Source: Chthoniobacteraceae bacterium (lineage in GTDB: Bacteria > Verrucomicrobiota > Verrucomicrobiia > Chthoniobacterales > Chthoniobacteraceae). Taken from it: a DNA stretch of 62,874 bases. The notes under the pieces are model-generated. The model was not told the DNA's origin. It ran no database searches and saw nothing but the letters and a program-made list of their open reading frames with translations. The stretch is taken from assembly GCA_947476045.1 (NCBI GenBank), contig CANJNZ010000020.1, positions 1 to 62,874 on the forward strand. Reading direction: 5' to 3'. Position 1 is the stretch's first letter. Every line of letters starts with the position of its first letter. Shown piece by piece: positions 1 to 62,874 of the stretch. The position numbers were made by a program, and so were the translations under genes.

Positions 1-1
1 C

Positions 2-112
2 GATGCCTCCCTCCTCCGCCTCGTCTCCGCTCTCCTCGCCGAAACTTCCGACGATTGGGAATCCTCTAAAACTTACCTCAATATGCATCCATCCATCCCA
101 CCCTCCGCCTGA
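2..112 (+). CDS. C-terminal tail of an unidentified gene (partial)
   Basis: The second frame is open from the left edge to a TGA at 110-112 and encodes 36 residues beginning DASLLRLVSALLAETSDDW. The composition (Leu/Ala/Glu-rich helix, then a Pro/Ser tail) looks more like a protein end than the Pro/Ser/Arg-rich overlapping frame. No family is recognised and the gene body lies outside the window. The 200 bases between this stop and the next gene at 313 hold nothing I can identify. Confidence 0.25.
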   Translation, partial: DASLLRLVSALLAETSDDWESSKTYLNMHPSIPPSA

Positions 113-312
113 CACTCGCCTCTTTTACAGAAAATTACTTGCTCGGCCTCGTCGTCTGGGCGTTGGTCCTCCTATTTTAATACAATATCCTATTGAGGAA
201 GCGTGAGCATCACCTATAGGAGCAATCTGTCTGGCGCTTGAATTGCAGTGGATGAGCATGGGCTCGGGAAACCTTTAGCCAGATAGCGATAACTCCAAAA
301 CTACATTCAACT

Positions 313-825
313 ATGAAAACACACGTTCGTTCCTTCTCGTCACAGCGTCTATCAGCTCGAGCCGCTGTTCTTTTAAGCATCCTTTGCTCATGGGTGCTTC
401 AGCCATTCGCCCATGCGGCTGCGTCGACTTTCGCCAGTCCTCAGTTTCCGAGCACAGTGCATCATGTGGATAACATGGTGACGGGGGATTTTGACAAAGA
501 CGGCAACGTGGATGTGGCGGTGCTGGATGCGACGACGGGCTACGTGGAGGTGCAGTTTGGAGATGGGGCTGGTGGCTTTCGGAGTCCGGTGTCGAACTTC
601 ACGATTACCACGAGCAACAGCCAATATCGTGGGATTGCAGTGGGTGATCTCGATGGCGATGGAAAGGCGGAACTGGTCTTTGCAGCAGGGGACTCCGTGC
701 AGGTGTATGACTGGCAGAACAGCGGGAGTTTCACGAAGACGCATACGATTGATCTCACGACGAGCACGATTGACGCGACTAAAGTGGCGGTGGGCGATCT
801 CACAGCGGCGGGCAGTCAGGACTGA
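313..825 (+). CDS. FG-GAP/VCBS-repeat secreted protein, N-terminal part (frame-broken)
   Basis: 170 residues. An N-terminal signal peptide (basic start, hydrophobic run around residues 18-30, ending in AHAAA) is followed by FG-GAP/VCBS repeats with calcium-loop signatures DFDKDGNVDV (about residues 58-67) and DLDGDGKAEL (about 113-122). A third repeat opens with VAVGDL and stops after ten residues at TGA 823-825. FG-GAP repeats normally form multi-bladed propellers on secreted or surface proteins, so two and a half blades cannot be a complete domain. The adjacent frame continues without pause into Calx-beta and DUF11 sequence (828-4850), so the two are very likely one gene disrupted by a frameshift, an internal deletion or an assembly collapse of repeats. 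Export is well supported; function beyond surface binding is not. Confidence 0.7.
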   Translation: MKTHVRSFSSQRLSARAAVLLSILCSWVLQPFAHAAASTFASPQFPSTVHHVDNMVTGDFDKDGNVDVAVLDATTGYVEVQFGDGAGGFRSPVSNFTITTSNSQYRGIAVGDLDGDGKAELVFAAGDSVQVYDWQNSGSFTKTHTIDLTTSTIDATKVAVGDLTAAGSQD

Positions 826-827
826 AG

Positions 828-3800
828 GTGAAGAATGCGGACTACAGTATTACTGAGCCTCCGCAACAATCGCAGACCATCGTGTTCGCGGCGGGCGAGT
901 ATCAAAAAAATATCCACATCGTCGCAAGCGCTGCAAAAACTGCTGAGTCGGAACAGACGATTATTCTCAAGCTATTCAGCCCAATCGGTGACGTAGAGGC
1001 TATAGATGCGGTGAACCCGCCGACAAATGCCACGGCGATTGTGACAATCGAGGATACGAAGCCAGCCGGATTGCCGAAAGCGGGCGGACTCACAGTAAAG
1101 CCCTCAAATCTCGTGAAGCCCATCCCCGCAAATATCGCCAAGGATGTAAAAGTCGCCGGGCGCACCGGTTCGGATTGGACGTTCTCCGTCAGCCAGCCTC
1201 TCCCCGCCGATGCCTATAATCCATCGGTGAAAGTGCAATACACCTTCCTGCCCGTCGCTCTGAATCAATGGACGGACTACATCACGTTGCAGCACGGCAA
1301 AGGTTCAAAATGGAGTGCGGTGGATCGGCATCCATTTGTTTGCAGCAAACTCTTCTTCCGCACTGTCGCTAGCGCTGAAGGTTACCCTGATCAATTCGGA
1401 GCGCCTACACAGCCTTTTGCTGTCATCGGAGGGCCTGAGCTTGCGCTAAATTTGAGCGCTATTTCGGATAGCGACGCCTCTGGCGATACCGCGCACTTAG
1501 ATGAAGTCATCACCTACCATTTTACCGCTGCGAATGTGAGTCACGATGCTGCTGCGACTCCTGCCGTGCTCACGGTGCCGATTCCAGAGCACACGACCTT
1601 TCTCAGTGCGACCAATCATAATGCAACAGCCACACAGATTAAGAACAAGAAAGGCGTGACCACAGCGGTCGTTTGGAACTTCGCCTCACTCGCAAAGAGC
1701 ACAAACGTTACCGAGGATCTACTCGTGCAAATAGACGTCGCTTCGATGTTCTCGGCAAAGGAGCAGAAGAAACACCCGAACGGCTTCGGCACCATCCTCA
1801 CGATGAAGGGGCATACGCTTTCGGCTCCTACGCAGGGCATCAAAGCCGCGCCGCTTCTGCGCGATACTTTCGAGACGGAAATCCTCGGCCCGATCAAACT
1901 TTCCGTCTCGCGGCCCAGTCTGTCTGACACTGTGAAGGGCGGCGACCTCATCACCTACACACTCACTGCGAAAAACACTTCGGCGAATTCCGTGAATCAA
2001 GTCGTGGTGCGCGACCGTATCCCACTCGGGACAATCCTCGACAGTGTTTATGTGCCGGATGCGAACGGGAACTCGACGAATACCGTTCTCCCAAACCCCA
2101 GTGCAGTGTCCAACCCGGCTCTCGTTTATGTGCTGCTCACCGATGCAAAATTCCTCGGCAAGAAAAAGGGAGCCGAGGTGGACATCTCCATCCTCGATAC
2201 CGACACGGTCAATAAACTGGTGGACGCCCACCAGATCGCAGAGGAAGTGAAGTGGCCTATCGGATTGATCGCCGCAAACTCACAAGTGGAGGTGAAATTC
2301 ACCGTCCGCGTGCTCTATGACATCGCAGACCCTAACGCGAGCATCACCGCGCAGCCCACACAGATCGTCAATGACGACTATGACTTCACAATCTCCGGCG
2401 GCATCTCCGCACTTTACGGAAATCCTCCCAGCACCAGCGGTCTCACCAGCACAGTGACCGCCGCGCCTCCCGTGACGAAGCCCGTCGTCGGCCTCGGAAA
2501 AATTGCGGTGGGCTCACACGATCTGAATAATTCAATCGTCCACGGCAACGGCTCCCAGCAGATCGCCGGACTCGGCGAAGTCACCACCGTCGTGCAGAAT
2601 CACGACTCCATGCAGGATCACGGCTTTGACTACGAGATTTTCTACATCAATAGTGGAAATGCCACAGCGCATCACGTCGTGTTGCATGATGTCATCCCAG
2701 AAGGTGCGCAGTTGCTCGGTTTTTTCTCGCAGTCCGTGAATGGTGCTGCAGCCGCAGAAATGGATGCGCAACAGTTCAAGTATTACGACGCGGCTGGAAA
2801 TGTGATGGCAAACGTGAATTCCACGAACATCACCTCGGTGCATTCCATGGATATTCGGTTGAGTAAGTTTGATAACCTCACGCCACTGCCTGCCGGCGAA
2901 TACGGCGTGATACGATATACCGTCAAATCCACTGTTGCTCCGGCCCCCCGTGGCAAGCCTGCAACTTTCATCCATGCGCTGGGCGGATTTAATCCCAAGC
3001 TTCGTCGAAGCGATCCGGAGCAGGGGGCCTACATCACTTGCGCCGACCTCTTGCGCGTTGTCCCCGCAACGCCGGACGACACGTTGGTAAAAGTCGTATC
3101 GGAAGCTTTCTGGAATATTACCCACACAGCGAAGGTTTTTGGTGCGCAGCCCGGTGACATCGTGCCCTTTGATTTCACCTTCACTCAGAACGGGGACATT
3201 GCCGCAGCGAATTGCTATATGGATCTCGTCATTCCAGTCGGCACCACCCTGGTTACCTCCGGGCAAAATGCGCCCGCCTTCACCGACGGCGCCGGAGGAA
3301 CGATTCTGACGAGCGTTAATAATAGTGCTGCCCGTCTTACCTTCGGCACGAGTGCAGCGCAGGAAACCCGCAAGCTGCGCGTTAATCTCCAAGTGAACAC
3401 GCCGCTGGATCCCGTGCTCGCAGAAAAGAAGTTTATATTTTTTGAAACCGACCCCGTCATCAAAGGGACGCCTGTGTTTCCAACACTTCTGGCTCTCCGC
3501 GGGCGCGTTCGTCTCGTCACACCATTGTCAGTGGCCACGTCCACTGACACAGAGAAGCAGGCGGTGCCCCTCAGAGACCCGTTTTCGCCCACTCTTTTCC
3601 TCGCCCGTAGCGCTCCTTACACCGTGCAGAAAGGCGGCGAGTTCACTTACACCATCGCCTTTGCAAATTCCGGCGACTTCGCTGCAACGAACGTCACCGT
3701 GGGAATGCAGATTCCCTACTTCACGCAGTTCGTCTCCGCCACGAATGGTATCATCAACGCCTTCAATGGCCTCACCGTGGTTCCTACGCCAAATCTCACA

Positions 3801-4850
3801 CCCTACACCACCACGCCACGCAGCGCGGCGCAGGTGAAAGTCACCGGTGCCGGGCCGGATATTATCACATGGAAATTCGCCTCGCTGCCTGCCCACTCCG
3901 CAGGTGCGATTGTTTTGAAAGTAAAGATCAGCGGCAACTTTGCCGATAACTGTGTGAAAGATCACTCTCTCTACATCAGCGCTGACAACGCCGCCTCAGC
4001 CGTGCTCGCACCGAATCCCATCGGCACTTGGGTTATCGGTAAACCATTCGACACCTCAAAATGGGAAGTCCTAGGTTGTTTCTGCGAACATCTGAACATT
4101 CCCATGACCGAGAACAATCATGATATATTTACGGATTACGTCAATCAACTCACAGGCGGTTCTCAAGTCCGTGTCGTCGGTGCCGGTGACGGCGTTCACC
4201 TCGAGAATGGAGTATCGGTTTTGCAGCTCGGCAGAGAGCAAGTCCTTGTCTTGGGTGCAGAGATCGTGGCCTCAGGAGGTGGGAATATCGTTGCAACGGG
4301 TGGTGGAAATATTGTGGCAACCGGCGGTGGAAATATCGTTGCGAGCGGTGCCGGTAACGCCATCTCTGTAACAAATGCCGCCGGTCTCGGCACGCTGACC
4401 GCCAGCTCTATTCTCGATCAACAGGCGCAAATCGTCGCAACGGGTGGCGGAAATATCGTAGCCACAGGTGGGGGAAATATGATTAGGCAAGTTGGAGGTA
4501 GTTTTTCACAGCTCAGCAACCATGTCGGAGGGGCATCAATCGGAATCTCTACCATCACTGCCAATATCGTGGCCACAGGTGGTGGAAATATCGTGGCCAC
4601 GGGTGGTGGAAATGTGGTGGCCACGGGTGGTGGAAATGTGGTGGCTGCCGGCGGCGGGAATATCGTCGCAACAGGTGGAGGAAATGCCGTCCCGCAGAGC
4701 GGATTAAACGGTCACGATGGTGCGTCCTATCTCGGCCATAATCCAGCGGGCATTATCAGCGTTAGCTCCGGCAAACTTGTCTCTCACGACGGTGGTTCCA
4801 TCGTCGCGACAGGAGGTGGCAACATCGTAGCTACAGGCGGCGGAAACTGA
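828..4850 (+). CDS. Large surface protein: Calx-beta end, DUF11 repeats, C-terminal IVATGGGN repeats
   Basis: 1340 residues from a GTG that is probably not a native start. The first ~75 residues (NADYSI, then FAAGEYQ, then ILKLFSP and VTIEDTKP) match the second half of a Calx-beta domain, with no signal peptide of its own. Several DUF11-type (conserved repeat, Ig-like) modules follow near residues 205-300, 355-500, 597-700, 765-860 and 924-1040, each with the pattern ITYTLTAKN..., then VVRDRIP. Residues 1146-1340 contain 13 copies of an eight-residue IVATGGGN unit in four blocks, separated by segments with HDGAS/HDGGS motifs; the protein ends on the last repeat. DUF11 arrays are typical of exported adhesins or stalk-like proteins. 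It should be read together with 313-825. No anchor or sorting signal is visible at the C-terminus. Confidence 0.8.
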   Translation: MKNADYSITEPPQQSQTIVFAAGEYQKNIHIVASAAKTAESEQTIILKLFSPIGDVEAIDAVNPPTNATAIVTIEDTKPAGLPKAGGLTVKPSNLVKPIPANIAKDVKVAGRTGSDWTFSVSQPLPADAYNPSVKVQYTFLPVALNQWTDYITLQHGKGSKWSAVDRHPFVCSKLFFRTVASAEGYPDQFGAPTQPFAVIGGPELALNLSAISDSDASGDTAHLDEVITYHFTAANVSHDAAATPAVLTVPIPEHTTFLSATNHNATATQIKNKKGVTTAVVWNFASLAKSTNVTEDLLVQIDVASMFSAKEQKKHPNGFGTILTMKGHTLSAPTQGIKAAPLLRDTFETEILGPIKLSVSRPSLSDTVKGGDLITYTLTAKNTSANSVNQVVVRDRIPLGTILDSVYVPDANGNSTNTVLPNPSAVSNPALVYVLLTDAKFLGKKKGAEVDISILDTDTVNKLVDAHQIAEEVKWPIGLIAANSQVEVKFTVRVLYDIADPNASITAQPTQIVNDDYDFTISGGISALYGNPPSTSGLTSTVTAAPPVTKPVVGLGKIAVGSHDLNNSIVHGNGSQQIAGLGEVTTVVQNHDSMQDHGFDYEIFYINSGNATAHHVVLHDVIPEGAQLLGFFSQSVNGAAAAEMDAQQFKYYDAAGNVMANVNSTNITSVHSMDIRLSKFDNLTPLPAGEYGVIRYTVKSTVAPAPRGKPATFIHALGGFNPKLRRSDPEQGAYITCADLLRVVPATPDDTLVKVVSEAFWNITHTAKVFGAQPGDIVPFDFTFTQNGDIAAANCYMDLVIPVGTTLVTSGQNAPAFTDGAGGTILTSVNNSAARLTFGTSAAQETRKLRVNLQVNTPLDPVLAEKKFIFFETDPVIKGTPVFPTLLALRGRVRLVTPLSVATSTDTEKQAVPLRDPFSPTLFLARSAPYTVQKGGEFTYTIAFANSGDFAATNVTVGMQIPYFTQFVSATNGIINAFNGLTVVPTPNLTPYTTTPRSAAQVKVTGAGPDIITWKFASLPAHSAGAIVLKVKISGNFADNCVKDHSLYISADNAASAVLAPNPIGTWVIGKPFDTSKWEVLGCFCEHLNIPMTENNHDIFTDYVNQLTGGSQVRVVGAGDGVHLENGVSVLQLGREQVLVLGAEIVASGGGNIVATGGGNIVATGGGNIVASGAGNAISVTNAAGLGTLTASSILDQQAQIVATGGGNIVATGGGNMIRQVGGSFSQLSNHVGGASIGISTITANIVATGGGNIVATGGGNVVATGGGNVVAAGGGNIVATGGGNAVPQSGLNGHDGASYLGHNPAGIISVSSGKLVSHDGGSIVATGGGNIVATGGGN
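4263..4847 (+). repeat. 13 coding copies of a 24-nt (IVATGGGN) repeat in four blocks
   Basis: Blocks lie at 4263-4358 (4 units), 4431-4478 (2), 4566-4685 (5) and 4800-4847 (2), the last ending directly before the stop codon. The residue pattern I/V-V-A-T/S/A-G-G/A-G-N is almost invariant while codons vary between copies (for example GGTGGTGGA, GGCGGTGGA and GGTGGGGGA). This suggests selection on the peptide rather than very recent DNA duplication. A short-period repeat rich in Gly and Asn with alternating hydrophobics is compatible with a beta-solenoid; this is inference. Confidence 0.9.
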
Positions 4851-4906
4851 GCATGGAATTTCGCCTTGAGCGAAGATGCTTTGTTTAAGCTGTAACTGAC
4901 TGTTGA

Positions 4907-5881
4907 TTGGCGGTTGTCAATGTATGGGCGGTCGCCGAGAATCGCTCCGTGCCGGATGATGAGCTGCCAGCAACACCCCTCGCTGAAGTGGGCCGCTACG
5001 CGCGGCTCGCGGATGCGCGTGAGCGTGGATTAGTCGTGGCTGCGATGGAATTGCCGCACTGGGTCGTGAGGGACGGAAAAGAATACACATTGAGCGTGGA
5101 GGAGGTGGCGCGTGAGCGTGTGTTCGCGGCGCTCGCGGAGTATGAGGCCGACGAGCGCTCGCGCCCTTCTGGACGTGAATTGGAACCGCTAAAAATCCCG
5201 AAGTTTGCACTGATGATTCTGCTGTTGGTGATGGCTGCGTGCTACCGCGTGCAGGCGGGGCTGGCGCGGGAATTCATAGAGCGAGGCGTGGCGGATGATA
5301 CAGCCATCCGCGATGGGGAATGGTGGCGCACTTTCACCGCGCTCACGTTGCATGGAAACACGGAGCATCTCGTGGCGAATCTTTCGCTCGCCGTGTTTGT
5401 GTTTGCGTTTGTGCTGTGGCGATTCGGCGTCGGCTGTGGGCTGCTTGGTATCGTGCTCGGAGGTGCACTCGGCAATGGGCTGAATGTCTTCGCGCATCTT
5501 TCGCATCCGCATTCGAGTCTTGGCTCGTCCACTGCGCTGTTCGCGGGATTGGGTTTGCTCGCTGGTGCCGAAATTTTTGCACGGATTGCGCATCGTGGTC
5601 CGCAGTCTGGATGGCGAATCATTGTCCCCATCGGCGCAGGGCTTGCCTTTCTCTCTATCTACGGCGGGGGCGGGGCAAAGCCCGACGGCACCACGATACT
5701 CGATGCAGGCAATGTGGATGTGCTGGCGCATCTTTTCGGGCTGCTTGCGGGCGTGGTGCTGGGCGCAGTCTTTTTTTCGGCTGGGTGGAAAGGCGGCATC
5801 CCGGCGCAGAGGCAGATCGCATTTGGAGCGAGCGCGGTGATGCTACTCATCATCTCGTGGGCGTGCGCCGCGTTGCGCTGA
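4907..5881 (+). CDS. Rhomboid family intramembrane serine protease
   Basis: 324 residues from a TTG start; a GTG 14 codons later is an alternative. Residues 1-95 form a soluble N-terminal region, and about six membrane helices follow from residue 98. Rhomboid hallmarks are present: HLVAN (His154, Asn158) in the second helix, the nucleophile motif GSSTALF with Ser208, and the catalytic histidine in VLAHLFG (His275). Ser and His form the intramembrane dyad that cuts substrate transmembrane segments. Family proteins of this type run about 200-350 residues, so the length is normal. It sits alone between the surface protein and the amino acid importer; substrate unknown. The extended cytosolic N-terminus is not a domain I recognise. 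Confidence 0.88.
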   Translation: MAVVNVWAVAENRSVPDDELPATPLAEVGRYARLADARERGLVVAAMELPHWVVRDGKEYTLSVEEVARERVFAALAEYEADERSRPSGRELEPLKIPKFALMILLLVMAACYRVQAGLAREFIERGVADDTAIRDGEWWRTFTALTLHGNTEHLVANLSLAVFVFAFVLWRFGVGCGLLGIVLGGALGNGLNVFAHLSHPHSSLGSSTALFAGLGLLAGAEIFARIAHRGPQSGWRIIVPIGAGLAFLSIYGGGGAKPDGTTILDAGNVDVLAHLFGLLAGVVLGAVFFSAGWKGGIPAQRQIAFGASAVMLLIISWACAALR

Positions 5882-5967
5882 GGGTTCTATTTTTGCCAAG
5901 GCTGACTGCTTGCGCTAAAAGCCCGCGCCCGCTAACGCTCGCTGCCGTTCAAACTATCCCAATAACC

Positions 5968-7119
5968 ATGAGCCGAATTCTATTTGCGAAAAGCACACTA
6001 CTTTTTCTTACAACTGCAGCCGCTTTCAGCCTTGTGGGCTGCAAGGATGCAAACACAGCGGGCGATATTATCGTCGGTGAATACGCATCGCTGACCGGCA
6101 AGGAGGCTACTTTTGGCACGTCCTCTCACGAAGGAACGATGCTCGCAGTCGAGGAACTGAATGCGGCGGGCGGTGTGCTCGGTAAGAAGATCAAGCTTAT
6201 CACCGAGGACAACCAGTCGAAGGCTGGCGAGTCTGCTACGGTCGTGAACAAGCTCATCTCGAAGGACGGCGCAGGTGCAATTCTTGGTGAAGTCGCCAGC
6301 TCACGCTCGCTCGAAGCCGCGCCGATTTGCCAGAGCAACAGCATCCCGATGATCTCGCCCAGTTCGACGAATCCCAAGGTGACTGAAACAGGCAGCTTCA
6401 TTTTCCGTGTGTGTTTCATCGATCCATTCCAAGGCACGGTGATGGCGAATTTCGCGACGAATACGCTCAAGGCGAAAAAGGTCGCAGTATTCACGGATGT
6501 GAAAAGCGACTACTCGAAAGGTCTGGCTAAGTTTTTCAAAGAGGGCTTCGTGAAAGCAGGCGGGCAGATTGTTTCGGAGCTGGATTTCAATGGCGGGGAC
6601 AAGGATTTCAAAGGCCAACTCACGACGATCAAAGGGGCTGCGCCGGACGCGGTTTTTGTGCCGGGCTACTACACGGATGCGGCGTTGATTTGCATTCAGG
6701 CGAAGGAAATCGGACTGAATGTGCCATTGTTTGGCGGTGATGGATGGGAGTCCGAAAAGCTGACGGAGATTGGCAAGGACGCGGTGGAGGGGACGTATTT
6801 TTCCACGCACTACGCATCGGATGTGGCGAGCGATTTGAGCAAGAAATTCGTCGCAGCCTACAAGGCTCGCTTTAACGGCAAGCTGCCTGATGCGATGGCA
6901 GCGCTCGGCTATGATTCCGCGATGATGCTGGCTGATGGAATGAAGCGCGCCGGTTCCACCGATGGCGCGAAAGTGCGCGATGCTCTTGCGGCAACGAAGG
7001 ACTTGGATGCTGTGACCGGCAAGCTGACGATCAACGAAAAGCGCGATGCGGTGAAATCCGCCGTCATTCTCAAGGTCGAGGGCGGTAAGTTTAAATTCGT
7101 CGAGACGGTCAACCCGTAA
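5968..7119 (+). CDS. livJ: ABC transporter substrate-binding lipoprotein, branched-chain amino acid type
   Basis: 383 residues. The signal ends in a lipobox (SLVGC, Cys25), so the mature protein should be a lipid-anchored periplasmic binding protein rather than a free one. The fold is the LivJ/LivK (Peripla_BP_6) type: GEYASLTGKEATFG near the mature N-terminus, the SSTNPKVTE segment and VFVPGYYTDA in the middle. It would capture leucine, isoleucine, valine or a related compound; this family also binds amides and urea, so the ligand is not proven. An in-frame extension upstream exists but lacks a signal peptide and overlaps the rhomboid gene, so the ATG at 5968 is preferred. First gene of a five-gene importer operon; the next gene starts 6 bases downstream. 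Confidence 0.92.
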   Translation: MSRILFAKSTLLFLTTAAAFSLVGCKDANTAGDIIVGEYASLTGKEATFGTSSHEGTMLAVEELNAAGGVLGKKIKLITEDNQSKAGESATVVNKLISKDGAGAILGEVASSRSLEAAPICQSNSIPMISPSSTNPKVTETGSFIFRVCFIDPFQGTVMANFATNTLKAKKVAVFTDVKSDYSKGLAKFFKEGFVKAGGQIVSELDFNGGDKDFKGQLTTIKGAAPDAVFVPGYYTDAALICIQAKEIGLNVPLFGGDGWESEKLTEIGKDAVEGTYFSTHYASDVASDLSKKFVAAYKARFNGKLPDAMAALGYDSAMMLADGMKRAGSTDGAKVRDALAATKDLDAVTGKLTINEKRDAVKSAVILKVEGGKFKFVETVNP

Positions 7120-7125
7120 CGCCGC

Positions 7126-8034
7126 GTGGAGATACTCCAGCAACTCACAAACGGCCTCGCCCTCGGGAGCATCTACGCGCTCATCGCGCTGGGCTACACG
7201 ATGGTCTATGGCGTTCTGCGGTTCATCAATTTCGCGCACAGTGACGTGCTGATGCTCGGTGCGTATTCGGCCTTCTTCCTTGCTCCGGTTGCGGAGCGGT
7301 TGTTTGGCCCGCAAACCATCGCGGGTGCGCTCTTCATCATCGTTATCGCCGCTGCGATTTGTGCAGTTATCGGTGTGTTGATTGAGTTTCTCGCATATCG
7401 CCCGCTGCGTTCACGCCCGAAGCTCACGGTGCTCATCACTGCCATCGGCGTGTCGCTGTTCATCGAGTTCACCTGCCAGCATAAATCGGTTTTCGGAGCG
7501 GACACAAAGTCCTTTCCAAAATTACTCGCCTCTCGCGACGTGGCGATTGGCGGACTGCATTTCAGCAGCAATGATCTCATTGTGCTTGTGCTCACTGCCG
7601 CATTGCTCGCTGGTATGTGGTTTCTCGTGCAGCGCACGAAAATGGGAATGGCGATTCGTGCGGTGTCATTCAACGAAAAGGCCGCTGCGCTCATGGGCGT
7701 GAACGTCAATCGAGTCATCTCCTACACGTTTGCGATTGGCTCCGCGCTCGCGGCGATAGCGGGCATCTTTTATTCGATGCGCGCGCCCGGAATTGATCCG
7801 CTCATGGGCGTCCAGCCGGGCTTGCGAGCATTCATCGCCGCAGTCGTCGGCGGGATTGGCAATCTCCCCGGTGCAGCGCTCGGTGGCTTGCTGCTCGGTG
7901 TGATCGAGACGGTGGCCGGCGGCATCCCCGGAGTTTCAAATTACCGCGATGGGATCGCGTTCGCGATTTTGATTCTCGTCCTGCTCTTTCGTCCGGCGGG
8001 GCTGCTTGGAAAATCCATGGTGGAAAAAGTATGA
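7126..8034 (+). CDS. livH: Branched-chain amino acid ABC transporter permease LivH
   Basis: 302 residues from a GTG start, close to the usual LivH length (about 290-308). It begins with the characteristic LANGLALGSIYALIALGYTMVYG pattern (QQLTNGLALGSIYALIALGY here) and has about eight hydrophobic helices. The coupling segment contains AIRAVSFNEKAAALMGVN, the cytoplasmic EAA-like loop that docks on the ATPase, and GGIGNLPGAALGG near the end is conserved in the family. It forms the inner-membrane channel together with LivM, whose start overlaps its stop by four bases (ATGA), indicating translational coupling. Confidence 0.95.
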   Translation: MEILQQLTNGLALGSIYALIALGYTMVYGVLRFINFAHSDVLMLGAYSAFFLAPVAERLFGPQTIAGALFIIVIAAAICAVIGVLIEFLAYRPLRSRPKLTVLITAIGVSLFIEFTCQHKSVFGADTKSFPKLLASRDVAIGGLHFSSNDLIVLVLTAALLAGMWFLVQRTKMGMAIRAVSFNEKAAALMGVNVNRVISYTFAIGSALAAIAGIFYSMRAPGIDPLMGVQPGLRAFIAAVVGGIGNLPGAALGGLLLGVIETVAGGIPGVSNYRDGIAFAILILVLLFRPAGLLGKSMVEKV

Positions 8035-8963
8035 TGCACACCGGAGCCAAACGCAGTCTGCTCGTCGCGATCTTCATCGCCATCGCGGTTTCGTTTTTTT
8101 CCGCACACTTCAACCGCTACTACCGCGATGTGGCGATTGATGTGGCGATCAGTATTGTTCTCGCCGTCAGTCTGAACCTCATCAACGGACACACCGGTCA
8201 GTTTTCACTCGGGCATGCGGGATTCATGGCGGTTGGCGGCTACATAGCCGCCAAAATCACGCTGGTCTTCGGTGTCACAGCTGTCGCGTGGGCGCAGCCT
8301 TTTATTTTTCTGGGTGCGCTGATTGTCGGCGGCGTAGTCGCAGCTCTTGCGGGCCTGATGGTTGGCGTGCCGTCGTTGCGATTGCGTGGAGACTATCTCG
8401 CAATTGTTACGCTCGGCTTTGGCGAAATCATTCGCGTCATTTTCCAGACGAGCGAAACTTTCGGCGCAGCTACTGGTCTCGTAGCGATTCCAAAATGGAC
8501 GACGATCGGATGGGGGTTCGGCATCGCGGCGATCACAGTTTACGTCGTCGGCTGTCTCGTGAATTCCACCTACGGGCGCGGCTTCCTCGCTGTTCACGAC
8601 GATGAGATCGCCGCCGGGGCCATGGGTATCAACCCCGTGCGCTACAAAGTCACCGCATTCGTCATCGGCGCATTTTTTGCAGGCGTCGCGGGCGGACTCT
8701 ACGCACATCACAAGACCACGCTCGCACCCACCGGTTTTGATTTTATGAAGTCCATAGACATCGTCGTCATGGTCATTCTCGGCGGCATGGGTAACACCGC
8801 TGGCGTCATCGTCGCCGCCGTGCTTCTCACCGCTGTGCAGGAGCCGCTGCGTGCACTTGGTCCGTTGCGCATGGTCGTCTTCGCGCTCATTATCATCGCC
8901 CTGATGATGCTCCGTCCGCAGGGCCTCTTCAGCTTCGGAAAAAAGAAAGGAGCCAAAGCGTGA
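8031..8963 (+). CDS. livM: Branched-chain amino acid ABC transporter permease LivM
   Basis: 310 residues with about eight to nine membrane helices. The family signature LNLINGHTGQFSLGHAGFMAVGGY is present near residues 46-69, and the ATPase-coupling loop HDDEIAAGAMGINPVRYKVTAF lies in the second half, followed by GGMGNTAGVI. The length is typical for bacterial LivM proteins lacking the extra N-terminal helices of the E. coli form. It overlaps livH by four bases at its start and livG by four bases at its end. Confidence 0.95.
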   Translation: MMHTGAKRSLLVAIFIAIAVSFFSAHFNRYYRDVAIDVAISIVLAVSLNLINGHTGQFSLGHAGFMAVGGYIAAKITLVFGVTAVAWAQPFIFLGALIVGGVVAALAGLMVGVPSLRLRGDYLAIVTLGFGEIIRVIFQTSETFGAATGLVAIPKWTTIGWGFGIAAITVYVVGCLVNSTYGRGFLAVHDDEIAAGAMGINPVRYKVTAFVIGAFFAGVAGGLYAHHKTTLAPTGFDFMKSIDIVVMVILGGMGNTAGVIVAAVLLTAVQEPLRALGPLRMVVFALIIIALMMLRPQGLFSFGKKKGAKA

Positions 8964-9739
8964 GTGCGCCTTTGCTGGAGATGAAAAAGGCGACCATCCG
9001 CTTCGGTGGCCTTACCGCTGTCGGCGATCTCGATCTTCAAATCCGCGAGCGAGAACTCGTCGGCCTCATCGGGCCCAACGGCGCTGGAAAAACCACAGCC
9101 TTCAACCTCATCACCTGCGTCTACCAGCCCACGGAAGGCGACATCACTTTTCTCGGACGCCCTACGAGTCGGCTCAGACCGCATCACCTCGCCAAGCGCG
9201 GCATCGCGCGCACTTTTCAAAACATCCGGCTCTTCGGATCGATGAGCGTTTTCGACAATGTGCGTGCGGCCGTTCAGGTCCATCGCTCCCACGGGATTCG
9301 CGACGCGCTTTTCCGCATGGGAGGTTTTCGTCGCGGTGAGGCGGATGTGGAGAAGCAAGTGATGGAACTGCTTGAAATTTTCAGCCTCCACGAGCAGCGC
9401 GATGAAAACGCAAAGTCGCTCCCATACGGAGATCAGCGTCGGCTGGAAATCGTCCGCGCTCTGGCGACTAAACCGAAACTGCTACTACTCGACGAACCTG
9501 CTGCCGGGATGAATCCGACGGAGAAGGTTGAACTCATGAAGTTGATCCGCTTTGTGCAGGAGAAATTCTCTCTCGCGGTGCTGCTGGTTGAGCACGACAT
9601 GAAAGTCGTCATGGGTATCTGCGAGCGCATCGTGGTGCTAGATTACGGTATCAAGATCGCCGAGGGCACACCTGCGGAAATCCGCACGAACCCCAAGGTG
9701 ATCGCGGCCTATTTGGGAAAGGAGGCGGACGATGCTTGA
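8960..9739 (+). CDS. livG: Branched-chain amino acid ABC transporter ATP-binding protein LivG
   Basis: 259 residues from a GTG inside the end of livM. Walker A is GPNGAGKTT (residues 38-46). The Q-loop region ARTFQNIRLF, the degenerate LivG signature LPYGDQRRLEIVRAL and Walker B LLLLDEPAAGMNP all match the LivG subfamily. The C-terminal LivG/BCA extension (TPAEIRTNPKVIAAYLG) is present. It energises import as a heterodimer with LivF, whose start overlaps it by eight bases. Confidence 0.96.
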   Translation: MSAPLLEMKKATIRFGGLTAVGDLDLQIRERELVGLIGPNGAGKTTAFNLITCVYQPTEGDITFLGRPTSRLRPHHLAKRGIARTFQNIRLFGSMSVFDNVRAAVQVHRSHGIRDALFRMGGFRRGEADVEKQVMELLEIFSLHEQRDENAKSLPYGDQRRLEIVRALATKPKLLLLDEPAAGMNPTEKVELMKLIRFVQEKFSLAVLLVEHDMKVVMGICERIVVLDYGIKIAEGTPAEIRTNPKVIAAYLGKEADDA

Positions 9740-10439
9740 GTTGCACGAACTCACAGTCGCCTATGGCGGCATCACTGCGCTGCACGGCATTTCGCTGCGC
9801 GTGGAGCAGGGGAGCATCGTCACGCTCGTGGGCGGGAATGGTGCCGGGAAGACGACTACGCTGCGCACGATCAGCGGCTTGGTGAAGCCGAAGAGCGGGC
9901 GCATTTCCTACGACGGTGCGGAAATTTCCGGCCTGCCCGCACACCAGATCGTCGCCCGGGGGATCGCGCAATCGCCCGAGGGGCGGATGGTTTTCGCCAA
10001 TCTTAGCGTGCTTGAAAATCTGCGCATGGGAGCCTATTTGCGAAATGATAAGGCGGGCATCACGAAGGATCTCGATTACGTATTTAGCGTATTTCCCCGT
10101 CTCAAAGAACGCGTGAAGCAGACCGCCGGCACACTGAGCGGTGGCGAGCAGCAGATGCTCGCGATCGGTCGCGCGCTGATGAGCAAGCCGAAGTTGCTGT
10201 TGCTCGATGAGCCGTCGCTCGGTATCGCGCCCTTGCTCACCAAGACCATTTTCGAGCAAATCGTGGCGATTAACCGTGAGTTGAAGCTGACCATTCTGCT
10301 TGTGGAGCAAAACGCCAACCTCGCTCTGGAAGTGAGCAATTACGGCTACGTGCTGGAGACAGGGCGCATCCTATTGCAGGACACCGCTGCGGCATTGCGG
10401 GAAAATCCCAAGGTGCGCGAGGCGTATTTAGGCGGCTGA
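9732..10439 (+). CDS. livF: Branched-chain amino acid ABC transporter ATP-binding protein LivF
   Basis: 235 residues, the normal LivF length. Walker A is GGNGAGKTT (residues 34-42); it also has IAQSPEGRMVFANLSVLEN, the ABC signature LSGGEQQML and Walker B LLLLDEPSLGIAP. The tail ENPKVREAYLGG is typical of LivF. Last gene of the livJHMGF operon. All five components are present, so the importer should be functional without outside subunits. Confidence 0.96.
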   Translation: MLELHELTVAYGGITALHGISLRVEQGSIVTLVGGNGAGKTTTLRTISGLVKPKSGRISYDGAEISGLPAHQIVARGIAQSPEGRMVFANLSVLENLRMGAYLRNDKAGITKDLDYVFSVFPRLKERVKQTAGTLSGGEQQMLAIGRALMSKPKLLLLDEPSLGIAPLLTKTIFEQIVAINRELKLTILLVEQNANLALEVSNYGYVLETGRILLQDTAAALRENPKVREAYLGG

Positions 10440-10498
10440 TTTTCTCATTGGACGAGGGGAGTAAAAGCGTCTAGTTGTTTCACCAACCTGAACACACC

Positions 10499-10978
10499 AT
10501 GAACAAATCTCTGATCACCTTTTCACTTCTCGTTGTTTTTTCCCAACTTGCTCAGTCCCAAGACCAAAATAGAGCGTTCACTGACGAGCGCTCCTATGGC
10601 ACCAATTTGTATCAGCCAATACCACAAACTCAGCCGGATCCAAATGAGAAATCCCGTTGGTGGGTTACAGTGACGAAGCCGACACAGTATTACTACACGA
10701 AGAAGGGCATTGTGGCTTACAGATACGCGCAAAGCCGCGAAAGAGTTGGCAGCGTTTTGGAAGGCTACATGGGACCGCGTTCCGCTGCTGTTATTTCGCA
10801 GGGTGACAATCTAACAAATACCGGATCGAGCATCAGGAGCTACGCCAGTGTGAGTAACCGCAACCAGCAGGGTGTGCCAATGGCTCCCCGCACAGAGATG
10901 CCTGCAAAATCTGTGGAAAAGACAAAGAGGAGCGTCAAGAACGCCGAAACTACTGTCCAATTGGTCCAGCAGCGCTGA
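10499..10978 (+). CDS. Secreted protein of unknown function
   Basis: 159 residues starting at ATG 10499, which directly precedes a Sec signal peptide (MNKSLITFSLLVVFSQLAQSQ). The mature part is polar, rich in Tyr, Gln, Arg and Ser (for example TKPTQYYYTKKG and YRYAQSRERVG), with no cysteines or recognised domain. It probably resides in the periplasm or outside the cell. It stands alone between the liv operon and rplU, about 60 bases after livF. A TTG nine codons upstream would add a polar leader and is less likely. Confidence 0.6.
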   Translation: MNKSLITFSLLVVFSQLAQSQDQNRAFTDERSYGTNLYQPIPQTQPDPNEKSRWWVTVTKPTQYYYTKKGIVAYRYAQSRERVGSVLEGYMGPRSAAVISQGDNLTNTGSSIRSYASVSNRNQQGVPMAPRTEMPAKSVEKTKRSVKNAETTVQLVQQR

Positions 10979-11068
10979 GTTTTCAAAGATATTCAAATTT
11001 CCAGCGAGAAATCCCTTGTCATACCAAGGGCACTGTGACACTTTCCGCGCCCTTTTCCAAAAATAGAT

Positions 11069-11380
11069 ATGTCATACGCAATTTTCAAAACAGGCGGTAA
11101 GCAATACCGCGTCGGCACGGGTGAAGTCCTTACAGTCGAAAAACTCGAAGGTGAACCCGGTTCAAAGGTTACTTTTAATGAGATACTTCTCGTTGGCGAA
11201 GGTGCTGGCGTGCGCGTCGCGGGCGAACTCAAGGGTGCGTCTATCGTTGGCGAAATTCTGGCGCAGACAAAAGGTGACAAGGTCCTTTCTTACAAATATC
11301 GCCGTCGCAAGGGTTATCATCGGACTGTCGGTCATCGTCAAAAGCTCACCAAAGTAAAGGTGACTGAAATCAACGCATAA
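11069..11380 (+). CDS. rplU: 50S ribosomal protein L21
   Basis: 103 residues, exactly the usual size. The N-terminus YAIFKTGGKQYRV and the C-terminal KYRRRKGYHRTVGHRQ are diagnostic of bL21, which binds 23S rRNA on the large subunit. It is paired with rpmA 21 bases downstream, the standard rplU-rpmA order; no obgE follows here, which is often its neighbour elsewhere. Confidence 0.98.
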   Translation: MSYAIFKTGGKQYRVGTGEVLTVEKLEGEPGSKVTFNEILLVGEGAGVRVAGELKGASIVGEILAQTKGDKVLSYKYRRRKGYHRTVGHRQKLTKVKVTEINA

Positions 11381-11401
11381 TTTTCAACCAACTCACTCAA
11401 T

Positions 11402-11659
11402 ATGGCTCATAAGAAAGGTCAAGGCAGCGTCAAAAACGGTCGTGATAGCGTCAGCAAAAGGCTCGGCGTAAAAAAATTCGGCAGCGAAGTAGTCGTTGCT
11501 GGTAATATCATCATTCGCCAGCGCGGCACCAAGTTCACTCCAGGAAAAAACGTGGGGCTTGGTCGTGATTACACCATTTTCGCACTTGTAGATGGACGGG
11601 TGCAGTTCGACCGCGATGGTCGTCGCGTCAACGTCGTGCCAGTTGCGTCTGCAAACTAA
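11402..11659 (+). CDS. rpmA: 50S ribosomal protein L27
   Basis: 85 residues beginning [16 protein letters not shown], so the flexible N-terminal arm that reaches the peptidyl transferase centre is directly exposed. There is no Firmicutes-type cleavable leader. [26 protein letters not shown] is the conserved bL27 core. Cotranscribed with rplU and followed 21 bases later by a strong terminator. Confidence 0.98.
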
Positions 11660-11680
11660 ACGGCAGAACTCATTCCTTCT

Positions 11681-11716
11681 AAAAAGCCCCGTCCGAATCT
11701 GGACGGGGCTTTTTAT
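11681..11716. terminator. Bidirectional intrinsic terminator after rpmA
   Basis: A perfect stem pairs AAAAAGCCCCGTCC with GGACGGGGCTTTTT around a six-base loop (GAATCT). It has a T-run on the plus strand and, by symmetry, one on the minus strand. It lies between the converging rpmA and the minus-strand lipoprotein gene whose stop is at 11713, so it can end transcripts from both sides. Confidence 0.93.
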
Positions 11717-12096
11717 TTTTTGACGGAATACCAATAGATCCCTTCTTCGATACGTTCGTATTTTATGGAACCAGGAGTAGGAGGTCGTGTGATTCCGAGT
11801 GGTTGGACGTGCAGACCAGTTTCAAGGATCGAGTCGTCAGTGAGTGCTATGGCAAATCCGTCACGGTAACAGCTGACCCTGATTGGCTTGAGTGCATTAA
11901 AGTTTTCCGGCCAGAGCGTTTGCTTCAGAATCAAAAAGTCTGCTCCAGGTGTTGCGTATATTTGTTTATAAAGTTTTGCGGCATCCATGCGGAGCGCCTG
12001 TTTGTCCACGCCTTTCAAGCGATTCTTTGCATGCGTAATCGGATCCGTGCACGAGGCTAGAATCGCGAAAGCGAAGATTAAAAAATAGCGGAGCAT
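11713..12096 (-). CDS. Small lipoprotein of unknown function
   Basis: 127 residues from ATG 12096, chosen because it gives a short signal peptide with a lipobox (AILASC, Cys16). An upstream start would add 12 residues before it. The mature protein is mixed alpha/beta with a single further Cys (in RVSCYRDG) and ends in YWYSVKK; no domain is recognised. It has no operon partner: rsmI ends 58 bases upstream on the same strand, so it may be the last gene of that transcript. It shares the terminator at 11681-11716. Confidence 0.65.
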   Translation of the reverse strand: MLRYFLIFAFAILASCTDPITHAKNRLKGVDKQALRMDAAKLYKQIYATPGADFLILKQTLWPENFNALKPIRVSCYRDGFAIALTDDSILETGLHVQPLGITRPPTPGSIKYERIEEGIYWYSVKK

Positions 12097-12154
12097 CAGC
12101 GGAGAACGGAATTGCAACTGGCGAAGCTGCATGAGTCGAGCAAGCGTTGATCAT

Positions 12155-12838
12155 TTATCCGCTGCTTTTGGCGGAGTCGCTACCAGCGATGACTACGACA
12201 ATTTCCCCCTTGGGTGGGTGTGATGTGTAGTGCGAGAGTAAATCAACTGCGACGCCACGTCGGTATTCCTCGAAGGTTTTTGTTAATTCACGCGCTACGC
12301 AAATAGGGCGCTCAGCGAGAAGGGTGGCTGCTGCACTAAGTGTTTTGATCAAGCGATGCGGTGATTCAAAAAATACACTTGTCACATTTCGTTCTGCGGC
12401 ACCGCGTATCTCGCGTTCGCGTCCGCCGCTTTTTACAGGGAGGAAGCCGCCGTAGTAAAAGCGGTCTGCATCAAATCCGGATCCAATGAGTGCAGTGAGC
12501 ACGGCGCTGGGACCAGGCAGGACGGTGTAGGGCACACCACGTTGCTGGCATGCGCGAAGCAAGCGATGGCCGGGATCGCTAATGCCGGGCAGTCCGGCAT
12601 CGCTGATGACGGCGATTTTTTTCCCGGCCACGAGTTGTTCGATAAGCTCCGAAGTCCGCCGGGCTTCGTTGTGTTCGTGATAACTCACGAGGGGCTTATG
12701 AATATCAAAATGCCGTAGGAGATTCCCGCTATGGCGTGTGTCTTCGCAAGCGATGGCATCCACGCTGCGGAGGACATCCAGCGCACGATGTGTGATGTCG
12801 CTAAGATTTCCGATTGGCGTGGGAACCAGAAAAAGCAT
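12155..12838 (-). CDS. rsmI: 16S rRNA (cytidine1402-2'-O)-methyltransferase RsmI
   Basis: 227 residues. It is a SAM-dependent enzyme of the tetrapyrrole-methylase fold that methylates the ribose of C1402 in the decoding centre. Motifs: LVPTPIGNLSDITHRAL at the N-terminus, ACEDTRHSGNLL, the SAM-binding ISDAGLPGISDPG, and LPGPSAVLTALIGSG. ATG 12838 places PTPIGNL at the normal distance from the start; an upstream extension would overlap lptE. The gene is shorter than the E. coli enzyme (286) because the C-terminal helical extension is largely missing, which is common outside Proteobacteria. It starts 7 bases after the lptE stop. Confidence 0.95.
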   Translation of the reverse strand: MLFLVPTPIGNLSDITHRALDVLRSVDAIACEDTRHSGNLLRHFDIHKPLVSYHEHNEARRTSELIEQLVAGKKIAVISDAGLPGISDPGHRLLRACQQRGVPYTVLPGPSAVLTALIGSGFDADRFYYGGFLPVKSGGREREIRGAAERNVTSVFFESPHRLIKTLSAAATLLAERPICVARELTKTFEEYRRGVAVDLLSHYTSHPPKGEIVVVIAGSDSAKSSG

Positions 12839-12845
12839 GGGCTGG

Positions 12846-13376
12846 TTACCAGCCTTCGCTGACCAGACTGACAATGCGCGCAGCGAGGTCTTCTGCGGCG
12901 ATGGGCAGTGCCTGACGTTCGTCCTGGTTTGAGTCGGCTGTGAGCAGATTTTTTCCGGTGACGAAGAAGCTCGTGTTGGAATTCACGTTTCTATTATCAA
13001 GCAGCACTCCGGTATTCACCTGGGTGACGGTGTAGTGCGCGCGCAACGTGAGAAGGTATTCGCGGGTTTGGAGGACGTTTCCACGCAGCGAGCGGGAGGG
13101 GCGTCGTTGGATTTGTTCGAGTTTGCCTGCAAGTATCGCATCCGCGTGTGCTTCGTCAGTGATTTCATAGGTCCCGTCCTGCTGCATCAGCCTGATTACG
13201 GAATTTGCAAGCAGGGCACTTACGCGTGGCTCCAGTGTGTCGTTTTTAAAATTCTTAACACAGATGCGACGAACTTGTTTCATCGGTCTGGGTTTGATGG
13301 GGCCAACCGTGTAGCCAGCGCAGCCGCTGAGCATGAAAGTCAGAACGGTGAGAAAGAGGGAGAAGATGAGCCTCAT
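12846..13376 (-). CDS. lptE: LPS assembly lipoprotein LptE-like
   Basis: 176 residues with a lipoprotein signal (FMLSGC, Cys19) followed by AGYTVGPIKP, as in LptE family members (GYxxG after the Cys). The body contains VKNFKNDTLEPRVSALLANSVIRLM and a two-strand, two-helix LptE-like layout ending ALPIAAEDLAARIVSLVSEGW. LptE plugs the LptD barrel and delivers LPS to the outer leaflet, so the cell should have an LPS-bearing outer membrane; lptD is not in the window. The start overlaps the stop of the upstream TPR gene by four bases. Confidence 0.82.
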   Translation of the reverse strand: MRLIFSLFLTVLTFMLSGCAGYTVGPIKPRPMKQVRRICVKNFKNDTLEPRVSALLANSVIRLMQQDGTYEITDEAHADAILAGKLEQIQRRPSRSLRGNVLQTREYLLTLRAHYTVTQVNTGVLLDNRNVNSNTSFFVTGKNLLTADSNQDERQALPIAAEDLAARIVSLVSEGW

Positions 13377-14725
13377 TTGCTTTTTGGCGTCTGGGTTTTG
13401 TCGGCGTCCGATGGCACAGAGTCAGGCTTTGGGGCATCGGCTGGCTTTGCTCCTTCGGCGGGTGGGGGCGGAAGCGTGGGTGGAATCAGTGGTTCGGAAC
13501 CACTGGGTGCTGCAGGCTGGGAGCCGGGTGCACTCTGGAGCGGGTCACCCGTTGGGAGCGCGGGTTCGATAATTGGGCCGAGCGGAGTGGTGCGCATTGA
13601 TGGGCGTCCATTCAGAGTGGGGTATGGATAGCTGATCGGCGGGCCGTTGAAATCCGGGCGGCTTGCCACGTCCACGAGTGCCTGTGCACGGCGGCGGGCG
13701 AGTGCGGTGTCTCCGCTTTGCGCACGCTCGGGACCGGAGCGAAGTGCGTCCACTCCGACAAGGCTTTTCAGTTCATCAATCCGCTTTCTTGCCAGACCGC
13801 TCTCGGTGCTGCCGGGCGCGTTACGAATGACTTCGTTGTAGTAAACCGCAGCAGCCTTGTAGTTCTTCGTCTTGTCGTAAAAGAGTGCGACTTCGAGCGT
13901 GCCTTTCACGTCGCCGCCGCTGAGCGCCTGGATGTTCTGTCTGGCCTGCGCGACTTTTTCGCTTGTCGGGTAACGGTTCACGAAATCCTCAAAGGACTCG
14001 CGCGCTTTAAGTTTGGCGGATTGATCGTAGCTCCCGTCCTGCGCCTCGTGAAATTGCACGTAGCCCATTTGATATTGGGCGTCGTCGGCGATGGCGTCGC
14101 CGGGGTAGCGAGTGATGACTTCCTGATACGCGCCGAGTGCTTCCGATGGCTTGCCAGCTTTTTCCAGCGCCTGTCCTACGTTGAATTGCGCTAGTGGTGC
14201 GAGCTTGTGAAAGGGTGCGCGTTTCACGATTTCCTCGAACATATCCTTCGCCTTTTCGTAGTCGGTGCTGATTGGCACACCCAGCAGCTTTTTCTTCTGC
14301 CCGCCAAGATACAGCTTCGCGATTTCAAATTGTGCCTTAATTACCACGTCAAATTCCCCGCCGCGCGGATATTTTGCCGTGTAGTCCGAGTAAGCCGCGA
14401 ATGCGTCTTTGTAGCTGCCCTGTCGTTCGAGGATGCGACCGATGCGGGCCTGTGCCTTGGGTGCGGCTGCTGTGAGGCCGTTCGTTTTGACGATACCACG
14501 ATAGACCTTCACCGCATCGCCAACATTGCCGTTGATTTCGAGCGCTTCGCCCCGGCGTAGTTCTTCGGCGGCAGTGCCTTCTTCCGTGCTGGATGGTGCA
14601 GTGCTCGCGGTTTTTTCGTCAGAGCCGAAGGGCTTCCAACCGAAAATATCGAGTGCGCTCGCAGGTAACGGCGCGAGCACGAGCGCGGAGATCGAGAGGG
14701 TTAAAAGAAACGCTGGCTTTCGCAT
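13373..14725 (-). CDS. Periplasmic tetratricopeptide repeat protein (YbgF/BamD-like)
   Basis: 450 residues. A cleavable signal peptide (ending PLPASA) is followed by TPR repeats from about residue 55 to 320. These include the recurrent pattern GSYKDAFAAYSDYTAKYPRGG, then APLAQFNVGQALEKAGKPSEAL, YQEVITRYPGDAIADDAQYQMG and YYNEVIRNAPGSTESGLARKRI. The long spacing and the YP..G..ADDA signatures resemble YbgF/BamD-type envelope proteins, but no lipobox is present. The last 120 residues are a Pro/Ala/Ser-rich low-complexity tail. Coupling to lptE by a four-base overlap suggests a role in outer-membrane biogenesis. It is the first gene of a TPR, lptE, rsmI operon. Confidence 0.8.
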   Translation of the reverse strand: MRKPAFLLTLSISALVLAPLPASALDIFGWKPFGSDEKTASTAPSSTEEGTAAEELRRGEALEINGNVGDAVKVYRGIVKTNGLTAAAPKAQARIGRILERQGSYKDAFAAYSDYTAKYPRGGEFDVVIKAQFEIAKLYLGGQKKKLLGVPISTDYEKAKDMFEEIVKRAPFHKLAPLAQFNVGQALEKAGKPSEALGAYQEVITRYPGDAIADDAQYQMGYVQFHEAQDGSYDQSAKLKARESFEDFVNRYPTSEKVAQARQNIQALSGGDVKGTLEVALFYDKTKNYKAAAVYYNEVIRNAPGSTESGLARKRIDELKSLVGVDALRSGPERAQSGDTALARRRAQALVDVASRPDFNGPPISYPYPTLNGRPSMRTTPLGPIIEPALPTGDPLQSAPGSQPAAPSGSEPLIPPTLPPPPAEGAKPADAPKPDSVPSDADKTQTPKSK

Positions 14726-14809
14726 AGGGCGCGCAGGGTAGGGGCGGAGTGGAATGAGTCAAGCCGACTGCTTAAATGTGTCACAGCAATGGCGAAATCG
14801 AAGAGTTGG

Positions 14810-15853
14810 CTAAGGCTTCGCTGAAACTGCTGCCGTAAGTTGGGCGACGGTTTCGGTGAATTTCTTTGCGTCGAAAAGAGCGGGGGAGCGAATCGAGAGA
14901 TCGAGCGAGACGAGTGAGTCTTTTGCTCTCGGCATCGCTTTCGGATCAAGGCCCAGCACCAATGCCCGGAGCGCAGGAACGAGAGCCTCAGCCTGTGCAA
15001 AATCTTTAACCTGTCCTCCGAGTTCGGCGGTGCGGTCGAATTGCACGCGCGTTTTTTCGGCCGTCCATTTTGTTTTGCTTGCTGACTTTGCCAGCTTGTC
15101 GGCGGCGGTGTGGAGCGCTGCGGGCGCTGGATCGGCTGGCAGAAGTTCTGCGCCGCTGGCTGTTTCGCGAAGCACCCATTGAAGGGCGGCGATTCGCTCG
15201 GGCTGCGCGTTTCCTTTTTCGGAAAGCCAGCACAGTTCGCGGAGCAATGCGGCCTGGCTGGTGAGCCATGCTTTTGCGGATTGTCCTGCGTCGAAATTTT
15301 CCCAGTGCGCTGGCATCTCCACGAGTTGGCGGGCGAGTTCAAATCGCAGAGTGGGGTGGCCCGCTTTGGCTAGTCCCGCTGGCAAATTGCCGTGGCATCC
15401 TACGCAGGTGTTCGATTGCTGGTAGGCGGTGTCGAGGTCGCGCATTCCGGCGGCGACACGCTGCGTGTGCGTGATGTCTTTGCGTGTATGGAAGCGAATC
15501 CAGTTTTCCGCCGGGCCGTGGCACGCTTCGCAGGAGACCCCATGGTTCGGATTTTTTAAAGCATCCGCAATTTTTGCAGTGGCTGCGCTTTCCATGGGCG
15601 AATGGCAGACGGTGCATTGGTTGCTCTTCGCCGCTTCGCCCACGCCGAGAGCCTCGGCGATTCGTTTGCTGCGTTCGGAAATGAGTGTGCCGTAAGCGCG
15701 TGAGTGGGCGTCGGATTTTTGCCAGACGAGCACTTGGTCGTCACCCTTGCCACCGCCGTGACATCCGGAGGAAGCGCAGCTTTGCCAGCCGAGGAATCGG
15801 TCCCCCGCGCGAGCGGCTGTGAGGCAAATGAGGAGAGTAATGAAGCAACGCAC
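14810..15853 (-). CDS. Secreted multiheme c-type cytochrome, cytochrome c554-like
   Basis: 347 residues from a GTG that begins a signal peptide (VRCFITLLICLTAARA); a TTG at 15913 would add 20 polar residues. Heme-binding motifs from this start: an unusual CASSGCH (residues 26-32, CX4CH), CTVCH (80-84), CEACH (108-112) and CVGCH (150-154), so four covalent c-hemes. Additional His residues (for example DAHSRAY and KAGHPTLRFE) are candidate distal ligands. GVSCEACHGPAENW is typical of cytochrome c554/multiheme redox-partner proteins. The C-terminal half is helical and heme-free. It should carry electrons in the periplasm. It is divergent from the LysRS gene; the cytochrome-assembly gene hemX/ccsA follows LysRS. 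Confidence 0.85.
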   Translation of the reverse strand: MRCFITLLICLTAARAGDRFLGWQSCASSGCHGGGKGDDQVLVWQKSDAHSRAYGTLISERSKRIAEALGVGEAAKSNQCTVCHSPMESAATAKIADALKNPNHGVSCEACHGPAENWIRFHTRKDITHTQRVAAGMRDLDTAYQQSNTCVGCHGNLPAGLAKAGHPTLRFELARQLVEMPAHWENFDAGQSAKAWLTSQAALLRELCWLSEKGNAQPERIAALQWVLRETASGAELLPADPAPAALHTAADKLAKSASKTKWTAEKTRVQFDRTAELGGQVKDFAQAEALVPALRALVLGLDPKAMPRAKDSLVSLDLSIRSPALFDAKKFTETVAQLTAAVSAKP

Positions 15854-15971
15854 GCGTGGTGTATAAATGGATCGCTGGCTGTTCGCCAAGCCCGCAGGTG
15901 GATGGGAATCCAAGTGACGTTTTGTAGTGGGCGCTGGACTTTGTGTTGCGCGCGGCTATCTCACGCGCCCT

Positions 15972-17726
15972 ATGTTTTGGACTGAAGAAGTGGCGGAGCG
16001 CGCTGGCGCCGGGCCTCACATCATCAATGACTCAAAGACACCGAGCGGACGTGTGCATGTCGGCGCGCTGCGTGGCGTGCTGATTCACGACGCGATTTTC
16101 CGCACTCTGAAAGAGCGAGGTGTCGAAGTGCGTTATCTTTTTGGCGTGGATGACTACGACCCCGTGGATGAAATCCCGAAGGGAGAGGACTCACACTTTG
16201 GCCAGCACATCGGAAAACCGCTGTGTAATACGCCCGCTCCGTGCGGAGCCGAGGGCGACATGGCTGAGTTTTACATTCGCGAGTTCTGGCAGGTTTTCGA
16301 TGAGCTGGGCGTGAAAGTGGAGCGTTACCGGATGCGTGACATTTACCGTGCAGGAAAATTCGACGCGGAGATAGATATGATCCTCCGCAATGCTGACAAA
16401 GTGCGCGCGGTATATAAAGAGGTGAGCGGTGCGGTGAGGCCGGAACACTGGCTGCCATTTCAAGTGATTTGCGAGCAGTGCGGATGCATCGCGACGACGG
16501 AAGTGAGCGATTACGATGGCTCCACCGTGGCGTATAGCTGCCTTACTTCGCGCATGGTGAATCCAAAGCTCGGCCTCGGCAAAGGCTGCGGTCACGAGGG
16601 GCGCATCTCGCCTTTCGGAGGAAATGGAAAGCTACCGTGGAAATTGGAGTGGGTTGCAAAGTGGAAGCAATTCCCGGTGACCATTGAAGGCGCTGGCAAG
16701 GATCACTCGACACGCGGCGGTTCACGCGACGTGAGCGCGGCGTGCTACAAGGCGATCTACGGCGCGGAGGAACCTTTGCGTGTGCCGTATGAATTTTTCC
16801 TCGTGGGCGGCGCAAAAATGTCGTCGAGCAAAGGCATCGGTGCGAGTGCGCGCGACATGGCAAACCTGCTGCCTCCGGAAGTGCTGCGCTTTTTGATGAT
16901 GCGGACGAAGCCGAATTCGCCGGTGAATTTCGACACGCACGAAGAGGGAATCGTGAAGCTCTTCAATGAATTCGACCGCGCGCACACGCGCTACTTTGCC
17001 AAGCAGGCGACGCCGGATGAAGCGATGACCTACCGCCTCGCGTGCCTCCGCGAGCCGCAGCCTTACAAGCCTGCGAACATCCAGCTCGCCACGGCGCTCG
17101 TGCAAATGCCGCATCTCGACGCACGCGCAGAAATGGCGAAACGTCTCGGGACGCTCACGCCCGCTGATGAGTGTCACCTCGACGAACGACTCGCGAGCGC
17201 TCGTGAGTGGGTCGCGAATTTCGCAGCCGAGGAGGAAAAGACACGTCTCCAGGAAACGTTGCCAGCACGCGCAGCAGAAATGTCGCACGTGCAGCGGGCA
17301 TTTCTCCATGCGCTCGCCGACTCACTGCCGGAGAAGTGGGAGGACGACGCAATCCAGAGCCGCGTCTTTGAAGTCGCACGCATGACACCCATCGAGCAAC
17401 CGCAGGCGTTCAAAGCGCTCTACCGCGTATTTCTCGACCGCGAGGCGGGGCCGAAAGCCGGCAACCTGCTCGCGTTTCTCGACCGCACATTCGTTGAGAA
17501 GCGATGCCGTGAGATGGCGTTTGATGTCGCAGAATTCTGGCAGCAATCCGCCAGTTCGCCCGAAGCACTCGCCAAGTGGCTGGAGAAAGAGAAGGACAAC
17601 ATCGCTGGCGAAACATCCGACATCGTGACGCACGGAACTTGGGTGGTGAAGGACATCATCTACACGTTCAAAGACGGCAAGCGCGTGCGCAAACGTCTGC
17701 TGAGCGGCGGTGCCGCAGTTGTGTAA
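15972..17726 (+). CDS. lysS: Lysyl-tRNA synthetase, class I
   Basis: 584 residues. It charges tRNA-Lys with lysine but belongs to the class I (Rossmann, archaeal-type) enzyme, not the common class II LysRS. Signatures: the HIGH-type motif RVHVGALRG (residues 27-35), GVDDYDPVDEIP, a zinc-ribbon-like CEQCG region and KMSSSKG (residues 282-288). ATG 15972 is preferred because the family starts shortly before WTEEVAE; a start at 15927 adds a non-conserved leader. Class I LysRS occurs in archaea, spirochaetes, alphaproteobacteria and some other bacteria. Whether a class II copy exists elsewhere in the genome cannot be seen. Confidence 0.96.
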   Translation: MFWTEEVAERAGAGPHIINDSKTPSGRVHVGALRGVLIHDAIFRTLKERGVEVRYLFGVDDYDPVDEIPKGEDSHFGQHIGKPLCNTPAPCGAEGDMAEFYIREFWQVFDELGVKVERYRMRDIYRAGKFDAEIDMILRNADKVRAVYKEVSGAVRPEHWLPFQVICEQCGCIATTEVSDYDGSTVAYSCLTSRMVNPKLGLGKGCGHEGRISPFGGNGKLPWKLEWVAKWKQFPVTIEGAGKDHSTRGGSRDVSAACYKAIYGAEEPLRVPYEFFLVGGAKMSSSKGIGASARDMANLLPPEVLRFLMMRTKPNSPVNFDTHEEGIVKLFNEFDRAHTRYFAKQATPDEAMTYRLACLREPQPYKPANIQLATALVQMPHLDARAEMAKRLGTLTPADECHLDERLASAREWVANFAAEEEKTRLQETLPARAAEMSHVQRAFLHALADSLPEKWEDDAIQSRVFEVARMTPIEQPQAFKALYRVFLDREAGPKAGNLLAFLDRTFVEKRCREMAFDVAEFWQQSASSPEALAKWLEKEKDNIAGETSDIVTHGTWVVKDIIYTFKDGKRVRKRLLSGGAAVV

Positions 17727-17787
17727 AGCGGGCTTAACAGTTGAGGCTTTGCCAAGCCGCATCTCGCCCACTACCTTCGCTCAATCA

Positions 17788-18573
17788 ATGGAACGCTGGT
17801 TTCTCAACGCATCTACGCTCTGCTTTCTAGTCGGCTTTGCTTACACGATGTTCGCGCTCGGCGCGGGCGTGGCGCGGCCTTCGCGGTGGAATTTTTTGGT
17901 GATGCTCACCGGCTTCATTTGCCAGACTGAATATCTTCATCAGCGAGGCGAGATCGTCGGACGTTGTCCGGTCACGAATCTTTTCGAGGTGCTCGTGTTT
18001 TTAAGTTGGTCGGTTGTTCTGCTCTATTTTGTCGTGGGTGGTTCTTATCGGCTTTCACTGCTCGGGACATTTACCGCCCCGCTGGTGTTTTTGATTCAGA
18101 CGCTCGCGCAGCTTCTCCCATCGGCGTCGCTTCCAGCAGTGCGAAAAGTGAGCGCGGGATTCTGGGCGGAATTACACGCGGCGGTGTCGCTGATGGCATA
18201 CGGTGCGTTCGCGCTGGCGTGCGTCGCAGGCGTGATGTTTCTCGTGCAGGAGCGGTTGTTGAAACGACGGCAGTTGGGCTCGGTGTTTCAAAACTTGCCA
18301 CCCATCGCGACGCTGGTGGCTGCTACGCAGCGTGTGATGCTCGCGGGATTCATTCTTTTCACACTCGGGCTGGTGGGCGGATTTTTTGCAGGAAGCGCTC
18401 GCACTGCCATCGTGATGATGGCGGTGAGCGTGTGGCTGCCCTACGGGTTCATTCTTATTCTGAGGCAAACGCACCGTTATTCATCGCGGCGTTTTGCATG
18501 GCTCTCGGTCGTCGCATTCATCGTCGCGCTCACTTCGCTAGGAGCGCTCAGTTTCCTACACCTCAATCAGTGA
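17788..18573 (+). CDS. hemX: Cytochrome c assembly protein CcsA/HemX family
   Basis: 261 residues with about eight membrane helices. The segments FEVLVFLSWSVVLLYF and HAAVSLMAYGAFALACVAGVMFLVQE carry the conserved Trp and His of the CcsA/CcmC/HemX superfamily, which handles heme in the membrane for c-type cytochrome maturation. When it lies directly before hemA it is usually annotated HemX and is thought to influence GluTR level. ATG 17788 is chosen; an in-frame extension upstream overlaps lysS. Its TGA shares a base with the hemA ATG (TGATG), so translation is coupled. The nearby multiheme cytochrome fits a c-type cytochrome function. Confidence 0.86.
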   Translation: MERWFLNASTLCFLVGFAYTMFALGAGVARPSRWNFLVMLTGFICQTEYLHQRGEIVGRCPVTNLFEVLVFLSWSVVLLYFVVGGSYRLSLLGTFTAPLVFLIQTLAQLLPSASLPAVRKVSAGFWAELHAAVSLMAYGAFALACVAGVMFLVQERLLKRRQLGSVFQNLPPIATLVAATQRVMLAGFILFTLGLVGGFFAGSARTAIVMMAVSVWLPYGFILILRQTHRYSSRRFAWLSVVAFIVALTSLGALSFLHLNQ

Positions 18574-19607
18574 TGCACGTCGTCTGTCTTGGCCTCAGCC
18601 ATAAGAACGCGCCGGTCGAACTTCGTGAGAAGTTCGCCATCGGTGACGCGCATATTGGCGAGACTGCGGTGCAGATCGCGCGTGAACCCGAGATTGGCGA
18701 AGCGGTGATTGTCTCCACCTGCAATCGAGTAGAATACTACGTCGCCAGCGAAAATGCGGCGGCTGCGCTTGCGGTTTTGACTCAGCGAGTCGGTGATTCT
18801 ACCGCATTTCAGAAACTGCATGGAGCGGAGAGCATCAGGCACCTCTTCCGCGTCGTAAGTGGTCTGGAAAGCATGGTTCTCGGCGAGACGGAAATTCTCG
18901 GTCAGGTAAAAAAAGCTTATCTCACTGCGCAAACTGCGGGAGCGACGGCGCGACATCTGAACAAGCTTTTCCAGCGCGCGTTCAATGTCGCGAAGGAGGT
19001 GCGCACGAAGACGAGCATCACGCGCGGGGCGGTGAGTGTCGGAAGTGCCGCCGTGGATTTGGCGGAGAAGATTTTCGGAAAACTGGATCACTGCAACGTG
19101 ATGATTCTCGGCGCTGGCGAGACGGCGGAGATGACGGCGCGTGCGCTGCAATCGCGCGGCGCGAAGGCGATCTTCGTTTCCAACCGCACCTACGAGCGCG
19201 CGCATTCGCTGGCAGAACTGCTGGGTGGTCGCGCGATTCATTTCGATGCATGGGAGCGCGAATTTGATTCGCTGGATATTGTCATCGGCTCCACGGGAGC
19301 GCCCCATGCGGTGGTATCTCGCGATAAAATTGAACCGCTCATGCAACGGCGTGCTGACAGGCCTTTGTTTTGTATAGATCTCGCAGTGCCGCGCGATTTT
19401 GAGGCTGGGGTGAACGACCTCGATGGCGTCTATCTTTACGACATAGATGCGCTCCAGAGTATTGCTGATGCCTCGATGCAGGTCCGCCGTGCGGAACTGA
19501 CGCGCTGTGAGGAAATGATCGAGCGCCACGTCGCTGAATTTTCCGAATGGCTTGCGACACCTCGCCCGACAATGCCTATGAAAACACAAACGGAGGATGG
19601 AAAATGA
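18573..19607 (+). CDS. hemA: Glutamyl-tRNA reductase, short form
   Basis: 344 residues; catalyses reduction of glutamyl-tRNA to glutamate-1-semialdehyde, the first step of C5 haem synthesis. The catalytic cysteine lies in STCNRVEYY (Cys50). The tRNA-binding LRVASGLESMVLGE-type segment (RVVSGLESMVLGETEILGQV) and the NADPH domain (ILGAGETAEMTARAL) are intact, as is FCIDLAVPRDF. The protein ends about 50 residues into the linker helix (AELTRCEEMIERHVAEF), whereas most GluTRs continue to about 420-450 residues with a C-terminal dimerisation domain. That domain is absent, and hemC begins at the stop codon (ATGA overlap), so no missing exon-like piece follows. Confidence 0.93.
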   Translation: MHVVCLGLSHKNAPVELREKFAIGDAHIGETAVQIAREPEIGEAVIVSTCNRVEYYVASENAAAALAVLTQRVGDSTAFQKLHGAESIRHLFRVVSGLESMVLGETEILGQVKKAYLTAQTAGATARHLNKLFQRAFNVAKEVRTKTSITRGAVSVGSAAVDLAEKIFGKLDHCNVMILGAGETAEMTARALQSRGAKAIFVSNRTYERAHSLAELLGGRAIHFDAWEREFDSLDIVIGSTGAPHAVVSRDKIEPLMQRRADRPLFCIDLAVPRDFEAGVNDLDGVYLYDIDALQSIADASMQVRRAELTRCEEMIERHVAEFSEWLATPRPTMPMKTQTEDGK

Positions 19608-20521
19608 AGCGCCTTGTCATTGGGACACGAGGTTCAGCGCTCGCGCTGGCGCAGGTAAATTTGACAGAGGCTGCTCTCGCGAAGGTGTTGCCTGAACTTT
19701 CTACGGAGCGTCAGATTTTTATCACGCGAGGCGATCAAAAGCTCGATCTGAATCTACTCGTGAAAGGCGAAGGTGGTGGGAAGGGTTTATTCACACGCGA
19801 ACTGGAGGACGCGCTCATTTCGGGAGCAATTGATGTTGCCGTTCACAGCTTGAAAGATTTGCCGGGACACAATCCGCCGGGGCTTGAAATCGTTGCCGTT
19901 CTTGAACGTGCACCTACCGCCGATGTTCTCGTGGGGAAGGCTCCGGGTGGACTGGATGGTTTGCCGCAAGGCGCACGTGTGGGCACGAGTAGTATCCGTC
20001 GAGCGAGGCAACTCGCATGGTTGCGACCGGATTTACGAATCGAAGAATGGCGCGGCAATGTGCCGACGCGTTTGCGTAAATTGGGTGAACGCGAAGAAGT
20101 CGCGGCTACAGTGCTTGCCGAGGCTGGGTTGCGGCGACTGGGTTATGCGATGGAGGACGGTCGTTTGAAATGCGAGAGCGGTGAGTTTTTTGCGGCATCG
20201 CTCGCGGGACAATTATTACCGGCGATCGGCCAGGGCGCGGTCGCACTTCAAGCTCGTAGTGATCGTCCTGAAGTCATCGAAGTCTTGCGTGCGATCAATC
20301 ATGCGCCGACGATGTTCGCCATTCGCGCAGAGCGCGAAGTGCAGCGACTGCTCTCGGGTGACTGTTCCCTGCCGGTCGGTGTGCGCAGCGAAATGCGGGA
20401 AGGCGTGCTCTTGCTGCATGGAATTCTTTTCGGGCAGGAAGGCGAAGCGCCGAAGACGGCAGTCGCGGAGGGGAAAGAGCCAGAGTTGGTGGCGAGAGAA
20501 TTGGTTTCAAAACTACGGTAA
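19604..20521 (+). CDS. hemC: Hydroxymethylbilane synthase (porphobilinogen deaminase)
   Basis: 305 residues, normal length. It polymerises four porphobilinogens to hydroxymethylbilane on a dipyrromethane cofactor linked to the cysteine in SGDCSLPVG (Cys254). Conserved elements: GTRGSALALAQ (residues 7-17), the active-site HSLKDLP (81-87), GTSSIRRARQL and LPAIGQGA. It overlaps hemA by four bases. The product feeds the HemD half of the next gene. Confidence 0.97.
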   Translation: MKRLVIGTRGSALALAQVNLTEAALAKVLPELSTERQIFITRGDQKLDLNLLVKGEGGGKGLFTRELEDALISGAIDVAVHSLKDLPGHNPPGLEIVAVLERAPTADVLVGKAPGGLDGLPQGARVGTSSIRRARQLAWLRPDLRIEEWRGNVPTRLRKLGEREEVAATVLAEAGLRRLGYAMEDGRLKCESGEFFAASLAGQLLPAIGQGAVALQARSDRPEVIEVLRAINHAPTMFAIRAEREVQRLLSGDCSLPVGVRSEMREGVLLLHGILFGQEGEAPKTAVAEGKEPELVARELVSKLR

Positions 20522-20559
20522 GGCTTGCCGCACGGCGGGTGGCTTGCGCACGTTTGGAT

Positions 20560-22089
20560 ATGGATAAAACTGACAAAAAGAAGACGGGCATCTGTTACCT
20601 TGCAGGAGCGGGACCGGGCGATATCGGGCTCGTGACGCTGCGCGTGAAGCAGGTCGTCGAGCAGGCGGATGTGATCGTTTACGATGCGCTGTGCAATCCA
20701 GAGATTTTGCAATGGGCTCCGAAAGGCGCAGAAATCATCTATGCTGGAAAGCGGGCGAATCAACACGCGCTGAAGCAGGACGAAACGAATGCGCTGCTCG
20801 TGGAAAAAACACGCGAGGGAAAATGTGTGGTGAGACTGAAAGGAGGCGACCCGTTTTTGTTCGGGCGTGGCGGTGAGGAGGCAGAGGAACTGGCGAAGGC
20901 AAAATTGCATTTTGAGATCATCCCCGGAGTAACCTCTGCGATTGCTGCACCTGCGTATGCTGGTATACCGGTTACGCATCGTGAGCACACGGCGCAACTC
21001 ACTATTTTCACCGGCCACGAAGACCCGACGAAGCCCGAAAGCAAACTCGACTACGCGCAGCTTGCGGCGAATCCGGGCACAAAAATCATGCTCATGGGGG
21101 TGGAACGTTTGGGCATTATTGCTGGGGAATTAATCAAGCACGGCGCGCGTGCGGATTTGCCAGTAGCCTTGGTGCGATGGGGGACGACGGGGCGACAACA
21201 GACGCTGGTCGGGCGACTGGATGACATTGCGGCGAAGGTCGAGGCGGCAGGCTTCAAGGCACCGGCGGTTTGCGTCATCGGTGATGTGGTAAAATTGAGG
21301 GACAAGCTTTCGTGGTTTGATAAGCGACCACTTTCAGGAAAACGCATCGTCGTGACACGCACACGCAAGCAGGCGGGTGCTCTCACGTCGCGGCTGCGCG
21401 CGCTCGGGGCGGATGTTTTTGAAATACCGACGATCCGCATTGAGCCGCCTAAAGACATCCGAGAGTTCGGCGAGTCCGTCGCGCACGCCCACACTTACGA
21501 CTGGCTGGTTTTCACTTCGCCAAATGGAGTCGAGGCGTTCTTCGAGATGTTTTACCGCATCTATAAAGACGCGCGTGAAATCGGTGGCGTGCGCATCGCA
21601 GCCATCGGACCGGCGACAGCAGCAAAAGTGCGCGAATTTCACCTCGCAGTGGATTTGCAGCCCGAGGAATATGTCGCTGAGTCGGTGGTGGCGGCTTTCA
21701 AAAAAGACGGGTCCATTGAGAATTTGAAAATCCTCATCGCACGCGCCGAAACCGCGCGTGATGTGCTGCCACAGGAACTGACAAAGCTCGGCGCAATTGT
21801 AGACATCGCTGTGGTCTACCGCACGGTTCCCGAGACGGACGATGTGAGCGGAGGGCAGGCGCGTTTTCGAGAGGAAGGGGCGGATTTGGTCACATTTACG
21901 AGTTCCTCGACGGCGGAAAATTTCATGGCGTTGAAGCTACCATTGCCAGCCGGGCTCAAGACGGCGTCCATCGGGCCGGTGACATCAAAAACAATGAGGC
22001 AACTGGGACTCGCAGTGGATATAGAGGCAAAGCAGCACGATATTCAGGGGCTGGTTTCAGCGATTTGTATGTTCTTCGATAGGGTATGA
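20560..22089 (+). CDS. cobA-hemD: Uroporphyrinogen-III C-methyltransferase / uroporphyrinogen-III synthase fusion
   Basis: 509 residues, two enzymes in one chain. Residues ~8-255 are SUMT (CobA): LAGAGPGDIGLVTLR, VVRLKGGDPFLFGRGGEE and PGVTSAIAAPAYAGIPVTHR, which makes precorrin-2 for sirohaem and cobalamin. Residues ~265-505 are HemD, which closes hydroxymethylbilane to uroporphyrinogen III: VVTRTRKQAGALTSRLRALGA, WLVFTSPNGVEAFFE and LVTFTSSSTAENFM. ATG 20560 is preferred over a TTG seven codons earlier. The fusion follows hemC by 38 bases, so the operon supplies both the haem trunk and the sirohaem branch. Confidence 0.95.
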   Translation: MDKTDKKKTGICYLAGAGPGDIGLVTLRVKQVVEQADVIVYDALCNPEILQWAPKGAEIIYAGKRANQHALKQDETNALLVEKTREGKCVVRLKGGDPFLFGRGGEEAEELAKAKLHFEIIPGVTSAIAAPAYAGIPVTHREHTAQLTIFTGHEDPTKPESKLDYAQLAANPGTKIMLMGVERLGIIAGELIKHGARADLPVALVRWGTTGRQQTLVGRLDDIAAKVEAAGFKAPAVCVIGDVVKLRDKLSWFDKRPLSGKRIVVTRTRKQAGALTSRLRALGADVFEIPTIRIEPPKDIREFGESVAHAHTYDWLVFTSPNGVEAFFEMFYRIYKDAREIGGVRIAAIGPATAAKVREFHLAVDLQPEEYVAESVVAAFKKDGSIENLKILIARAETARDVLPQELTKLGAIVDIAVVYRTVPETDDVSGGQARFREEGADLVTFTSSSTAENFMALKLPLPAGLKTASIGPVTSKTMRQLGLAVDIEAKQHDIQGLVSAICMFFDRV

Positions 22090-22138
22090 GTAAGAAATTC
22101 GGGCTGTTGGCGCGAATTTGGCTTAGCGCAGACTTAAC

Positions 22139-22996
22139 ATGCCTGAAAAGTTAGACAGCACTGGAACAGATATTTCCCTTGAACTCGACGCAAAGGGGGA
22201 TGAGGTGGAGCATTCGGTCGACGCTTATCATCCGAAGCTTTCGGAGGTCATCCGGCACCCGGAAAAAGTCGTGGAGGACGAACACAAGGCAGTTCAAATC
22301 CTGCAATCGCTCCCGCATATGTTGCGCCCGCTTATTATTGGCGTTGAGGCCCTGACGAAGGTGCAAAACGACCACTCAAGCACGCTTAAAAAAATCGATA
22401 AATCTATAGCGTTGCAGGAAGCGCTGCCGCAGTTGCTCACCGATGCAAAACAGGCAATCGAGCAGCGTAACACAGTGAACAGGGCCATGTTTGAGGCTCT
22501 GCATGCAGAGTTGAAAGATTACAAGGACGGTTTCTTCATCGAGAATGTGTTGAGACCGATCATCCGCGATCTTATTTCTCTCTACGACGACACTTCGGAA
22601 ATTTATCGACAGATGAAGGCGAGCATCACTGATCAGGATGCTCGTGGTGGAGTTACGGGCGGAGGCGTGGTGCTCTTGGAAAGTGTCCAGCACATGGCCA
22701 CGAATCTTGAACACAACATCCATTTCATTTTGGAAGTGCTGGAGCGTATGGATGTCACGCACACCCCGACTAATACTGGAAAGCTCGATAAGCGCACACA
22801 GCGTGCTGTCGCGGTCGAAATTGCAGAGGATCCTGACCACGATCAAAATGTCGTCCGGATTTTAAAGCGTGGCTTTAAGTGCAAAGATCGTGTTATTCGC
22901 CCCGAAGAAGTCGTTATCCAAAAATGGAAGGAAGGATTTCTAGCCGCAATGAAGAATACGCAGACTTCAAATAAACCCCTAGCCAATCCGGCCTAA
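22139..22996 (+). CDS. GrpE-like nucleotide exchange factor with extended N-terminus
   Basis: 285 residues. The C-terminal ~60 residues (RAVAVEIAEDPDHDQNVV, then ILKRGFKCKDRVIRPEEVVI) match the GrpE beta-domain that opens the Hsp70 nucleotide cleft. The middle (residues ~95-200) is a long helical region with FFIENVLRPIIRDLISLYDD, comparable to the GrpE helix/four-helix bundle (LLPVLDNLERA-type). The N-terminal ~90 residues are acidic and family-specific. Canonical GrpE is about 190 residues and usually sits with dnaK/dnaJ heat-shock genes; this one precedes an atypical Hsp70 by 38 bases. It is therefore probably the dedicated exchange factor of that partner, not the housekeeping grpE. A promoter was not convincingly visible. 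Confidence 0.72.
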   Translation: MPEKLDSTGTDISLELDAKGDEVEHSVDAYHPKLSEVIRHPEKVVEDEHKAVQILQSLPHMLRPLIIGVEALTKVQNDHSSTLKKIDKSIALQEALPQLLTDAKQAIEQRNTVNRAMFEALHAELKDYKDGFFIENVLRPIIRDLISLYDDTSEIYRQMKASITDQDARGGVTGGGVVLLESVQHMATNLEHNIHFILEVLERMDVTHTPTNTGKLDKRTQRAVAVEIAEDPDHDQNVVRILKRGFKCKDRVIRPEEVVIQKWKEGFLAAMKNTQTSNKPLANPA

Positions 22997-23034
22997 AAAC
23001 TACAGTTCTAAAACCCGAGTTTTTTAAAAGTCAA

Positions 23035-24609
23035 ATGTCAGAACAGCCTACAAATCGAAAAGCATTAGGAATAGACCTTGGAACAACGTTCTGTGCCGTT
23101 GCGCACATTGATGCGTATGGCAAGCCGCAGATCATCCCCAACGCAGAAAGCGAGCGGATTACGCCCTCGGTAATTTTGTTCGACGGCACAAATGCCGTTG
23201 TGGGCTCGGTGGCAAAGCAGAACGCCGTGGCGGAACCGGACAAGATCGTTGATTTCGTGAAGCGTGAAATGGGCAAATCCAAGGCTCAATTCAGCAGGAC
23301 ATTTGGCGGCAAGGTGTATTCGGCAGAGGAACTCTCAGCGATTATCCTGCGGAAATTGAAGAGCGACGCGGAAAAATATCTCGGAGAGGAAGTGACGGAT
23401 GCGGTGATCACTGTTCCGGCATATTTTAACGACGCCGAGCGCACAGCTACGCTTCACGCGGGCCAGCTTGCGGGGCTGAATGTTTTACAGATCATCAACG
23501 AACCCACGTCCGCCGCACTCGCCTATGGCATGGACAAGTTGGATCAAGATCAGACGGTATTCGTTTTCGATCTTGGTGGCGGAACTTTTGACGTGACGAT
23601 TATGCGTATCGAGGGTCACCACATTCGCATGGTGGCGAGCAATGGCGATCACCGTCTCGGCGGCAAGGATTGGGATGATGTGATCGTGAACTGGGTGGCT
23701 GAGGAATTTGACAAGCAGCATGGGGAAAGTCCGCTTCTCGATCTGCAAAGCTATCAGGACCTCTACAACCGCGCACTGACCGCAAAAATTCAGCTTTCCA
23801 CCCGCTCACGCACGACGCTCGTGCACAATTATAACGGCAAGAGTGAAAAACTCGATTTGACGCGGGAAGACTTCGAAATGCGCACGAAGCATCTCATCGA
23901 AAAATGCAAAGCCATCTGCGAGATCGTGATGCAGGAAGCCGGGATGCAATGGGAGCAGATTGACCGGGTGCTGCTTACAGGCGGCATGACGCGTATGCCG
24001 TCGGTGAGGTCCATGGTTTTGGATATATCCAACCGTCCAATAGCCGAGGATGTAAGCCCGGATGAAGCTGTGGCCCTTGGCGCCGCCATTCAGGGCATGC
24101 TTGCCTTGTTGCATGAGGAGGACAAGACGGGTGAACACGTAATCACGCAGGAAGTGCGTGACCAATTTTCGGCGGTGGACGGCTCTTTGATTAAAGTCAC
24201 CAATATCACTACGCACACACTTGGTGTTGTGCTTTGGGATGATGGCAAAGTGGAGGAATACGTTTTTACGATGATTCCCAAAATGACACCGATTCCCGTG
24301 GAGGTTAAAAATAATTTCGGAACCGCCAAGGCGAACATGAAGAACGCAATAGTCCGCGTAGTGGAAGGGGAGAGCAGCATGCCGGGCGAATGCACGCCGC
24401 TGGGCGTTTGCGACATTGAACTGCCCCCGTTCCTGCCGAAAGGATCGCCGGTGGAACTGACCTATCACTATAATGAGAATCAGGTTCTGGAAGTTGTTGT
24501 CGAAGCCTATGGAAGAACGAGTCGTGTAGCGATTGCACGGAACACCGGGCTTTCTGAAAATGAACTCGAACTGGCAACCGCTGACCTGGCGCAACTGAAC
24601 ATTTCTTAG
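23035..24609 (+). CDS. Hsp70-family chaperone lacking the C-terminal lid
   Basis: 524 residues. The nucleotide-binding domain is intact: GIDLGTTFCAVAHID at the N-terminus, the phosphate-2 motif FDLGGGTFDVTIM and the adenosine motif LLTGGMTRMPSV, plus NEPTSAALAYGMD. A substrate-binding beta-sandwich follows (residues ~375-500; TLGVVLWDDGKVEEYVFTMI resembles DnaK but lacks an orthodox ETLGGV linker start). The chain stops about 25 residues later, so the ~110-residue alpha-helical lid of DnaK (about 640 residues) is absent. It should bind and hydrolyse ATP, but client binding must be weaker or specialised. It sits between a GrpE-like gene and a J-like/SUMF1 fusion. It is not the housekeeping DnaK by length or context. 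Confidence 0.88.
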   Translation: MSEQPTNRKALGIDLGTTFCAVAHIDAYGKPQIIPNAESERITPSVILFDGTNAVVGSVAKQNAVAEPDKIVDFVKREMGKSKAQFSRTFGGKVYSAEELSAIILRKLKSDAEKYLGEEVTDAVITVPAYFNDAERTATLHAGQLAGLNVLQIINEPTSAALAYGMDKLDQDQTVFVFDLGGGTFDVTIMRIEGHHIRMVASNGDHRLGGKDWDDVIVNWVAEEFDKQHGESPLLDLQSYQDLYNRALTAKIQLSTRSRTTLVHNYNGKSEKLDLTREDFEMRTKHLIEKCKAICEIVMQEAGMQWEQIDRVLLTGGMTRMPSVRSMVLDISNRPIAEDVSPDEAVALGAAIQGMLALLHEEDKTGEHVITQEVRDQFSAVDGSLIKVTNITTHTLGVVLWDDGKVEEYVFTMIPKMTPIPVEVKNNFGTAKANMKNAIVRVVEGESSMPGECTPLGVCDIELPPFLPKGSPVELTYHYNENQVLEVVVEAYGRTSRVAIARNTGLSENELELATADLAQLNIS

Positions 24610-24632
24610 CACTGATCAGTGCTGCTGCGGCC

Positions 24633-26363
24633 ATGGCACTACCAAATCCGCTGCCAGATAATCCGTTGAGGTGGGACGGCTGGAAGCTTTACAACTCACC
24701 AAATTACTACGACCGGCTTTGCCTCGATTTTACAAGCAACGCCAGTGCTCAGATCATTGAGGATAACTGTCGCCAACTTCTCGTCTGGTGGCAAAAAAAG
24801 CTTCCGCTAAAAAATCAGCCGAGCAACCCGATGGCGCAAATGCTTCGCCAGGGTCTCGATGAAGCTCCGCAGCTTCTTGTCGATGCGCGCACAAAACTTC
24901 TGGACCCTGTGGAGCGTGAGAAAATCGACGCGGCACTTCATCAGCAGATGATTGTTGGCCTGATGGAAGAATTCAAAAAGCTGCTCAGCTTTTCCATTTC
25001 CAATCAGTTACTGACCGAGGAAGGCGACGAGCGACTCTATATCGCAGGCGAAAAACTCGGACTGGAACGTGGGGATATGACGCCGGTGATAGACGCTGAA
25101 CTAGACCGCACAGGCGCGAAGCGATTTATTAAAGCGGCGTCGCCCGAACCTGCGCCGATAGTCGCAGTTTCTGCCGCGCAAAAGGAACAGGAATCTGGAA
25201 ATTCTCGCATCTATGCCCCTGCTGCTGCAAGCGCCAGTCCTCAGGATGAATTCCGTCGACTGTTGAGCATGTCGCGGCTGTGTATCGATGGGGAGGAAAT
25301 GACCGACGATCAGCGGGACGCCATGTGCAATATGGGGGAAAGTCTGGGTCTTACGGGGGGTGAGGCTGAAGATTTGATAGATGAATATCTTGAGAATGCC
25401 GCTGCGTCTCCGCCGCAACCGGCTGCTGCGTCCGCACGCACGACGGCTACCGCTGTTCGCGCACCCGCTCCAGTGCGTCCACCGCAAAATGATCTGAAAC
25501 CAGCCCAGACCAAGCCAGTCCCGAAAAATGTTACCCAGCCGCGTCCGGCTGCGACCGCGGTAAAAAAGGAGCCGGTGAAGGAAATTAATCTCACTCCTGC
25601 CGGGCGTGCCATCGAGCGGCAGAAATACGCCAAATTCACCAACTCCATCGGTGCTGAGATGCTCCTTGTGCCTAGTGGACAGTTTACTATGGGCAGCGAA
25701 GTTCCTGAATCGCTGTCGAACGAGCAGCCAGTCACTCCAGTGAAACTGTCTTGTTTCTACATGGCTCGTTTTCCAGTTACCAATGCGCAATATGAGCAGT
25801 TCGCTGCTGCCCATCGCAGTAAGCGAGCATCTTGGGCGGACGATAATCATCCAGTCATTTATGTGAGTTGGCTTGAAGCAGATGCCTTTTGTAAATGGCT
25901 GTCCGCGATCGATGGCCGGCGCTACCGCCTGCCCACCGAAGCAGAATGGGAGTATGCATCGCGAGGTGAGGACGGGCGTCAATATCCATGGGGTGAGCGC
26001 CTGAATGCAGGCAACCTTGCCAACTTCGCGGATGTTCGCACGAATTTCGTTTGGCGAGATCCGGCGGTTGACGATGGCTACGCTGAGACATCGCCCGTTG
26101 GCTCCTACGCACTCGGTGCCAGTCCGTTTGGTATCGAAGACATGGCTGGTAATGTCTTCGAGTGGTGCATGGACTGGTATGATGTTTATAAAGGCAAGGA
26201 GGTCATTAATCCCTGCAATTCTAAATTCGGCCAAAAGCGTGTGTATCGCGGCGGATCGTGGAGGTCGCGAGCAGCCAGTCTGCGTTCGTGCTGTCGAAAT
26301 TCCAACCTCCCAGGCTATCTCTCAAGCGACGTCAGTTTCCGTGTCGTGTGCGAATGCGAGTAA
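24633..26363 (+). CDS. Fusion of degenerate J-like region, two TerB-like helical repeats and SUMF1-fold domain
   Basis: 576 residues. N-terminus (about 18-95): NSPNYYDRLCLD..., then QLLVWWQKKLPLK and LVDARTKLLDPVEREKID. This resembles a J-domain in order (Tyr-rich helix I, basic helix II, DPxxRxxYD-like helix IV), but the HPD tripeptide is missing. Two similar helical units follow: FSISNQLLTEEGDERL...GEKLGL (~115-150) and SRLCIDGEEMTDDQRD...GESLGL (~210-250), reminiscent of TerB/DUF533-like repeats. A Pro/Ala linker leads to a SUMF1/FGE-fold domain (~345-576): MLLVPSGQFTMGSE, RLPTEAEWEYASRGEDG and VYRGGSWRSRAAS. The FGE catalytic cysteine pair after GGS is replaced by Ser and Leu, so sulfatase activation is unlikely. 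It follows the Hsp70 gene by 23 bases. Confidence 0.8.
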   Translation: MALPNPLPDNPLRWDGWKLYNSPNYYDRLCLDFTSNASAQIIEDNCRQLLVWWQKKLPLKNQPSNPMAQMLRQGLDEAPQLLVDARTKLLDPVEREKIDAALHQQMIVGLMEEFKKLLSFSISNQLLTEEGDERLYIAGEKLGLERGDMTPVIDAELDRTGAKRFIKAASPEPAPIVAVSAAQKEQESGNSRIYAPAAASASPQDEFRRLLSMSRLCIDGEEMTDDQRDAMCNMGESLGLTGGEAEDLIDEYLENAAASPPQPAAASARTTATAVRAPAPVRPPQNDLKPAQTKPVPKNVTQPRPAATAVKKEPVKEINLTPAGRAIERQKYAKFTNSIGAEMLLVPSGQFTMGSEVPESLSNEQPVTPVKLSCFYMARFPVTNAQYEQFAAAHRSKRASWADDNHPVIYVSWLEADAFCKWLSAIDGRRYRLPTEAEWEYASRGEDGRQYPWGERLNAGNLANFADVRTNFVWRDPAVDDGYAETSPVGSYALGASPFGIEDMAGNVFEWCMDWYDVYKGKEVINPCNSKFGQKRVYRGGSWRSRAASLRSCCRNSNLPGYLSSDVSFRVVCECE

Positions 26364-26390
26364 TCGGTGTGCGATCCCGGGAAAAAGAAA

Positions 26391-26414
26391 CCCGCCGACT
26401 TTGCAATCGGCGGG
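26391..26414 (-). terminator. Intrinsic terminator downstream of rpsU
   Basis: An eight-base perfect stem CCCGCCGA / TCGGCGGG around CTTTGCAA, followed on the minus strand by TTTCTTTTTCCC. It lies 42 bases beyond the rpsU stop. The plus-strand side lacks a T-run, so it is mainly a minus-strand signal. Confidence 0.8.
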
Positions 26415-26456
26415 CTTGTGGAATAAAACGGTAATTCACCGTAAAGGACGGTGTCC

Positions 26457-26660
26457 TTACTGGGCAAAATTGAAGCGTTGCTTCTTGGCCTTCGCGCGTT
26501 TCGCGCTGGCTTTTGCTTTGCGACGCGTCTTTTGCGTCGGCGTCTCGAAGGCGCGCAGACGGCGCACTTCATCCATGACCCCCTCGGTTTCGAGTTTGCT
26601 TTTCAGGCGCTTGATGGCGCGATCAATGGGTTCTCCTTTTCGGACTTGGACTTCTGGCAT
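26457..26660 (-). CDS. rpsU: 30S ribosomal protein S21
   Basis: 67 residues: PEVQVRKGEPIDRAIKRLKSKLETEGVMDEVRRLRAFETP is typical of bS21, and the C-terminus is a basic helix (RRKAKASAKRAKAKKQR). The protein sits near the 3' end of 16S rRNA and takes part in mRNA recognition. Unlike most genes here it has a clear purine-rich ribosome binding site (AAGGAGGGAAACC, read on the minus strand) just before ATG 26660. It is monocistronic with its own terminator. Confidence 0.96.
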   Translation of the reverse strand: MPEVQVRKGEPIDRAIKRLKSKLETEGVMDEVRRLRAFETPTQKTRRKAKASAKRAKAKKQRFNFAQ

Positions 26661-26739
26661 TTGTGGTTTCCCTCCTTTCGGGTGCAGGTTGCTAATTCGT
26701 AAATTGGAGGGTGATGGGTAGTCTCCATCGGAGGCTCCG

Positions 26740-29700
26740 TCAATGCTTGTTTCGCATCGGTGTCATCAAATGCTGATCGTGTGCCACGGCTGGTTTCCGA
26801 GGCTTCACGAAGTTTTGCACCCATTCGAGGAAGAGGTAAATCACTGGGGTGATGTAGAGTGTGAGGAGTTGGGAGACGAGGAGTCCTCCAACGATGGCGA
26901 TGCCGAGCGGGCGTCGGGCGTCGGAACCGGCGCCGATGCCGAGGGCGATGGGGAGCGTGCCCATGATGGCGGCCATGGTGGTCATCATGATGGGGCGGAA
27001 GCGGACGAGGCACGCTTCGAAGATGGCTTCTTTTGCGCTCTTGCCCTCGACGCGTTGTGCCTCCAGTGCGAAATCAATCATCATGATGGCGTTCTTTTTC
27101 ACGATGCCGATGAGGAGCAGGATGCCGACGAAGCCATACACGTTGACCTCGTAGCCGTAGAGTTTGAGAGCGAGCAGTGCTCCGAGGCCGGCTGAGGGCA
27201 GGCCGGAGAGGATGGTGATGGGGTGGATGAAGCTTTCGTAGAGGATGCCGAGGACGAGGTAGATGACGAGGACGGCCATGAGGAGGAGAAGGCCGATGCC
27301 TTGCAGCGAGGATTGAAATGCCTGAGCGGTTCCTTGGAATCCTGTGCTGATGCTTTCGGGCAGTTCCGGTTTTACGGCTTCTTCGATTTTCGGGATGGCG
27401 TCGCCGAGGGAGACGCCGGCTGCGAGGTTAAAGGAGAGTGTCACCGCAGGGAGCTGGCCGAGGTGTGTGATGGTGAGTGGGCCGGTATTTGTGCCCACTT
27501 TCGTCACGGCGCTGAGAGGAACCAGGCTGCCGATGCTGGAGCGGATGTAGAGCGTGTTGAGATCCACGGAGTCGCGCTGAAATTCGGGGAGCAACTCGAC
27601 GATCACCTGATACTGGTTCGTCGGTGTGTAAATGGTGGAGATTTGTCGCGAGCTGTAGGCATTCGCGAGGGCGGTTTCGATTTGTGCGGCGCTGACGTGC
27701 AGTGCGGAGGCTTTGTCGCGTTCGACGGTGACGAGCACCTGCGGATTGGTGATTTGGAGGTCGGAGGTCACGTCCATGAGTCCGGGGATGCTGCGCATTT
27801 TCGCCTCCACCCTCGGTGCTGCGGCGTAAAGTTCGGGGAGGTCGGGGCCGAAGAGTGTAAATTGATACTGGCTCTTGGTGAGTGTGCCGCCGAGGCGGAT
27901 GATGGGCACGACTTGGAGATAGACGCGCATGCCGGGGATGTCCGAGAGTTTTGGGCGGAGTTGCGCGATGATCTCGTCTGCCGACGGGCGTTTGTCGCGG
28001 GGCACGAGGTTTAGGAAAAGACGCCCGGTATTTGCAGTGGAAAGATTTGGGCCGCTGACGCCGATGGAGGACATGTAGCCTTCGATATACGGATTGCCCA
28101 CCAGCACGGCTGCGGCCTGTTGCTGCAACTCGCCCATCTTTTGAAACGACGCGCCCTGCGCCGCCTCGGTGGTGGCAAAAATTTGCCCCGTGTCCTCATT
28201 CGGGATGAAGCCCATCGGCATTGTCATGAACATCCAAGCCGTGGCCACTACGCTACCGAGCGCTACAGCCATCACGATGATCGGGTGACGCATCGCGCGC
28301 GTGAGCGTGATCCGGTAAAGTCGCAGCACTCCCTCAAAGACTCGCTCTGTCGCACGGAAAAAAAGCCCGTGTGTTTCGCGCCCCTTGTGCGCCTTGAGCA
28401 TTCGCGAGCACAGCATTGGTGTGAGCGTGAGCGAAATGAAACCCGAGATGAGAATCGCGACCGCGATCACCACGGCGAATTCATTCAACAAACGCCCGAG
28501 GATTCCTCCCATGAACAACACGGGGAGAAAGACAGCCACGAGCGAAAGCGTCATGCTTACGATGGTGAAGCCGATCTGTTTCGCGCCGAGCAAAGCGGCG
28601 GTCATCGGCTTTTCGCCAGCCTCGATGTGGCGCACGATGTTTTCCAGCACCACGATGGCGTCATCCACCACGAAGCCGACTGCAAGTGTGAGCGCCAGCA
28701 ACGAGAAATTATCCACGTTGAATCCCAGCAGATGCATCGCCATGAAGGTGCCGATTACCGAAAGCGGCATTGCCACCGATGGGATGATGGTCGCTCTGAC
28801 ATTGCGCAGAAAAAGGAAGATCACCGCGACGACGAGCACGATGGAGAGCACGAGGGTGAATTCCACTTCATGCACGCTGGCGCGGATGGACAGCGATTTA
28901 TCCGAGAGCACATCTACACTGACAGCCGGCGGGATTTGTGTGCGAAAAACCGGCATCAGTTTCTTCACGCCGTCCACCACGGCCACGGTGTTTGTGCCCG
29001 GCTGTTTTTGGATCGCCAGCACGATGCCGCGTGTCTGGCGGAACCAACTCGCGATTTTGTCGTTCTCCACGCTGTCAATGACGCGCCCGAGTTCTTCGAG
29101 ACGAATGGGGGAGCCATTGCGATAGGCGACGATCAATTTTCGGAAACCTGCTGCATCCGTGATTTGTCCCGAGGCCTGAATGGTGGTGGCTACGCTGGGG
29201 CCGTTCAGCGTGCCGGTAGGAAGATTTACATTTGCTTCCGAGATCGCCGCGACCACTTCATCAATTCCCAGATGTTTGCTGGCCAGCGCGCGCGGATCGA
29301 GTTGAGCGCGCACAGCGTATTTTTGTGGGCCGAAAATGCTCACCTGCGCGACGCCCGGCACCGTCGAGATGCGCTGTGCGATGAGCGTGTCGGCGAACTC
29401 ATTCACTTCCGAGAGCTGCATCGTCGGCGAAGTCACCGCGAGGTAAAGGATGGGGGAGTCCGCAGGATTCACTTTGCGAAAAGTTGGCGGGCTCGGCATT
29501 TCGCGCGGTAGCAACTTGATGGCGGTGCTGATCGCCGTCTGCACATCAAGAGCCGCAGCGTCTATGTCCCGGCTCAGCGCGAACTGGATCGTGATGCCCG
29601 TCGTGCCAAGCGAACTGCTCGAAGTCATCGAGTCTATCCCGGCGATAGTGCTGAACTGCCGCTCCAGCACTGTTGCCACGGACGATGCCATGGTTTCCGG

Positions 29701-29865
29701 GCTTGCTCCCGGAACGAATGCAGTGACTTGCAGCGTGGGGAAATCCACGTTCGGCAAGTCGCTCACCGGCAGTTTTTGAAACGCAAAGAGTCCGAAGCCG
29801 AGGATGGCCAGCATGAGCAGCGTCGTCATCACCGGCCTGCGGATGAATGGCTCGCTGATGCTCAT
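26740..29865 (-). CDS. RND multidrug efflux transporter, inner-membrane pump (MdtB/C-like HAE-1)
   Basis: 1041 residues, the normal length of HAE-1 family pumps. It starts SISEPFIRRPVMTTLLMLAILGFG, with DLPNVDFPTLQV and PGASPETMASSVATVLE as in MdtB/MdtC. Proton-relay residues are present: the Asp pair in VGFVVDDAIVVLENI (TM4) and the Lys in GIVKKNAIMMIDFA (TM10). Twelve membrane helices with two large periplasmic loops (after TM1 and TM7) are evident. It expels lipophilic drugs or metabolites using the proton gradient. Its start overlaps the adaptor stop by four bases. No TolC-like outer-membrane gene is nearby, so that component must be shared from elsewhere. Confidence 0.95.
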   Translation of the reverse strand: MSISEPFIRRPVMTTLLMLAILGFGLFAFQKLPVSDLPNVDFPTLQVTAFVPGASPETMASSVATVLERQFSTIAGIDSMTSSSSLGTTGITIQFALSRDIDAAALDVQTAISTAIKLLPREMPSPPTFRKVNPADSPILYLAVTSPTMQLSEVNEFADTLIAQRISTVPGVAQVSIFGPQKYAVRAQLDPRALASKHLGIDEVVAAISEANVNLPTGTLNGPSVATTIQASGQITDAAGFRKLIVAYRNGSPIRLEELGRVIDSVENDKIASWFRQTRGIVLAIQKQPGTNTVAVVDGVKKLMPVFRTQIPPAVSVDVLSDKSLSIRASVHEVEFTLVLSIVLVVAVIFLFLRNVRATIIPSVAMPLSVIGTFMAMHLLGFNVDNFSLLALTLAVGFVVDDAIVVLENIVRHIEAGEKPMTAALLGAKQIGFTIVSMTLSLVAVFLPVLFMGGILGRLLNEFAVVIAVAILISGFISLTLTPMLCSRMLKAHKGRETHGLFFRATERVFEGVLRLYRITLTRAMRHPIIVMAVALGSVVATAWMFMTMPMGFIPNEDTGQIFATTEAAQGASFQKMGELQQQAAAVLVGNPYIEGYMSSIGVSGPNLSTANTGRLFLNLVPRDKRPSADEIIAQLRPKLSDIPGMRVYLQVVPIIRLGGTLTKSQYQFTLFGPDLPELYAAAPRVEAKMRSIPGLMDVTSDLQITNPQVLVTVERDKASALHVSAAQIETALANAYSSRQISTIYTPTNQYQVIVELLPEFQRDSVDLNTLYIRSSIGSLVPLSAVTKVGTNTGPLTITHLGQLPAVTLSFNLAAGVSLGDAIPKIEEAVKPELPESISTGFQGTAQAFQSSLQGIGLLLLMAVLVIYLVLGILYESFIHPITILSGLPSAGLGALLALKLYGYEVNVYGFVGILLLIGIVKKNAIMMIDFALEAQRVEGKSAKEAIFEACLVRFRPIMMTTMAAIMGTLPIALGIGAGSDARRPLGIAIVGGLLVSQLLTLYITPVIYLFLEWVQNFVKPRKPAVAHDQHLMTPMRNKH

Positions 29866-31049
29866 GCCAATTTTTTCCAGCAGAGCATTTTCACGCTGCC
29901 TGACTGGCTGGTTGTTTTTTCAGGAATTGCAGCGGCCTTCTCGATGACCTTCGCACCGGGCACGACGCGCGACTGGCCGTTAATGATGATTTTCTCGCCC
30001 GCCTCCACGCCTCCACTGAGGATGCTTTCCTGTCCCACGGTGCGGACCACTGTGACGTTGCGCGTCTCAACGGTGGAATCCGCTTTCACCACAAAAATTT
30101 GCGTGCCGCGCTGGCCGCTGGTGACCGCCGGGCTTGGCACGACGATGGCATCGCGCTGTGTGTCCAGTCGAAGCACTACAACCACGAATGCGCCCGGCCA
30201 GAGAGTCGTGTCCTTGTTCGGAAAGCTGGCCTTCAGCGTGACAGTGCCGGTTGCCGCATCAACGGTATTGGCGATGAAAGCGAGAGCGCCTTCGCCAAGT
30301 GTGTGCCCGTCCTTCGGGTCGCGCGCGATGACAGGGAGCGTGCGCGCTTCCATGCCCCGGCGGATGTCCGCGAGGTTCTGTTCCGGCAGCGCGAACGTGA
30401 CGTAGATGGGGGAAAGCTGAACGACTGTAGTGAGCGGGAGATCGTCGCCGACTTTTATGAGATTGCCTTCGCGAAGCCGGATGGCGCCCGTGCGACCGTC
30501 GAGCGGTGACTCGATGGTGGTGTAGCCGACCTGAGTCTGCGCAATGAGCACGAGTGCCTCATCGGCTTTCACGATGGCATCTGCGCTTTCGACCTGAGTG
30601 CGGGCCTTGTCCAGTGCCTCCTGCACGCCGCTGCCCTTGGCGTCGAGTTGCTCCTGCCGTGCAAGTTCGCGGCGCGCATTCGCGGCCTGCGCACGGTCGC
30701 GCGCGAGGTTAGCCTCGGCCTGCGCGAGCTGTGTCTCGTAGAGCCTGGGCTGGACTGTAAAAAGCAGTTCGCCCTTTTTCACATCATCACCCTCCTTGAA
30801 GCTGACTTTGATCAGTTCTCCTCCGACTTGGGCCTTGATAGCGACGGAAGCGATGGGCTCGATGTTGCCAAAGGTGCGAAGGTCCAGCGGCATGTCCTTG
30901 CGCACGACGACCGCAGTGTTGACGGGAACAGGCGGCATCCCGGGCGGTTTGCCTTGCGAAGCGGCGTCCTTATTTCCGGGACAGCCGACAAGGAGAGCCA
31001 CGGCACAAACCGAGGTAAGAAAACGAATGAGAGCAGTCAGCGAGAGCAT
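29862..31049 (-). CDS. RND efflux periplasmic adaptor lipoprotein (MdtA/AcrA family)
   Basis: 395 residues from ATG 31049, which gives a lipoprotein signal ending VALLVGC (Cys23). A longer reading would overlap the marR gene in another frame. Membrane-fusion features: lipoyl half-motifs IASVAIKAQVGGELIKVSFKEGDDVKKGELLF and TTIESPLDGRTGAIRLREGNLIKVG, a coiled-coil hairpin between them (AEANLARDRAQAANARRELARQEQ), and the C-terminal beta-barrel TLWPGAFVVVVLRLD with VVPSPAVTSGQRGTQIFVV. It bridges the RND pump to the outer-membrane channel. It lies 4 bases after the regulator. Confidence 0.94.
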   Translation of the reverse strand: MLSLTALIRFLTSVCAVALLVGCPGNKDAASQGKPPGMPPVPVNTAVVVRKDMPLDLRTFGNIEPIASVAIKAQVGGELIKVSFKEGDDVKKGELLFTVQPRLYETQLAQAEANLARDRAQAANARRELARQEQLDAKGSGVQEALDKARTQVESADAIVKADEALVLIAQTQVGYTTIESPLDGRTGAIRLREGNLIKVGDDLPLTTVVQLSPIYVTFALPEQNLADIRRGMEARTLPVIARDPKDGHTLGEGALAFIANTVDAATGTVTLKASFPNKDTTLWPGAFVVVVLRLDTQRDAIVVPSPAVTSGQRGTQIFVVKADSTVETRNVTVVRTVGQESILSGGVEAGEKIIINGQSRVVPGAKVIEKAAAIPEKTTSQSGSVKMLCWKKLA

Positions 31050-31053
31050 GGCG

Positions 31054-31545
31054 TTAATCGTTGGTGTTTTTCTTTCCGGTCCCGGTGCTGCGGATCTCCG
31101 GCGGGTCGTCAAATATCGAACGCAATGCCTGCATCGCGCGTAATACCTCGGCCCGCACATCGGGTTGTAATTTCGCCAGATGTTCGGCGAGATACTGTTC
31201 CGCTGACTCAACCGCACGCTGGTAAATGCGCCGTCCGCCCGCATTGAGCTTGAGGGCAACACGCCGCCGGTCGCCCGTTCCAATCTCCCGGACCAAGAGC
31301 CGCGCGGCGACGAGGCCATCGACAAGCTTCGATGCAGCCGGAGGAGTGAGGCCCAGAAAAGCCGCGACGTCCGCGAGCATCGCACCCTCATTGCGCCCCA
31401 CAAAGGCTAGCGCCCGAAACTGTGGCATGGTGAGATCCGGACTACTCTCGCCCTGTGCGTGGGCGCGGAGAACGCGCATCACAAGCGGGACTGTCTCCAA
31501 GACCTCGGTTGCACACGGGCGGGCGGTGACGGTGGTTCGTTTCAC
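31054..31545 (-). CDS. MarR-family transcriptional regulator
   Basis: 163 residues from a GTG. The winged-helix core is LTMPQFRALAFVGRNEGAMLADVAAFLGLTPPAASKLVDGLVAARLLVRE, and the wing has IGTGDRRRVALKLNAGGRRIY. The DRRR(V/x)xLxLT element is the MarR hallmark. It heads a marR-adaptor-pump operon, so it most likely represses the operon and is released by a pump substrate. A 6-base inverted repeat lies just upstream of the start (31552-31574), suitable for autoregulation. Ligand unknown. Confidence 0.9.
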   Translation of the reverse strand: MKRTTVTARPCATEVLETVPLVMRVLRAHAQGESSPDLTMPQFRALAFVGRNEGAMLADVAAFLGLTPPAASKLVDGLVAARLLVREIGTGDRRRVALKLNAGGRRIYQRAVESAEQYLAEHLAKLQPDVRAEVLRAMQALRSIFDDPPEIRSTGTGKKNTND

Positions 31546-31551
31546 TTTGGA

Positions 31552-31574
31552 AATAGTGTCGGAAGGAAACTATT
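31552..31574. promoter_or_regulatory. Candidate MarR operator upstream of the efflux operon
   Basis: AATAGT (31552-31557) and ACTATT (31569-31574) form a perfect inverted repeat with an 11-base spacer, beginning six bases upstream of the marR start codon. On the minus strand a weak TTGTAG hexamer sits just upstream of it at -35-like spacing. MarR proteins often autorepress from such palindromes, but half-site and spacer are read from a single example only. Confidence 0.35.
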
Positions 31575-31668
31575 CTACAAGGGTGGAATTGCAGGCGTAG
31601 TGGTTGTTCCTGATCCTTAACCCCAATCCTCCCTGTGCTCTGAACCCCATTTTTTGAAGAAGGGGGAG

Positions 31669-31741
31669 AGCGGGCGAAGAGATTCGAACTCTCGACATTC
31701 TCGTTGGCAACGAGATGCTCTACCAACTGAGCTACGCCCGC
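31669..31741 (-). tRNA. tRNA-Gly (anticodon GCC)
   Basis: A 73-nt cloverleaf on the minus strand. The acceptor stem GCGGGCG pairs with CGCCCGC; the D arm is GCTC/GAGC with AGTTGGTA; the anticodon stem TCTCG/CGAGA encloses loop TTGCCAA (GCC); the T arm GAGAG/CTCTT encloses TTCGAAT. The discriminator is T and CCA is not encoded, so CCA must be added by nucleotidyltransferase. GCC reads GGC and GGU codons. Confidence 0.96.
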
Positions 31742-31838
31742 ATTACTGAGGCGCGGAAATTAGGCGAGTGTGCTCCAAACACGCAAGGGTTTTTTTCCGT
31801 GGATTGCACGAGGCGCTCGGAGTCGCGTAGCTTTGGGA

Positions 31839-32594
31839 ATGATTCGCTCTCTTGTTTTCACGCTGTCGCTCGGTCTTTTCACCGCTTCCAATGCTTTGGC
31901 TCTTTCGGACAAAGAGCTGGAATCCATCGGTCATCGTGTGTGGCAGAATGAATGTGCGGGGACTCGCGACGGGCTGACTTCGTGGAATTCGGGGGAGGGA
32001 TTTCCGTCGCTCGGGATCGGGCATTTCATCTGGTATCCCAAAGGCGTGAGCGGGCCGTTTGAGGAAAGTTTTCCGGCGCTGGTGCAGTTCTTCGCGGCGA
32101 ATGGCGTGAAGGTTCCCGCGTGGCTGCGTGGTGAATGTCCGTGGGCTACGCGTGCGGAATTTAATGCCGACCTGCGCGGTGCGCGGCTGACTGAGTTGCG
32201 CGAGTTACTAGCGGGCACTGTGCGTTTGCAAAGTCGCTTCCTGGCCCAGCGGATGGAGGCTGCCTTGCCGAAGTTGCTCGCCGCTGCGCCTGCCGCAAAA
32301 CGTGATGCGGTGCGGAGGAATTTCGAGCGGCTTGCTGCGAGCGGGAAGGGGACGTTTGCGCTGATTGACTACGTAAATTTCAAAGGCGAAGGCACGAATC
32401 CGAAGGAACGCTACAAGGGCGAAGGCTGGGGATTGCTGCAAGTCATCGAGGGGATGGCGGAGGATGTTTCGCCGTGCCGCGCGTTCAGCGATTCCGCCGC
32501 TCGCGTGTTGACTCGCCGCGTGAAGAATGCGGAAAACGATGAGTCGCGCTGGCTGAAGGGTTGGATGAACAGGGTTCGCTCTTACGCGGAATAA
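31839..32594 (+). CDS. Secreted protein of unknown function with a lysozyme-like N-terminal motif
   Basis: 251 residues from ATG 31839, which starts a signal peptide (MIRSLVFTLSLGLFTASNALA). The mature N-terminus ESIGHRVWQNECAGTRDGL, then SWNSGEGFPSLGIGHFIWYP, has an early Glu and a later (L/T)GIGH motif, reminiscent of phage T4-type lysozymes (E...TIGIGH). The C-terminal part (ALIDYVNFKGEG, YKGEGWGLLQVIEGM, ESRWLKGWMNRV) looks like a conserved full-length family with no name I can give. Peptidoglycan hydrolysis is therefore only a hypothesis. It is adjacent to malQ (51 bases), with no functional link apparent. Confidence 0.7.
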   Translation: MIRSLVFTLSLGLFTASNALALSDKELESIGHRVWQNECAGTRDGLTSWNSGEGFPSLGIGHFIWYPKGVSGPFEESFPALVQFFAANGVKVPAWLRGECPWATRAEFNADLRGARLTELRELLAGTVRLQSRFLAQRMEAALPKLLAAAPAAKRDAVRRNFERLAASGKGTFALIDYVNFKGEGTNPKERYKGEGWGLLQVIEGMAEDVSPCRAFSDSAARVLTRRVKNAENDESRWLKGWMNRVRSYAE

Positions 32595-32645
32595 ACGCGA
32601 CGCCGGGGTGGCGTTTTCATTTCGGCAATCGGGAATCAAAACAAG

Positions 32646-34331
32646 ATGGATAAAGTATCTGAGCAAGCAGTCGCAGGAGTTCTCGCGCCGCTTTTCGCGC
32701 TGCGGAGCGAAAATGATTTTGGCTGCGGCGACACTGGCGCGCTGCGTGGATTCATCGAATGGGCGGCTGCACACGGTTTTCGATGTGTGCAGCTTTTGCC
32801 CGTGAATGAAACGGGCGCGGACCACAGCCCCTACAATGCAATCAGCTCCGTTGCCATCGAGCCGACGACGATTGACCTCACGGCGCTGCCCGACTTCCTG
32901 CCTTCTGAAATTGCCGAGCACAATGAGTCCATCAGCGCCGGGCCTGTGCGCTGGCGTGTGGTGAAAGCGACCAAACGCAAGCTGCTGCTGCGGGCTTTTG
33001 CGAATTTCACCGAGCGGCACTGGGAGGCCAATGACACGCGCGCACGGCAGTTCGCCGCTTTTGTAAAAGCAGAGTCCGCTTGGCTCGATGCCTATTCGCT
33101 TTTCCGCGTGCTCGCAGAACGTCATGGCAGCGAGCAGTGGGACGAGTGGCCGCCGGAGGTGTGCTCGTTTTCCGCCGCGCGCAAGTGGTTGGCCTCGCAG
33201 CGAAATGGCTCGGCAATCGGGCAGGAGATTCGCTTCGTCCAATACGTGCAGTGGATCGCATTTACGCAATGGCGTGAGGTGCGTCAGTTCGCCAGCGAGC
33301 GCGGTGTCGTGCTGATGGGTGATGTCCCGTTTGGCGTGAATTTCTACAGCGCGGACGTGTGGGCGCAGCCGGAGTTGTTCAACCTCGATTGGTCCGGTGG
33401 CGCGCCGCCGGAGCCTGCGTTTGCGGACGATGAATTTACCCGGCGCTGGGGGCAAAATTGGGGCGTCCCGCTTTACCGCTGGCCTGCACATCGTGCGAGC
33501 GGCTTTGCGTGGTGGCGGCAGCGTGTGCGCAAAATCGAGGAAGCGTTTCACCTTTTCCGCATAGACCACGTGCTTGGCTTTTATCGCATCTACGGCTTTC
33601 CGTGGCGTCCACAGCGCAATGCAGAATTCGCCAAGCTCACCATCGAGGAAGCCCTCGCGCGCACTGGCGGCGAACTCCCTCACTACATCGAGCACGCCGA
33701 CGACTCGCCCGAGCATTGCGCCGCCAATTGCGCGCAAGGTGAGGAATTTCTCCGCGTGTTGCAAAGTGAAGTGGGCCCGAGTGCGCTTGTCGGCGAGGAT
33801 CTCGGCACTGTTCCGCATTACGTGCGACCGAGTCTGCTCTCGCTGGGCATCCCCGGCTTCAAAGTGCCGCAGTGGGAAAAAGAACCCGATTCGCGTCTCA
33901 CTCCCGGCTCGGACTACACGCCGTGCAGTATCGCCACCTACGCCACGCACGACCACGAGCCGCTCCGCGCGATGTGGACGCGCTGGATGTCTATCATCGC
34001 CGCCGCGCTCGAAGAACCTGAGCGCCTTGCCACCGAGCGCGACAACGCATGGCGCGAAGCACGCCGCCTCGCTGCATGGGCCGGTTTTGAAGTCCCCCAC
34101 ATCATGGATTTCGACGAAGTCCACGAGTTCCTCATCGCCGCGCTTTTCCGCAGCCGCTCGCGTTTCGCCATCGTCATGATTACCGATCTGCTCGGCACCG
34201 ACCAGCGATTCAACGTCCCCGGCACCGTCGCCGCCGACAACTGGAGCGCGCGTCTCCCCGAAGACTGGGCCACGATTTACGCTGGGAAAATACAACGCAT
34301 TTCCGCACTCGTGACCGCCAGCGGGCGATGA
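32646..34331 (+). CDS. malQ: 4-alpha-glucanotransferase (amylomaltase)
   Basis: 561 residues, GH77 family. It transfers maltosyl or longer alpha-1,4-glucan segments between glucans in glycogen and maltodextrin metabolism, in the cytosol. The N-terminal ALRSENDFGCGDTGALRGFIEWAAAHG and LLPVNETGADHSPYNAISS are diagnostic. The catalytic nucleophile Asp307 lies in FRIDHVLGFYRIYGFP and the acid/base Glu384 in VGEDLGTVP; ATHDHEPLRAMW supplies the third acidic residue. It is longer than the E. coli-unrelated plant-type enzymes (about 500-520), with extra sequence in the middle. The following peptidase gene starts 69 bases later. Confidence 0.95.
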   Translation: MDKVSEQAVAGVLAPLFALRSENDFGCGDTGALRGFIEWAAAHGFRCVQLLPVNETGADHSPYNAISSVAIEPTTIDLTALPDFLPSEIAEHNESISAGPVRWRVVKATKRKLLLRAFANFTERHWEANDTRARQFAAFVKAESAWLDAYSLFRVLAERHGSEQWDEWPPEVCSFSAARKWLASQRNGSAIGQEIRFVQYVQWIAFTQWREVRQFASERGVVLMGDVPFGVNFYSADVWAQPELFNLDWSGGAPPEPAFADDEFTRRWGQNWGVPLYRWPAHRASGFAWWRQRVRKIEEAFHLFRIDHVLGFYRIYGFPWRPQRNAEFAKLTIEEALARTGGELPHYIEHADDSPEHCAANCAQGEEFLRVLQSEVGPSALVGEDLGTVPHYVRPSLLSLGIPGFKVPQWEKEPDSRLTPGSDYTPCSIATYATHDHEPLRAMWTRWMSIIAAALEEPERLATERDNAWREARRLAAWAGFEVPHIMDFDEVHEFLIAALFRSRSRFAIVMITDLLGTDQRFNVPGTVAADNWSARLPEDWATIYAGKIQRISALVTASGR

Positions 34332-34400
34332 ATGATTTTCGCCACAGCGCGGTGCATCCTTGCTCGCGGCGGGCAGTCGTGCCATTTCCACCGCCCTCGC

Positions 34401-36926
34401 ATGACTGAACTCGCACTGCCTGCCATCACCGCCCGCACTTTCACCCTGCCAAACGGCCTCGAACTCATCGTGCAGGAGGACGCATCTGCGCCCGTTGCGA
34501 GCGTGCAGGCGTGGGTGAAAACCGGGAGCATCCACGAAGGCGAATGGCTCGGCGCGGGGCTCTCGCACTTGCTGGAGCACATGCTTTTCAAAGGCACGCC
34601 GACTCGCGCATCGCAGGATTTCGCGCGCTCGGTGCAGGACCACGGCGGCTACATCAACGCCTACACGTCGTTCGACCGCACGGTGTATTGGATTGATGTC
34701 CCGGCGCGCGGCGTGGAGGCGTCGCTCGATTTGCTCGCCGATGCATTGATGAATTCCACGCTCCCCGCCGATGAGTTGGAAAAGGAGCGCGAGGTGATCC
34801 GCCGTGAGTTTGCGATGGGCGACGATGATCCCGATAGCGTTGCCGGGAAGCAAATCTTCGCCACCGCGTTCGCATCGCATCCGCTGAAGTATCCAGTCAT
34901 CGGCTATCTCGATGTCTTCAACCAAATCACGCGCGATGACCTCGTCGCCTACTACCGCGCCCGCTACGCGCCGAACAATGTCTTCTTCATCGTCGTCGGC
35001 GACGTGGATGCCGACGCCATCCACGCACAGCTCGCCGCGTTTTTTGAAAAGCACTCGCGCCGCGCTCTACCGGATGTGCTCGTGCCGCGTGAGCCTGCAC
35101 AGCTTGGCCAGCGCGAGAAACACAGCGAGTTTGAGACCGAGCTGACGCGCTTCGCCCTCGCGTGGCACGTGCCGGAAATCACACATCCCGATCTCCCCGC
35201 GCTCGATTTGCTCGCGACCGTCCTCGGCGGCGGACGCAGCGCGCCGCTCTACCGCCGCCTGCGCGATGAACTGAGCCTCGTCCACAGCATTGATGCATGG
35301 TGCTACACGCCCGCGAGCGCAGGGCTTTTCGGCGTGGATGCGATTCTCGATCCCGGCAAACGCGACGCTGTTCAGCGCGAAGTGCTCGCGCTCATCGCCG
35401 ACGTGCAGGACAACGGAGTCACCGTCGCCGAGTTGGAAAAAGCACGCCGCCAGTTTCTCTCCCACCAAATCAGCGCGCTCACCACGATGCGCGGCAAGGC
35501 CAGCGACCTCGGCACTAACTGGCTCTACGCACGCAGCCTTACTTTCACGCACGACTACTTAGCGGCTGCACAGCGCATCACGCCGGATGATCTCCGCCGT
35601 GTTGCCCGCGAATATTTCACGCCGAAAAACCTCACCATCTCTTCGCTGAACCCCAAGGGCGCGCCCGCCAGCAATGTCGCACGCGACGGCGCGAGCGTCG
35701 TAGGCGACACGCAGATGTTCACTTTGAAAAACGGACTGCGCTTGCTCGTCCGTGAAGATGCGCGCCTGCCGCTCGTTTCGATGGTCGCCACCTTTCAGGC
35801 CGGACTTCTCGCGGAGACGAGCGCGAACAACGGCATCACGCGCCTGCTCTCGCGCACGCTTTTGAAAGGAACGGTCACGCGCACCGCCGAGGAAATTGCC
35901 GAGGAGATCGAGTCAGTCGGCGGCAGCATCGGCAGCGAAGGCGGCAACAACTCAGTGAGCGTCAGTATGCGCGTTCTACAGCCTGACTTTGCACTCGGCC
36001 TCGACTTGTTCGCCGATGTGCTGCGTCACGCGACGTTTCCGGAAAAAGCCATCGCACGTGAAAAAGAAGCGCAGTTCGCCAGCATCAAGGCCGACGAGGA
36101 GGAGCCGACCAGCGTCGCGCGAAACCTACTGCGCGCCCGTTTGTTTGGCGCGCATCCCTTCGCGCTGCGTTCGCTCGGCACGCCGGATTCCGTGAGCGCC
36201 GTCACGCGCGACGATCTCATTGCCTGTCGTGACCGCGTCCTCTGCGGCGCAAACGGCGTCCTCGCCATCTTCGGCGCAGTGCGTGCGGGTGAGGTGAAAG
36301 CCCTCGTCGAGCGCGCACTCGATGCGCTGCCCGCTGGTGCTCCGCTTTTCCAAAATCTCCCGCAGCCCGCTCCACTCACCGAGTCGTGCGAGGTCGTGGA
36401 GGCAAAGCCCAAAGCGCAGGCCGTGCTCATGGTCGGTTTCCCCGGCGCGGATTTGTTTTCGCCCGACCGCCTCGCGCTGGAGTTGATGGACGAAGCATGC
36501 AGCGACCTCGGCTCGCGTTTGTTCAACCGCATCCGCGAGGAAATGGGCCTCGCCTACTTCGTCGGCAGCAGCAATTTCATGGGCCTCGCTCGTGGCGCGT
36601 TCTCTTTCTATCTCGGCACCGACCCCGCAAAGATCACCGAGGTGCGCGCCGCATTGAGCGACGAAATCGCCAAGCTCGCCGCCGACGGACTCAACGAAAG
36701 CGAACTCGCCCGTGCGAAGGAAAAACTCCTCGGCGCGCAGGCCATTCGCAATCAAAGCAACGACGCCCTCGCGTTCAGTTGCGCGCTCGACGAACTCTAC
36801 GGACTCGGCCACGCACACTACCATGAACTGCGCGAACGCGTGGATTCCGTGACGCTCGATCAAGTCCGCGAAGTCGCCCGTCGCTACTTCACGCAGGCGA
36901 GCGTCACCGCCATCGTGCGGCCATGA
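34401..36926 (+). CDS. M16-family zinc peptidase, fused N- and C-domain pair
   Basis: 841 residues, about twice the size of a single M16B subunit. The first half has the inverted zinc motif HLLEH (His56, Glu59, His60) with the downstream glutamate in EKEREVIRREFAM, plus FTLPNGLELIVQED. The second half (from about residue 440) repeats the fold (FTLKNGLRLLVRED) but has NGITRLLSRTL in place of HxxEH, so it is the non-catalytic partner domain, as in PqqL/YmxG pairs. No signal peptide is obvious from ATG 34401. It would degrade peptides. The next gene overlaps it by four bases. Confidence 0.92.
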   Translation: MTELALPAITARTFTLPNGLELIVQEDASAPVASVQAWVKTGSIHEGEWLGAGLSHLLEHMLFKGTPTRASQDFARSVQDHGGYINAYTSFDRTVYWIDVPARGVEASLDLLADALMNSTLPADELEKEREVIRREFAMGDDDPDSVAGKQIFATAFASHPLKYPVIGYLDVFNQITRDDLVAYYRARYAPNNVFFIVVGDVDADAIHAQLAAFFEKHSRRALPDVLVPREPAQLGQREKHSEFETELTRFALAWHVPEITHPDLPALDLLATVLGGGRSAPLYRRLRDELSLVHSIDAWCYTPASAGLFGVDAILDPGKRDAVQREVLALIADVQDNGVTVAELEKARRQFLSHQISALTTMRGKASDLGTNWLYARSLTFTHDYLAAAQRITPDDLRRVAREYFTPKNLTISSLNPKGAPASNVARDGASVVGDTQMFTLKNGLRLLVREDARLPLVSMVATFQAGLLAETSANNGITRLLSRTLLKGTVTRTAEEIAEEIESVGGSIGSEGGNNSVSVSMRVLQPDFALGLDLFADVLRHATFPEKAIAREKEAQFASIKADEEEPTSVARNLLRARLFGAHPFALRSLGTPDSVSAVTRDDLIACRDRVLCGANGVLAIFGAVRAGEVKALVERALDALPAGAPLFQNLPQPAPLTESCEVVEAKPKAQAVLMVGFPGADLFSPDRLALELMDEACSDLGSRLFNRIREEMGLAYFVGSSNFMGLARGAFSFYLGTDPAKITEVRAALSDEIAKLAADGLNESELARAKEKLLGAQAIRNQSNDALAFSCALDELYGLGHAHYHELRERVDSVTLDQVREVARRYFTQASVTAIVRP

Positions 36927-37954
36927 GCGACTTCGCGCAGACCGGGCTCATCACCACGCTCCAGCGGCTGAACGACAGCCACCTCGACGCACTGGAGACC
37001 GAGCTGTGCGCGCTCGCAGTTCAGCGTCCCATCGCGCTCGTGCTCCCGTGTCACGCGGCGGAATTGGAACGCCCCGCGCTCGCACACATCGTCGCGGAAC
37101 TCTCCGGCGCGAAATGGATCCACGAAATCGTCGTCAGCATGAACGGCCCCGACGAAACCGCACACGCGAGGGCAGGGGAGTTTTTCGCCCGCCTGCCGCA
37201 GCGCGTGCGCGTGCTTTGGAACAACCCTTCTGGCGAATCCTCTGCGCCCCGCGCAGGAAAGGGAGCCAATGTTGCCGCAGCGTTCCGCCTGCTTGGCGGG
37301 GAAAATGACGCCGCCATTTTTGCCACGCAGGATTGCGATGTCGCCAGCTTCCGCCGTCAGGATTTGGCGCGTCTCTGCTACGCCGTCGCGCAGCCGCAAT
37401 TCGGCTACGCATTTGCCAAGGCCTACTACTCCCGCGTCACGGATCGCCTGTATGGACGCGTTACGCGCCTCTTTCTCGCGCCGCTGCTCCATGCGTGCGT
37501 GCGCGTCGCCGGGCATCATCCGCTTTTGGATTTCCTGCTCAGCTTCCGCTATCCGCTCGCTGGCGAAATAGCCCTCACCCGCGAAGTCGCCGCCGCCCTT
37601 CCCATCGCGCCCGGCTGGGGCCTCGAAGTGGCCATGCTTTGCGACGTCTTCCGCCACCTCGATCCGCGCACTGTTTGTCAGGTGGACGGCGGCCCCGGCT
37701 ACGACCACAAGCACCAACCCGCCGCCACCGCCCTCGCCGACATGGCCGCCGAGATCGCCGCCGAACTTTTCCGCCAGCTCGCCGCCGAGGGCATGCCGCA
37801 GACCGCCGACTTCCGCGCCGCCATCGCCGCCGCCTACCAGCGCGAAGCCGCCCTCGCCCTCCGCCGCTCCGCCGCCCTCGCAAAAATGAACGCCCTCCCC
37901 TTCGACGAACCCGCCGAGCGCGAAATAGTCACCGCCTTCGCTGCAAAGTTGTAG
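36923..37954 (+). CDS. gpgS: Glucosyl-3-phosphoglycerate synthase-like glycosyltransferase
   Basis: 343 residues. A GT2/GT81-type fold with N-terminal IALVLPCHAAELERPAL, a metal-binding QDCDV around residue 138 (DXD-like) and the stretch AKAYYSRVTDRLYGRVTRLFLAPLL, which I recognise from GpgS enzymes. Further on, the acceptor-site loop GWGLEVAMLCDV and a QVDGGPGYDHKHQ pattern match. GpgS transfers glucose from an NDP-glucose to 3-phosphoglycerate, the first step to glucosylglycerate, a compatible solute. The next gene is gpmI, which acts on the same acceptor. A mannosyl-3-phosphoglycerate synthase is the main alternative; no phosphatase gene (gpgP) is visible. Confidence 0.78.
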   Translation: MSDFAQTGLITTLQRLNDSHLDALETELCALAVQRPIALVLPCHAAELERPALAHIVAELSGAKWIHEIVVSMNGPDETAHARAGEFFARLPQRVRVLWNNPSGESSAPRAGKGANVAAAFRLLGGENDAAIFATQDCDVASFRRQDLARLCYAVAQPQFGYAFAKAYYSRVTDRLYGRVTRLFLAPLLHACVRVAGHHPLLDFLLSFRYPLAGEIALTREVAAALPIAPGWGLEVAMLCDVFRHLDPRTVCQVDGGPGYDHKHQPAATALADMAAEIAAELFRQLAAEGMPQTADFRAAIAAAYQREAALALRRSAALAKMNALPFDEPAEREIVTAFAAKL

Positions 37955-37996
37955 CGGCTTGCGTCGTGGCGTGTGTCTGCTTTTCTCCACGGTCTC

Positions 37997-39595
37997 ATGG
38001 CTAAGAAACCTGTTGTTCTGATTATTCGCGATGGATGGGGTGTGAATCCCGGAGGTCGCGCGAAGGCGGTGGAGAATGGCGACGCGACGTTGCTGGCGCG
38101 CACTCCGTTTCACGATGAACTTTATGCGCGGTATCCGCAGTCGCGTCTCTCGGCGAGCGGGATGGATGTGGGGCTGCCGGACGGGCAGATGGGGAATAGC
38201 GAGGTCGGCCATCTCAATCTCGGCGCGGGGCGTGTTGTTTATCAGGACCTCACGCGGATCAATAAGGCGATTCTCGATGGAGAGTTTGCGACGAATGCGG
38301 TGTTGGCGGAGGCTTTCGCGAAGGCCTCCGCGCCGCGCGCGGACGGGACACGGGCGCGGTTGCATTTGCTCGGGCTGGTGAGCGATGGCGGTGTGCATTC
38401 GCATCAAGAGCATCTCATCGCGCTGTGCAAGGCGGCGACGGCGGCGGGTGTGAAGGACATTCTCATCCACGCGATCACCGATGGGCGCGACACTTCGCCG
38501 AAGAGCGGTGTGGATTCGCTTGCCGATGTGGAGAAGGGGATCGCCGGGACTGCGGCGAAGGTGGCGACGGTGATCGGGCGCTACTACGCGATGGATCGCG
38601 ACAAACGCTGGGAGCGCAACAAGCTGGCGTGGGATGCCATCGTGCTCGGACGCGGGCCGGTGAGCACTGCGACGCCGAGCGAGGCGATTCGCGCTGCGTA
38701 TCCGGCGGACCCGCGCGGCGACGAATTTCTCCAGCCGATCATTTTCTCCCACGCGAACGAGCAGCGGATGCGCGATGGCGATGTGGTGCTGTGGTTCAAT
38801 TTCCGCGCCGACCGCGCACGCCAGCTCACCGAGGCGTTCATGGACCCGGCGTTCAGCGGCTTCGCGACCGAGGGCAAGCCGAAGCTCGCGGGCTACTACA
38901 CGCTTACGGAATACAAGGAGACTTACGCGGCGCTCGGCGTGAAGCCGGTGTTCCTGCCGGAGAGCATGGACAATTTGCTCGGCGGTGTCGTCGCCAGCGC
39001 GGGACTGAAGCAACTGCGCGCGGCGGAGACGGAGAAGTTCCCGCACGTGACTTTCTTTTTCAACGGCGGCAGCGATACGCCGTTCGAGGGCGAGTCGCGC
39101 TACCTCACGCTGAGTCCGAAAAACTACAGCAAGGACGGAAAGGAAGCGCCGCTGCCGACTTACGATCTCATGCCGCAGATGAGCGCGCCGGATCTCGCAT
39201 TTGAAGTGCGGAGGAGGCTGGAGGATTTCGATCTCGTGATCGTGAACTTCGCGAACCCCGACATGGTCGGGCACACGGGCGTCGTCAAGGCGGGCATCCA
39301 CGCGGTGGAGACGATTGATGTCGCGTGCAGGCTGCTCGTCGAGCGCACTCTGGAACTCGGCGGCAAACTCCTGCTCACTGCCGATCACGGCAACTGTGAG
39401 CTGATGCGCAACCCCGACGGTTCGCCGAACACCGCGCACACGACGAACCTCGTCCAGTTCATCTACGTCGCCGCCGACGCTGCAAATGTGACGCTCGAAA
39501 ACGGCATGCTCGCCGATGTCGCGCCGACGCTGCTCGATTTGCTCGGTGTCGCAAAGCCGAAGGAAATGACGGGCCGCTCGCTCGTGAAGCGGTAG
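37997..39595 (+). CDS. gpmI: 2,3-bisphosphoglycerate-independent phosphoglycerate mutase
   Basis: 532 residues; interconverts 3- and 2-phosphoglycerate in glycolysis and gluconeogenesis using two manganese ions. It belongs to the alkaline-phosphatase superfamily: metal ligand in LIIRDGWGVNP (Asp12), phosphoserine nucleophile in MGNSEVGHLNLGAG (Ser68), DGRDTSPKSG, and the C-terminal ligands NFANPDMVGHTG and LTADHGNCELM. ATG 37997 is preferred to an upstream alternative start eight codons away. The stop codon overlaps the left end of a palindromic repeat element. Confidence 0.96.
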   Translation: MAKKPVVLIIRDGWGVNPGGRAKAVENGDATLLARTPFHDELYARYPQSRLSASGMDVGLPDGQMGNSEVGHLNLGAGRVVYQDLTRINKAILDGEFATNAVLAEAFAKASAPRADGTRARLHLLGLVSDGGVHSHQEHLIALCKAATAAGVKDILIHAITDGRDTSPKSGVDSLADVEKGIAGTAAKVATVIGRYYAMDRDKRWERNKLAWDAIVLGRGPVSTATPSEAIRAAYPADPRGDEFLQPIIFSHANEQRMRDGDVVLWFNFRADRARQLTEAFMDPAFSGFATEGKPKLAGYYTLTEYKETYAALGVKPVFLPESMDNLLGGVVASAGLKQLRAAETEKFPHVTFFFNGGSDTPFEGESRYLTLSPKNYSKDGKEAPLPTYDLMPQMSAPDLAFEVRRRLEDFDLVIVNFANPDMVGHTGVVKAGIHAVETIDVACRLLVERTLELGGKLLLTADHGNCELMRNPDGSPNTAHTTNLVQFIYVAADAANVTLENGMLADVAPTLLDLLGVAKPKEMTGRSLVKR

Positions 39596-39799
39596 TGGCA
39601 CAGTCGTCCCGGCTGTGGGGATTGCGGCAGCGCTTGCGCAAGGAGCGGCGACATTCCTGTCGCCGTTGATGTTTGCGCGCAGCGCCTGGTCTGCCGAGCG
39701 GGGCGCTTGAAAGTTTGTGCTTCGCATTTGGAGATCGGCGACAGGAATGTCGCCGCTCCTTGAAGTCCGCGATCTTCACAGGCAGGATGCCTGTGCCAC
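39595..39799. repeat. Compound palindromic intergenic element (REPIN/MITE-like)
   Basis: Two nested inverted repeats. The inner arms (39640-39665 and 39736-39761) are perfect 26-base reverse complements, and each arm is itself a hairpin (CGGCGACA-TTCC-TGTCGCCG). The outer arms (39595-39622 and 39772-39799) match at 22 of 28 positions, with perfect nine-base ends GTGGCACAG / CTGTGCCAC; the right one is also a hairpin (CACAGGCA-GGA-TGCCTGTG). A 70-base core separates the inner arms. The element lies between converging gpmI and tex. No transposase is encoded, so mobilisation would need a RAYT or similar enzyme elsewhere. Confidence 0.85.
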
Positions 39800-39803
39800 C
39801 ACG

Positions 39804-42083
39804 CTACTTTTTCTGCTGCGCGAGGGTGAACCAGTCCACGGCACCACCGCTGTTGCCGCCGCCCGTGTGTTTGGCGACGTCGCGTTTGCCGGCTTCTGGG
39901 CGTTTTTCGCCGGGCTTGCGCTGTGCTTCGACGGTGGCGTTGGATTTCATCGAAAGGGCGATGCGCTTTCGCGGAATATCCACTTCCACGATGGTGACGT
40001 TCACTTTCTGCCCGGGCTTCACGACCTCGGCGGGGTTGCTCACGAAGTTGTCGGAGAGTTGGCTGATGTGGACGAGACCGTCCTGATGCACGCCGACGTC
40101 CACGAAAGCGCCGAACGCGGTGACGTTGGTGACGATGCCGGGCAGCTTCATGCCGGGCTTTAGGTCGTTCATCGTGTGGACGGTTTCGTTGAATTGAAAC
40201 GCCTCGAACTGCTGGCGCGGATCGCGTCCGGGCTTGGCGAGTTCTTTTAAGATGTCGCTGAGCGTGGGCAGGCCGACTTCTTCGCTGACGTATTTTTTCA
40301 AATCGAGCTTCGCGCGCTTGGTGCCGTCGGCAATGAGTTCGTCCACGGAACTGCCGGTGTCCTTCGCCATGCGCTCGACGAGTTCGTAGCGCTCGGGGTG
40401 GACGGCGGAGCTGTCGAGCGGATGCTCCGCGCCGCGAATGCGGAGGAAGCCGGCGGCCTGCTCGTAGGCTTTCGGACCGAGGCCGGTGACTTTGAGCAAT
40501 TCTTTGCGCGACTTGAATGCGCCGTTTTCGTCGCGATGGGCGACGATGTTGGCGGCGACACGCGCGTTGAGGCCGGAGACGTAGGCGAGCAGGTTTTTGC
40601 TGGCTGTGTTGAGTTCGACGCCGACGTTATTTACGCACGAGACGACGACGTCATCGAGCTGGCGCTTGAGCGCGCTTTGATCCACGTCGTGCTGATACTG
40701 GCCGACGCCGATGCTCTTCGGGTCCAGCTTCACCAGCTCGGCGAGCGGGTCCATCAAGCGCCGCCCGATGCTGACCGCGCCGCGCACGGTGATGTCCTTG
40801 TCGGGAAATTCTTCGCGCGCCACTTCGCTCGCGGAGTAAATCGAGGCACCGCTTTCATTCACCATCACGACGGGGATGGACGAAGGCAGCTTGAGCGTGC
40901 GGATGAAGGATTCGGTTTCGCGCGATGCGGTGCCGTTGCCGATGGCGATGGCTTCGACGTTGAATTTCTGAATCGCCGCCTTCACGAGCCGCGTCGCCAT
41001 GTCCGTCTCGCGCTCGGGGAAGATCACGTCGTTGCCGATGAGTTTGCCCTGTTTGTCGAGGAGCACGACTTTGCAGCCGGTGCGGAAGCCCGGATCAATC
41101 GCGAGCACGGCGCGCTGGCCGAGCGGTGCGGCGAGCAGGAGTTCGCGGAGGTTTTGCGCGAAGACGCGGATGGCTTCCTCGTCGGCTTTCTTTTTGAAAG
41201 CGACGCGCGCTTCGCCCTCCATCGCGAAACCGAGCAGGCGTTTCTGGCAGTCGTGTGCGGCCTCGCGCACCTGCATCGCTGCGGGTGATTTGCCTTTTAC
41301 GAAGATGGATTCCAACAGCGAGACAGCCTCGTTTTCATCCGGCGTGAGTCGGCACAAGAGGAAACCCTCGGCTTCGCCACGTCGCATCGCGAGCACGCGG
41401 TGCGATGGCGCGGCGGCGGCGGGTTCGTTCCAGTCGAAGTAGTCTTTGAATTTCGCGCCTTCCTCTTCCTTCCCGCTGAGCACTTTCGATTTCAGCACGC
41501 CTTTCTCCATGTAAAGCGAACGCATCCGCGCGCGGGCGGTGGCGTCCTCCGAGATGCGCTCGGCGACGATGTCGCGCGCTCCGGCGAGAGCCTCCTCCGG
41601 GTTCTCGAATTTCCCCGCCTTGTCATCGAGCTGCCATTCGCGGCCTACGTATTCGCGCGCGGCGGCCTGCACATCGAGCGAGGCGTCCTGCGCCCACAGC
41701 AACTCTGCGAGCGGCTCCAATCCTTTGTCCTTTGCCATCGTCGCGCGCGTGCGCTTCTTCGGGCGGAAAGGCGCGTAGATGTCTTCGAGCGTGTTCATCG
41801 TCTCGGCGGCGGCGATTTTCGCGGCGAGAATTTCCGTGAGCAGCTTGCGCTCGTTGAGCGAAGCGACGATGCTGTCGCGGCGCTTGTCGAGTTCCTCCAA
41901 CTGCTCCAACCGGTCGCGGATGCCCATGATTTTCACTTCGTCGAGTTCGCCAGTGCGTTCCTTGCGATAGCGGGCGATGAAGGGCACCGTGCCGCCTTCC
42001 TCCAGCAGCACAGCGGTGGCTGCAACTTGACGAGGTTGAATGGCGAGTTCGGCGGCAATCTTGACGATGTATTTTTCGAGCAT
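39804..42083 (-). CDS. tex: Tex-family RNA-binding transcription accessory protein
   Basis: 759 residues. Start at ATG 42083, where the conserved Tex opening begins (LEKYIVKIAAELAIQPRQVAATAVLLEEGGTVPFIARYRKE). A YqgF/RuvC-like nuclease-fold domain (VLAIDPGFRTGCKVVLLDKQGKL), helix-hairpin-helix repeats (LKVTGLGPKAYEQAAGFLRI) and a C-terminal S1 RNA-binding domain (GIVTNVTAFGAFVDVGVHQDGLVHISQLS) appear in the expected order, then a charged tail. Tex proteins bind nucleic acids and affect transcription and stress tolerance; the exact role is unclear. Length agrees with the family (about 750-790). Confidence 0.96.
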   Translation of the reverse strand: MLEKYIVKIAAELAIQPRQVAATAVLLEEGGTVPFIARYRKERTGELDEVKIMGIRDRLEQLEELDKRRDSIVASLNERKLLTEILAAKIAAAETMNTLEDIYAPFRPKKRTRATMAKDKGLEPLAELLWAQDASLDVQAAAREYVGREWQLDDKAGKFENPEEALAGARDIVAERISEDATARARMRSLYMEKGVLKSKVLSGKEEEGAKFKDYFDWNEPAAAAPSHRVLAMRRGEAEGFLLCRLTPDENEAVSLLESIFVKGKSPAAMQVREAAHDCQKRLLGFAMEGEARVAFKKKADEEAIRVFAQNLRELLLAAPLGQRAVLAIDPGFRTGCKVVLLDKQGKLIGNDVIFPERETDMATRLVKAAIQKFNVEAIAIGNGTASRETESFIRTLKLPSSIPVVMVNESGASIYSASEVAREEFPDKDITVRGAVSIGRRLMDPLAELVKLDPKSIGVGQYQHDVDQSALKRQLDDVVVSCVNNVGVELNTASKNLLAYVSGLNARVAANIVAHRDENGAFKSRKELLKVTGLGPKAYEQAAGFLRIRGAEHPLDSSAVHPERYELVERMAKDTGSSVDELIADGTKRAKLDLKKYVSEEVGLPTLSDILKELAKPGRDPRQQFEAFQFNETVHTMNDLKPGMKLPGIVTNVTAFGAFVDVGVHQDGLVHISQLSDNFVSNPAEVVKPGQKVNVTIVEVDIPRKRIALSMKSNATVEAQRKPGEKRPEAGKRDVAKHTGGGNSGGAVDWFTLAQQKK

Positions 42084-42136
42084 TGGAAAAGAGCGCGCAT
42101 CGTGCAAACGCGCAGGCGCGGTGCAATCGGGAACTG

Positions 42137-42586
42137 CTACGCGGGGCGTTTTTCTGTCTCCAGTTCGAGCAGCTTCGTCTTCCACGGGAGTCCGCAGGCG
42201 AAGCCACCGAGCCCCACGCTCGCGAGGACGCGATGGCAGGGGACGATGAGCAGAAGTTTATTCGTGGCGCAGGCCTGGCCCACGGCGCGTGCTGCGCGGG
42301 CGCTTCCGGCGGCCACGGCGAGTTCGGAATAGGTGAGCGCGGAACCCCACGGGATTTTGCGCATCCGCTGGCGCACTTTTTTCACGAACGGTGCGCTGTC
42401 CATGGCGATGGGAAATTTCTCCAACTGCGCGAGAACACCGGAGAGCGCGGCGGAGTCGAGACCTTCCGGGATTCGCTTGGGCAGCGTGACGGAATGGAGG
42501 GTGCCGTCTTCATCCAACTCGATGGTGACTGCGAGCGGGCCGCTGCGCAGTTCGGATTTTTTCAAGCGTGGAAGAGATTTCGCCAT
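42137..42586 (-). CDS. ogt: Methylated-DNA--protein-cysteine methyltransferase family (Ogt/AGT)
   Basis: 149 residues. The C-terminal AGT domain contains the methyl-acceptor motif IVPCHRVL (Cys117) preceded by PWGSALTYSELAVAAGSARAARAVGQACATN, the helix-turn-helix with arginine finger. It then has GLGGFACGLPWKTKLLELE. It removes O6-alkyl groups from guanine in a suicide reaction. The N-terminal RNase H-like domain is reduced (about 60 residues), so the protein is shorter than typical Ogt (about 170). The start lies inside the end of the upstream coiled-coil gene (25-base overlap). Confidence 0.92.
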   Translation of the reverse strand: MAKSLPRLKKSELRSGPLAVTIELDEDGTLHSVTLPKRIPEGLDSAALSGVLAQLEKFPIAMDSAPFVKKVRQRMRKIPWGSALTYSELAVAAGSARAARAVGQACATNKLLLIVPCHRVLASVGLGGFACGLPWKTKLLELETEKRPA

Positions 42587-42921
42587 GTGTAGTAGGCGAC
42601 AACGCCAAGTGTGATGAGGAGTGCGAAGGTGAGGAGGGGAGCCTTGCTGCGCTCGCTGCGCAGAGTGACGTGCTTGCTGGGCTTCGATTTTACGAGGTCG
42701 TAGCGAAAATCCACGGGGCCTTGCAAGTGGACGGGACGGCGGTAGGTGTTGATGATTTCCTGCTGCTCGCGTTTCTGCGCGGCGTTTTTCATCTCGGGTG
42801 CTTTTTGGAGAAACTGGCGGGTCTGGCTGATCTCGGCTTTGAGCTTTTCAGCTTTAAGTTCGAGGTCGGTCTTTTTTTTGTGAAGTGGTGTGTTGCTGTT
42901 GCGGTCGGTTGGGCGAGGCAT
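42562..42921 (-). CDS. Small C-tail-anchored coiled-coil protein, unknown function
   Basis: 119 residues. The N-terminus is charged and predicted coiled coil (KKKTDLELKAEKLKAEISQ). A motif-like middle follows (RRPVHLQGPVDFRYDLVKSK), then one membrane helix near the C-terminus (APLLTFALLITLGVVAYYTW) and a five-residue tail (RNLFHA). The topology is that of a tail-anchored protein, N-terminus inside. No family recognised. It starts 3 bases after the stop of another tail-anchored coiled-coil gene (42925-43539), implying they work together. Confidence 0.68.
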   Translation of the reverse strand: MPRPTDRNSNTPLHKKKTDLELKAEKLKAEISQTRQFLQKAPEMKNAAQKREQQEIINTYRRPVHLQGPVDFRYDLVKSKPSKHVTLRSERSKAPLLTFALLITLGVVAYYTWRNLFHA

Positions 42922-42924
42922 GGG

Positions 42925-43539
42925 CTATTTGCCGGGCATCCGGCTGACGATGACGATTAGGGCGATGAGTCCGAAAATGATGAGTGGGAGCGAGAAGGCG
43001 ACGCCGATTTTCAGCCATCCGATAAAGTCCTTGGAATCGCCAGCGCCACCATCGGCGATATAACCGCCATCGTGCGCGCTGGTGTCGTGCTCGGGCATTG
43101 CGGCGATGCGTGGGTAGGATTTGGTGAACTCCGAGCGTGCGTCGTCCACTGCTGCGAGTGCGCGGGTGAGTTCCTTGTTGATGTCCATGCCGTCCCACGC
43201 CTTCGGATTAATCGAGTCGAGTGTGTCGAGGTGGAGGGCGTAATTTCCGTCAATGATTTGCAGCATTTCCACGCGCTTGTTGGCGTCGTGGATTTCGCGT
43301 TCGAGGATGACCCGCGCGCGTGTGAGTTTGTCCACGAGTTCGGTCTTGCCCGTGTTGAAAGTCTCCTGCCGGCGGCTCAGTTCCTCGAGTTCGCGCTTCT
43401 GGCGCTCGACGACTTCAAGCTGACGCTTGAGCTGTTGCTCGTGGGCTTCGGCTAGATGGACTTTTTCGTCAAGATGTTCGGTGCTCAGTGGGTCTCCTTC
43501 GGGAAGATCTAAAAGTTGATCGCGTGGTCTTTCGGGCAT
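42925..43539 (-). CDS. C-tail-anchored coiled-coil protein, unknown function
   Basis: 204 residues. Residues ~20-110 form a long heptad-like coiled coil (HLAEAHEQQLKRQLEVVE and KLTRARVILEREIHDANKR). A region with WDGMDINKELTRALAAVDDARSEF follows, then an acidic Gly/Asp-rich linker. One C-terminal membrane helix (ASLPLIIFGLIALIVIVS-like: GVAFSLPLIIFGLIALIVIV) ends in SRMPGK. No signal peptide or enzyme motif. Paired with the next tail-anchored gene and lying 39 bases after the ABC-2-type permease on the same strand; a membrane complex is plausible but unproven. Confidence 0.7.
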   Translation of the reverse strand: MPERPRDQLLDLPEGDPLSTEHLDEKVHLAEAHEQQLKRQLEVVERQKRELEELSRRQETFNTGKTELVDKLTRARVILEREIHDANKRVEMLQIIDGNYALHLDTLDSINPKAWDGMDINKELTRALAAVDDARSEFTKSYPRIAAMPEHDTSAHDGGYIADGGAGDSKDFIGWLKIGVAFSLPLIIFGLIALIVIVSRMPGK

Positions 43540-43578
43540 GGCGGCGGTGCTACGCTCCCGCTTTTAATGATCTCCTGC

Positions 43579-45336
43579 TCACATTTCCAGATTTTTCACG
43601 CGCCGATGTGCAAGTTTCATCGGAATTGCGATCATCGCCACGCTGACGAGCATCGCAATTGCGGGTGTGAGCCAGTCGGGAACCGGCAGGTGACGCTTCG
43701 TGACGCGCATGATGTCGGGCAATGCCAGCAGGGTGACGACGGTGGTGTTGTAGATGAAACTAATCACCAGACACAGCGTGCCGCCGAAGCTGGACACGAT
43801 TTTGGAGGGATTCTCTTCTTTGAAATCCGGGAACAGTGCGCCAAGTCCCACGGCTAGCCCGCTGAGCGAGGCGCTCATCATTCCGATGGCGACGGCGAAG
43901 AACATGACGCGCGTCCAAGGTAGATTAAGCGTAAGCGCCGAGGCGATGATGAGAACGATGGTGATGGACGAGGAGACGACGAAGCTCAGCCAGAACTTCT
44001 GCACGACCACTCGCCACAATCCAACGGGCGAGAGGCCAAGAATCCACACACGACGGCCTTCGAGACTGAACATCGGATACACGAAGCGCGTGGTGAGCGT
44101 GCTGAGCGTGAGTGCGCTTGCGGCTAGGTTGAGGTAGCTGATGAGTGTTTCCCAAAACGGCTGCCGGAACTCGACACTGACGTTGCGGAGATTCGCCACG
44201 TAGATGCACAGCAGACCGAAGAAAATCATGAACTGTGTCCACTGCGCCGGGTCGCGCCAGAAGATGCGCACGTCTTTGAAAACCAGTGCGGTCATTTTCG
44301 GTGAAAGCGGGCGCACCTTTGCCTGCAACCATCCAAGTGCGGAGCGGCGTTTGGTGCGCTGGCGTTTTGCCTCGGTGTCTCGCTGCTGGCGCTCTGCGCG
44401 CTTGCTGAATGCAGCGCTCCAACTCCCGTAGTAGAAGCGTCCAGCGACATCAAAAGCCAGCAGCAGCCCGAACAGTGCGTAGCTGGTGAGCAGCAGGAAA
44501 TAGAAGGTTCCCTGTGCCCAAAAACCCTCGGTGCTCCATTTCCTCACCGCCTCCGCGAGCCACGAACTCGGCAGATAGATATTCGTGGCGAGACGCGTGC
44601 CGCGCATGAGCTTTGGAAAAAGCATCGCTTCAGAAACACCGCTCGCCTCGGTTTCGGTGACGGGTTTCACACTCAGCACGATTCCCACGAGCAGCGCGAT
44701 GCCGCCAACAATGAGCGCTCTTTTCACCCACCGGCTCGAAAGCACGCGCACAAGAAACAGAATGATCCACGAGCCGAGCACCGCGGGGATGATCACAAAA
44801 GGGATGTAGCCGAGGGCAACCTGGATGTAAAAATACCAAGGCACCGCATTCACCACGCCGTAGGCCGCAAGCATCGGCGCGCTGAGAAAAATGAGCGCCC
44901 ACGACGACACGGCCAGTGCTTCGAGGAATTTCCAGCGATACACATCGCGGTGACGCACGGGCAGTGAGAGGAACCACTGGGCCTCCGTGTTTTTAAAAAG
45001 CGTCGTGTAGCCGATGATGAGGTTCGAAACCACGAGCATCATGAAAAAGAAACCGAAGATGAGGTAGAGCACGCGTTCCGCGAGCAGGCTGCCGATGAGC
45101 GGGAACTTGTAGATGTAAGTCAGCCCGCCGCGAAACAGGACGAAGCCGCACACAAGATAGCCGATGATGAACGCCGCCAGAATGTAGCCCAGCATGGGCG
45201 AATCGCGCCGCGATTTCGCCGCCCTCGCGCGGAAGCTGCGCCAGTGCAGCCACAGAAAAAGTCGCAGCAGGCGAAATGAGGAAATATGCGGCGCTCTCTC
45301 GGAGGACATGTTCGTGGCAATGTGCACAGCAGACAT
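43579..45336 (-). CDS. ABC-2-type export permease (large, two-module)
   Basis: 585 residues with about a dozen membrane helices arranged as two sets separated by a charged cytosolic loop (KRAERQQRDTEAKRQRTKRRS, residues ~310-345). Segments such as FKNTEAQWFLSLPVRHRDVYRWKFLEAL and EGRRVWILGLSPVGLWRVVVQKFW match the coupling regions of putative ABC exporter permeases that move lipids, antibiotics or unknown substrates. No ATP-binding subunit is encoded in the window, so it must pair with one elsewhere. A start nine codons further in (ATG 45309) is possible. It is upstream of the two coiled-coil genes. Confidence 0.78.
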   Translation of the reverse strand: MSAVHIATNMSSERAPHISSFRLLRLFLWLHWRSFRARAAKSRRDSPMLGYILAAFIIGYLVCGFVLFRGGLTYIYKFPLIGSLLAERVLYLIFGFFFMMLVVSNLIIGYTTLFKNTEAQWFLSLPVRHRDVYRWKFLEALAVSSWALIFLSAPMLAAYGVVNAVPWYFYIQVALGYIPFVIIPAVLGSWIILFLVRVLSSRWVKRALIVGGIALLVGIVLSVKPVTETEASGVSEAMLFPKLMRGTRLATNIYLPSSWLAEAVRKWSTEGFWAQGTFYFLLLTSYALFGLLLAFDVAGRFYYGSWSAAFSKRAERQQRDTEAKRQRTKRRSALGWLQAKVRPLSPKMTALVFKDVRIFWRDPAQWTQFMIFFGLLCIYVANLRNVSVEFRQPFWETLISYLNLAASALTLSTLTTRFVYPMFSLEGRRVWILGLSPVGLWRVVVQKFWLSFVVSSSITIVLIIASALTLNLPWTRVMFFAVAIGMMSASLSGLAVGLGALFPDFKEENPSKIVSSFGGTLCLVISFIYNTTVVTLLALPDIMRVTKRHLPVPDWLTPAIAMLVSVAMIAIPMKLAHRRVKNLEM

Positions 45337-45360
45337 TCCGTGTCAGCAGGAAACGCGCAA

Positions 45361-46536
45361 CTAGCGGCCCGGCGCGAGTTCGAGCAGGAAGCCCTTGAGA
45401 TACTCGGTCTCCGGCAGCGTGGTGATGATGGGATGATCCGCCGTCTGCGAAAAAGTCCCGAGCTGTCGGAGCGTGCGTTTCGCGTCCACGGCAGCTTCGT
45501 TGATCATATCGAGGAAATGTTCGCGCCGCACGTGGTGCGAGCAGCAGAACGTGGCGAGGAGTCCGTCGGGCGCGAGAAGCTTGAGCGCGCGGAGGTGGAT
45601 TTCTTTGTAGCCGCGCATGGCGTCGTCGAGCTTGCCCTTGCTCTTCGTGAACGAAGGCGGGTCGAGGATGATGAGGTCGTAGCGCGGCTGTGCGTTGGAG
45701 GAGTCGGCGGCCTTGAGAAAATCGAACACGTTCTCCGCGACGACATCCACTGCGAGGTTGTTGCGTGCGGCGTTTTTGCGGATTTGCTCGCAGGCATCGG
45801 CGCTGATTTCGACAGCCTGCACGCTGGTGGCACCGGCCTTTGCGCAGGAAAGAGCGAAGGCACCTTGATTGGAAAAGCAATCGAGCACACGGCGGCCTTT
45901 GGCGTGCGCGGCGACGGCGGCGTAGCTGCCGATTTGATCGAGGTAAAATCCAGTCTTCTGCCCGCGCATCAAATCCACCTCGAACTCCAGTCCGCCCACG
46001 TGGATGACGAAGGGAGCAGGCTCTTCACCGTGGAGCATCCCGACGCGCGGCTCCATGCCCTCGGCGATGCGGATGGGCGCATCGTTTCGCTCCACGATGC
46101 TCGCGGGGTTCAGCACTTCGCGCAGCGCGGCGACGATCAAATCGCGCCTCATGTCCATCGCCAGCGTGAGTGTCTGCAAAACAAGATGGTCGCCGTAGCG
46201 ATCCACGATCACACCGGGCATGCCGTCACTTTCGCTCCACACGATGCGGGCGACACGCGGGTCCACGCCACGCCTTTCGCGATAGCGAACCGCCTGCGTG
46301 ATGCGGCGGAGGAAAAAATCCGCATCCAGATCCTGTCGCTGGCGCGAAAAGCGGCGGGCGATGATCTGCGATTTGGAATTAAAAATCGCCGTGCCGAGCA
46401 GGTGGTCGCGTCCGTCCTTGAGCGGGATGACGTCGCCATCCTTCGGGTTGCCCCACGACTTGAGCACTTCCGTGGAATAGACCCAGTCGTGGCCGTGAAG
46501 AATGCGCGAACGTGGTCTGATGATAAGGCCGGCCAT
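45361..46536 (-). CDS. rlmI: 23S rRNA (cytosine1962-C5)-methyltransferase RlmI-like
   Basis: 391 residues from ATG 46536, which directly precedes the PUA domain (GLIIRPRSRILHGHDWVYSTEVLK). A middle EEHEHE-type domain is followed by the Rossmann methyltransferase: TGFYLDQIGS, VLDCFSNQGAFALSCAKAGA (SAM-binding motif I), DLIILDPPSFTKSKG (motif IV) and the catalytic-cysteine region LLATFCCSHHV. RlmI methylates C1962 of 23S rRNA. Length fits the family (396 in E. coli). The 227 bases upstream, toward the divergent beta-helix gene, hold no gene and only weak promoter-like hexamers. Confidence 0.94.
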   Translation of the reverse strand: MAGLIIRPRSRILHGHDWVYSTEVLKSWGNPKDGDVIPLKDGRDHLLGTAIFNSKSQIIARRFSRQRQDLDADFFLRRITQAVRYRERRGVDPRVARIVWSESDGMPGVIVDRYGDHLVLQTLTLAMDMRRDLIVAALREVLNPASIVERNDAPIRIAEGMEPRVGMLHGEEPAPFVIHVGGLEFEVDLMRGQKTGFYLDQIGSYAAVAAHAKGRRVLDCFSNQGAFALSCAKAGATSVQAVEISADACEQIRKNAARNNLAVDVVAENVFDFLKAADSSNAQPRYDLIILDPPSFTKSKGKLDDAMRGYKEIHLRALKLLAPDGLLATFCCSHHVRREHFLDMINEAAVDAKRTLRQLGTFSQTADHPIITTLPETEYLKGFLLELAPGR

Positions 46537-46763
46537 AAATTGGGCGCGGACGATACGACTGAGAGCCCGCGTGTCGAGCGTGTGTGTTTTGGTATCGTTA
46601 AAATAATTACAAAGAGAACAAACGTGCGCTGGATCTTTACGCACTGTCGGAGTTGCTGCGTGGAAACGCGTCAGTCGCCCAAGCCGCTTGACACCCAACT
46701 TGAAACTGGGCAACGAACGGTGGCGAAATCCCGTCAGCCACCTTCTATCAATTTCAATTACCA

Positions 46764-48422
46764 ATGACTAAAATGAAATCACACCGTGCCAGTAAGTTTT
46801 TCCTCTTCGCAGCCGCCCTGCTTTGCGGCGGATTCGCTGCCAATGCGGCGACCTATTACGTCAGCCAGTCCACCGGCGATGACAGTCTCGACGGACTCGC
46901 CGCCGCCAAGGCGGGAGCGAAAGGCCCTTGGAAAACGCTCACCAAAGCCTCCATCGAATATAAGCCCGGCGACATCATCCTCCTCAAAAAGGGCGACACT
47001 TGGACGGACGGCCTCGCGCCGAAAGGCAGCGGCACTCCCGAAAAACCCATCACCATTTCCTCCTACGGCGAGGGCAACAAGCCCGTCATTGACCGCGAAG
47101 ACTTCAAGCAGGATCGCAGCGGCATCCTTTTGAACGATCAGGGCGGCTACAAGATCGTCGGCATCGAATTCAATCGCTGCATGACCGGCATCTACGCGGA
47201 ATACTCCAAAGGCTGCGCCACGCAGAAATACCTCTGGATAGAGGACTGCTACTTCCACGACTCGCTGCTCTATCGGCACTATGAGGATTACCCGAAAAGC
47301 AAAATCGGCCTCGGGGTCTGCCTCTTCTCCTTCGAGTTGGCGAACAAAGTCGTCCTTCAAGACATCATGGTGAAAAACTGCGTCTTCCGCAGACTCGCCT
47401 CGGGTTTCTGGACGAACAGCCCTGACAACTTCAACAAGAACGCCTCCTTCATCTACAACTTCGCCAACCTCAACTTCGACAACTGCCTCTTCGAGGAAGG
47501 CTACCAGTGGCCCTTCGGTATCCGCGGCGTGAACAAAGGCAGCGTGAAAAACTGCGTCGTGCATGACATCGGTCGCGGCTTCCGTTCCTTCAACGGCGTC
47601 GCCGGTTCCATGTTCTTCCGCACGAAAGACTGGATCATCGAGGAAAGCGAATTCGGTTTCATTGACATCGGCCAGGGCAGCGGCGACGGCGAGGCCTTCG
47701 ACTTCGAGGGCAATTGCGAAAACATGCTCGTCCGCAACTGCCTCTTCCACGACACCGACGGCCCCTGCTTCCTCATCTGCTGCTACGCCTCCGACGGCAA
47801 TCCCAGCCACGGCCTAGTCATGGAAAACTGCGTGCTCAACGGCAAAGCCAAGCGTCCGCCACGTGGCACCGGCAAAGTGGAAATCCTCAATACCACGGAT
47901 CACAATGAATCCACTTGGAAGAACACCCGTTTTTACCTCTCGCCCGGCGAGGGCCTGATGCGTGTCGCCGATCCGGAGAAAGACAAACACACCTCCTTCA
48001 TCAATTGCTTCATCAAAGACCTCAGCGCTGCTTGCAAATCAACGAAGCACCCCGCCAAGCAGTCGGACAACGCTGCAGCCCCCGGCCCTGAAGGCCAGTG
48101 GGTGCAACTCGACTTCGGTCGCCCCGTCATTATCAACGAATTCAAGATCAAAGAAGACGCTCCCTTTAACGTCGCCCGCTACGTCATCCAGTATTGGGAC
48201 GAAAAGACGAAGAAGTGGGTCGGCTGCTTTAATGGCGGTGCCATCGCTGGTGAATTCGTCGCACCCATCGTAGCGCGCACCACCTCCAAGGCGCGTCTCC
48301 TCGTCATCCGCACCAACAACGGCCCTGCCACCATCGGAGCCTTCGAGGCTTACAACGACGCACCCGGCGAGGCATTGAACGTCCCCGTGGGCGGAGTCCC
48401 GCCGAATCGCATCGGTAAGTAA
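46764..48422 (+). CDS. Secreted right-handed beta-helix protein with C-terminal discoidin-like domain
   Basis: 552 residues. Signal peptide ends FAANAA. From ATYYVSQSTGDDSLDG, DIILLKKGDTWTDGL and PITISSYGEG onward it follows the N-terminal cap of polysaccharide-active or sheath beta-helix proteins. Repeated Asn/Cys-containing turns (NCVFRRLASGF, NCLFEEGYQW, NCVVHDIGRG, NCLFHDTDGP) give the parallel beta-helix, residues ~100-420. The last ~130 residues (WVQLDFGRPVIINEFKIKEDA, YVIQYWDEKTKKW) are an F5/8 type C (discoidin) fold that usually binds sugars. It may be a polysaccharide lyase or a carbohydrate-binding surface protein; catalytic residues were not identified. It is first in a run of three secreted genes. 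Confidence 0.85.
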   Translation: MTKMKSHRASKFFLFAAALLCGGFAANAATYYVSQSTGDDSLDGLAAAKAGAKGPWKTLTKASIEYKPGDIILLKKGDTWTDGLAPKGSGTPEKPITISSYGEGNKPVIDREDFKQDRSGILLNDQGGYKIVGIEFNRCMTGIYAEYSKGCATQKYLWIEDCYFHDSLLYRHYEDYPKSKIGLGVCLFSFELANKVVLQDIMVKNCVFRRLASGFWTNSPDNFNKNASFIYNFANLNFDNCLFEEGYQWPFGIRGVNKGSVKNCVVHDIGRGFRSFNGVAGSMFFRTKDWIIEESEFGFIDIGQGSGDGEAFDFEGNCENMLVRNCLFHDTDGPCFLICCYASDGNPSHGLVMENCVLNGKAKRPPRGTGKVEILNTTDHNESTWKNTRFYLSPGEGLMRVADPEKDKHTSFINCFIKDLSAACKSTKHPAKQSDNAAAPGPEGQWVQLDFGRPVIINEFKIKEDAPFNVARYVIQYWDEKTKKWVGCFNGGAIAGEFVAPIVARTTSKARLLVIRTNNGPATIGAFEAYNDAPGEALNVPVGGVPPNRIGK

Positions 48423-48441
48423 TTTCACGTCACTAAACGCC

Positions 48442-49221
48442 ATGAAAACTACCTTCCGCCGCGCCATCATCGTCGCCGCGCTCGCCCTCGGCTTCATCGC
48501 CCAGGCTGGCGCGCAACTCGCGACACCCGCGCCCAAGCTCACCGTCACCAACCCCGCCGAAGACCCCACGCGGCCTTCGCCCGGCGGCGTCCGTTGGTTT
48601 GGCCCAAGTCACGGGCGCAACATGGCGGCCACCGCCAACAAGAAGGACATCGAGCTATGCTTCTTTGGTGACTCCATCACGCAGGGATGGGATGGCGGCG
48701 TCTTCAATAAATTCTACGGCAAATACAACGCCGTGAACTTCGGCGTCGGCGGGGACAAAATCCAACATCAACTCTGGCGCATCGAACAGGGCGAACTCAA
48801 AGGGCACAACCCCAAAGTCATCGTCCTCCTCATCGGCATCAACAACCTCGGCTTCATCTCGCCCGCCGACACCGCCATCGGCATCACTAACATGGTGAAA
48901 ATCCTCCGGGAGAAATTTCCGACCACCAAGATCCTCCTGCTCGGTCTGCTCCCCGCCCGCGAAGCCCCGCTCGCACCCGGCGCGCCACCGCTTGCGCCCG
49001 AGGCCACCATCAAGGGCAAAACCGCAGCCGTGAACGCCATCATCTCCAAATTGGACGACAAAAAAATGGTCCGCTATTTCTACTTTGGAAACAAATTCCT
49101 CGACGAGAAAGGCGAAATCCTCGGCAACGTCCTCAAAGACTCCGTCCACCCAACAGTCGCCGGATACATGATTTGGGGCGAAGCCATGGCACCCCTCCTC
49201 ACCGAGATGATGGGGAAATAA
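48442..49221 (+). CDS. Secreted SGNH/GDSL hydrolase (PAF-acetylhydrolase-like)
   Basis: 259 residues with a signal peptide (ending AQAGAQ). The SGNH blocks are complete: FFGDSITQGW (nucleophile Ser78), NFGVGGDK (oxyanion Gly), LLIGINNLG (Asn) and KDSVHPTVAGY (Asp233, His236). The WRIEQGEL and NPKVIVLLIG segments match PAF-AH beta/gamma-like secreted esterases common in Verrucomicrobiota and Planctomycetota. It would deacylate sugars or other esters outside the cytoplasm. It follows the beta-helix gene by 19 bases, so the pair may act together on a decorated polysaccharide. Confidence 0.92.
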   Translation: MKTTFRRAIIVAALALGFIAQAGAQLATPAPKLTVTNPAEDPTRPSPGGVRWFGPSHGRNMAATANKKDIELCFFGDSITQGWDGGVFNKFYGKYNAVNFGVGGDKIQHQLWRIEQGELKGHNPKVIVLLIGINNLGFISPADTAIGITNMVKILREKFPTTKILLLGLLPAREAPLAPGAPPLAPEATIKGKTAAVNAIISKLDDKKMVRYFYFGNKFLDEKGEILGNVLKDSVHPTVAGYMIWGEAMAPLLTEMMGK

Positions 49222-49357
49222 ATGGGCCTGCTAAAAACCTTCTAACGAATCACACTGATCGCGATATTGCCAACCCTGCGTGACATAATCTAAATCGGTC
49301 ACGCATTTACCAAAACCAATTTGAGCTAAAAATCGAACAAACCAACAACAGAAAAAC

Positions 49358-50221
49358 ATGAACCTGAAACAACCATTGAAAAACCTGCTGCCAATCGCAG
49401 CCATCCTGCTGAGCACCCATGCATTCGCTGGGGATCTTCCAGCCCTCGTTCCCGTCGGCAATCCCGGCAATATTTCCGATGTCAGCGGCTACGGCGCTGT
49501 CGCCTACGAATACAAGATCGGCAAATTCGAAGTCACTTGGGCTGAGTATTGCGAATTCCTCAGCGCCGTCGCCAAGACGGATACATACGAACTTTATGAC
49601 GAGCGCATGGACGGCGAATACGGCGGCGTTTCCCGCAGCGGCGGCTCCGGCAGCTACACCTACAGCGTCAAGGACGGTTGGGCCAAGAAGCCAGTCGGTT
49701 ACATCACCCCGCTCAGTGCGATCCGTTTCGCGAACTGGCTCACGAATGGCAAGGGATCTTCAGACACGGAGAACGGCAGCTACAAGATCAGTGGCGGTCA
49801 GGCCACGGTGCCAAACCACGCAGCGTTGGCAGCGGGCAAGGACGTGAAGTGGGTCGTCGCCAGCGAAAACGAATGGTATAAAGCCGCATACTACGACGCG
49901 AAAAAAGGCAGCGGCGGCTACTGGAGCTATCCTGCGAAGTCCGATGACGCGCCAGACGCGGTCATCAACACCGGCGGATCTTCCGAGGTCGGCAGCCACA
50001 AGAACGCAGTATCCGCCTATGGCACTCTCGATCAGGGTGGTAACCAATGGGAATTCAACGACAATCTTAGCGGCGACAAATGGGGCCTGCGCGGCGGTTC
50101 GTGGTATCAAAACGACAACCCCGGCTACATGCAATCGGGCACCCGCTACGATGACTATTGCGGCAAATGGCCCCACTACGGATTCCGTATCGTGGCGCTC
50201 GGCGGCGGTTCCAAGAATTAA
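49358..50221 (+). CDS. Secreted SUMF1-fold (FGE-sulfatase domain) protein, probably non-catalytic
   Basis: 287 residues with a signal peptide (ending STHAFA). The SUMF1 fold is visible in YKIGKFEVTWAEYCEFLSAVAKTD, PLSAIRFANWLTNG, VVASENEWYKAAYYDAKKG and WGLRGGSWYQNDNPGY. In formylglycine-generating enzymes two cysteines follow the GGS motif; here those positions are Gln and Gly, so activation of sulfatases is unlikely. A carbohydrate- or peptide-binding role is more plausible. The protein is free of membrane anchors. It begins 136 bases after the SGNH gene and ends before a strong terminator at 50259-50314. Confidence 0.86.
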   Translation: MNLKQPLKNLLPIAAILLSTHAFAGDLPALVPVGNPGNISDVSGYGAVAYEYKIGKFEVTWAEYCEFLSAVAKTDTYELYDERMDGEYGGVSRSGGSGSYTYSVKDGWAKKPVGYITPLSAIRFANWLTNGKGSSDTENGSYKISGGQATVPNHAALAAGKDVKWVVASENEWYKAAYYDAKKGSGGYWSYPAKSDDAPDAVINTGGSSEVGSHKNAVSAYGTLDQGGNQWEFNDNLSGDKWGLRGGSWYQNDNPGYMQSGTRYDDYCGKWPHYGFRIVALGGGSKN

Positions 50222-50258
50222 CACATTACTGCGCGCAACATAGCGCGTTAAGAAATTA

Positions 50259-50323
50259 CGGGATGTTGAGTCTGGTTGTGGCGGAAAAACCCGCACAACC
50301 AGATTCACATCCCGAAATTTTTT
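50259..50323 (+). terminator. Long intrinsic terminator after the secreted SUMF1-fold gene
   Basis: A near-perfect stem of about 24 base pairs begins with CGGGATGT (50259) and closes with ACATCCCG (50307-50314) around a GGAAAAAC-type loop. The inner arm is TCTGGTTGTG / CACAACCAGA. It is followed by AAATTTTTTG. The stem is unusually long for a terminator. It ends the 46764-50221 cluster and insulates the downstream oxidase operon. Confidence 0.85.
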
Positions 50324-50442
50324 GAAAATGGAGCGGGCGAACTGCGTCCTGCCCTTTTTACCTTGAAGTCGGGATCGCTGCGCCCTAGCTGAAAGTGGTC
50401 CTTCTCGCAGGCACCTTCAGTAAATTCACACAGAAAAATTTC

Positions 50443-51573
50443 ATGTCCCAATCGTTTGATGTCATCGTTGTCGGCGTCGGTGCCGTAGGCTCGGCTACCG
50501 TTTATCAGCTCGCAAAGCGCGGACTGCGTGTCCTTGGAATCGAGCAGTTTTCCGTGCCGCACAATCTCGGCGGCTCACATGGAAATTCCCGGCAGACGAA
50601 GATCGCGCCTTACATCGGCAGCGAATATGAGCCGATCATTTTGCGCGCTTACGAGCTGTATCACGAACTGGTGGAGGAGTCGGGGCAGAAGGACATCATG
50701 GTGAAGACGGGCTTCCTCGATCTCGCCCCGCATCGGAATTTTCCCGCATATAAGCTGGAGAATAATCGGCGCTTTGAAGACCTCAACATCCAGCAGGTGA
50801 ATGAGCGCTTCCCGCAGTTCAAAATCGGCGAGCCGTATTGGGGCGCTTACGACCCGGAGGGCGCGCTGCTGAGACCGGAGGTGACCATCACGACGCAAGT
50901 GCGTCTCGCGATGCAGCGCGGCGCGCAGGTTCTCGGAAACACGAAGGTGCTGAATTGGAAGGAAGACGCGAATGGCGTGACGGTCGTCACCGATCGCGGG
51001 ACTTATTCGGCCGACAGAATTGTTTTTTGCGCCGGGCCGTGGACGGGGAAATTGCTCAAGGACGTTGGCATCGCGGTGACCGCGTCGCGGGTGAGTTTCG
51101 CGTGGGTGTGGCCGTTGCAAAACATGAAAGCCTACGAACCCGAGGCGATGCCGTGCTGGTGTATCGAGGACGAGGACGGAATTTATTACGGTTTCCCGAT
51201 GATGACGGATGTGCCCGGCTACAAAATCGGTCTGCACTGGAATGGCGAAACGGTGGATCCGGATAATTTCAACCGCACGCCGAACGCGCAGGACGAGGAG
51301 TTCATCCGTAAAGGACTGAGGAAATATTTCCCCGAGGCGAACGGCCCGCTCGTCGCACTGCGCACGTGCCTCTACGATCACACGGTGGACGACGTGCCCA
51401 TCATTGACAAACTCCCCGGCTATGACCGCGTGACGCTCTGCGGTCCGCTCTGCGGCGCTGGCTTTAAGTTCATCCCGGCCTACGGCGAGATTGCGGCTGA
51501 TTTTTGTGAGAAAGGGAAAACTGGCATCAAGAGCGACTTCCTCCGCATCGCACGGCTGCTGCCGTCGGAATAA
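50443..51573 (+). CDS. FAD-dependent N-methyl amino acid oxidase (sarcosine/N-methyltryptophan oxidase-like)
   Basis: 376 residues. DAO-superfamily flavoenzyme with the ADP-binding VVGVGAVGSATVYQLAKRG (GxGxxG at residues 11-16), GGSHGNSRQTK (44-53) and VFCAGPW. The cysteine in RTCLYDHTVDD (Cys309) aligns with the covalent-flavin cysteine of monomeric sarcosine oxidase (Cys315), and CGAGFKFIP matches the downstream GHGFKF motif. It should demethylate an N-methyl amino acid, giving formaldehyde and peroxide. An upstream in-frame start 16 codons earlier lacks family support. It lies 6 bases before a BCCT transporter gene; substrate identity is unknown. Confidence 0.9.
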   Translation: MSQSFDVIVVGVGAVGSATVYQLAKRGLRVLGIEQFSVPHNLGGSHGNSRQTKIAPYIGSEYEPIILRAYELYHELVEESGQKDIMVKTGFLDLAPHRNFPAYKLENNRRFEDLNIQQVNERFPQFKIGEPYWGAYDPEGALLRPEVTITTQVRLAMQRGAQVLGNTKVLNWKEDANGVTVVTDRGTYSADRIVFCAGPWTGKLLKDVGIAVTASRVSFAWVWPLQNMKAYEPEAMPCWCIEDEDGIYYGFPMMTDVPGYKIGLHWNGETVDPDNFNRTPNAQDEEFIRKGLRKYFPEANGPLVALRTCLYDHTVDDVPIIDKLPGYDRVTLCGPLCGAGFKFIPAYGEIAADFCEKGKTGIKSDFLRIARLLPSE

Positions 51574-51579
51574 CAAGGC

Positions 51580-53148
51580 ATGAAAAACATCAAGCCCCTC
51601 GTTTTTCTCCCGCCATTCATCCTCTGCGCGGCCTTTGTCGTGTTGCAGATGACGAATGAGAAGCAGTTCATCGAAGTTCTCGGCAATGCGGTCAAGGTGG
51701 TCACGGAAAACTTCGGCTGGCTCGTTTCGCTGCTGGCTTTCTGCATGTTGGTGCTTTGCGGAATCATCTACGCATCGTCTTTTGGAAAAACAGTTCTGGG
51801 CGGACCGAACGCCAAAAAACTGCTGACGAAATGGCAGATGTTCACCGTCGTCCTGACTACGAACATCGCCACCGGCATTCTTTTCTGGGGGGTCTTTGAG
51901 CCGACGCAGCACCTGAGTCACCCACCGCCGGGGATCGCTCCGAATTCCCCGGAGGCGGCCCATTTCGCGATCTCCACGGTCTATCTGCACTGGACGCTGA
52001 CGCCCTACGCCTTTGGCTCGATCGTCGGCCTGATGTTTGCCTTCGCCTATTTCAACATGAAGCGACCGTTCAGTCTCAGCGCTCCGCTTTCGCCCATGAT
52101 GGGCCGCCATGGTGGAGGAGCGGTGGGGCAGATTATTGATACGATCTGTCTCTACTGCCTTGTTGCTGCGCTGACATCGGCACTCGCTGGCTTCGCTTCA
52201 ATCATGGGTGCGGGGATCCACAGTTTTTTGGGCATTAAAAAGGAACCCAGCAATCTGCTGCTGGGCGGGGTAATTGTGGCAGTCATGGCTGCCTCGGTGG
52301 CTGCTGCAATCAGCGGTGTCACCAAGGCGATTCGCTGGATCGCCACTGCCAACACGATATTTCTAATCGGCTTTCTGGCACTCGTTGTGATTCTGGGACC
52401 CACGCGCTTCATTTTTAATTTTGCGGTCGAGGGGCTGGGGCAGTTTTTAGGGCAGTATTTCCAAAAGGTCTTAAACACCGGGGCTGCACACAGTGACGAC
52501 ACGATCCACGGCATGACGCAGATGTATTTCTCCGCGTTTTTCGCGTGGGCGCCCATCATGGGTGTGTTTCTCGGGCGTATCGCCTACGGATATTCCGTTC
52601 GCGCGTTCCTATTCTTCAACGTCCTGCTGCCCTCCATCTTCACGGGTATCTGGATGGCTGTCATTTGCGGTGCAGTGGTTCACATGGATATGCACGAGAA
52701 TTTTGGATTGGCAAAATTGCTGGACCCCAACAATCCCTGCAAAGTCCTCTTTGCTTTTCTGGAGCATCTTCCTTACGGGAAAATCCTGATTCCCATTCTA
52801 TTGATCACGGCATTCCTCTCGTTCGTTACCACAGCCGATGGTAACACGGACACGATGAGTAATATCAGTTCGAAGGGGATTACTCCGGAGCACACCGAGT
52901 CGAGTATGTTCGTGAAAATAGCGTGGGGCACGCTGATGACGGTATTTTGCTACATCATCATGACGTCGTTCGACAAATTGGACGGGATACAACACCTCGC
53001 AAATCTTGGCGGGTTCCCTGCGGTATTCCTTTGTTTGGGCGTCGGTATCTCTGCCCTGATGGTGGTCGCGAATCCGGCGCGCTACGACAAGTTCGACAAG
53101 GATCATGTTCCCGAGCCATCTGAAAAAACTGACGAAACCAAATCATGA
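51580..53148 (+). CDS. BCCT-family betaine/carnitine/choline-type transporter
   Basis: 522 residues with about 12 membrane helices. BCCT features include an aromatic/substrate-site region (GILFWGVFEPTQHLSHPP), YLHWTLTPYAFGSIVGLMFAFAYF and AWAPIMGVFLGRIAYGYSVRAF. The second half ends FVTTADGNTDTMSN, typical of the TM10 region. The family imports quaternary ammonium compounds, ergothioneine-like betaines and other zwitterions by sodium or proton symport. Neither long cytosolic regulatory tail of osmosensing BetP is present, so uptake for catabolism is more likely than osmoprotection. Flanked by an N-methyl amino acid oxidase and a PLP lyase. Confidence 0.92.
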   Translation: MKNIKPLVFLPPFILCAAFVVLQMTNEKQFIEVLGNAVKVVTENFGWLVSLLAFCMLVLCGIIYASSFGKTVLGGPNAKKLLTKWQMFTVVLTTNIATGILFWGVFEPTQHLSHPPPGIAPNSPEAAHFAISTVYLHWTLTPYAFGSIVGLMFAFAYFNMKRPFSLSAPLSPMMGRHGGGAVGQIIDTICLYCLVAALTSALAGFASIMGAGIHSFLGIKKEPSNLLLGGVIVAVMAASVAAAISGVTKAIRWIATANTIFLIGFLALVVILGPTRFIFNFAVEGLGQFLGQYFQKVLNTGAAHSDDTIHGMTQMYFSAFFAWAPIMGVFLGRIAYGYSVRAFLFFNVLLPSIFTGIWMAVICGAVVHMDMHENFGLAKLLDPNNPCKVLFAFLEHLPYGKILIPILLITAFLSFVTTADGNTDTMSNISSKGITPEHTESSMFVKIAWGTLMTVFCYIIMTSFDKLDGIQHLANLGGFPAVFLCLGVGISALMVVANPARYDKFDKDHVPEPSEKTDETKS

Positions 53149-54356
53149 ATCTGCCATTTGAAGAGACACGAAAACTAGGGGAGGCCAGCCGCGCCATACA
53201 TTGCGGGGAGGGGGTGGATTCCGAGACGAAGGCCATTCGCCGCCCCATCGTTCTCGGCAACAGCTTTGAACTCAACAGCACCTCGGAGACGCTTGCGGAA
53301 TCTTTTGATTGGAATGATCCCGATGCCTTCAACTATCCGCGCTCGCGGCATCCGAATGCTCGCTATCTCGAAGAGCGGCTCGCAGGAATGGAGGGCGGGG
53401 AGGACTGTGTGGTTTCGTCGAGCGGAGTCGCTGCAATTTCTGGCGCGTTTTTCACGCTACTGAGCGCGGGCGATCACATGATCAGCTCACGGATTTGCTA
53501 CATCGGCATCCACGGCTTTTTGGTGGATCACTTTGCCAAACGCTTTGGCGTGGAACTGACGCTCGTGGATTCGACGAACCCCGAAGCCGTGCGCGCGGCG
53601 ATTCGCCCGAATACAAAGCTCATCCATATCGAGACGCCGGCCAACCCCACGACGCTCGTCAGCGACATCGCCGCCATTTCCGCCATCGCAAAAAGCATCG
53701 GCGCAATTTTCACCGTGGACAGCACTTTCTCCGGCCTCGTGACGCAAAAGCCCATCGCGCTCGGCGCGGATTTGGTAATGCACAGTCTGACGAAATATGT
53801 GAACGGCCACGGCGACAGCCTCGGTGGATGCGTGACTGGGCGGAAGGATCTCATCTCGCAGATTCGTCTCACCGCGAGCGTGCATCTCGGTGCGACGATC
53901 AGCCCGTTCACCGCATGGCTGCTCATGCGCAGCGCGGCCACGTTGCCGTTGCGAATGAAACAGCACTGCGAAAACGCCATGGCAGTTGCGCGCTATTTGG
54001 AGTCGCACCCGAAGGTGAAGCTTGTGCGCTATCCTGGTCTGGAGAGTCATCCGCAGCACGCCATCGCAAAGAAACAAATGACCGGCTTTGGCGGGATGAT
54101 GAATGTGATCCTGAAATGCGCAAAACCGGACTACTTTACTTTCCTCAAAAACCTGCGCCTGATCACTCACGCAGTCTGCCTCGGTCACACGGAATCGCTG
54201 GTTCAGTATTATCCGCAGGAAGGCGACAATCCCGATATCGGCGTTCTCAATTACCCCGAGGACATCGGCGAAGGATTCCTGCGACTGAGCGTCGGACTGG
54301 AAGACGCGGAGGATTTGATCGCCGACCTCGCGCAGACGCTGGAGAAGCTGCCGTAA
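53145..54356 (+). CDS. PLP-dependent Cys/Met metabolism lyase (cystathionine/methionine gamma-lyase-like)
   Basis: 403 residues, type I fold. The PLP lysine is in MHSLTKYVNGHGD (Lys217), with ETPANPTTLVSDI and VDSTFSGLVTQKP as in the MetC/MGL family. SSSGVAAISGAF holds the phosphate. The tyrosine/cysteine region that normally reads Y-G-x-T-x-x-L is changed to ICYIGIHGFL, so the specificity may differ from methionine gamma-lyase. It overlaps the transporter stop by four bases (ATGA) and is the last gene of the oxidase-BCCT-lyase operon. Elimination from a sulfur-containing substrate imported by BCCT is inference. Confidence 0.9.
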   Translation: MNLPFEETRKLGEASRAIHCGEGVDSETKAIRRPIVLGNSFELNSTSETLAESFDWNDPDAFNYPRSRHPNARYLEERLAGMEGGEDCVVSSSGVAAISGAFFTLLSAGDHMISSRICYIGIHGFLVDHFAKRFGVELTLVDSTNPEAVRAAIRPNTKLIHIETPANPTTLVSDIAAISAIAKSIGAIFTVDSTFSGLVTQKPIALGADLVMHSLTKYVNGHGDSLGGCVTGRKDLISQIRLTASVHLGATISPFTAWLLMRSAATLPLRMKQHCENAMAVARYLESHPKVKLVRYPGLESHPQHAIAKKQMTGFGGMMNVILKCAKPDYFTFLKNLRLITHAVCLGHTESLVQYYPQEGDNPDIGVLNYPEDIGEGFLRLSVGLEDAEDLIADLAQTLEKLP

Positions 54357-54368
54357 ATCGGACTGCTC

Positions 54369-57047
54369 CTAAGGAACTACGGTCACAACAATTTTGTAAA
54401 ATCTCCGGTTGCCTGTTGCGACTGGGATTTGTGAGCCGTCGTCCACCCAGATTTGAGTGGAGCCATTTCCTGCGATGACCGGGGAGGCTGGATCCCATAC
54501 AGTCAGGTTGTCGCTATACCAGACGCGATAATTGCGCGCAGTGATGGTGGAGAAATTTATTGTGGCGAAACCGCTCTGTGTGTCGCGAGTAGTGGTGAAG
54601 TTATAGCGATCTGTCTGATGAGGATTCAGACCAAAAATGTATTCATCAAGATTGCTTAAGCCATCGCCCTCGGCATCCAAAAGCGCGTCTGATGCAACTT
54701 TCCGGTTGAGGCCGTTTGCCAACTCATATTCATCGGGGATACCGTCACCATCGCTGTCTGCGGCTCCCTGCTTGATGATGCTAAATGTGTCCGGCGTGCT
54801 TCCGTCGCTTTTTACGAAGGTGGCGTCGAGGCGCGTGCCGTTCACGTCGAGGACGAAGGAGCCGAGGTTACCGCGTGAAATGTAGTGCGCAGGATGATTG
54901 AGCGCGTAGGTGCCAGTCTGGCCCGCAGAGCCTGTCACGGCATAGACGGTGCCGAAGTTGTCGCGTGGGCCGGTGAGCGGTTTGATGTAGGCACCGTTGC
55001 CAGCGGGGCGTCCGTCACCGGCGTTCTTTTTCATCGAGGGAACAAGCGACGCTGAAAGGCCGTAGTGCCCGTTGAGCAGGTAGGAGCGTTCGTAGACGTG
55101 GCTGTGGCCGCTCACGACGAGATCCACACCCCCTATTTCGAGGATGGGCAGAAAGTTAGTGCGCATTTGCTCCATCGCTCCGGCGCTGTCGGCGGGGTTG
55201 TCGGAATCGTGGGAACCTTTGGTGTAAGGCGGGTGGTGGAAGAAGCAGATAATCCACGTCGCGGTGGTGCTATCGAGGTCCGCTCTTAACCACGCAGCCA
55301 TTGGGCCGTCGCTGCCGTTCTTCTCGATGGTGTTCCGACTGGCGGTCATCGAATCGAGGGCAATAAAGTGGATGTTTGCGTAATTGAAAGAATAGTAATG
55401 CTCGGTGCCAGAGGGAACGCCTCCGCACTCTCCGGCAGTGGGCAGGGTGTAAATGTCGAAGTAAGGATAGGCGTTGATGCGCGAAGAAGACTGAGCAGTC
55501 TCATGATTTCCGAGGCAGGACCAAAACGGCGTTTTGCGCAACTAGGTGGTGTAGATGTCGAACACCCCCGCCTGATATTCGTCGTCTGTTCCCGTGTTGT
55601 AGGCATTGTCTCCCAATTCCACGACGAGGTTGGGCGTGCGGGCGCCCGTCCAATTATAGAATGCATCCCGCACTGCTTTTGCACCTGTATCCAAGGGGTC
55701 GTCTCCTGCAGTTCCGGCATCGCCGAGCAACCAGATGCGGGTGTTCTGCACTGTGCCCGGAGTGGGAGATGTGGTGAATGTGTAGTCAGCGCCGCTGGCG
55801 AGGACATCGTCCGCTGAGCCGATGCTATAAAAATAGGTCGTGTTTGGCGAAAGCCCGCTGAGGGTGATTTCATGGTCGAAACCCGATATCGGTGCCAGGG
55901 CGGGCGCGATGGACTCGTCCACGGTTTGATCCAGATTTCCAGAGGCGATGCCGTATTTGACACGGCCGATATTTTGCAGCGAGTTGCGCCAGCGGATCGT
56001 CATCTGAACCGGGCTGGCTTTTTGCAAATATGGTCCGCGTGTCAGCGTTCCTGCGCCGGCAGCCGTGGTGACGTTGACCACCGGCGATGTGGCCGAAAGA
56101 CTGTTGCTGTCCAGAGCCACCGCCGTGAGTGCATGAGCACCCACCGGCGCGCCCATCCATGCGTAGGTGTAGGGGCTGGTGGTGTCCGTTCCGAGCAGGT
56201 TCGCACCATCGTAAAACGACACGCTGCTGATGCTGCCGCTCGTGGTCGAGGCGGCGGCTTCGATGACGACATTGGTGCCGACGTTTGCGCCGTTGGCCTG
56301 GCTGGTGATGGCGACAGATGGCCCTGTGACCGGGGTGAACGGAGTGAGGCTGAGATTATCAATGGAGTAGTCGCCGTCCGGGCTGGTGCCGTTGTCATCG
56401 GCCCAGATGACGTAAAGAAAGTCGTTATTGGCCCACGCAAGCGAGGACAGATTGAAAGCGACCTGCCGGGTGTTGAGCGTGGTTTGATTGCCCACGACAG
56501 TCCAACTTCCGGCAGTGCCTGTCTTGCTATAATAGATGCGGTGACCTTTGATCTCGTCTGCCACCCCGCCGACGCTGACGAGTGTGAGGGTATAGGAAAC
56601 CGCCAGATCCGTAATAGTGCCCCCGGAAGTATTTTGGAATTTTCCCATCAGCAGCGTCATGCTGTTGCCGGTGGGCTGGGTGCAGAGGCTTTTTTGCCCC
56701 GAGCGCCAGTAGGCAAGCGTGCTTGTGGCGCTGTTGGTTTTTGACCCGAGCGCGGAATTGATCTGGGTCGTGGTGATGGCCCCGCCGGTCACGTAGGCTG
56801 GAGGCGTCGCGCTCATGGCCAGATCCATGTCGGCGTCGGGGTATGTTTGAATGTCCGAATTCGCGCCGGGCATGCTCATGGTGGCCCATTCAGTCACAGA
56901 GGGGAGGGTGTCGAAAGTCAGGGTGCCCGTGCCGGAGACGCTCACAGGAATGGCCGAATGGACGGGTGCCACTGTGGAAACAAGCAACGCGATCAGCAAA
57001 GAAGCTGTTTCGAAAAATTTCTGCGAAAAATGGCAAATGCGAACCAT
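54369..57047 (-). pseudogene. Purple acid phosphatase-like metallophosphoesterase interrupted by an in-frame TAG
   Basis: Reading from ATG 57047 (or GTG 57074) there is a signal peptide (ending APVHSA), Ig-like segments and a PAP fibronectin domain (LTRGPYLQKASPVQMTIRW). Metallophosphoesterase motifs LLGDAG and ELGDNAY lead to FDIYTT, where TAG at 55542-55544 stops the chain. Reading continues in the same frame with LRKTPFWSCLGNHE, then FFHHPPYTKGSH and SGHSHVYER, and a C-terminal DSDGDGIPDEYE module. In the neighbouring paralogue the equivalent codon is ATG (FDIYTTMLRKTPFW), so this looks like a single-codon nonsense change. Without read-through the phosphatase core is split and inactive. 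The 3' piece could start at a TTG but lacks export and half the metal ligands. Confidence 0.85.
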
Positions 57048-57116
57048 GGCAAATGAAGGTGCATGATTATGCACTCATTACGAAAATTCGCCAGCGTGAG
57101 TTTGGTGATCCTGGCC

Positions 57117-60100
57117 TTACGGCGCTGTCGTCACGACGACTTTGTAGAAACGGCGATTGCCAGTGGCTGCTGGAATTTCAGAGCCGTCATCCACCCAGAC
57201 TTGATTCGAACCTGTGCCGGAGATGATGGAAGAAGCGGGGTTCCATGTTGTCAGGGTATCGCTATACCAGACGCGATAATTGCGCGCAGGGATGGTCGGG
57301 AAGGTAACTGTAACTACGCCTGTCTGTGTGTTGCGCGTGGTGGTGAAATTGTAGCGATCGGGCACCAGTGAGTTCAGGCCGAGGACGTATTCGTCGCGGT
57401 TGATCGCGCCGTCATTGTCGCCATCGAGAATCGCGTCCGCAGAAATGTGGCGGTTCAGTCCGTGGGCGATTTCGTATTCATCGGGGATGCCGTCTGCGTC
57501 GCTGTCGGCGTTGCCTTGTTTGATCAGGGTGAAGTAGTCGTCCACGACGCCGGCACTGTTCAGGAATTTTGCATCGAGACGATTTTCGTAAATATCGAGA
57601 ACCACGGAGCCAATCGTGAGCAATGATGTGTTCATGACGGGGTGAGGGGCAGGGTTCACAGTCGCTGTGCTCCCGTTTGTCCAGTTCGTGGCCTTGCCCG
57701 AACTGCCGGCAACTGTGTAAACCGCACCGCGGTGAGCATCGAAGTCCTTTAAATAAGCGCCTGTCGCACCGACGCCACTCTCACGTCCGTTTCCGGCGTT
57801 CTTGAACATCGCTGGGATGAACGAGGTGGAGTAGCCATAGTGACCATCGATTAACTTGGAGCGTTCGTAAACGTGGCTGTGTCCGCTGAGGACGAGGTCC
57901 ACGCCGCCGGCTTCGAGGATGGGCACGATATTCTCCCTCATTTCCACCAACTCGGGATCTGGATCAAAAGGGTCTCCATTGTCGGAGTCGTGGGAGCCTT
58001 TGGTGTAGGGTGGATGGTGAAAAAAGCAGATGATCCAGGTTGCAGCCGTGTTCGCGAGGTCGTTCTGGAGCCATTGTGCCATTGCGCCATTAGCTGCGCG
58101 GCTCGATATCATGGAATCAAGACTGATGAAGTGAATATTGCCGTAATCGAATGAGTAGTAATTTTCGGTGCCAGATGCGATGCCTCCTGACTCGCCTGTG
58201 GTGGGGAGTGTGTAGATACTGAAATACGCATAGGGGCTGGTGCCATAGGTCTCGTGATTGCCGAGGCACGACCAGAAAGGCGTTTTGCGCAGCATCGTGG
58301 TATATATGTCGAACATGCCGGCCTGAAATTCTGTGTCGAGGCCGCTGTTGTATGCGTTATCGCCAAGCTGGAGGACGAGGTTCGGCGTGCGCGTTCCCGT
58401 CCAAGTGTAGAAGGCATCACGAACAGCCTTCTGTCGTGTTTCCGCTGGGTTGAATCCCGTTGTTCCCGCATCGCCCAGCGCCCAGATGCGTATGGGGACT
58501 GAAGTTCCCGCAACGGGCGGTGTGGTGAAAGTGAGGGATTCGTCGCCCGCGATTGTCTCGGATGCCGAGCCGATGCTGTAGAAATAGGTCGTATTCGCAG
58601 TCAGCCCGGTGAGTTTGACGCTGTGTTCCGTCGTGGCTGTTTGTTCGTCCACCGTTTGGTTCAAATTTTCCAATGCAGTGCCGAATTGCACACGCCCTGG
58701 GATGCTCGAAACACTGCGCCAGCGGATTGTCATTTGTGTCGGAGCGGCTTGCTGCAAGTATGGTCCGCGTAGCAATTCGCCAGCAGCGACGACCACGTTG
58801 TCCAGACCGATGACTTGGTCAGGCGCAGACTGCGCCGCATTGTCATCCACCCAGCGCAGCAGCAGCGTGGCGTTGCTGGCCCAGGTGCTCGTGAAACTGA
58901 CAGTCGTTGGAGATACCGTTGTGACACCCGTAGTGTTGGGAACGATGACGCCATCGGGTCCGCTGAGTGTTGGATTCAGCGCGGCGACATTTGTCCATGT
59001 GGTGCCATTATCCAGACTGTAAAACACTTGGTAGCCAGGTAGTTCATTATTCGCTGAACCGGCGGCAAATCGGCGGATGCTATAGCCCAGTCGCACGGAG
59101 TTTAAGGGCACGCCGGAAGTATTGTTCAGAGTTAATTGCAAGGCGGTGCCTTTGGCGGTGTTCGGTGAAGTGCCAAGAGCGCGGTCTGAGGTGGAAGTTG
59201 AGAGTGCGTAGTTATAGCCCTGCGTATCACTGGTCCCGGCATATGTAGTCGCTGCTAGTAGCGTGGCATTCGAGGTTCCGCCCGCCACTGAGTTTGCAGG
59301 GATGCCGGTCGCATCCGTCCATGTAGTAGTAGTTCCGCCCAGTGTGCCAATGAAGGACCAACCACTCGGCAGCGTTGTGCCGCTCCCCATGGAATCGAAA
59401 TTTTGTGTGTAGCTGTATTGTGGTGTGACGAGTGTGATCGTGACCGGTGTAGAGGTGCTAGTGGCACCGTCATTGTCCGTCGCGACTGCGGTAAATGTGT
59501 AGTTGCCGGTGACGTTGGGTGACGCCCATGAGTAGGAAAAGGGAGAGCTTGTGTCTTCGTTGATCAGCGTCGCCCCTTGGTAAAACTGGACCTTGGTGAC
59601 AGCGCCGTCGCTATCACTCACGGCTGCAGTGATGGAAATCGTGGTTCCAGCTGTATGCACCGCGTTGTTTACCGGCGCACTGATGCTGACAGTGGGGGCA
59701 ATATTGCTGGTATTTGTGACGGTGACACTGATAGCAGCCGAAGTCGTCGTAGCGCTTGCGTTGTCAATGGCACGAGCGGTGAAGGAATGTGTTCCGGAAG
59801 CGAGGTTGGATGGGAACGAGTAGGTGTATGGCGCTGTGGTATCCTCGCCGACTTTCGTGGGGCCGTCGTAAAATTCGACCTTGGCGACAAAGCCATCAAG
59901 ATCACCCGCTGTCGCCGCAAGCGTAGGCGGAGCGTGCGAGTCAAATGTGCTGCCGTCCGTCGGGCTGGTCATCACGACAGAGGGTGAAATGTTGGGGCTG
60001 TCGGCAAAAGATTTCGTGTTCACCCATTGCGGTGGTGTGGTGCCGGAGAGCGTGCCGATTGGCGCGGCCCCCGTCGCCGTGATGCCTGCCGTAGTTGTGC

Positions 60101-61514
60101 CGCTGCCCGCATCAAGGCCATAGCGCCCGAGCAACCCCGCGACTCCGGTGGTAAGTTTCGTCTCAATGTTCGCAAGGATGTCTGCGGAGGAACGCGCGTA
60201 ATTCCAAACCCGCACCTCGTCTATGCACCCTTGGAAAAATCCAGCGGCATTGCCTGATGAATCCAACGCCGTGCCAAAGCCGAAATGCTGAACACTGTCG
60301 CTGCGAGGAACAACTCCGGTAAACGTCGCCAGCGGAGTCGTGAGCGTTTCTGCCACCCCGTTCACGTAGAGACTCCATGTGGCGGATGTTGTGTCGTAGG
60401 TGGCTGCGACGTGATACCACACGCTGTCCTGCAAGGTTGTTGAGCCGGTGACGGGAAAGTTTTGTCCGGCAAGATAGGCTGTGCCGTTATTGGTGGCGTT
60501 GAGTTGTTCGAAGTCGGCGACTAGTTTGCCGCTCGCGTCTATGCCGAGGAAGTAGTTGCAGTCGGTCGTATTTCCCTCGCCCTCATCGCGTCCCTTTGAC
60601 ACCAACGGAATCGCAGTGACGCCATCGCCGCCAGTGGACACGGACACACCTGCGCCGGTCTTCAGGAAGCGACATTCGATGGTGAAACTGCCCGCGCCGA
60701 GTGGTGCGGACCCCGCACCCGTGGTGACGAAACTTGTGCTTCCATTGAAGAAAAGCCCGATCTCTGGATCGGCCAGAAAGTAAAAATCGTCCACCGCGAG
60801 GCCCTGTTCGTTTAATGATTCATTCGCGTCACTAAAACGGATCCAGAGTGATTGGCCTGCTGCCCATGAAACTCCGCTGACCGTTGCAACTTTCAGTGCG
60901 CGGTTTGCTGCAAGGTTGCCATTCAGTGTGGACGCTCCACTGGTGAAAACTGGTGCCAGAAAGGTGCCCGCTGTCATCGGTGTCCATGTGCCGGTGCTGA
61001 TGCTGCTAGCCCCAAGCTGGTAGGCGAGGTTCAACGAATGTTGGATTGCAGCGGAACTTTTGAACCACTGCTCGCCGGTATAGATGACAGTGAAATTCGT
61101 CAGCGTATTCCCGGTGTTGCTGACCAGCTTCAGACCGTAGAGAACAGGGTTGTTTCCTGCGAAAGATGTTGTCGCTCGTGAACCAAGCGCGCGATCCGTC
61201 GAGGAAGAGGAGCCGAAACTGAAAAGCCCGACGTTATTCGCGGTGGTGGTGGGATCAAAGAGCGCCGCACTTCCACCGAGGGTGCCGTCGGTGACGCTGA
61301 ACGTCGTCTTGTTCGCATACCACCCAGCCAGTGTAGGCGGCGGGGTGAGTGTGTTGTCGTCTTTCCACGCAGTGTTGAGCGTGTTGTTCGTCGTCCCCGG
61401 CAGCGTGTCGAAATTCTGGCTATAGACGCCGCCTGTGTAGCTCACCTGCGCGTGCGACACTGCTGCCAGCAGGGCAGACAGTGCGATCAGAATGCGGGTG
61501 AAGGAGCGGATCAT
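57117..61514 (-). CDS. Secreted multidomain purple acid phosphatase-like protein (LamG, Ig-like, metallophosphoesterase)
   Basis: 1465 residues from ATG 61514, the start of a signal peptide (ending AVSHAQ). Domain order: N-terminal jelly-roll (~23-250), LamG/concanavalin-like (~255-430; YHVAATYDTTSATWSLYVNG), two Ig-like cadherin-type modules (~470-665; VEFYDGPTKVGEDTTAPYTY), a second jelly-roll (~670-905), a PAP FnIII domain (~913-1000; LRGPYLQQAAPTQMTIRW) and a metallophosphoesterase (~1006-1215). The last carries dinuclear-site motifs WALGDAG, QLGDNAY, LGNHE, FFHHPPYTKGSH and LSGHSHVYER. A C-terminal calcium-loop module (DADGIPDEYE) and a WYSDTLTTWNPAS segment end the protein. It likely releases phosphate from organic esters outside the cell. 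Its start overlaps the stop of the upstream TPR gene by one base. Confidence 0.92.
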   Translation of the reverse strand: MIRSFTRILIALSALLAAVSHAQVSYTGGVYSQNFDTLPGTTNNTLNTAWKDDNTLTPPPTLAGWYANKTTFSVTDGTLGGSAALFDPTTTANNVGLFSFGSSSSTDRALGSRATTSFAGNNPVLYGLKLVSNTGNTLTNFTVIYTGEQWFKSSAAIQHSLNLAYQLGASSISTGTWTPMTAGTFLAPVFTSGASTLNGNLAANRALKVATVSGVSWAAGQSLWIRFSDANESLNEQGLAVDDFYFLADPEIGLFFNGSTSFVTTGAGSAPLGAGSFTIECRFLKTGAGVSVSTGGDGVTAIPLVSKGRDEGEGNTTDCNYFLGIDASGKLVADFEQLNATNNGTAYLAGQNFPVTGSTTLQDSVWYHVAATYDTTSATWSLYVNGVAETLTTPLATFTGVVPRSDSVQHFGFGTALDSSGNAAGFFQGCIDEVRVWNYARSSADILANIETKLTTGVAGLLGRYGLDAGSGTTTAGITATGAAPIGTLSGTTPPQWVNTKSFADSPNISPSVVMTSPTDGSTFDSHAPPTLAATAGDLDGFVAKVEFYDGPTKVGEDTTAPYTYSFPSNLASGTHSFTARAIDNASATTTSAAISVTVTNTSNIAPTVSISAPVNNAVHTAGTTISITAAVSDSDGAVTKVQFYQGATLINEDTSSPFSYSWASPNVTGNYTFTAVATDNDGATSTSTPVTITLVTPQYSYTQNFDSMGSGTTLPSGWSFIGTLGGTTTTWTDATGIPANSVAGGTSNATLLAATTYAGTSDTQGYNYALSTSTSDRALGTSPNTAKGTALQLTLNNTSGVPLNSVRLGYSIRRFAAGSANNELPGYQVFYSLDNGTTWTNVAALNPTLSGPDGVIVPNTTGVTTVSPTTVSFTSTWASNATLLLRWVDDNAAQSAPDQVIGLDNVVVAAGELLRGPYLQQAAPTQMTIRWRSVSSIPGRVQFGTALENLNQTVDEQTATTEHSVKLTGLTANTTYFYSIGSASETIAGDESLTFTTPPVAGTSVPIRIWALGDAGTTGFNPAETRQKAVRDAFYTWTGTRTPNLVLQLGDNAYNSGLDTEFQAGMFDIYTTMLRKTPFWSCLGNHETYGTSPYAYFSIYTLPTTGESGGIASGTENYYSFDYGNIHFISLDSMISSRAANGAMAQWLQNDLANTAATWIICFFHHPPYTKGSHDSDNGDPFDPDPELVEMRENIVPILEAGGVDLVLSGHSHVYERSKLIDGHYGYSTSFIPAMFKNAGNGRESGVGATGAYLKDFDAHRGAVYTVAGSSGKATNWTNGSTATVNPAPHPVMNTSLLTIGSVVLDIYENRLDAKFLNSAGVVDDYFTLIKQGNADSDADGIPDEYEIAHGLNRHISADAILDGDNDGAINRDEYVLGLNSLVPDRYNFTTTRNTQTGVVTVTFPTIPARNYRVWYSDTLTTWNPASSIISGTGSNQVWVDDGSEIPAATGNRRFYKVVVTTAP

Positions 61515-62413
61515 TAGCGAGATGACGGGGAAGTAATAGTTGGTTTCGGGAGCTTTTCCAGTGCCAGTTTCGATTGTTCGGCGAGTTTGCTCATGGCGTG
61601 AGAGCGGCGCTCGGTTTCCGGCAGTGCGGAAAGATGAGTCACAAGCGATTTCCACGCTGCCCGGGATTCATCAATCCTGCCCGCTTGCTCAAGCAGCGCA
61701 GCGCGTTTCGCCATCCACGGCTCTGGGCGCGGCGCGGCCTTTTGCATCGCGTCCAGTCGCAGCAGCGCCGCGTCATAGCGCTTCAGCGATACTTCCATTT
61801 CCATCGCCTTCAGCCCCAGCGTAGGGATGACCCCGAGCTTCGCCATGCCAGCATCGAGCACCCTCAGCGCTTCTTCCTCGTGACCCCGGAAAGCCAGCGC
61901 CACGGCAACCTCTTGAAAAACATCCGGCTCCGGGCGCTTATCCGCTGCCAGCGCGGCACGATAATCATTCAGGCACTCGTCATTCTTCCCCAGGCGCTCA
62001 AAAGCCCTCGCCCTCAAATACAGCGCCTGTGCATTCCCCGGATGCGCAGTGATGAAACGATCCAGCGCCGCCTTCGCATCATCCGTCTTGCCCGCGCTCA
62101 GCGCAGCACGTCCCCGCAGTAAATCAGTTGGAAATTGCCCCGGCGCGAGTTCATCCACTCGCACCAGATGTTTCAGCGCCGTATCCCAATCGCCATGCTG
62201 GTAACAGATCTCAGCGAGTTGATAACGCAGCCCCGCATCATCCGGCCTCGTCGCGACCTCAGCGGTTAAAGCAGCGATCCTCTCGTGAAGCGGGCCATGT
62301 CCCCATGCCGGAGCCGGCAACCACACCGTGACCACAGCGCACCACGCAAACGCAGCCAGTTTTCGCCATGTGCTGCGGCTGGGTTTGTCGTTCATCGGTG
62401 CAGGTGAGGTCAT
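61514..62413 (-). CDS. Periplasmic tetratricopeptide repeat protein
   Basis: 299 residues from ATG 62413; ATG 62395 (six codons in) is equally possible, and a longer start at 62461 is less likely. A signal-like helix (LAAFAWCAVVTVWLPAPAWG) is followed by about six TPR units, for example AGLRYQLAEICYQHGDWDTAL, LYLRARAFERLGKNDECL and VFQEVAVALAFRGHEEEAL. TPRs mediate protein-protein contacts, here in the periplasm. The TAATG overlap couples it to the large phosphatase gene, suggesting it helps fold, export or hold that protein; this is inference. Confidence 0.84.
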   Translation of the reverse strand: MTSPAPMNDKPSRSTWRKLAAFAWCAVVTVWLPAPAWGHGPLHERIAALTAEVATRPDDAGLRYQLAEICYQHGDWDTALKHLVRVDELAPGQFPTDLLRGRAALSAGKTDDAKAALDRFITAHPGNAQALYLRARAFERLGKNDECLNDYRAALAADKRPEPDVFQEVAVALAFRGHEEEALRVLDAGMAKLGVIPTLGLKAMEMEVSLKRYDAALLRLDAMQKAAPRPEPWMAKRAALLEQAGRIDESRAAWKSLVTHLSALPETERRSHAMSKLAEQSKLALEKLPKPTITSPSSR

Positions 62414-62524
62414 TCGCTGAAAATGATAATCCCATTCTATTTCGATACATAGGGATGACAAATGATGATTTCCGAATGGTGGGAGTGGGCGGCATCATGC
62501 GTCATCCGGCATCAAAGCGTGCTG

Positions 62525-62561
62525 CAAAAACCAAAGCCGCACAGCGCGAGCCGTGCGGCTT
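62525..62561 (-). terminator. Intrinsic terminator for the minus-strand fibronectin gene
   Basis: A nine-base perfect stem AAGCCGCAC / GTGCGGCTT (62534-62542 with 62553-62561) around a ten-base loop, followed on the minus strand by TGGTTTTTGC. It sits 36 bases beyond the stop at 62597 and supports the reading of that frame as a real gene. Confidence 0.8.
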
Positions 62562-62596
62562 GGTCGAAGGTGGGTGCTTGGAGCGCGGGCAGAGTA

Positions 62597-62874
62597 TCAC
62601 ACAGCCATGTGGCTGACGGGATCACTCCAGTCGCTGTGGCCGGTGCTGCCGCCGATGGCGCGGACTTGCACGGTGTAGGACTGGCCGGGCGTCAGGCCTT
62701 CGATGGGGATTGCGCGCGAGTTACTGCTAACCCAAGTTCCGCAGTTCGCAGTCCGCGGGAAAAAACTTTTCTCTGACGGGCTTCGTCCGTGCGTGGGCGG
62801 CGTCTCTGTTGGTCTGCGGGTTTGGGCGTTGTAGTGAAGAAGACCCCATTGCGGAACGCGGCGCGTTGGTGGGA
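62597..62874 (-). CDS. Fibronectin type III domain protein, C-terminal part (runs off the window)
   Basis: The minus-strand frame is open from the right edge to TGA at 62597-62599 (about 91 residues). The last 45 or so (RAIPIEGLTPGQSYTVQVRA, then STGHSDWSDPVSHMAV) are a clear final fibronectin III strand set, like small fnIII proteins common in Verrucomicrobiota. The part nearer the edge (PPTRRVPQWG, HGRSPSEKSFFPRT) does not look like fnIII, so either the real protein enters from another frame or the gene is damaged; the window edge prevents a decision. A terminator follows. Confidence 0.6.
   Translation of the reverse strand, partial: PPTRRVPQWGLLHYNAQTRRPTETPPTHGRSPSEKSFFPRTANCGTWVSSNSRAIPIEGLTPGQSYTVQVRAIGGSTGHSDWSDPVSHMAV

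Follow-up and report, generated by a model that had tools for sequence, protein, structure and literature searches.

A lidless Hsp70 cassette beside heme genes in one order of Verrucomicrobiota, a candidate dedicated chaperone machine with altered J-contact residues on both partners

A three-gene cassette encoding a GrpE-like protein, a lidless Hsp70 and a fusion of a J-like domain, helical repeats and a SUMF1 domain was found at positions 22139–26363 (+ strand) of the window, the 62,874-nucleotide stretch of a Chthoniobacteraceae bacterium contig that was analysed. The latch of HPD motif, Arg167 and Asp393, together with the charged contact made by J helix II, was altered on both the Hsp70 and its presumptive J-type partner. 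We consider it reasonably likely that the cassette forms an Hsp70 machine insulated from the housekeeping DnaK, DnaJ and GrpE, probably one that serves tetrapyrrole synthesis. Gene content and order, their conservation and the residue changes on both partners were read directly from the genomes. The features concerned are as follows.

18573..19607, + strand: hemA, glutamyl-tRNA reductase (Pfam GlutR_N; in 22 of 40 fetched loci)
19547..20521, + strand: hemC, porphobilinogen deaminase (Pfam; in 23 of 40 fetched loci)
20539..22089, + strand: CobA-HemD fusion, uroporphyrinogen methylase and uroporphyrinogen-III synthase (Pfam)
22139..22996, + strand: GrpE-like nucleotide exchange factor, 285 aa (Pfam GrpE, 46.2 bits)
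23035..24609, + strand: lidless Hsp70 with ATPase domain, linker and beta-sandwich, 524 aa (Pfam HSP70, 401 bits)
23488..23490, + strand: Gln152 at the DnaK Arg167 position (HPD contact), Arg lost
23605..23607, + strand: Arg191 at the position of DnaK Glu206, which contacts J helix II; charge reversed
24187..24204, + strand: interdomain linker LIKVTN, corresponding to DnaK VLLLD(393), with LLL replaced by KVT and Asp393 by Asn390
24633..26363, + strand: fusion protein with J-like domain, two helical repeats, Pro/Ala-rich linker and SUMF1 domain, 576 aa
24666..24968, + strand: putative J-like domain, residues 12–112 (from profile comparison), no HPD
24954..25127, + strand: helical repeat 1, residues 108–165, faintly TerB-like
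25239..25418, + strand: helical repeat 2, residues 203–262, related to repeat 1
25638..26360, + strand: SUMF1/FGE (C-type-lectin-like) domain, residues 341–572 (Pfam FGE-sulfatase, 181 bits)

The initial annotation had described a self-contained Hsp70 cassette of three same-strand genes with gaps of 23–38 bases, a GrpE domain in the first product and an Hsp70 with ATPase motifs and no alpha-helical lid in the second. This description was supported throughout. The open reading frame coordinates agreed exactly, with gaps of 38 and then 23 bases. The GrpE match lay above the curated Pfam cut-off of 25.8 bits and covered residues 85–262 of a protein with a coiled N-terminal part and a GrpE head domain at approximately residues 209–262. 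The Hsp70 matched positions 2–509 of the 599-position Pfam model and ended where the first lid helix would start, and hence it lacks the helical lid; the ATPase domain with its nucleotide motifs (Lys70, Thr199 and others) and the beta-sandwich were present. Most full-length orthologues had an open frame of approximately 520–560 aa. The same genome encoded an ordinary GrpE–DnaJ pair on another contig (C2, the cassette being on C20), a DnaK of 648 residues, a second Hsp70 of 598 residues and five J proteins above the Pfam cut-off. Since the ordinary pair and DnaK were retained, the cassette is an addition to the housekeeping set. Promoter and terminator scans gave matches not above chance, and a plasmid tblastn search gave none.

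Within the order 197 genomes were searched, and within the phylum 289; all fully searched genomes were Verrucomicrobiota, and Planctomycetota and other groups were covered by a single scan, with the GrpE-like protein as query, that was sensitive to close relatives only. Clear Hsp70 orthologues (63–95% identity) occurred in 69 of the 197 order members and in none of approximately 281 sampled genomes outside it, where the next-best matches were approximately 35–48% identical. Within this sample, the cassette was confined to a single order of Verrucomicrobiota. In a phylogenetic tree the cassette Hsp70s formed one clade with support of 100/100. Two loci outside the order with weak GrpE matches (L158 and L159) were considered as further cassettes and rejected; they carry ordinary DnaJ genes and were therefore taken as housekeeping GrpE.

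The fusion gene was directly downstream of the Hsp70 gene in all 40 fetched loci. The GrpE-like gene preceded the Hsp70 gene in 33 of the 39 testable loci (one contig ended too early) and was absent as a neighbour in the five loci of genus g155 and in L121. Rarity of this three-gene adjacency in related genomes had been set beforehand as one of two refutation tests; 33 of the 39 loci that could be tested had all three genes side by side, which is not rare. Most gaps measured a few tens of bases, and several loci had stop–start overlaps of 1–4 bases, an operon-like arrangement. The Hsp70 was mostly 70–95% identical across families and better conserved than HemC and HemD. Downstream of the fusion gene, most of the 15 loci checked had an unrelated, opposite-strand gene as the next one.

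In the window, hemD ends 49 bases before the grpE-like gene on the same strand. Scored by hand from gene positions, hemD was a same-strand neighbour of the cassette in 54 of the 62 genomes that could be resolved (two of the 54 being split by contig ends), usually together with hemA and hemC. Among the 69 genomes with a cassette, eight had hemD elsewhere or not found, and seven were left out as unjudgeable. In genus g155 the Hsp70 gene directly followed hemD. The products of hemC were only 41–50% identical between families, and the gene order was nonetheless kept up to the fusion gene, so the joint order of heme genes and cassette outlasted much divergence. Many genomes of the order carried hemD without the cassette, which is therefore dispensable for heme synthesis. 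These data support the cassette and the heme genes forming an operon. Both this linkage and the recoding of the two partners go beyond the initial annotation.

In DnaK, Asp35 of the HPD motif draws Arg167 away from Asp393 of the linker and so starts domain release; changes at Arg167 or its partners raise basal ATPase activity and blunt J stimulation (PMC7289447). Contact and latch positions were chosen on the basis of structures and simulations in the literature (PMC8215388, PMC13012618, PMC7289447) and mapped with MAFFT alignments of 45 non-redundant full-length orthologues and 25–26 lid-bearing DnaKs of the phylum. Arg167 was replaced in 44 of the 45 orthologues (by Gln in 40 and by Ser, Asn or Lys in four; the remaining one has Arg) and kept in 25/25 lid-bearing DnaKs. 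The Glu206 position was Arg or Lys in 42/45 orthologues, as opposed to Glu in 24/25 DnaKs, and the Asp393 position was Asn in 42/45, as opposed to Asp in 26/26. The LLL of the DnaK linker read mostly [K/Q/R]V[T/R] in the orthologues. Catalytic and structural positions were retained (Lys70, Pro143, Asp148, Thr199, Glu171, Pro419). The absence of a lid does not by itself explain this recoding, since the tandem lidless Hsp70s of genome G320 retain both Arg167 and Asp393. The sole orthologue with Arg167 was a stray copy without an adjoining fusion gene (L123, one case only). Used as internal controls, G320 and L123 favour the pairing with the fusion protein, rather than lidlessness, as the cause.

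The partner itself is predicted to begin with a divergent J domain. The initial annotation had proposed a J-like region without HPD at the N-terminus of the third product, and both parts of this proposal were supported. No HPD occurred in residues 1–112 of any of the 40 orthologues. The profile of residues 12–112 from these orthologues was compared by hhalign with a profile built from 33 true J domains of related bacteria and scored 27.0 over 71 aligned columns, against approximately 10 for the reversed profile, at most 19.0 in 300 column shuffles and at most 17.7 for 130 decoy protein tiles. The alignment was co-linear from YYxxL of helix I through LLDPxxRxxxD of helix IV. Residues 1–112 matched Pfam DnaJ in none of the 40 orthologues. 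The profile of the region matched no solved J protein, and Pfam, NCBIfam and PDB sequence searches with the J-like and repeat regions gave nothing above threshold. In two AlphaFold runs the N-terminal region reached a pLDDT of 49–54, low because only two sequences (the window's and that of L028) were used as input; these low-confidence models had helices at J-like positions, and Foldseek matched them to no solved structure. Given neither a Pfam DnaJ match nor a confident structure, the assignment relies on the profile comparison and the motif context, by which homology to J domains is supported, short of proof.

At the place of the HPD, fusion residues 52–69 read WWQKKLPLK.QP.NP..Q, nearly invariant in all 40 orthologues, which indicates that the loop is conserved rather than decayed; its alignment is ambiguous, with either QKK or LPL at the HPD position. 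The mean net charge of helix II was approximately −1.5, compared with +2.9 in true J domains, and the position of Arg/Lys22 in this helix was Glu (Glu43) in 40/40. The pairing of a basic helix II with an acidic patch on the ATPase domain was thus not seen: helix II is acidic and the Glu206 position basic. As the Hsp70 itself lacks the Arg167/Asp393 pair, the absence of HPD need not equal loss of function.

The two similar helical repeats reported in the initial annotation proved to be homologues (hhalign probability 91 with an E of 1e-6; the reversed control gave 1). Their label "TerB-like" was borne out weakly for repeat 1, which scored 20.4 against the TerB profile (shuffle maximum 16.2), but not for repeat 2, which gave no signal above shuffles; the TerB profile matched 4 of 40 family members, with a best E of 0.056. 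The SUMF1 fold, also reported there, was evident both from the Pfam match and from matches to FGE structures at 2e-31, and the reported absence of the FGE cysteine pair was confirmed: the copper cysteines of human FGE, Cys336 and Cys341, align to Ser and to a gap or Ala, and the family consensus likewise lacks the pair. An active FGE enzyme was thereby ruled out, and the domain is likelier to be a binding module than an oxidase. Across the 40 loci, it was about 53–80% identical to the window's copy.

We hypothesized that the GrpE-like protein is the nucleotide exchange factor of the lidless Hsp70, and that the fusion protein acts as the private J-type partner and client adaptor of this Hsp70. 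The J-like domain would dock at the usual J site via an altered interface, and recruitment of a client or ligand would fall to the helical repeats and SUMF1 fold. Since none of Asp35, Arg167 and Asp393 is retained and the charged contact of helix II with the ATPase domain is reversed, docking is expected to be independent of HPD and free of cross-talk with DnaK and DnaJ; Asp35 would have no role here, because Arg167 and Asp393 are both neutralised. The Hsp70 may work with an eased latch, its hydrolysis set by its own J-like partner, the client and the GrpE-like protein, and ordinary DnaJ would fit it poorly. An Hsp70 without a lid is expected to bind its client briefly and to help in conformational change or assembly rather than in long holding. 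Docking geometry, insulation, ATPase behaviour and client are what we infer in this scheme. As the cassette ends a hemA-hemC-hemD cluster, the client is probably an enzyme of tetrapyrrole synthesis, a suggestion drawn from the linkage alone. Glutamyl-tRNA reductase (HemA) is the first guess, being the pathway's entry enzyme, regulated and unstable.

Compared with the housekeeping DnaK-DnaJ-GrpE system, the cassette has the same three roles and conserves the ATPase domain, beta-sandwich and GrpE head domain, but it lacks lid and HPD, and its J docking face and linker are recoded. It resembles HscA-HscB and HscC-DjlB/DjlC in that a specialised Hsp70 is matched with a J partner of its own; HscA and HscB are encoded together with the Fe-S pathway that they serve. 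Unlike these, the cassette has no HPD, brings its own exchange factor and a SUMF1 adaptor, and lies beside tetrapyrrole genes. Pam16/Tim16 also has an HPD-less J-like fold that works with an Hsp70. Pam16 acts through an HPD-bearing partner, whereas no such partner was seen in the cassette.

The closest known kind of cassette, judging from the relevant sections of Kaur et al. 2020 (eLife 9:e52696, PMC7159879), is the HSP70 theme of GAP1-N2-type DO-GTPase conflict systems. The systems described there combine the GTPase with GrpE, HSP70 and DnaJ fused to FNIII repeats, some with an HSP70 that lacks the peptide-binding domain, and planctomycete examples carry SUMF1-type (FGS) domains or effectors. 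The statement in the initial annotation that no named system has this composition was nearly right, but the theme in those sections comes close, sharing GrpE, HSP70 and a multi-domain DnaJ or J-like protein. As against the systems described there, the cassette has a single Hsp70 with an intact beta-sandwich and no lid, SUMF1 fused to the J-like protein, a usually fixed place after the heme genes, and slow evolution with no hypervariability. Those sections make no mention of a loss of HPD or Arg167 (PMC7159879).

GAP1-N2-type or nearly such loci also occurred in the same phylum (L154, L156, L157, L160 and L126, with smaller forms in L127 and L155). HPD is likewise missing from their J-like regions, in which a tryptophan lies close to where the HPD tyrosine would be, and Arg167 is lost in most of their lidless Hsp70s (L126, L127, L154–L157). 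Most of these Hsp70s were placed beside the cassette Hsp70s with weak support (75/81), so that common descent of the whole module is possible and unproven. Single-sequence comparisons of the J-like regions (L126, L127, L154–L157) were mostly too weak to establish homology, with only L156, L157 and L160 near the J profile at a probability of approximately 19; position, the shared tryptophan and gene context suggest kinship with the cassette's J-like domain. The cassette itself, which fails the defining features of GAP1-N2 systems, looks like a domesticated, vertically kept form.

Several other explanations bear on the proposed machine. The J-like region might merely tether the fusion protein to the Hsp70 without stimulating its ATPase, as the initial annotation modelled it (cf. 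Pam16/Tim16). The universal absence of HPD fits this model, as does the effect of Arg167 or partner changes in DnaK (PMC7289447). However, the cassette contains no J-type protein besides the fusion and encodes no HPD-bearing partner such as Pam16 needs, and the HPD-contact residues of the Hsp70 changed in step, which a recoded functional contact fits equally well; we regard pure tethering as doubtful. It is quite unlikely that the N-terminal region is an unrelated helical adaptor and the Hsp70 is served by the ordinary J proteins of the cell. The missing Pfam and structural matches would agree with such an adaptor, but the profile score is far above shuffles and decoys along a co-linear alignment, and the Hsp70 residues that would contact ordinary J proteins are lost or carry the opposite charge, for which reason proteins with HPD should fit poorly.

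With respect to function, a conflict, defence or signalling module like GAP1-N2, with SUMF1 as ligand-binding effector and the Hsp70 machine as a threshold device, is suggested by the GrpE, HSP70 and DnaJ fusions and the planctomycete SUMF1-type effectors described in the sections cited above (PMC7159879). Loci with HPD-less J-like proteins in the same phylum (L154, L156, L126) and the weak adjacency of their Hsp70s in the tree point the same way. This reading is nevertheless unlikely: beside the cassette no DO-GTPase, GAP1, FNIII or effector gene was recognised, its neighbours being heme genes upstream and unrelated genes downstream; neither the Hsp70 nor the SUMF1 domain is hypervariable; the surroundings are largely constant and are passed on together with the heme genes; and the PADLOC defence-gene library gave no convincing match for the cassette. 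A real possibility, falling a little short of even, is that the cassette serves as a general stress chaperone and that chance, preserved by inheritance of the gene order, placed it beside the heme genes. The eight genomes with the cassette away from hemD and the many order members with hemD alone are in keeping with it. Against it, the order persists between families despite the divergence of HemC and ends at the fusion gene, and no CIRCE heat-shock element or operator was found in the window.

In the Hsp70 cycle, the HPD motif and its Arg167 partner are regarded as indispensable and nearly universal. The machine that we favour may, to our knowledge, be both a natural Hsp70–J pair that works with the latch dismantled on both sides and the first Hsp70 machine to have tetrapyrrole synthesis as its dedicated task, a claim that we put forward tentatively. 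If true, it would be a natural case of a recoded, orthogonal interface between an Hsp70 and its co-chaperone. With HPD and Arg167 jointly gone and the charges reversed, the pair would amount to a natural double-mutant cycle and a test of both J triggering and pair specificity. The cassette is vertically inherited, and its linkage to the heme genes supplies a job that can be checked.

Four loci from other Verrucomicrobiota each encoded a GrpE-like gene, at least two lidless Hsp70s, a large J-like/zinc-ribbon protein without an HPD motif and a zinc-ribbon GTPase, with VirD4-like genes adjoining the set (L154, L156, L157 and L160). These are apparently conflict systems of the GAP1-N2 type (Kaur et al. 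2020, PMC7159879). Two of them were delimited as follows:

L154:4894-16730, genome G174, multi-Hsp70 locus with GrpE-like gene and GTPase
L156:1905-10037, genome G021, multi-Hsp70 locus with GrpE-like gene and GTPase

Two further clusters contained lidless Hsp70s:

L126:1-8424, genome G218, GrpE-like/lidless Hsp70 cluster
L127:2-3338, genome G274, compact GrpE-like/lidless Hsp70 set

The former comprised a GrpE-like gene, a lidless Hsp70, a J-like/zinc-ribbon/FNIII-like protein, an additional Hsp70 that seems to be joined to a von Willebrand factor A (vWA) domain and, upstream, a NACHT-like NTPase gene. The compact set consisted of a GrpE-like gene, a lidless Hsp70 in which Asp occupies the site of Arg167 (DnaK numbering), a vWA protein and a free-standing J-like protein of 106 residues lacking HPD. 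A DjlA-like protein, with a TerB-type domain followed by an HPD-bearing J domain in a single frame, was encoded in a cassette-bearing genome (L222; G427:C206).

Two other features lay within the window:

26388-26660, GC-rich hairpin (13 pairs) directly after the cassette, and small opposite-strand gene similar to ribosomal protein bS21
14810-15913, opposite strand, cytochrome c554-type protein

Beyond the former lay genes for an AcrB-type pump and HlyD; the latter immediately preceded a class I lysyl-tRNA synthetase gene.

Arg167 was present in other lidless Hsp70s:

L123:4435-6021, genome G439, solitary second copy of the lidless Hsp70
L217:345-4187, genome G320, tandem pair with GrpE-like gene

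The solitary copy was surrounded by response-regulator genes, with neither a GrpE-like nor a fusion gene. Both tandem Hsp70s retained Arg167 and the linker Asp393; their J partner, encoded off the contig, should therefore carry HPD.
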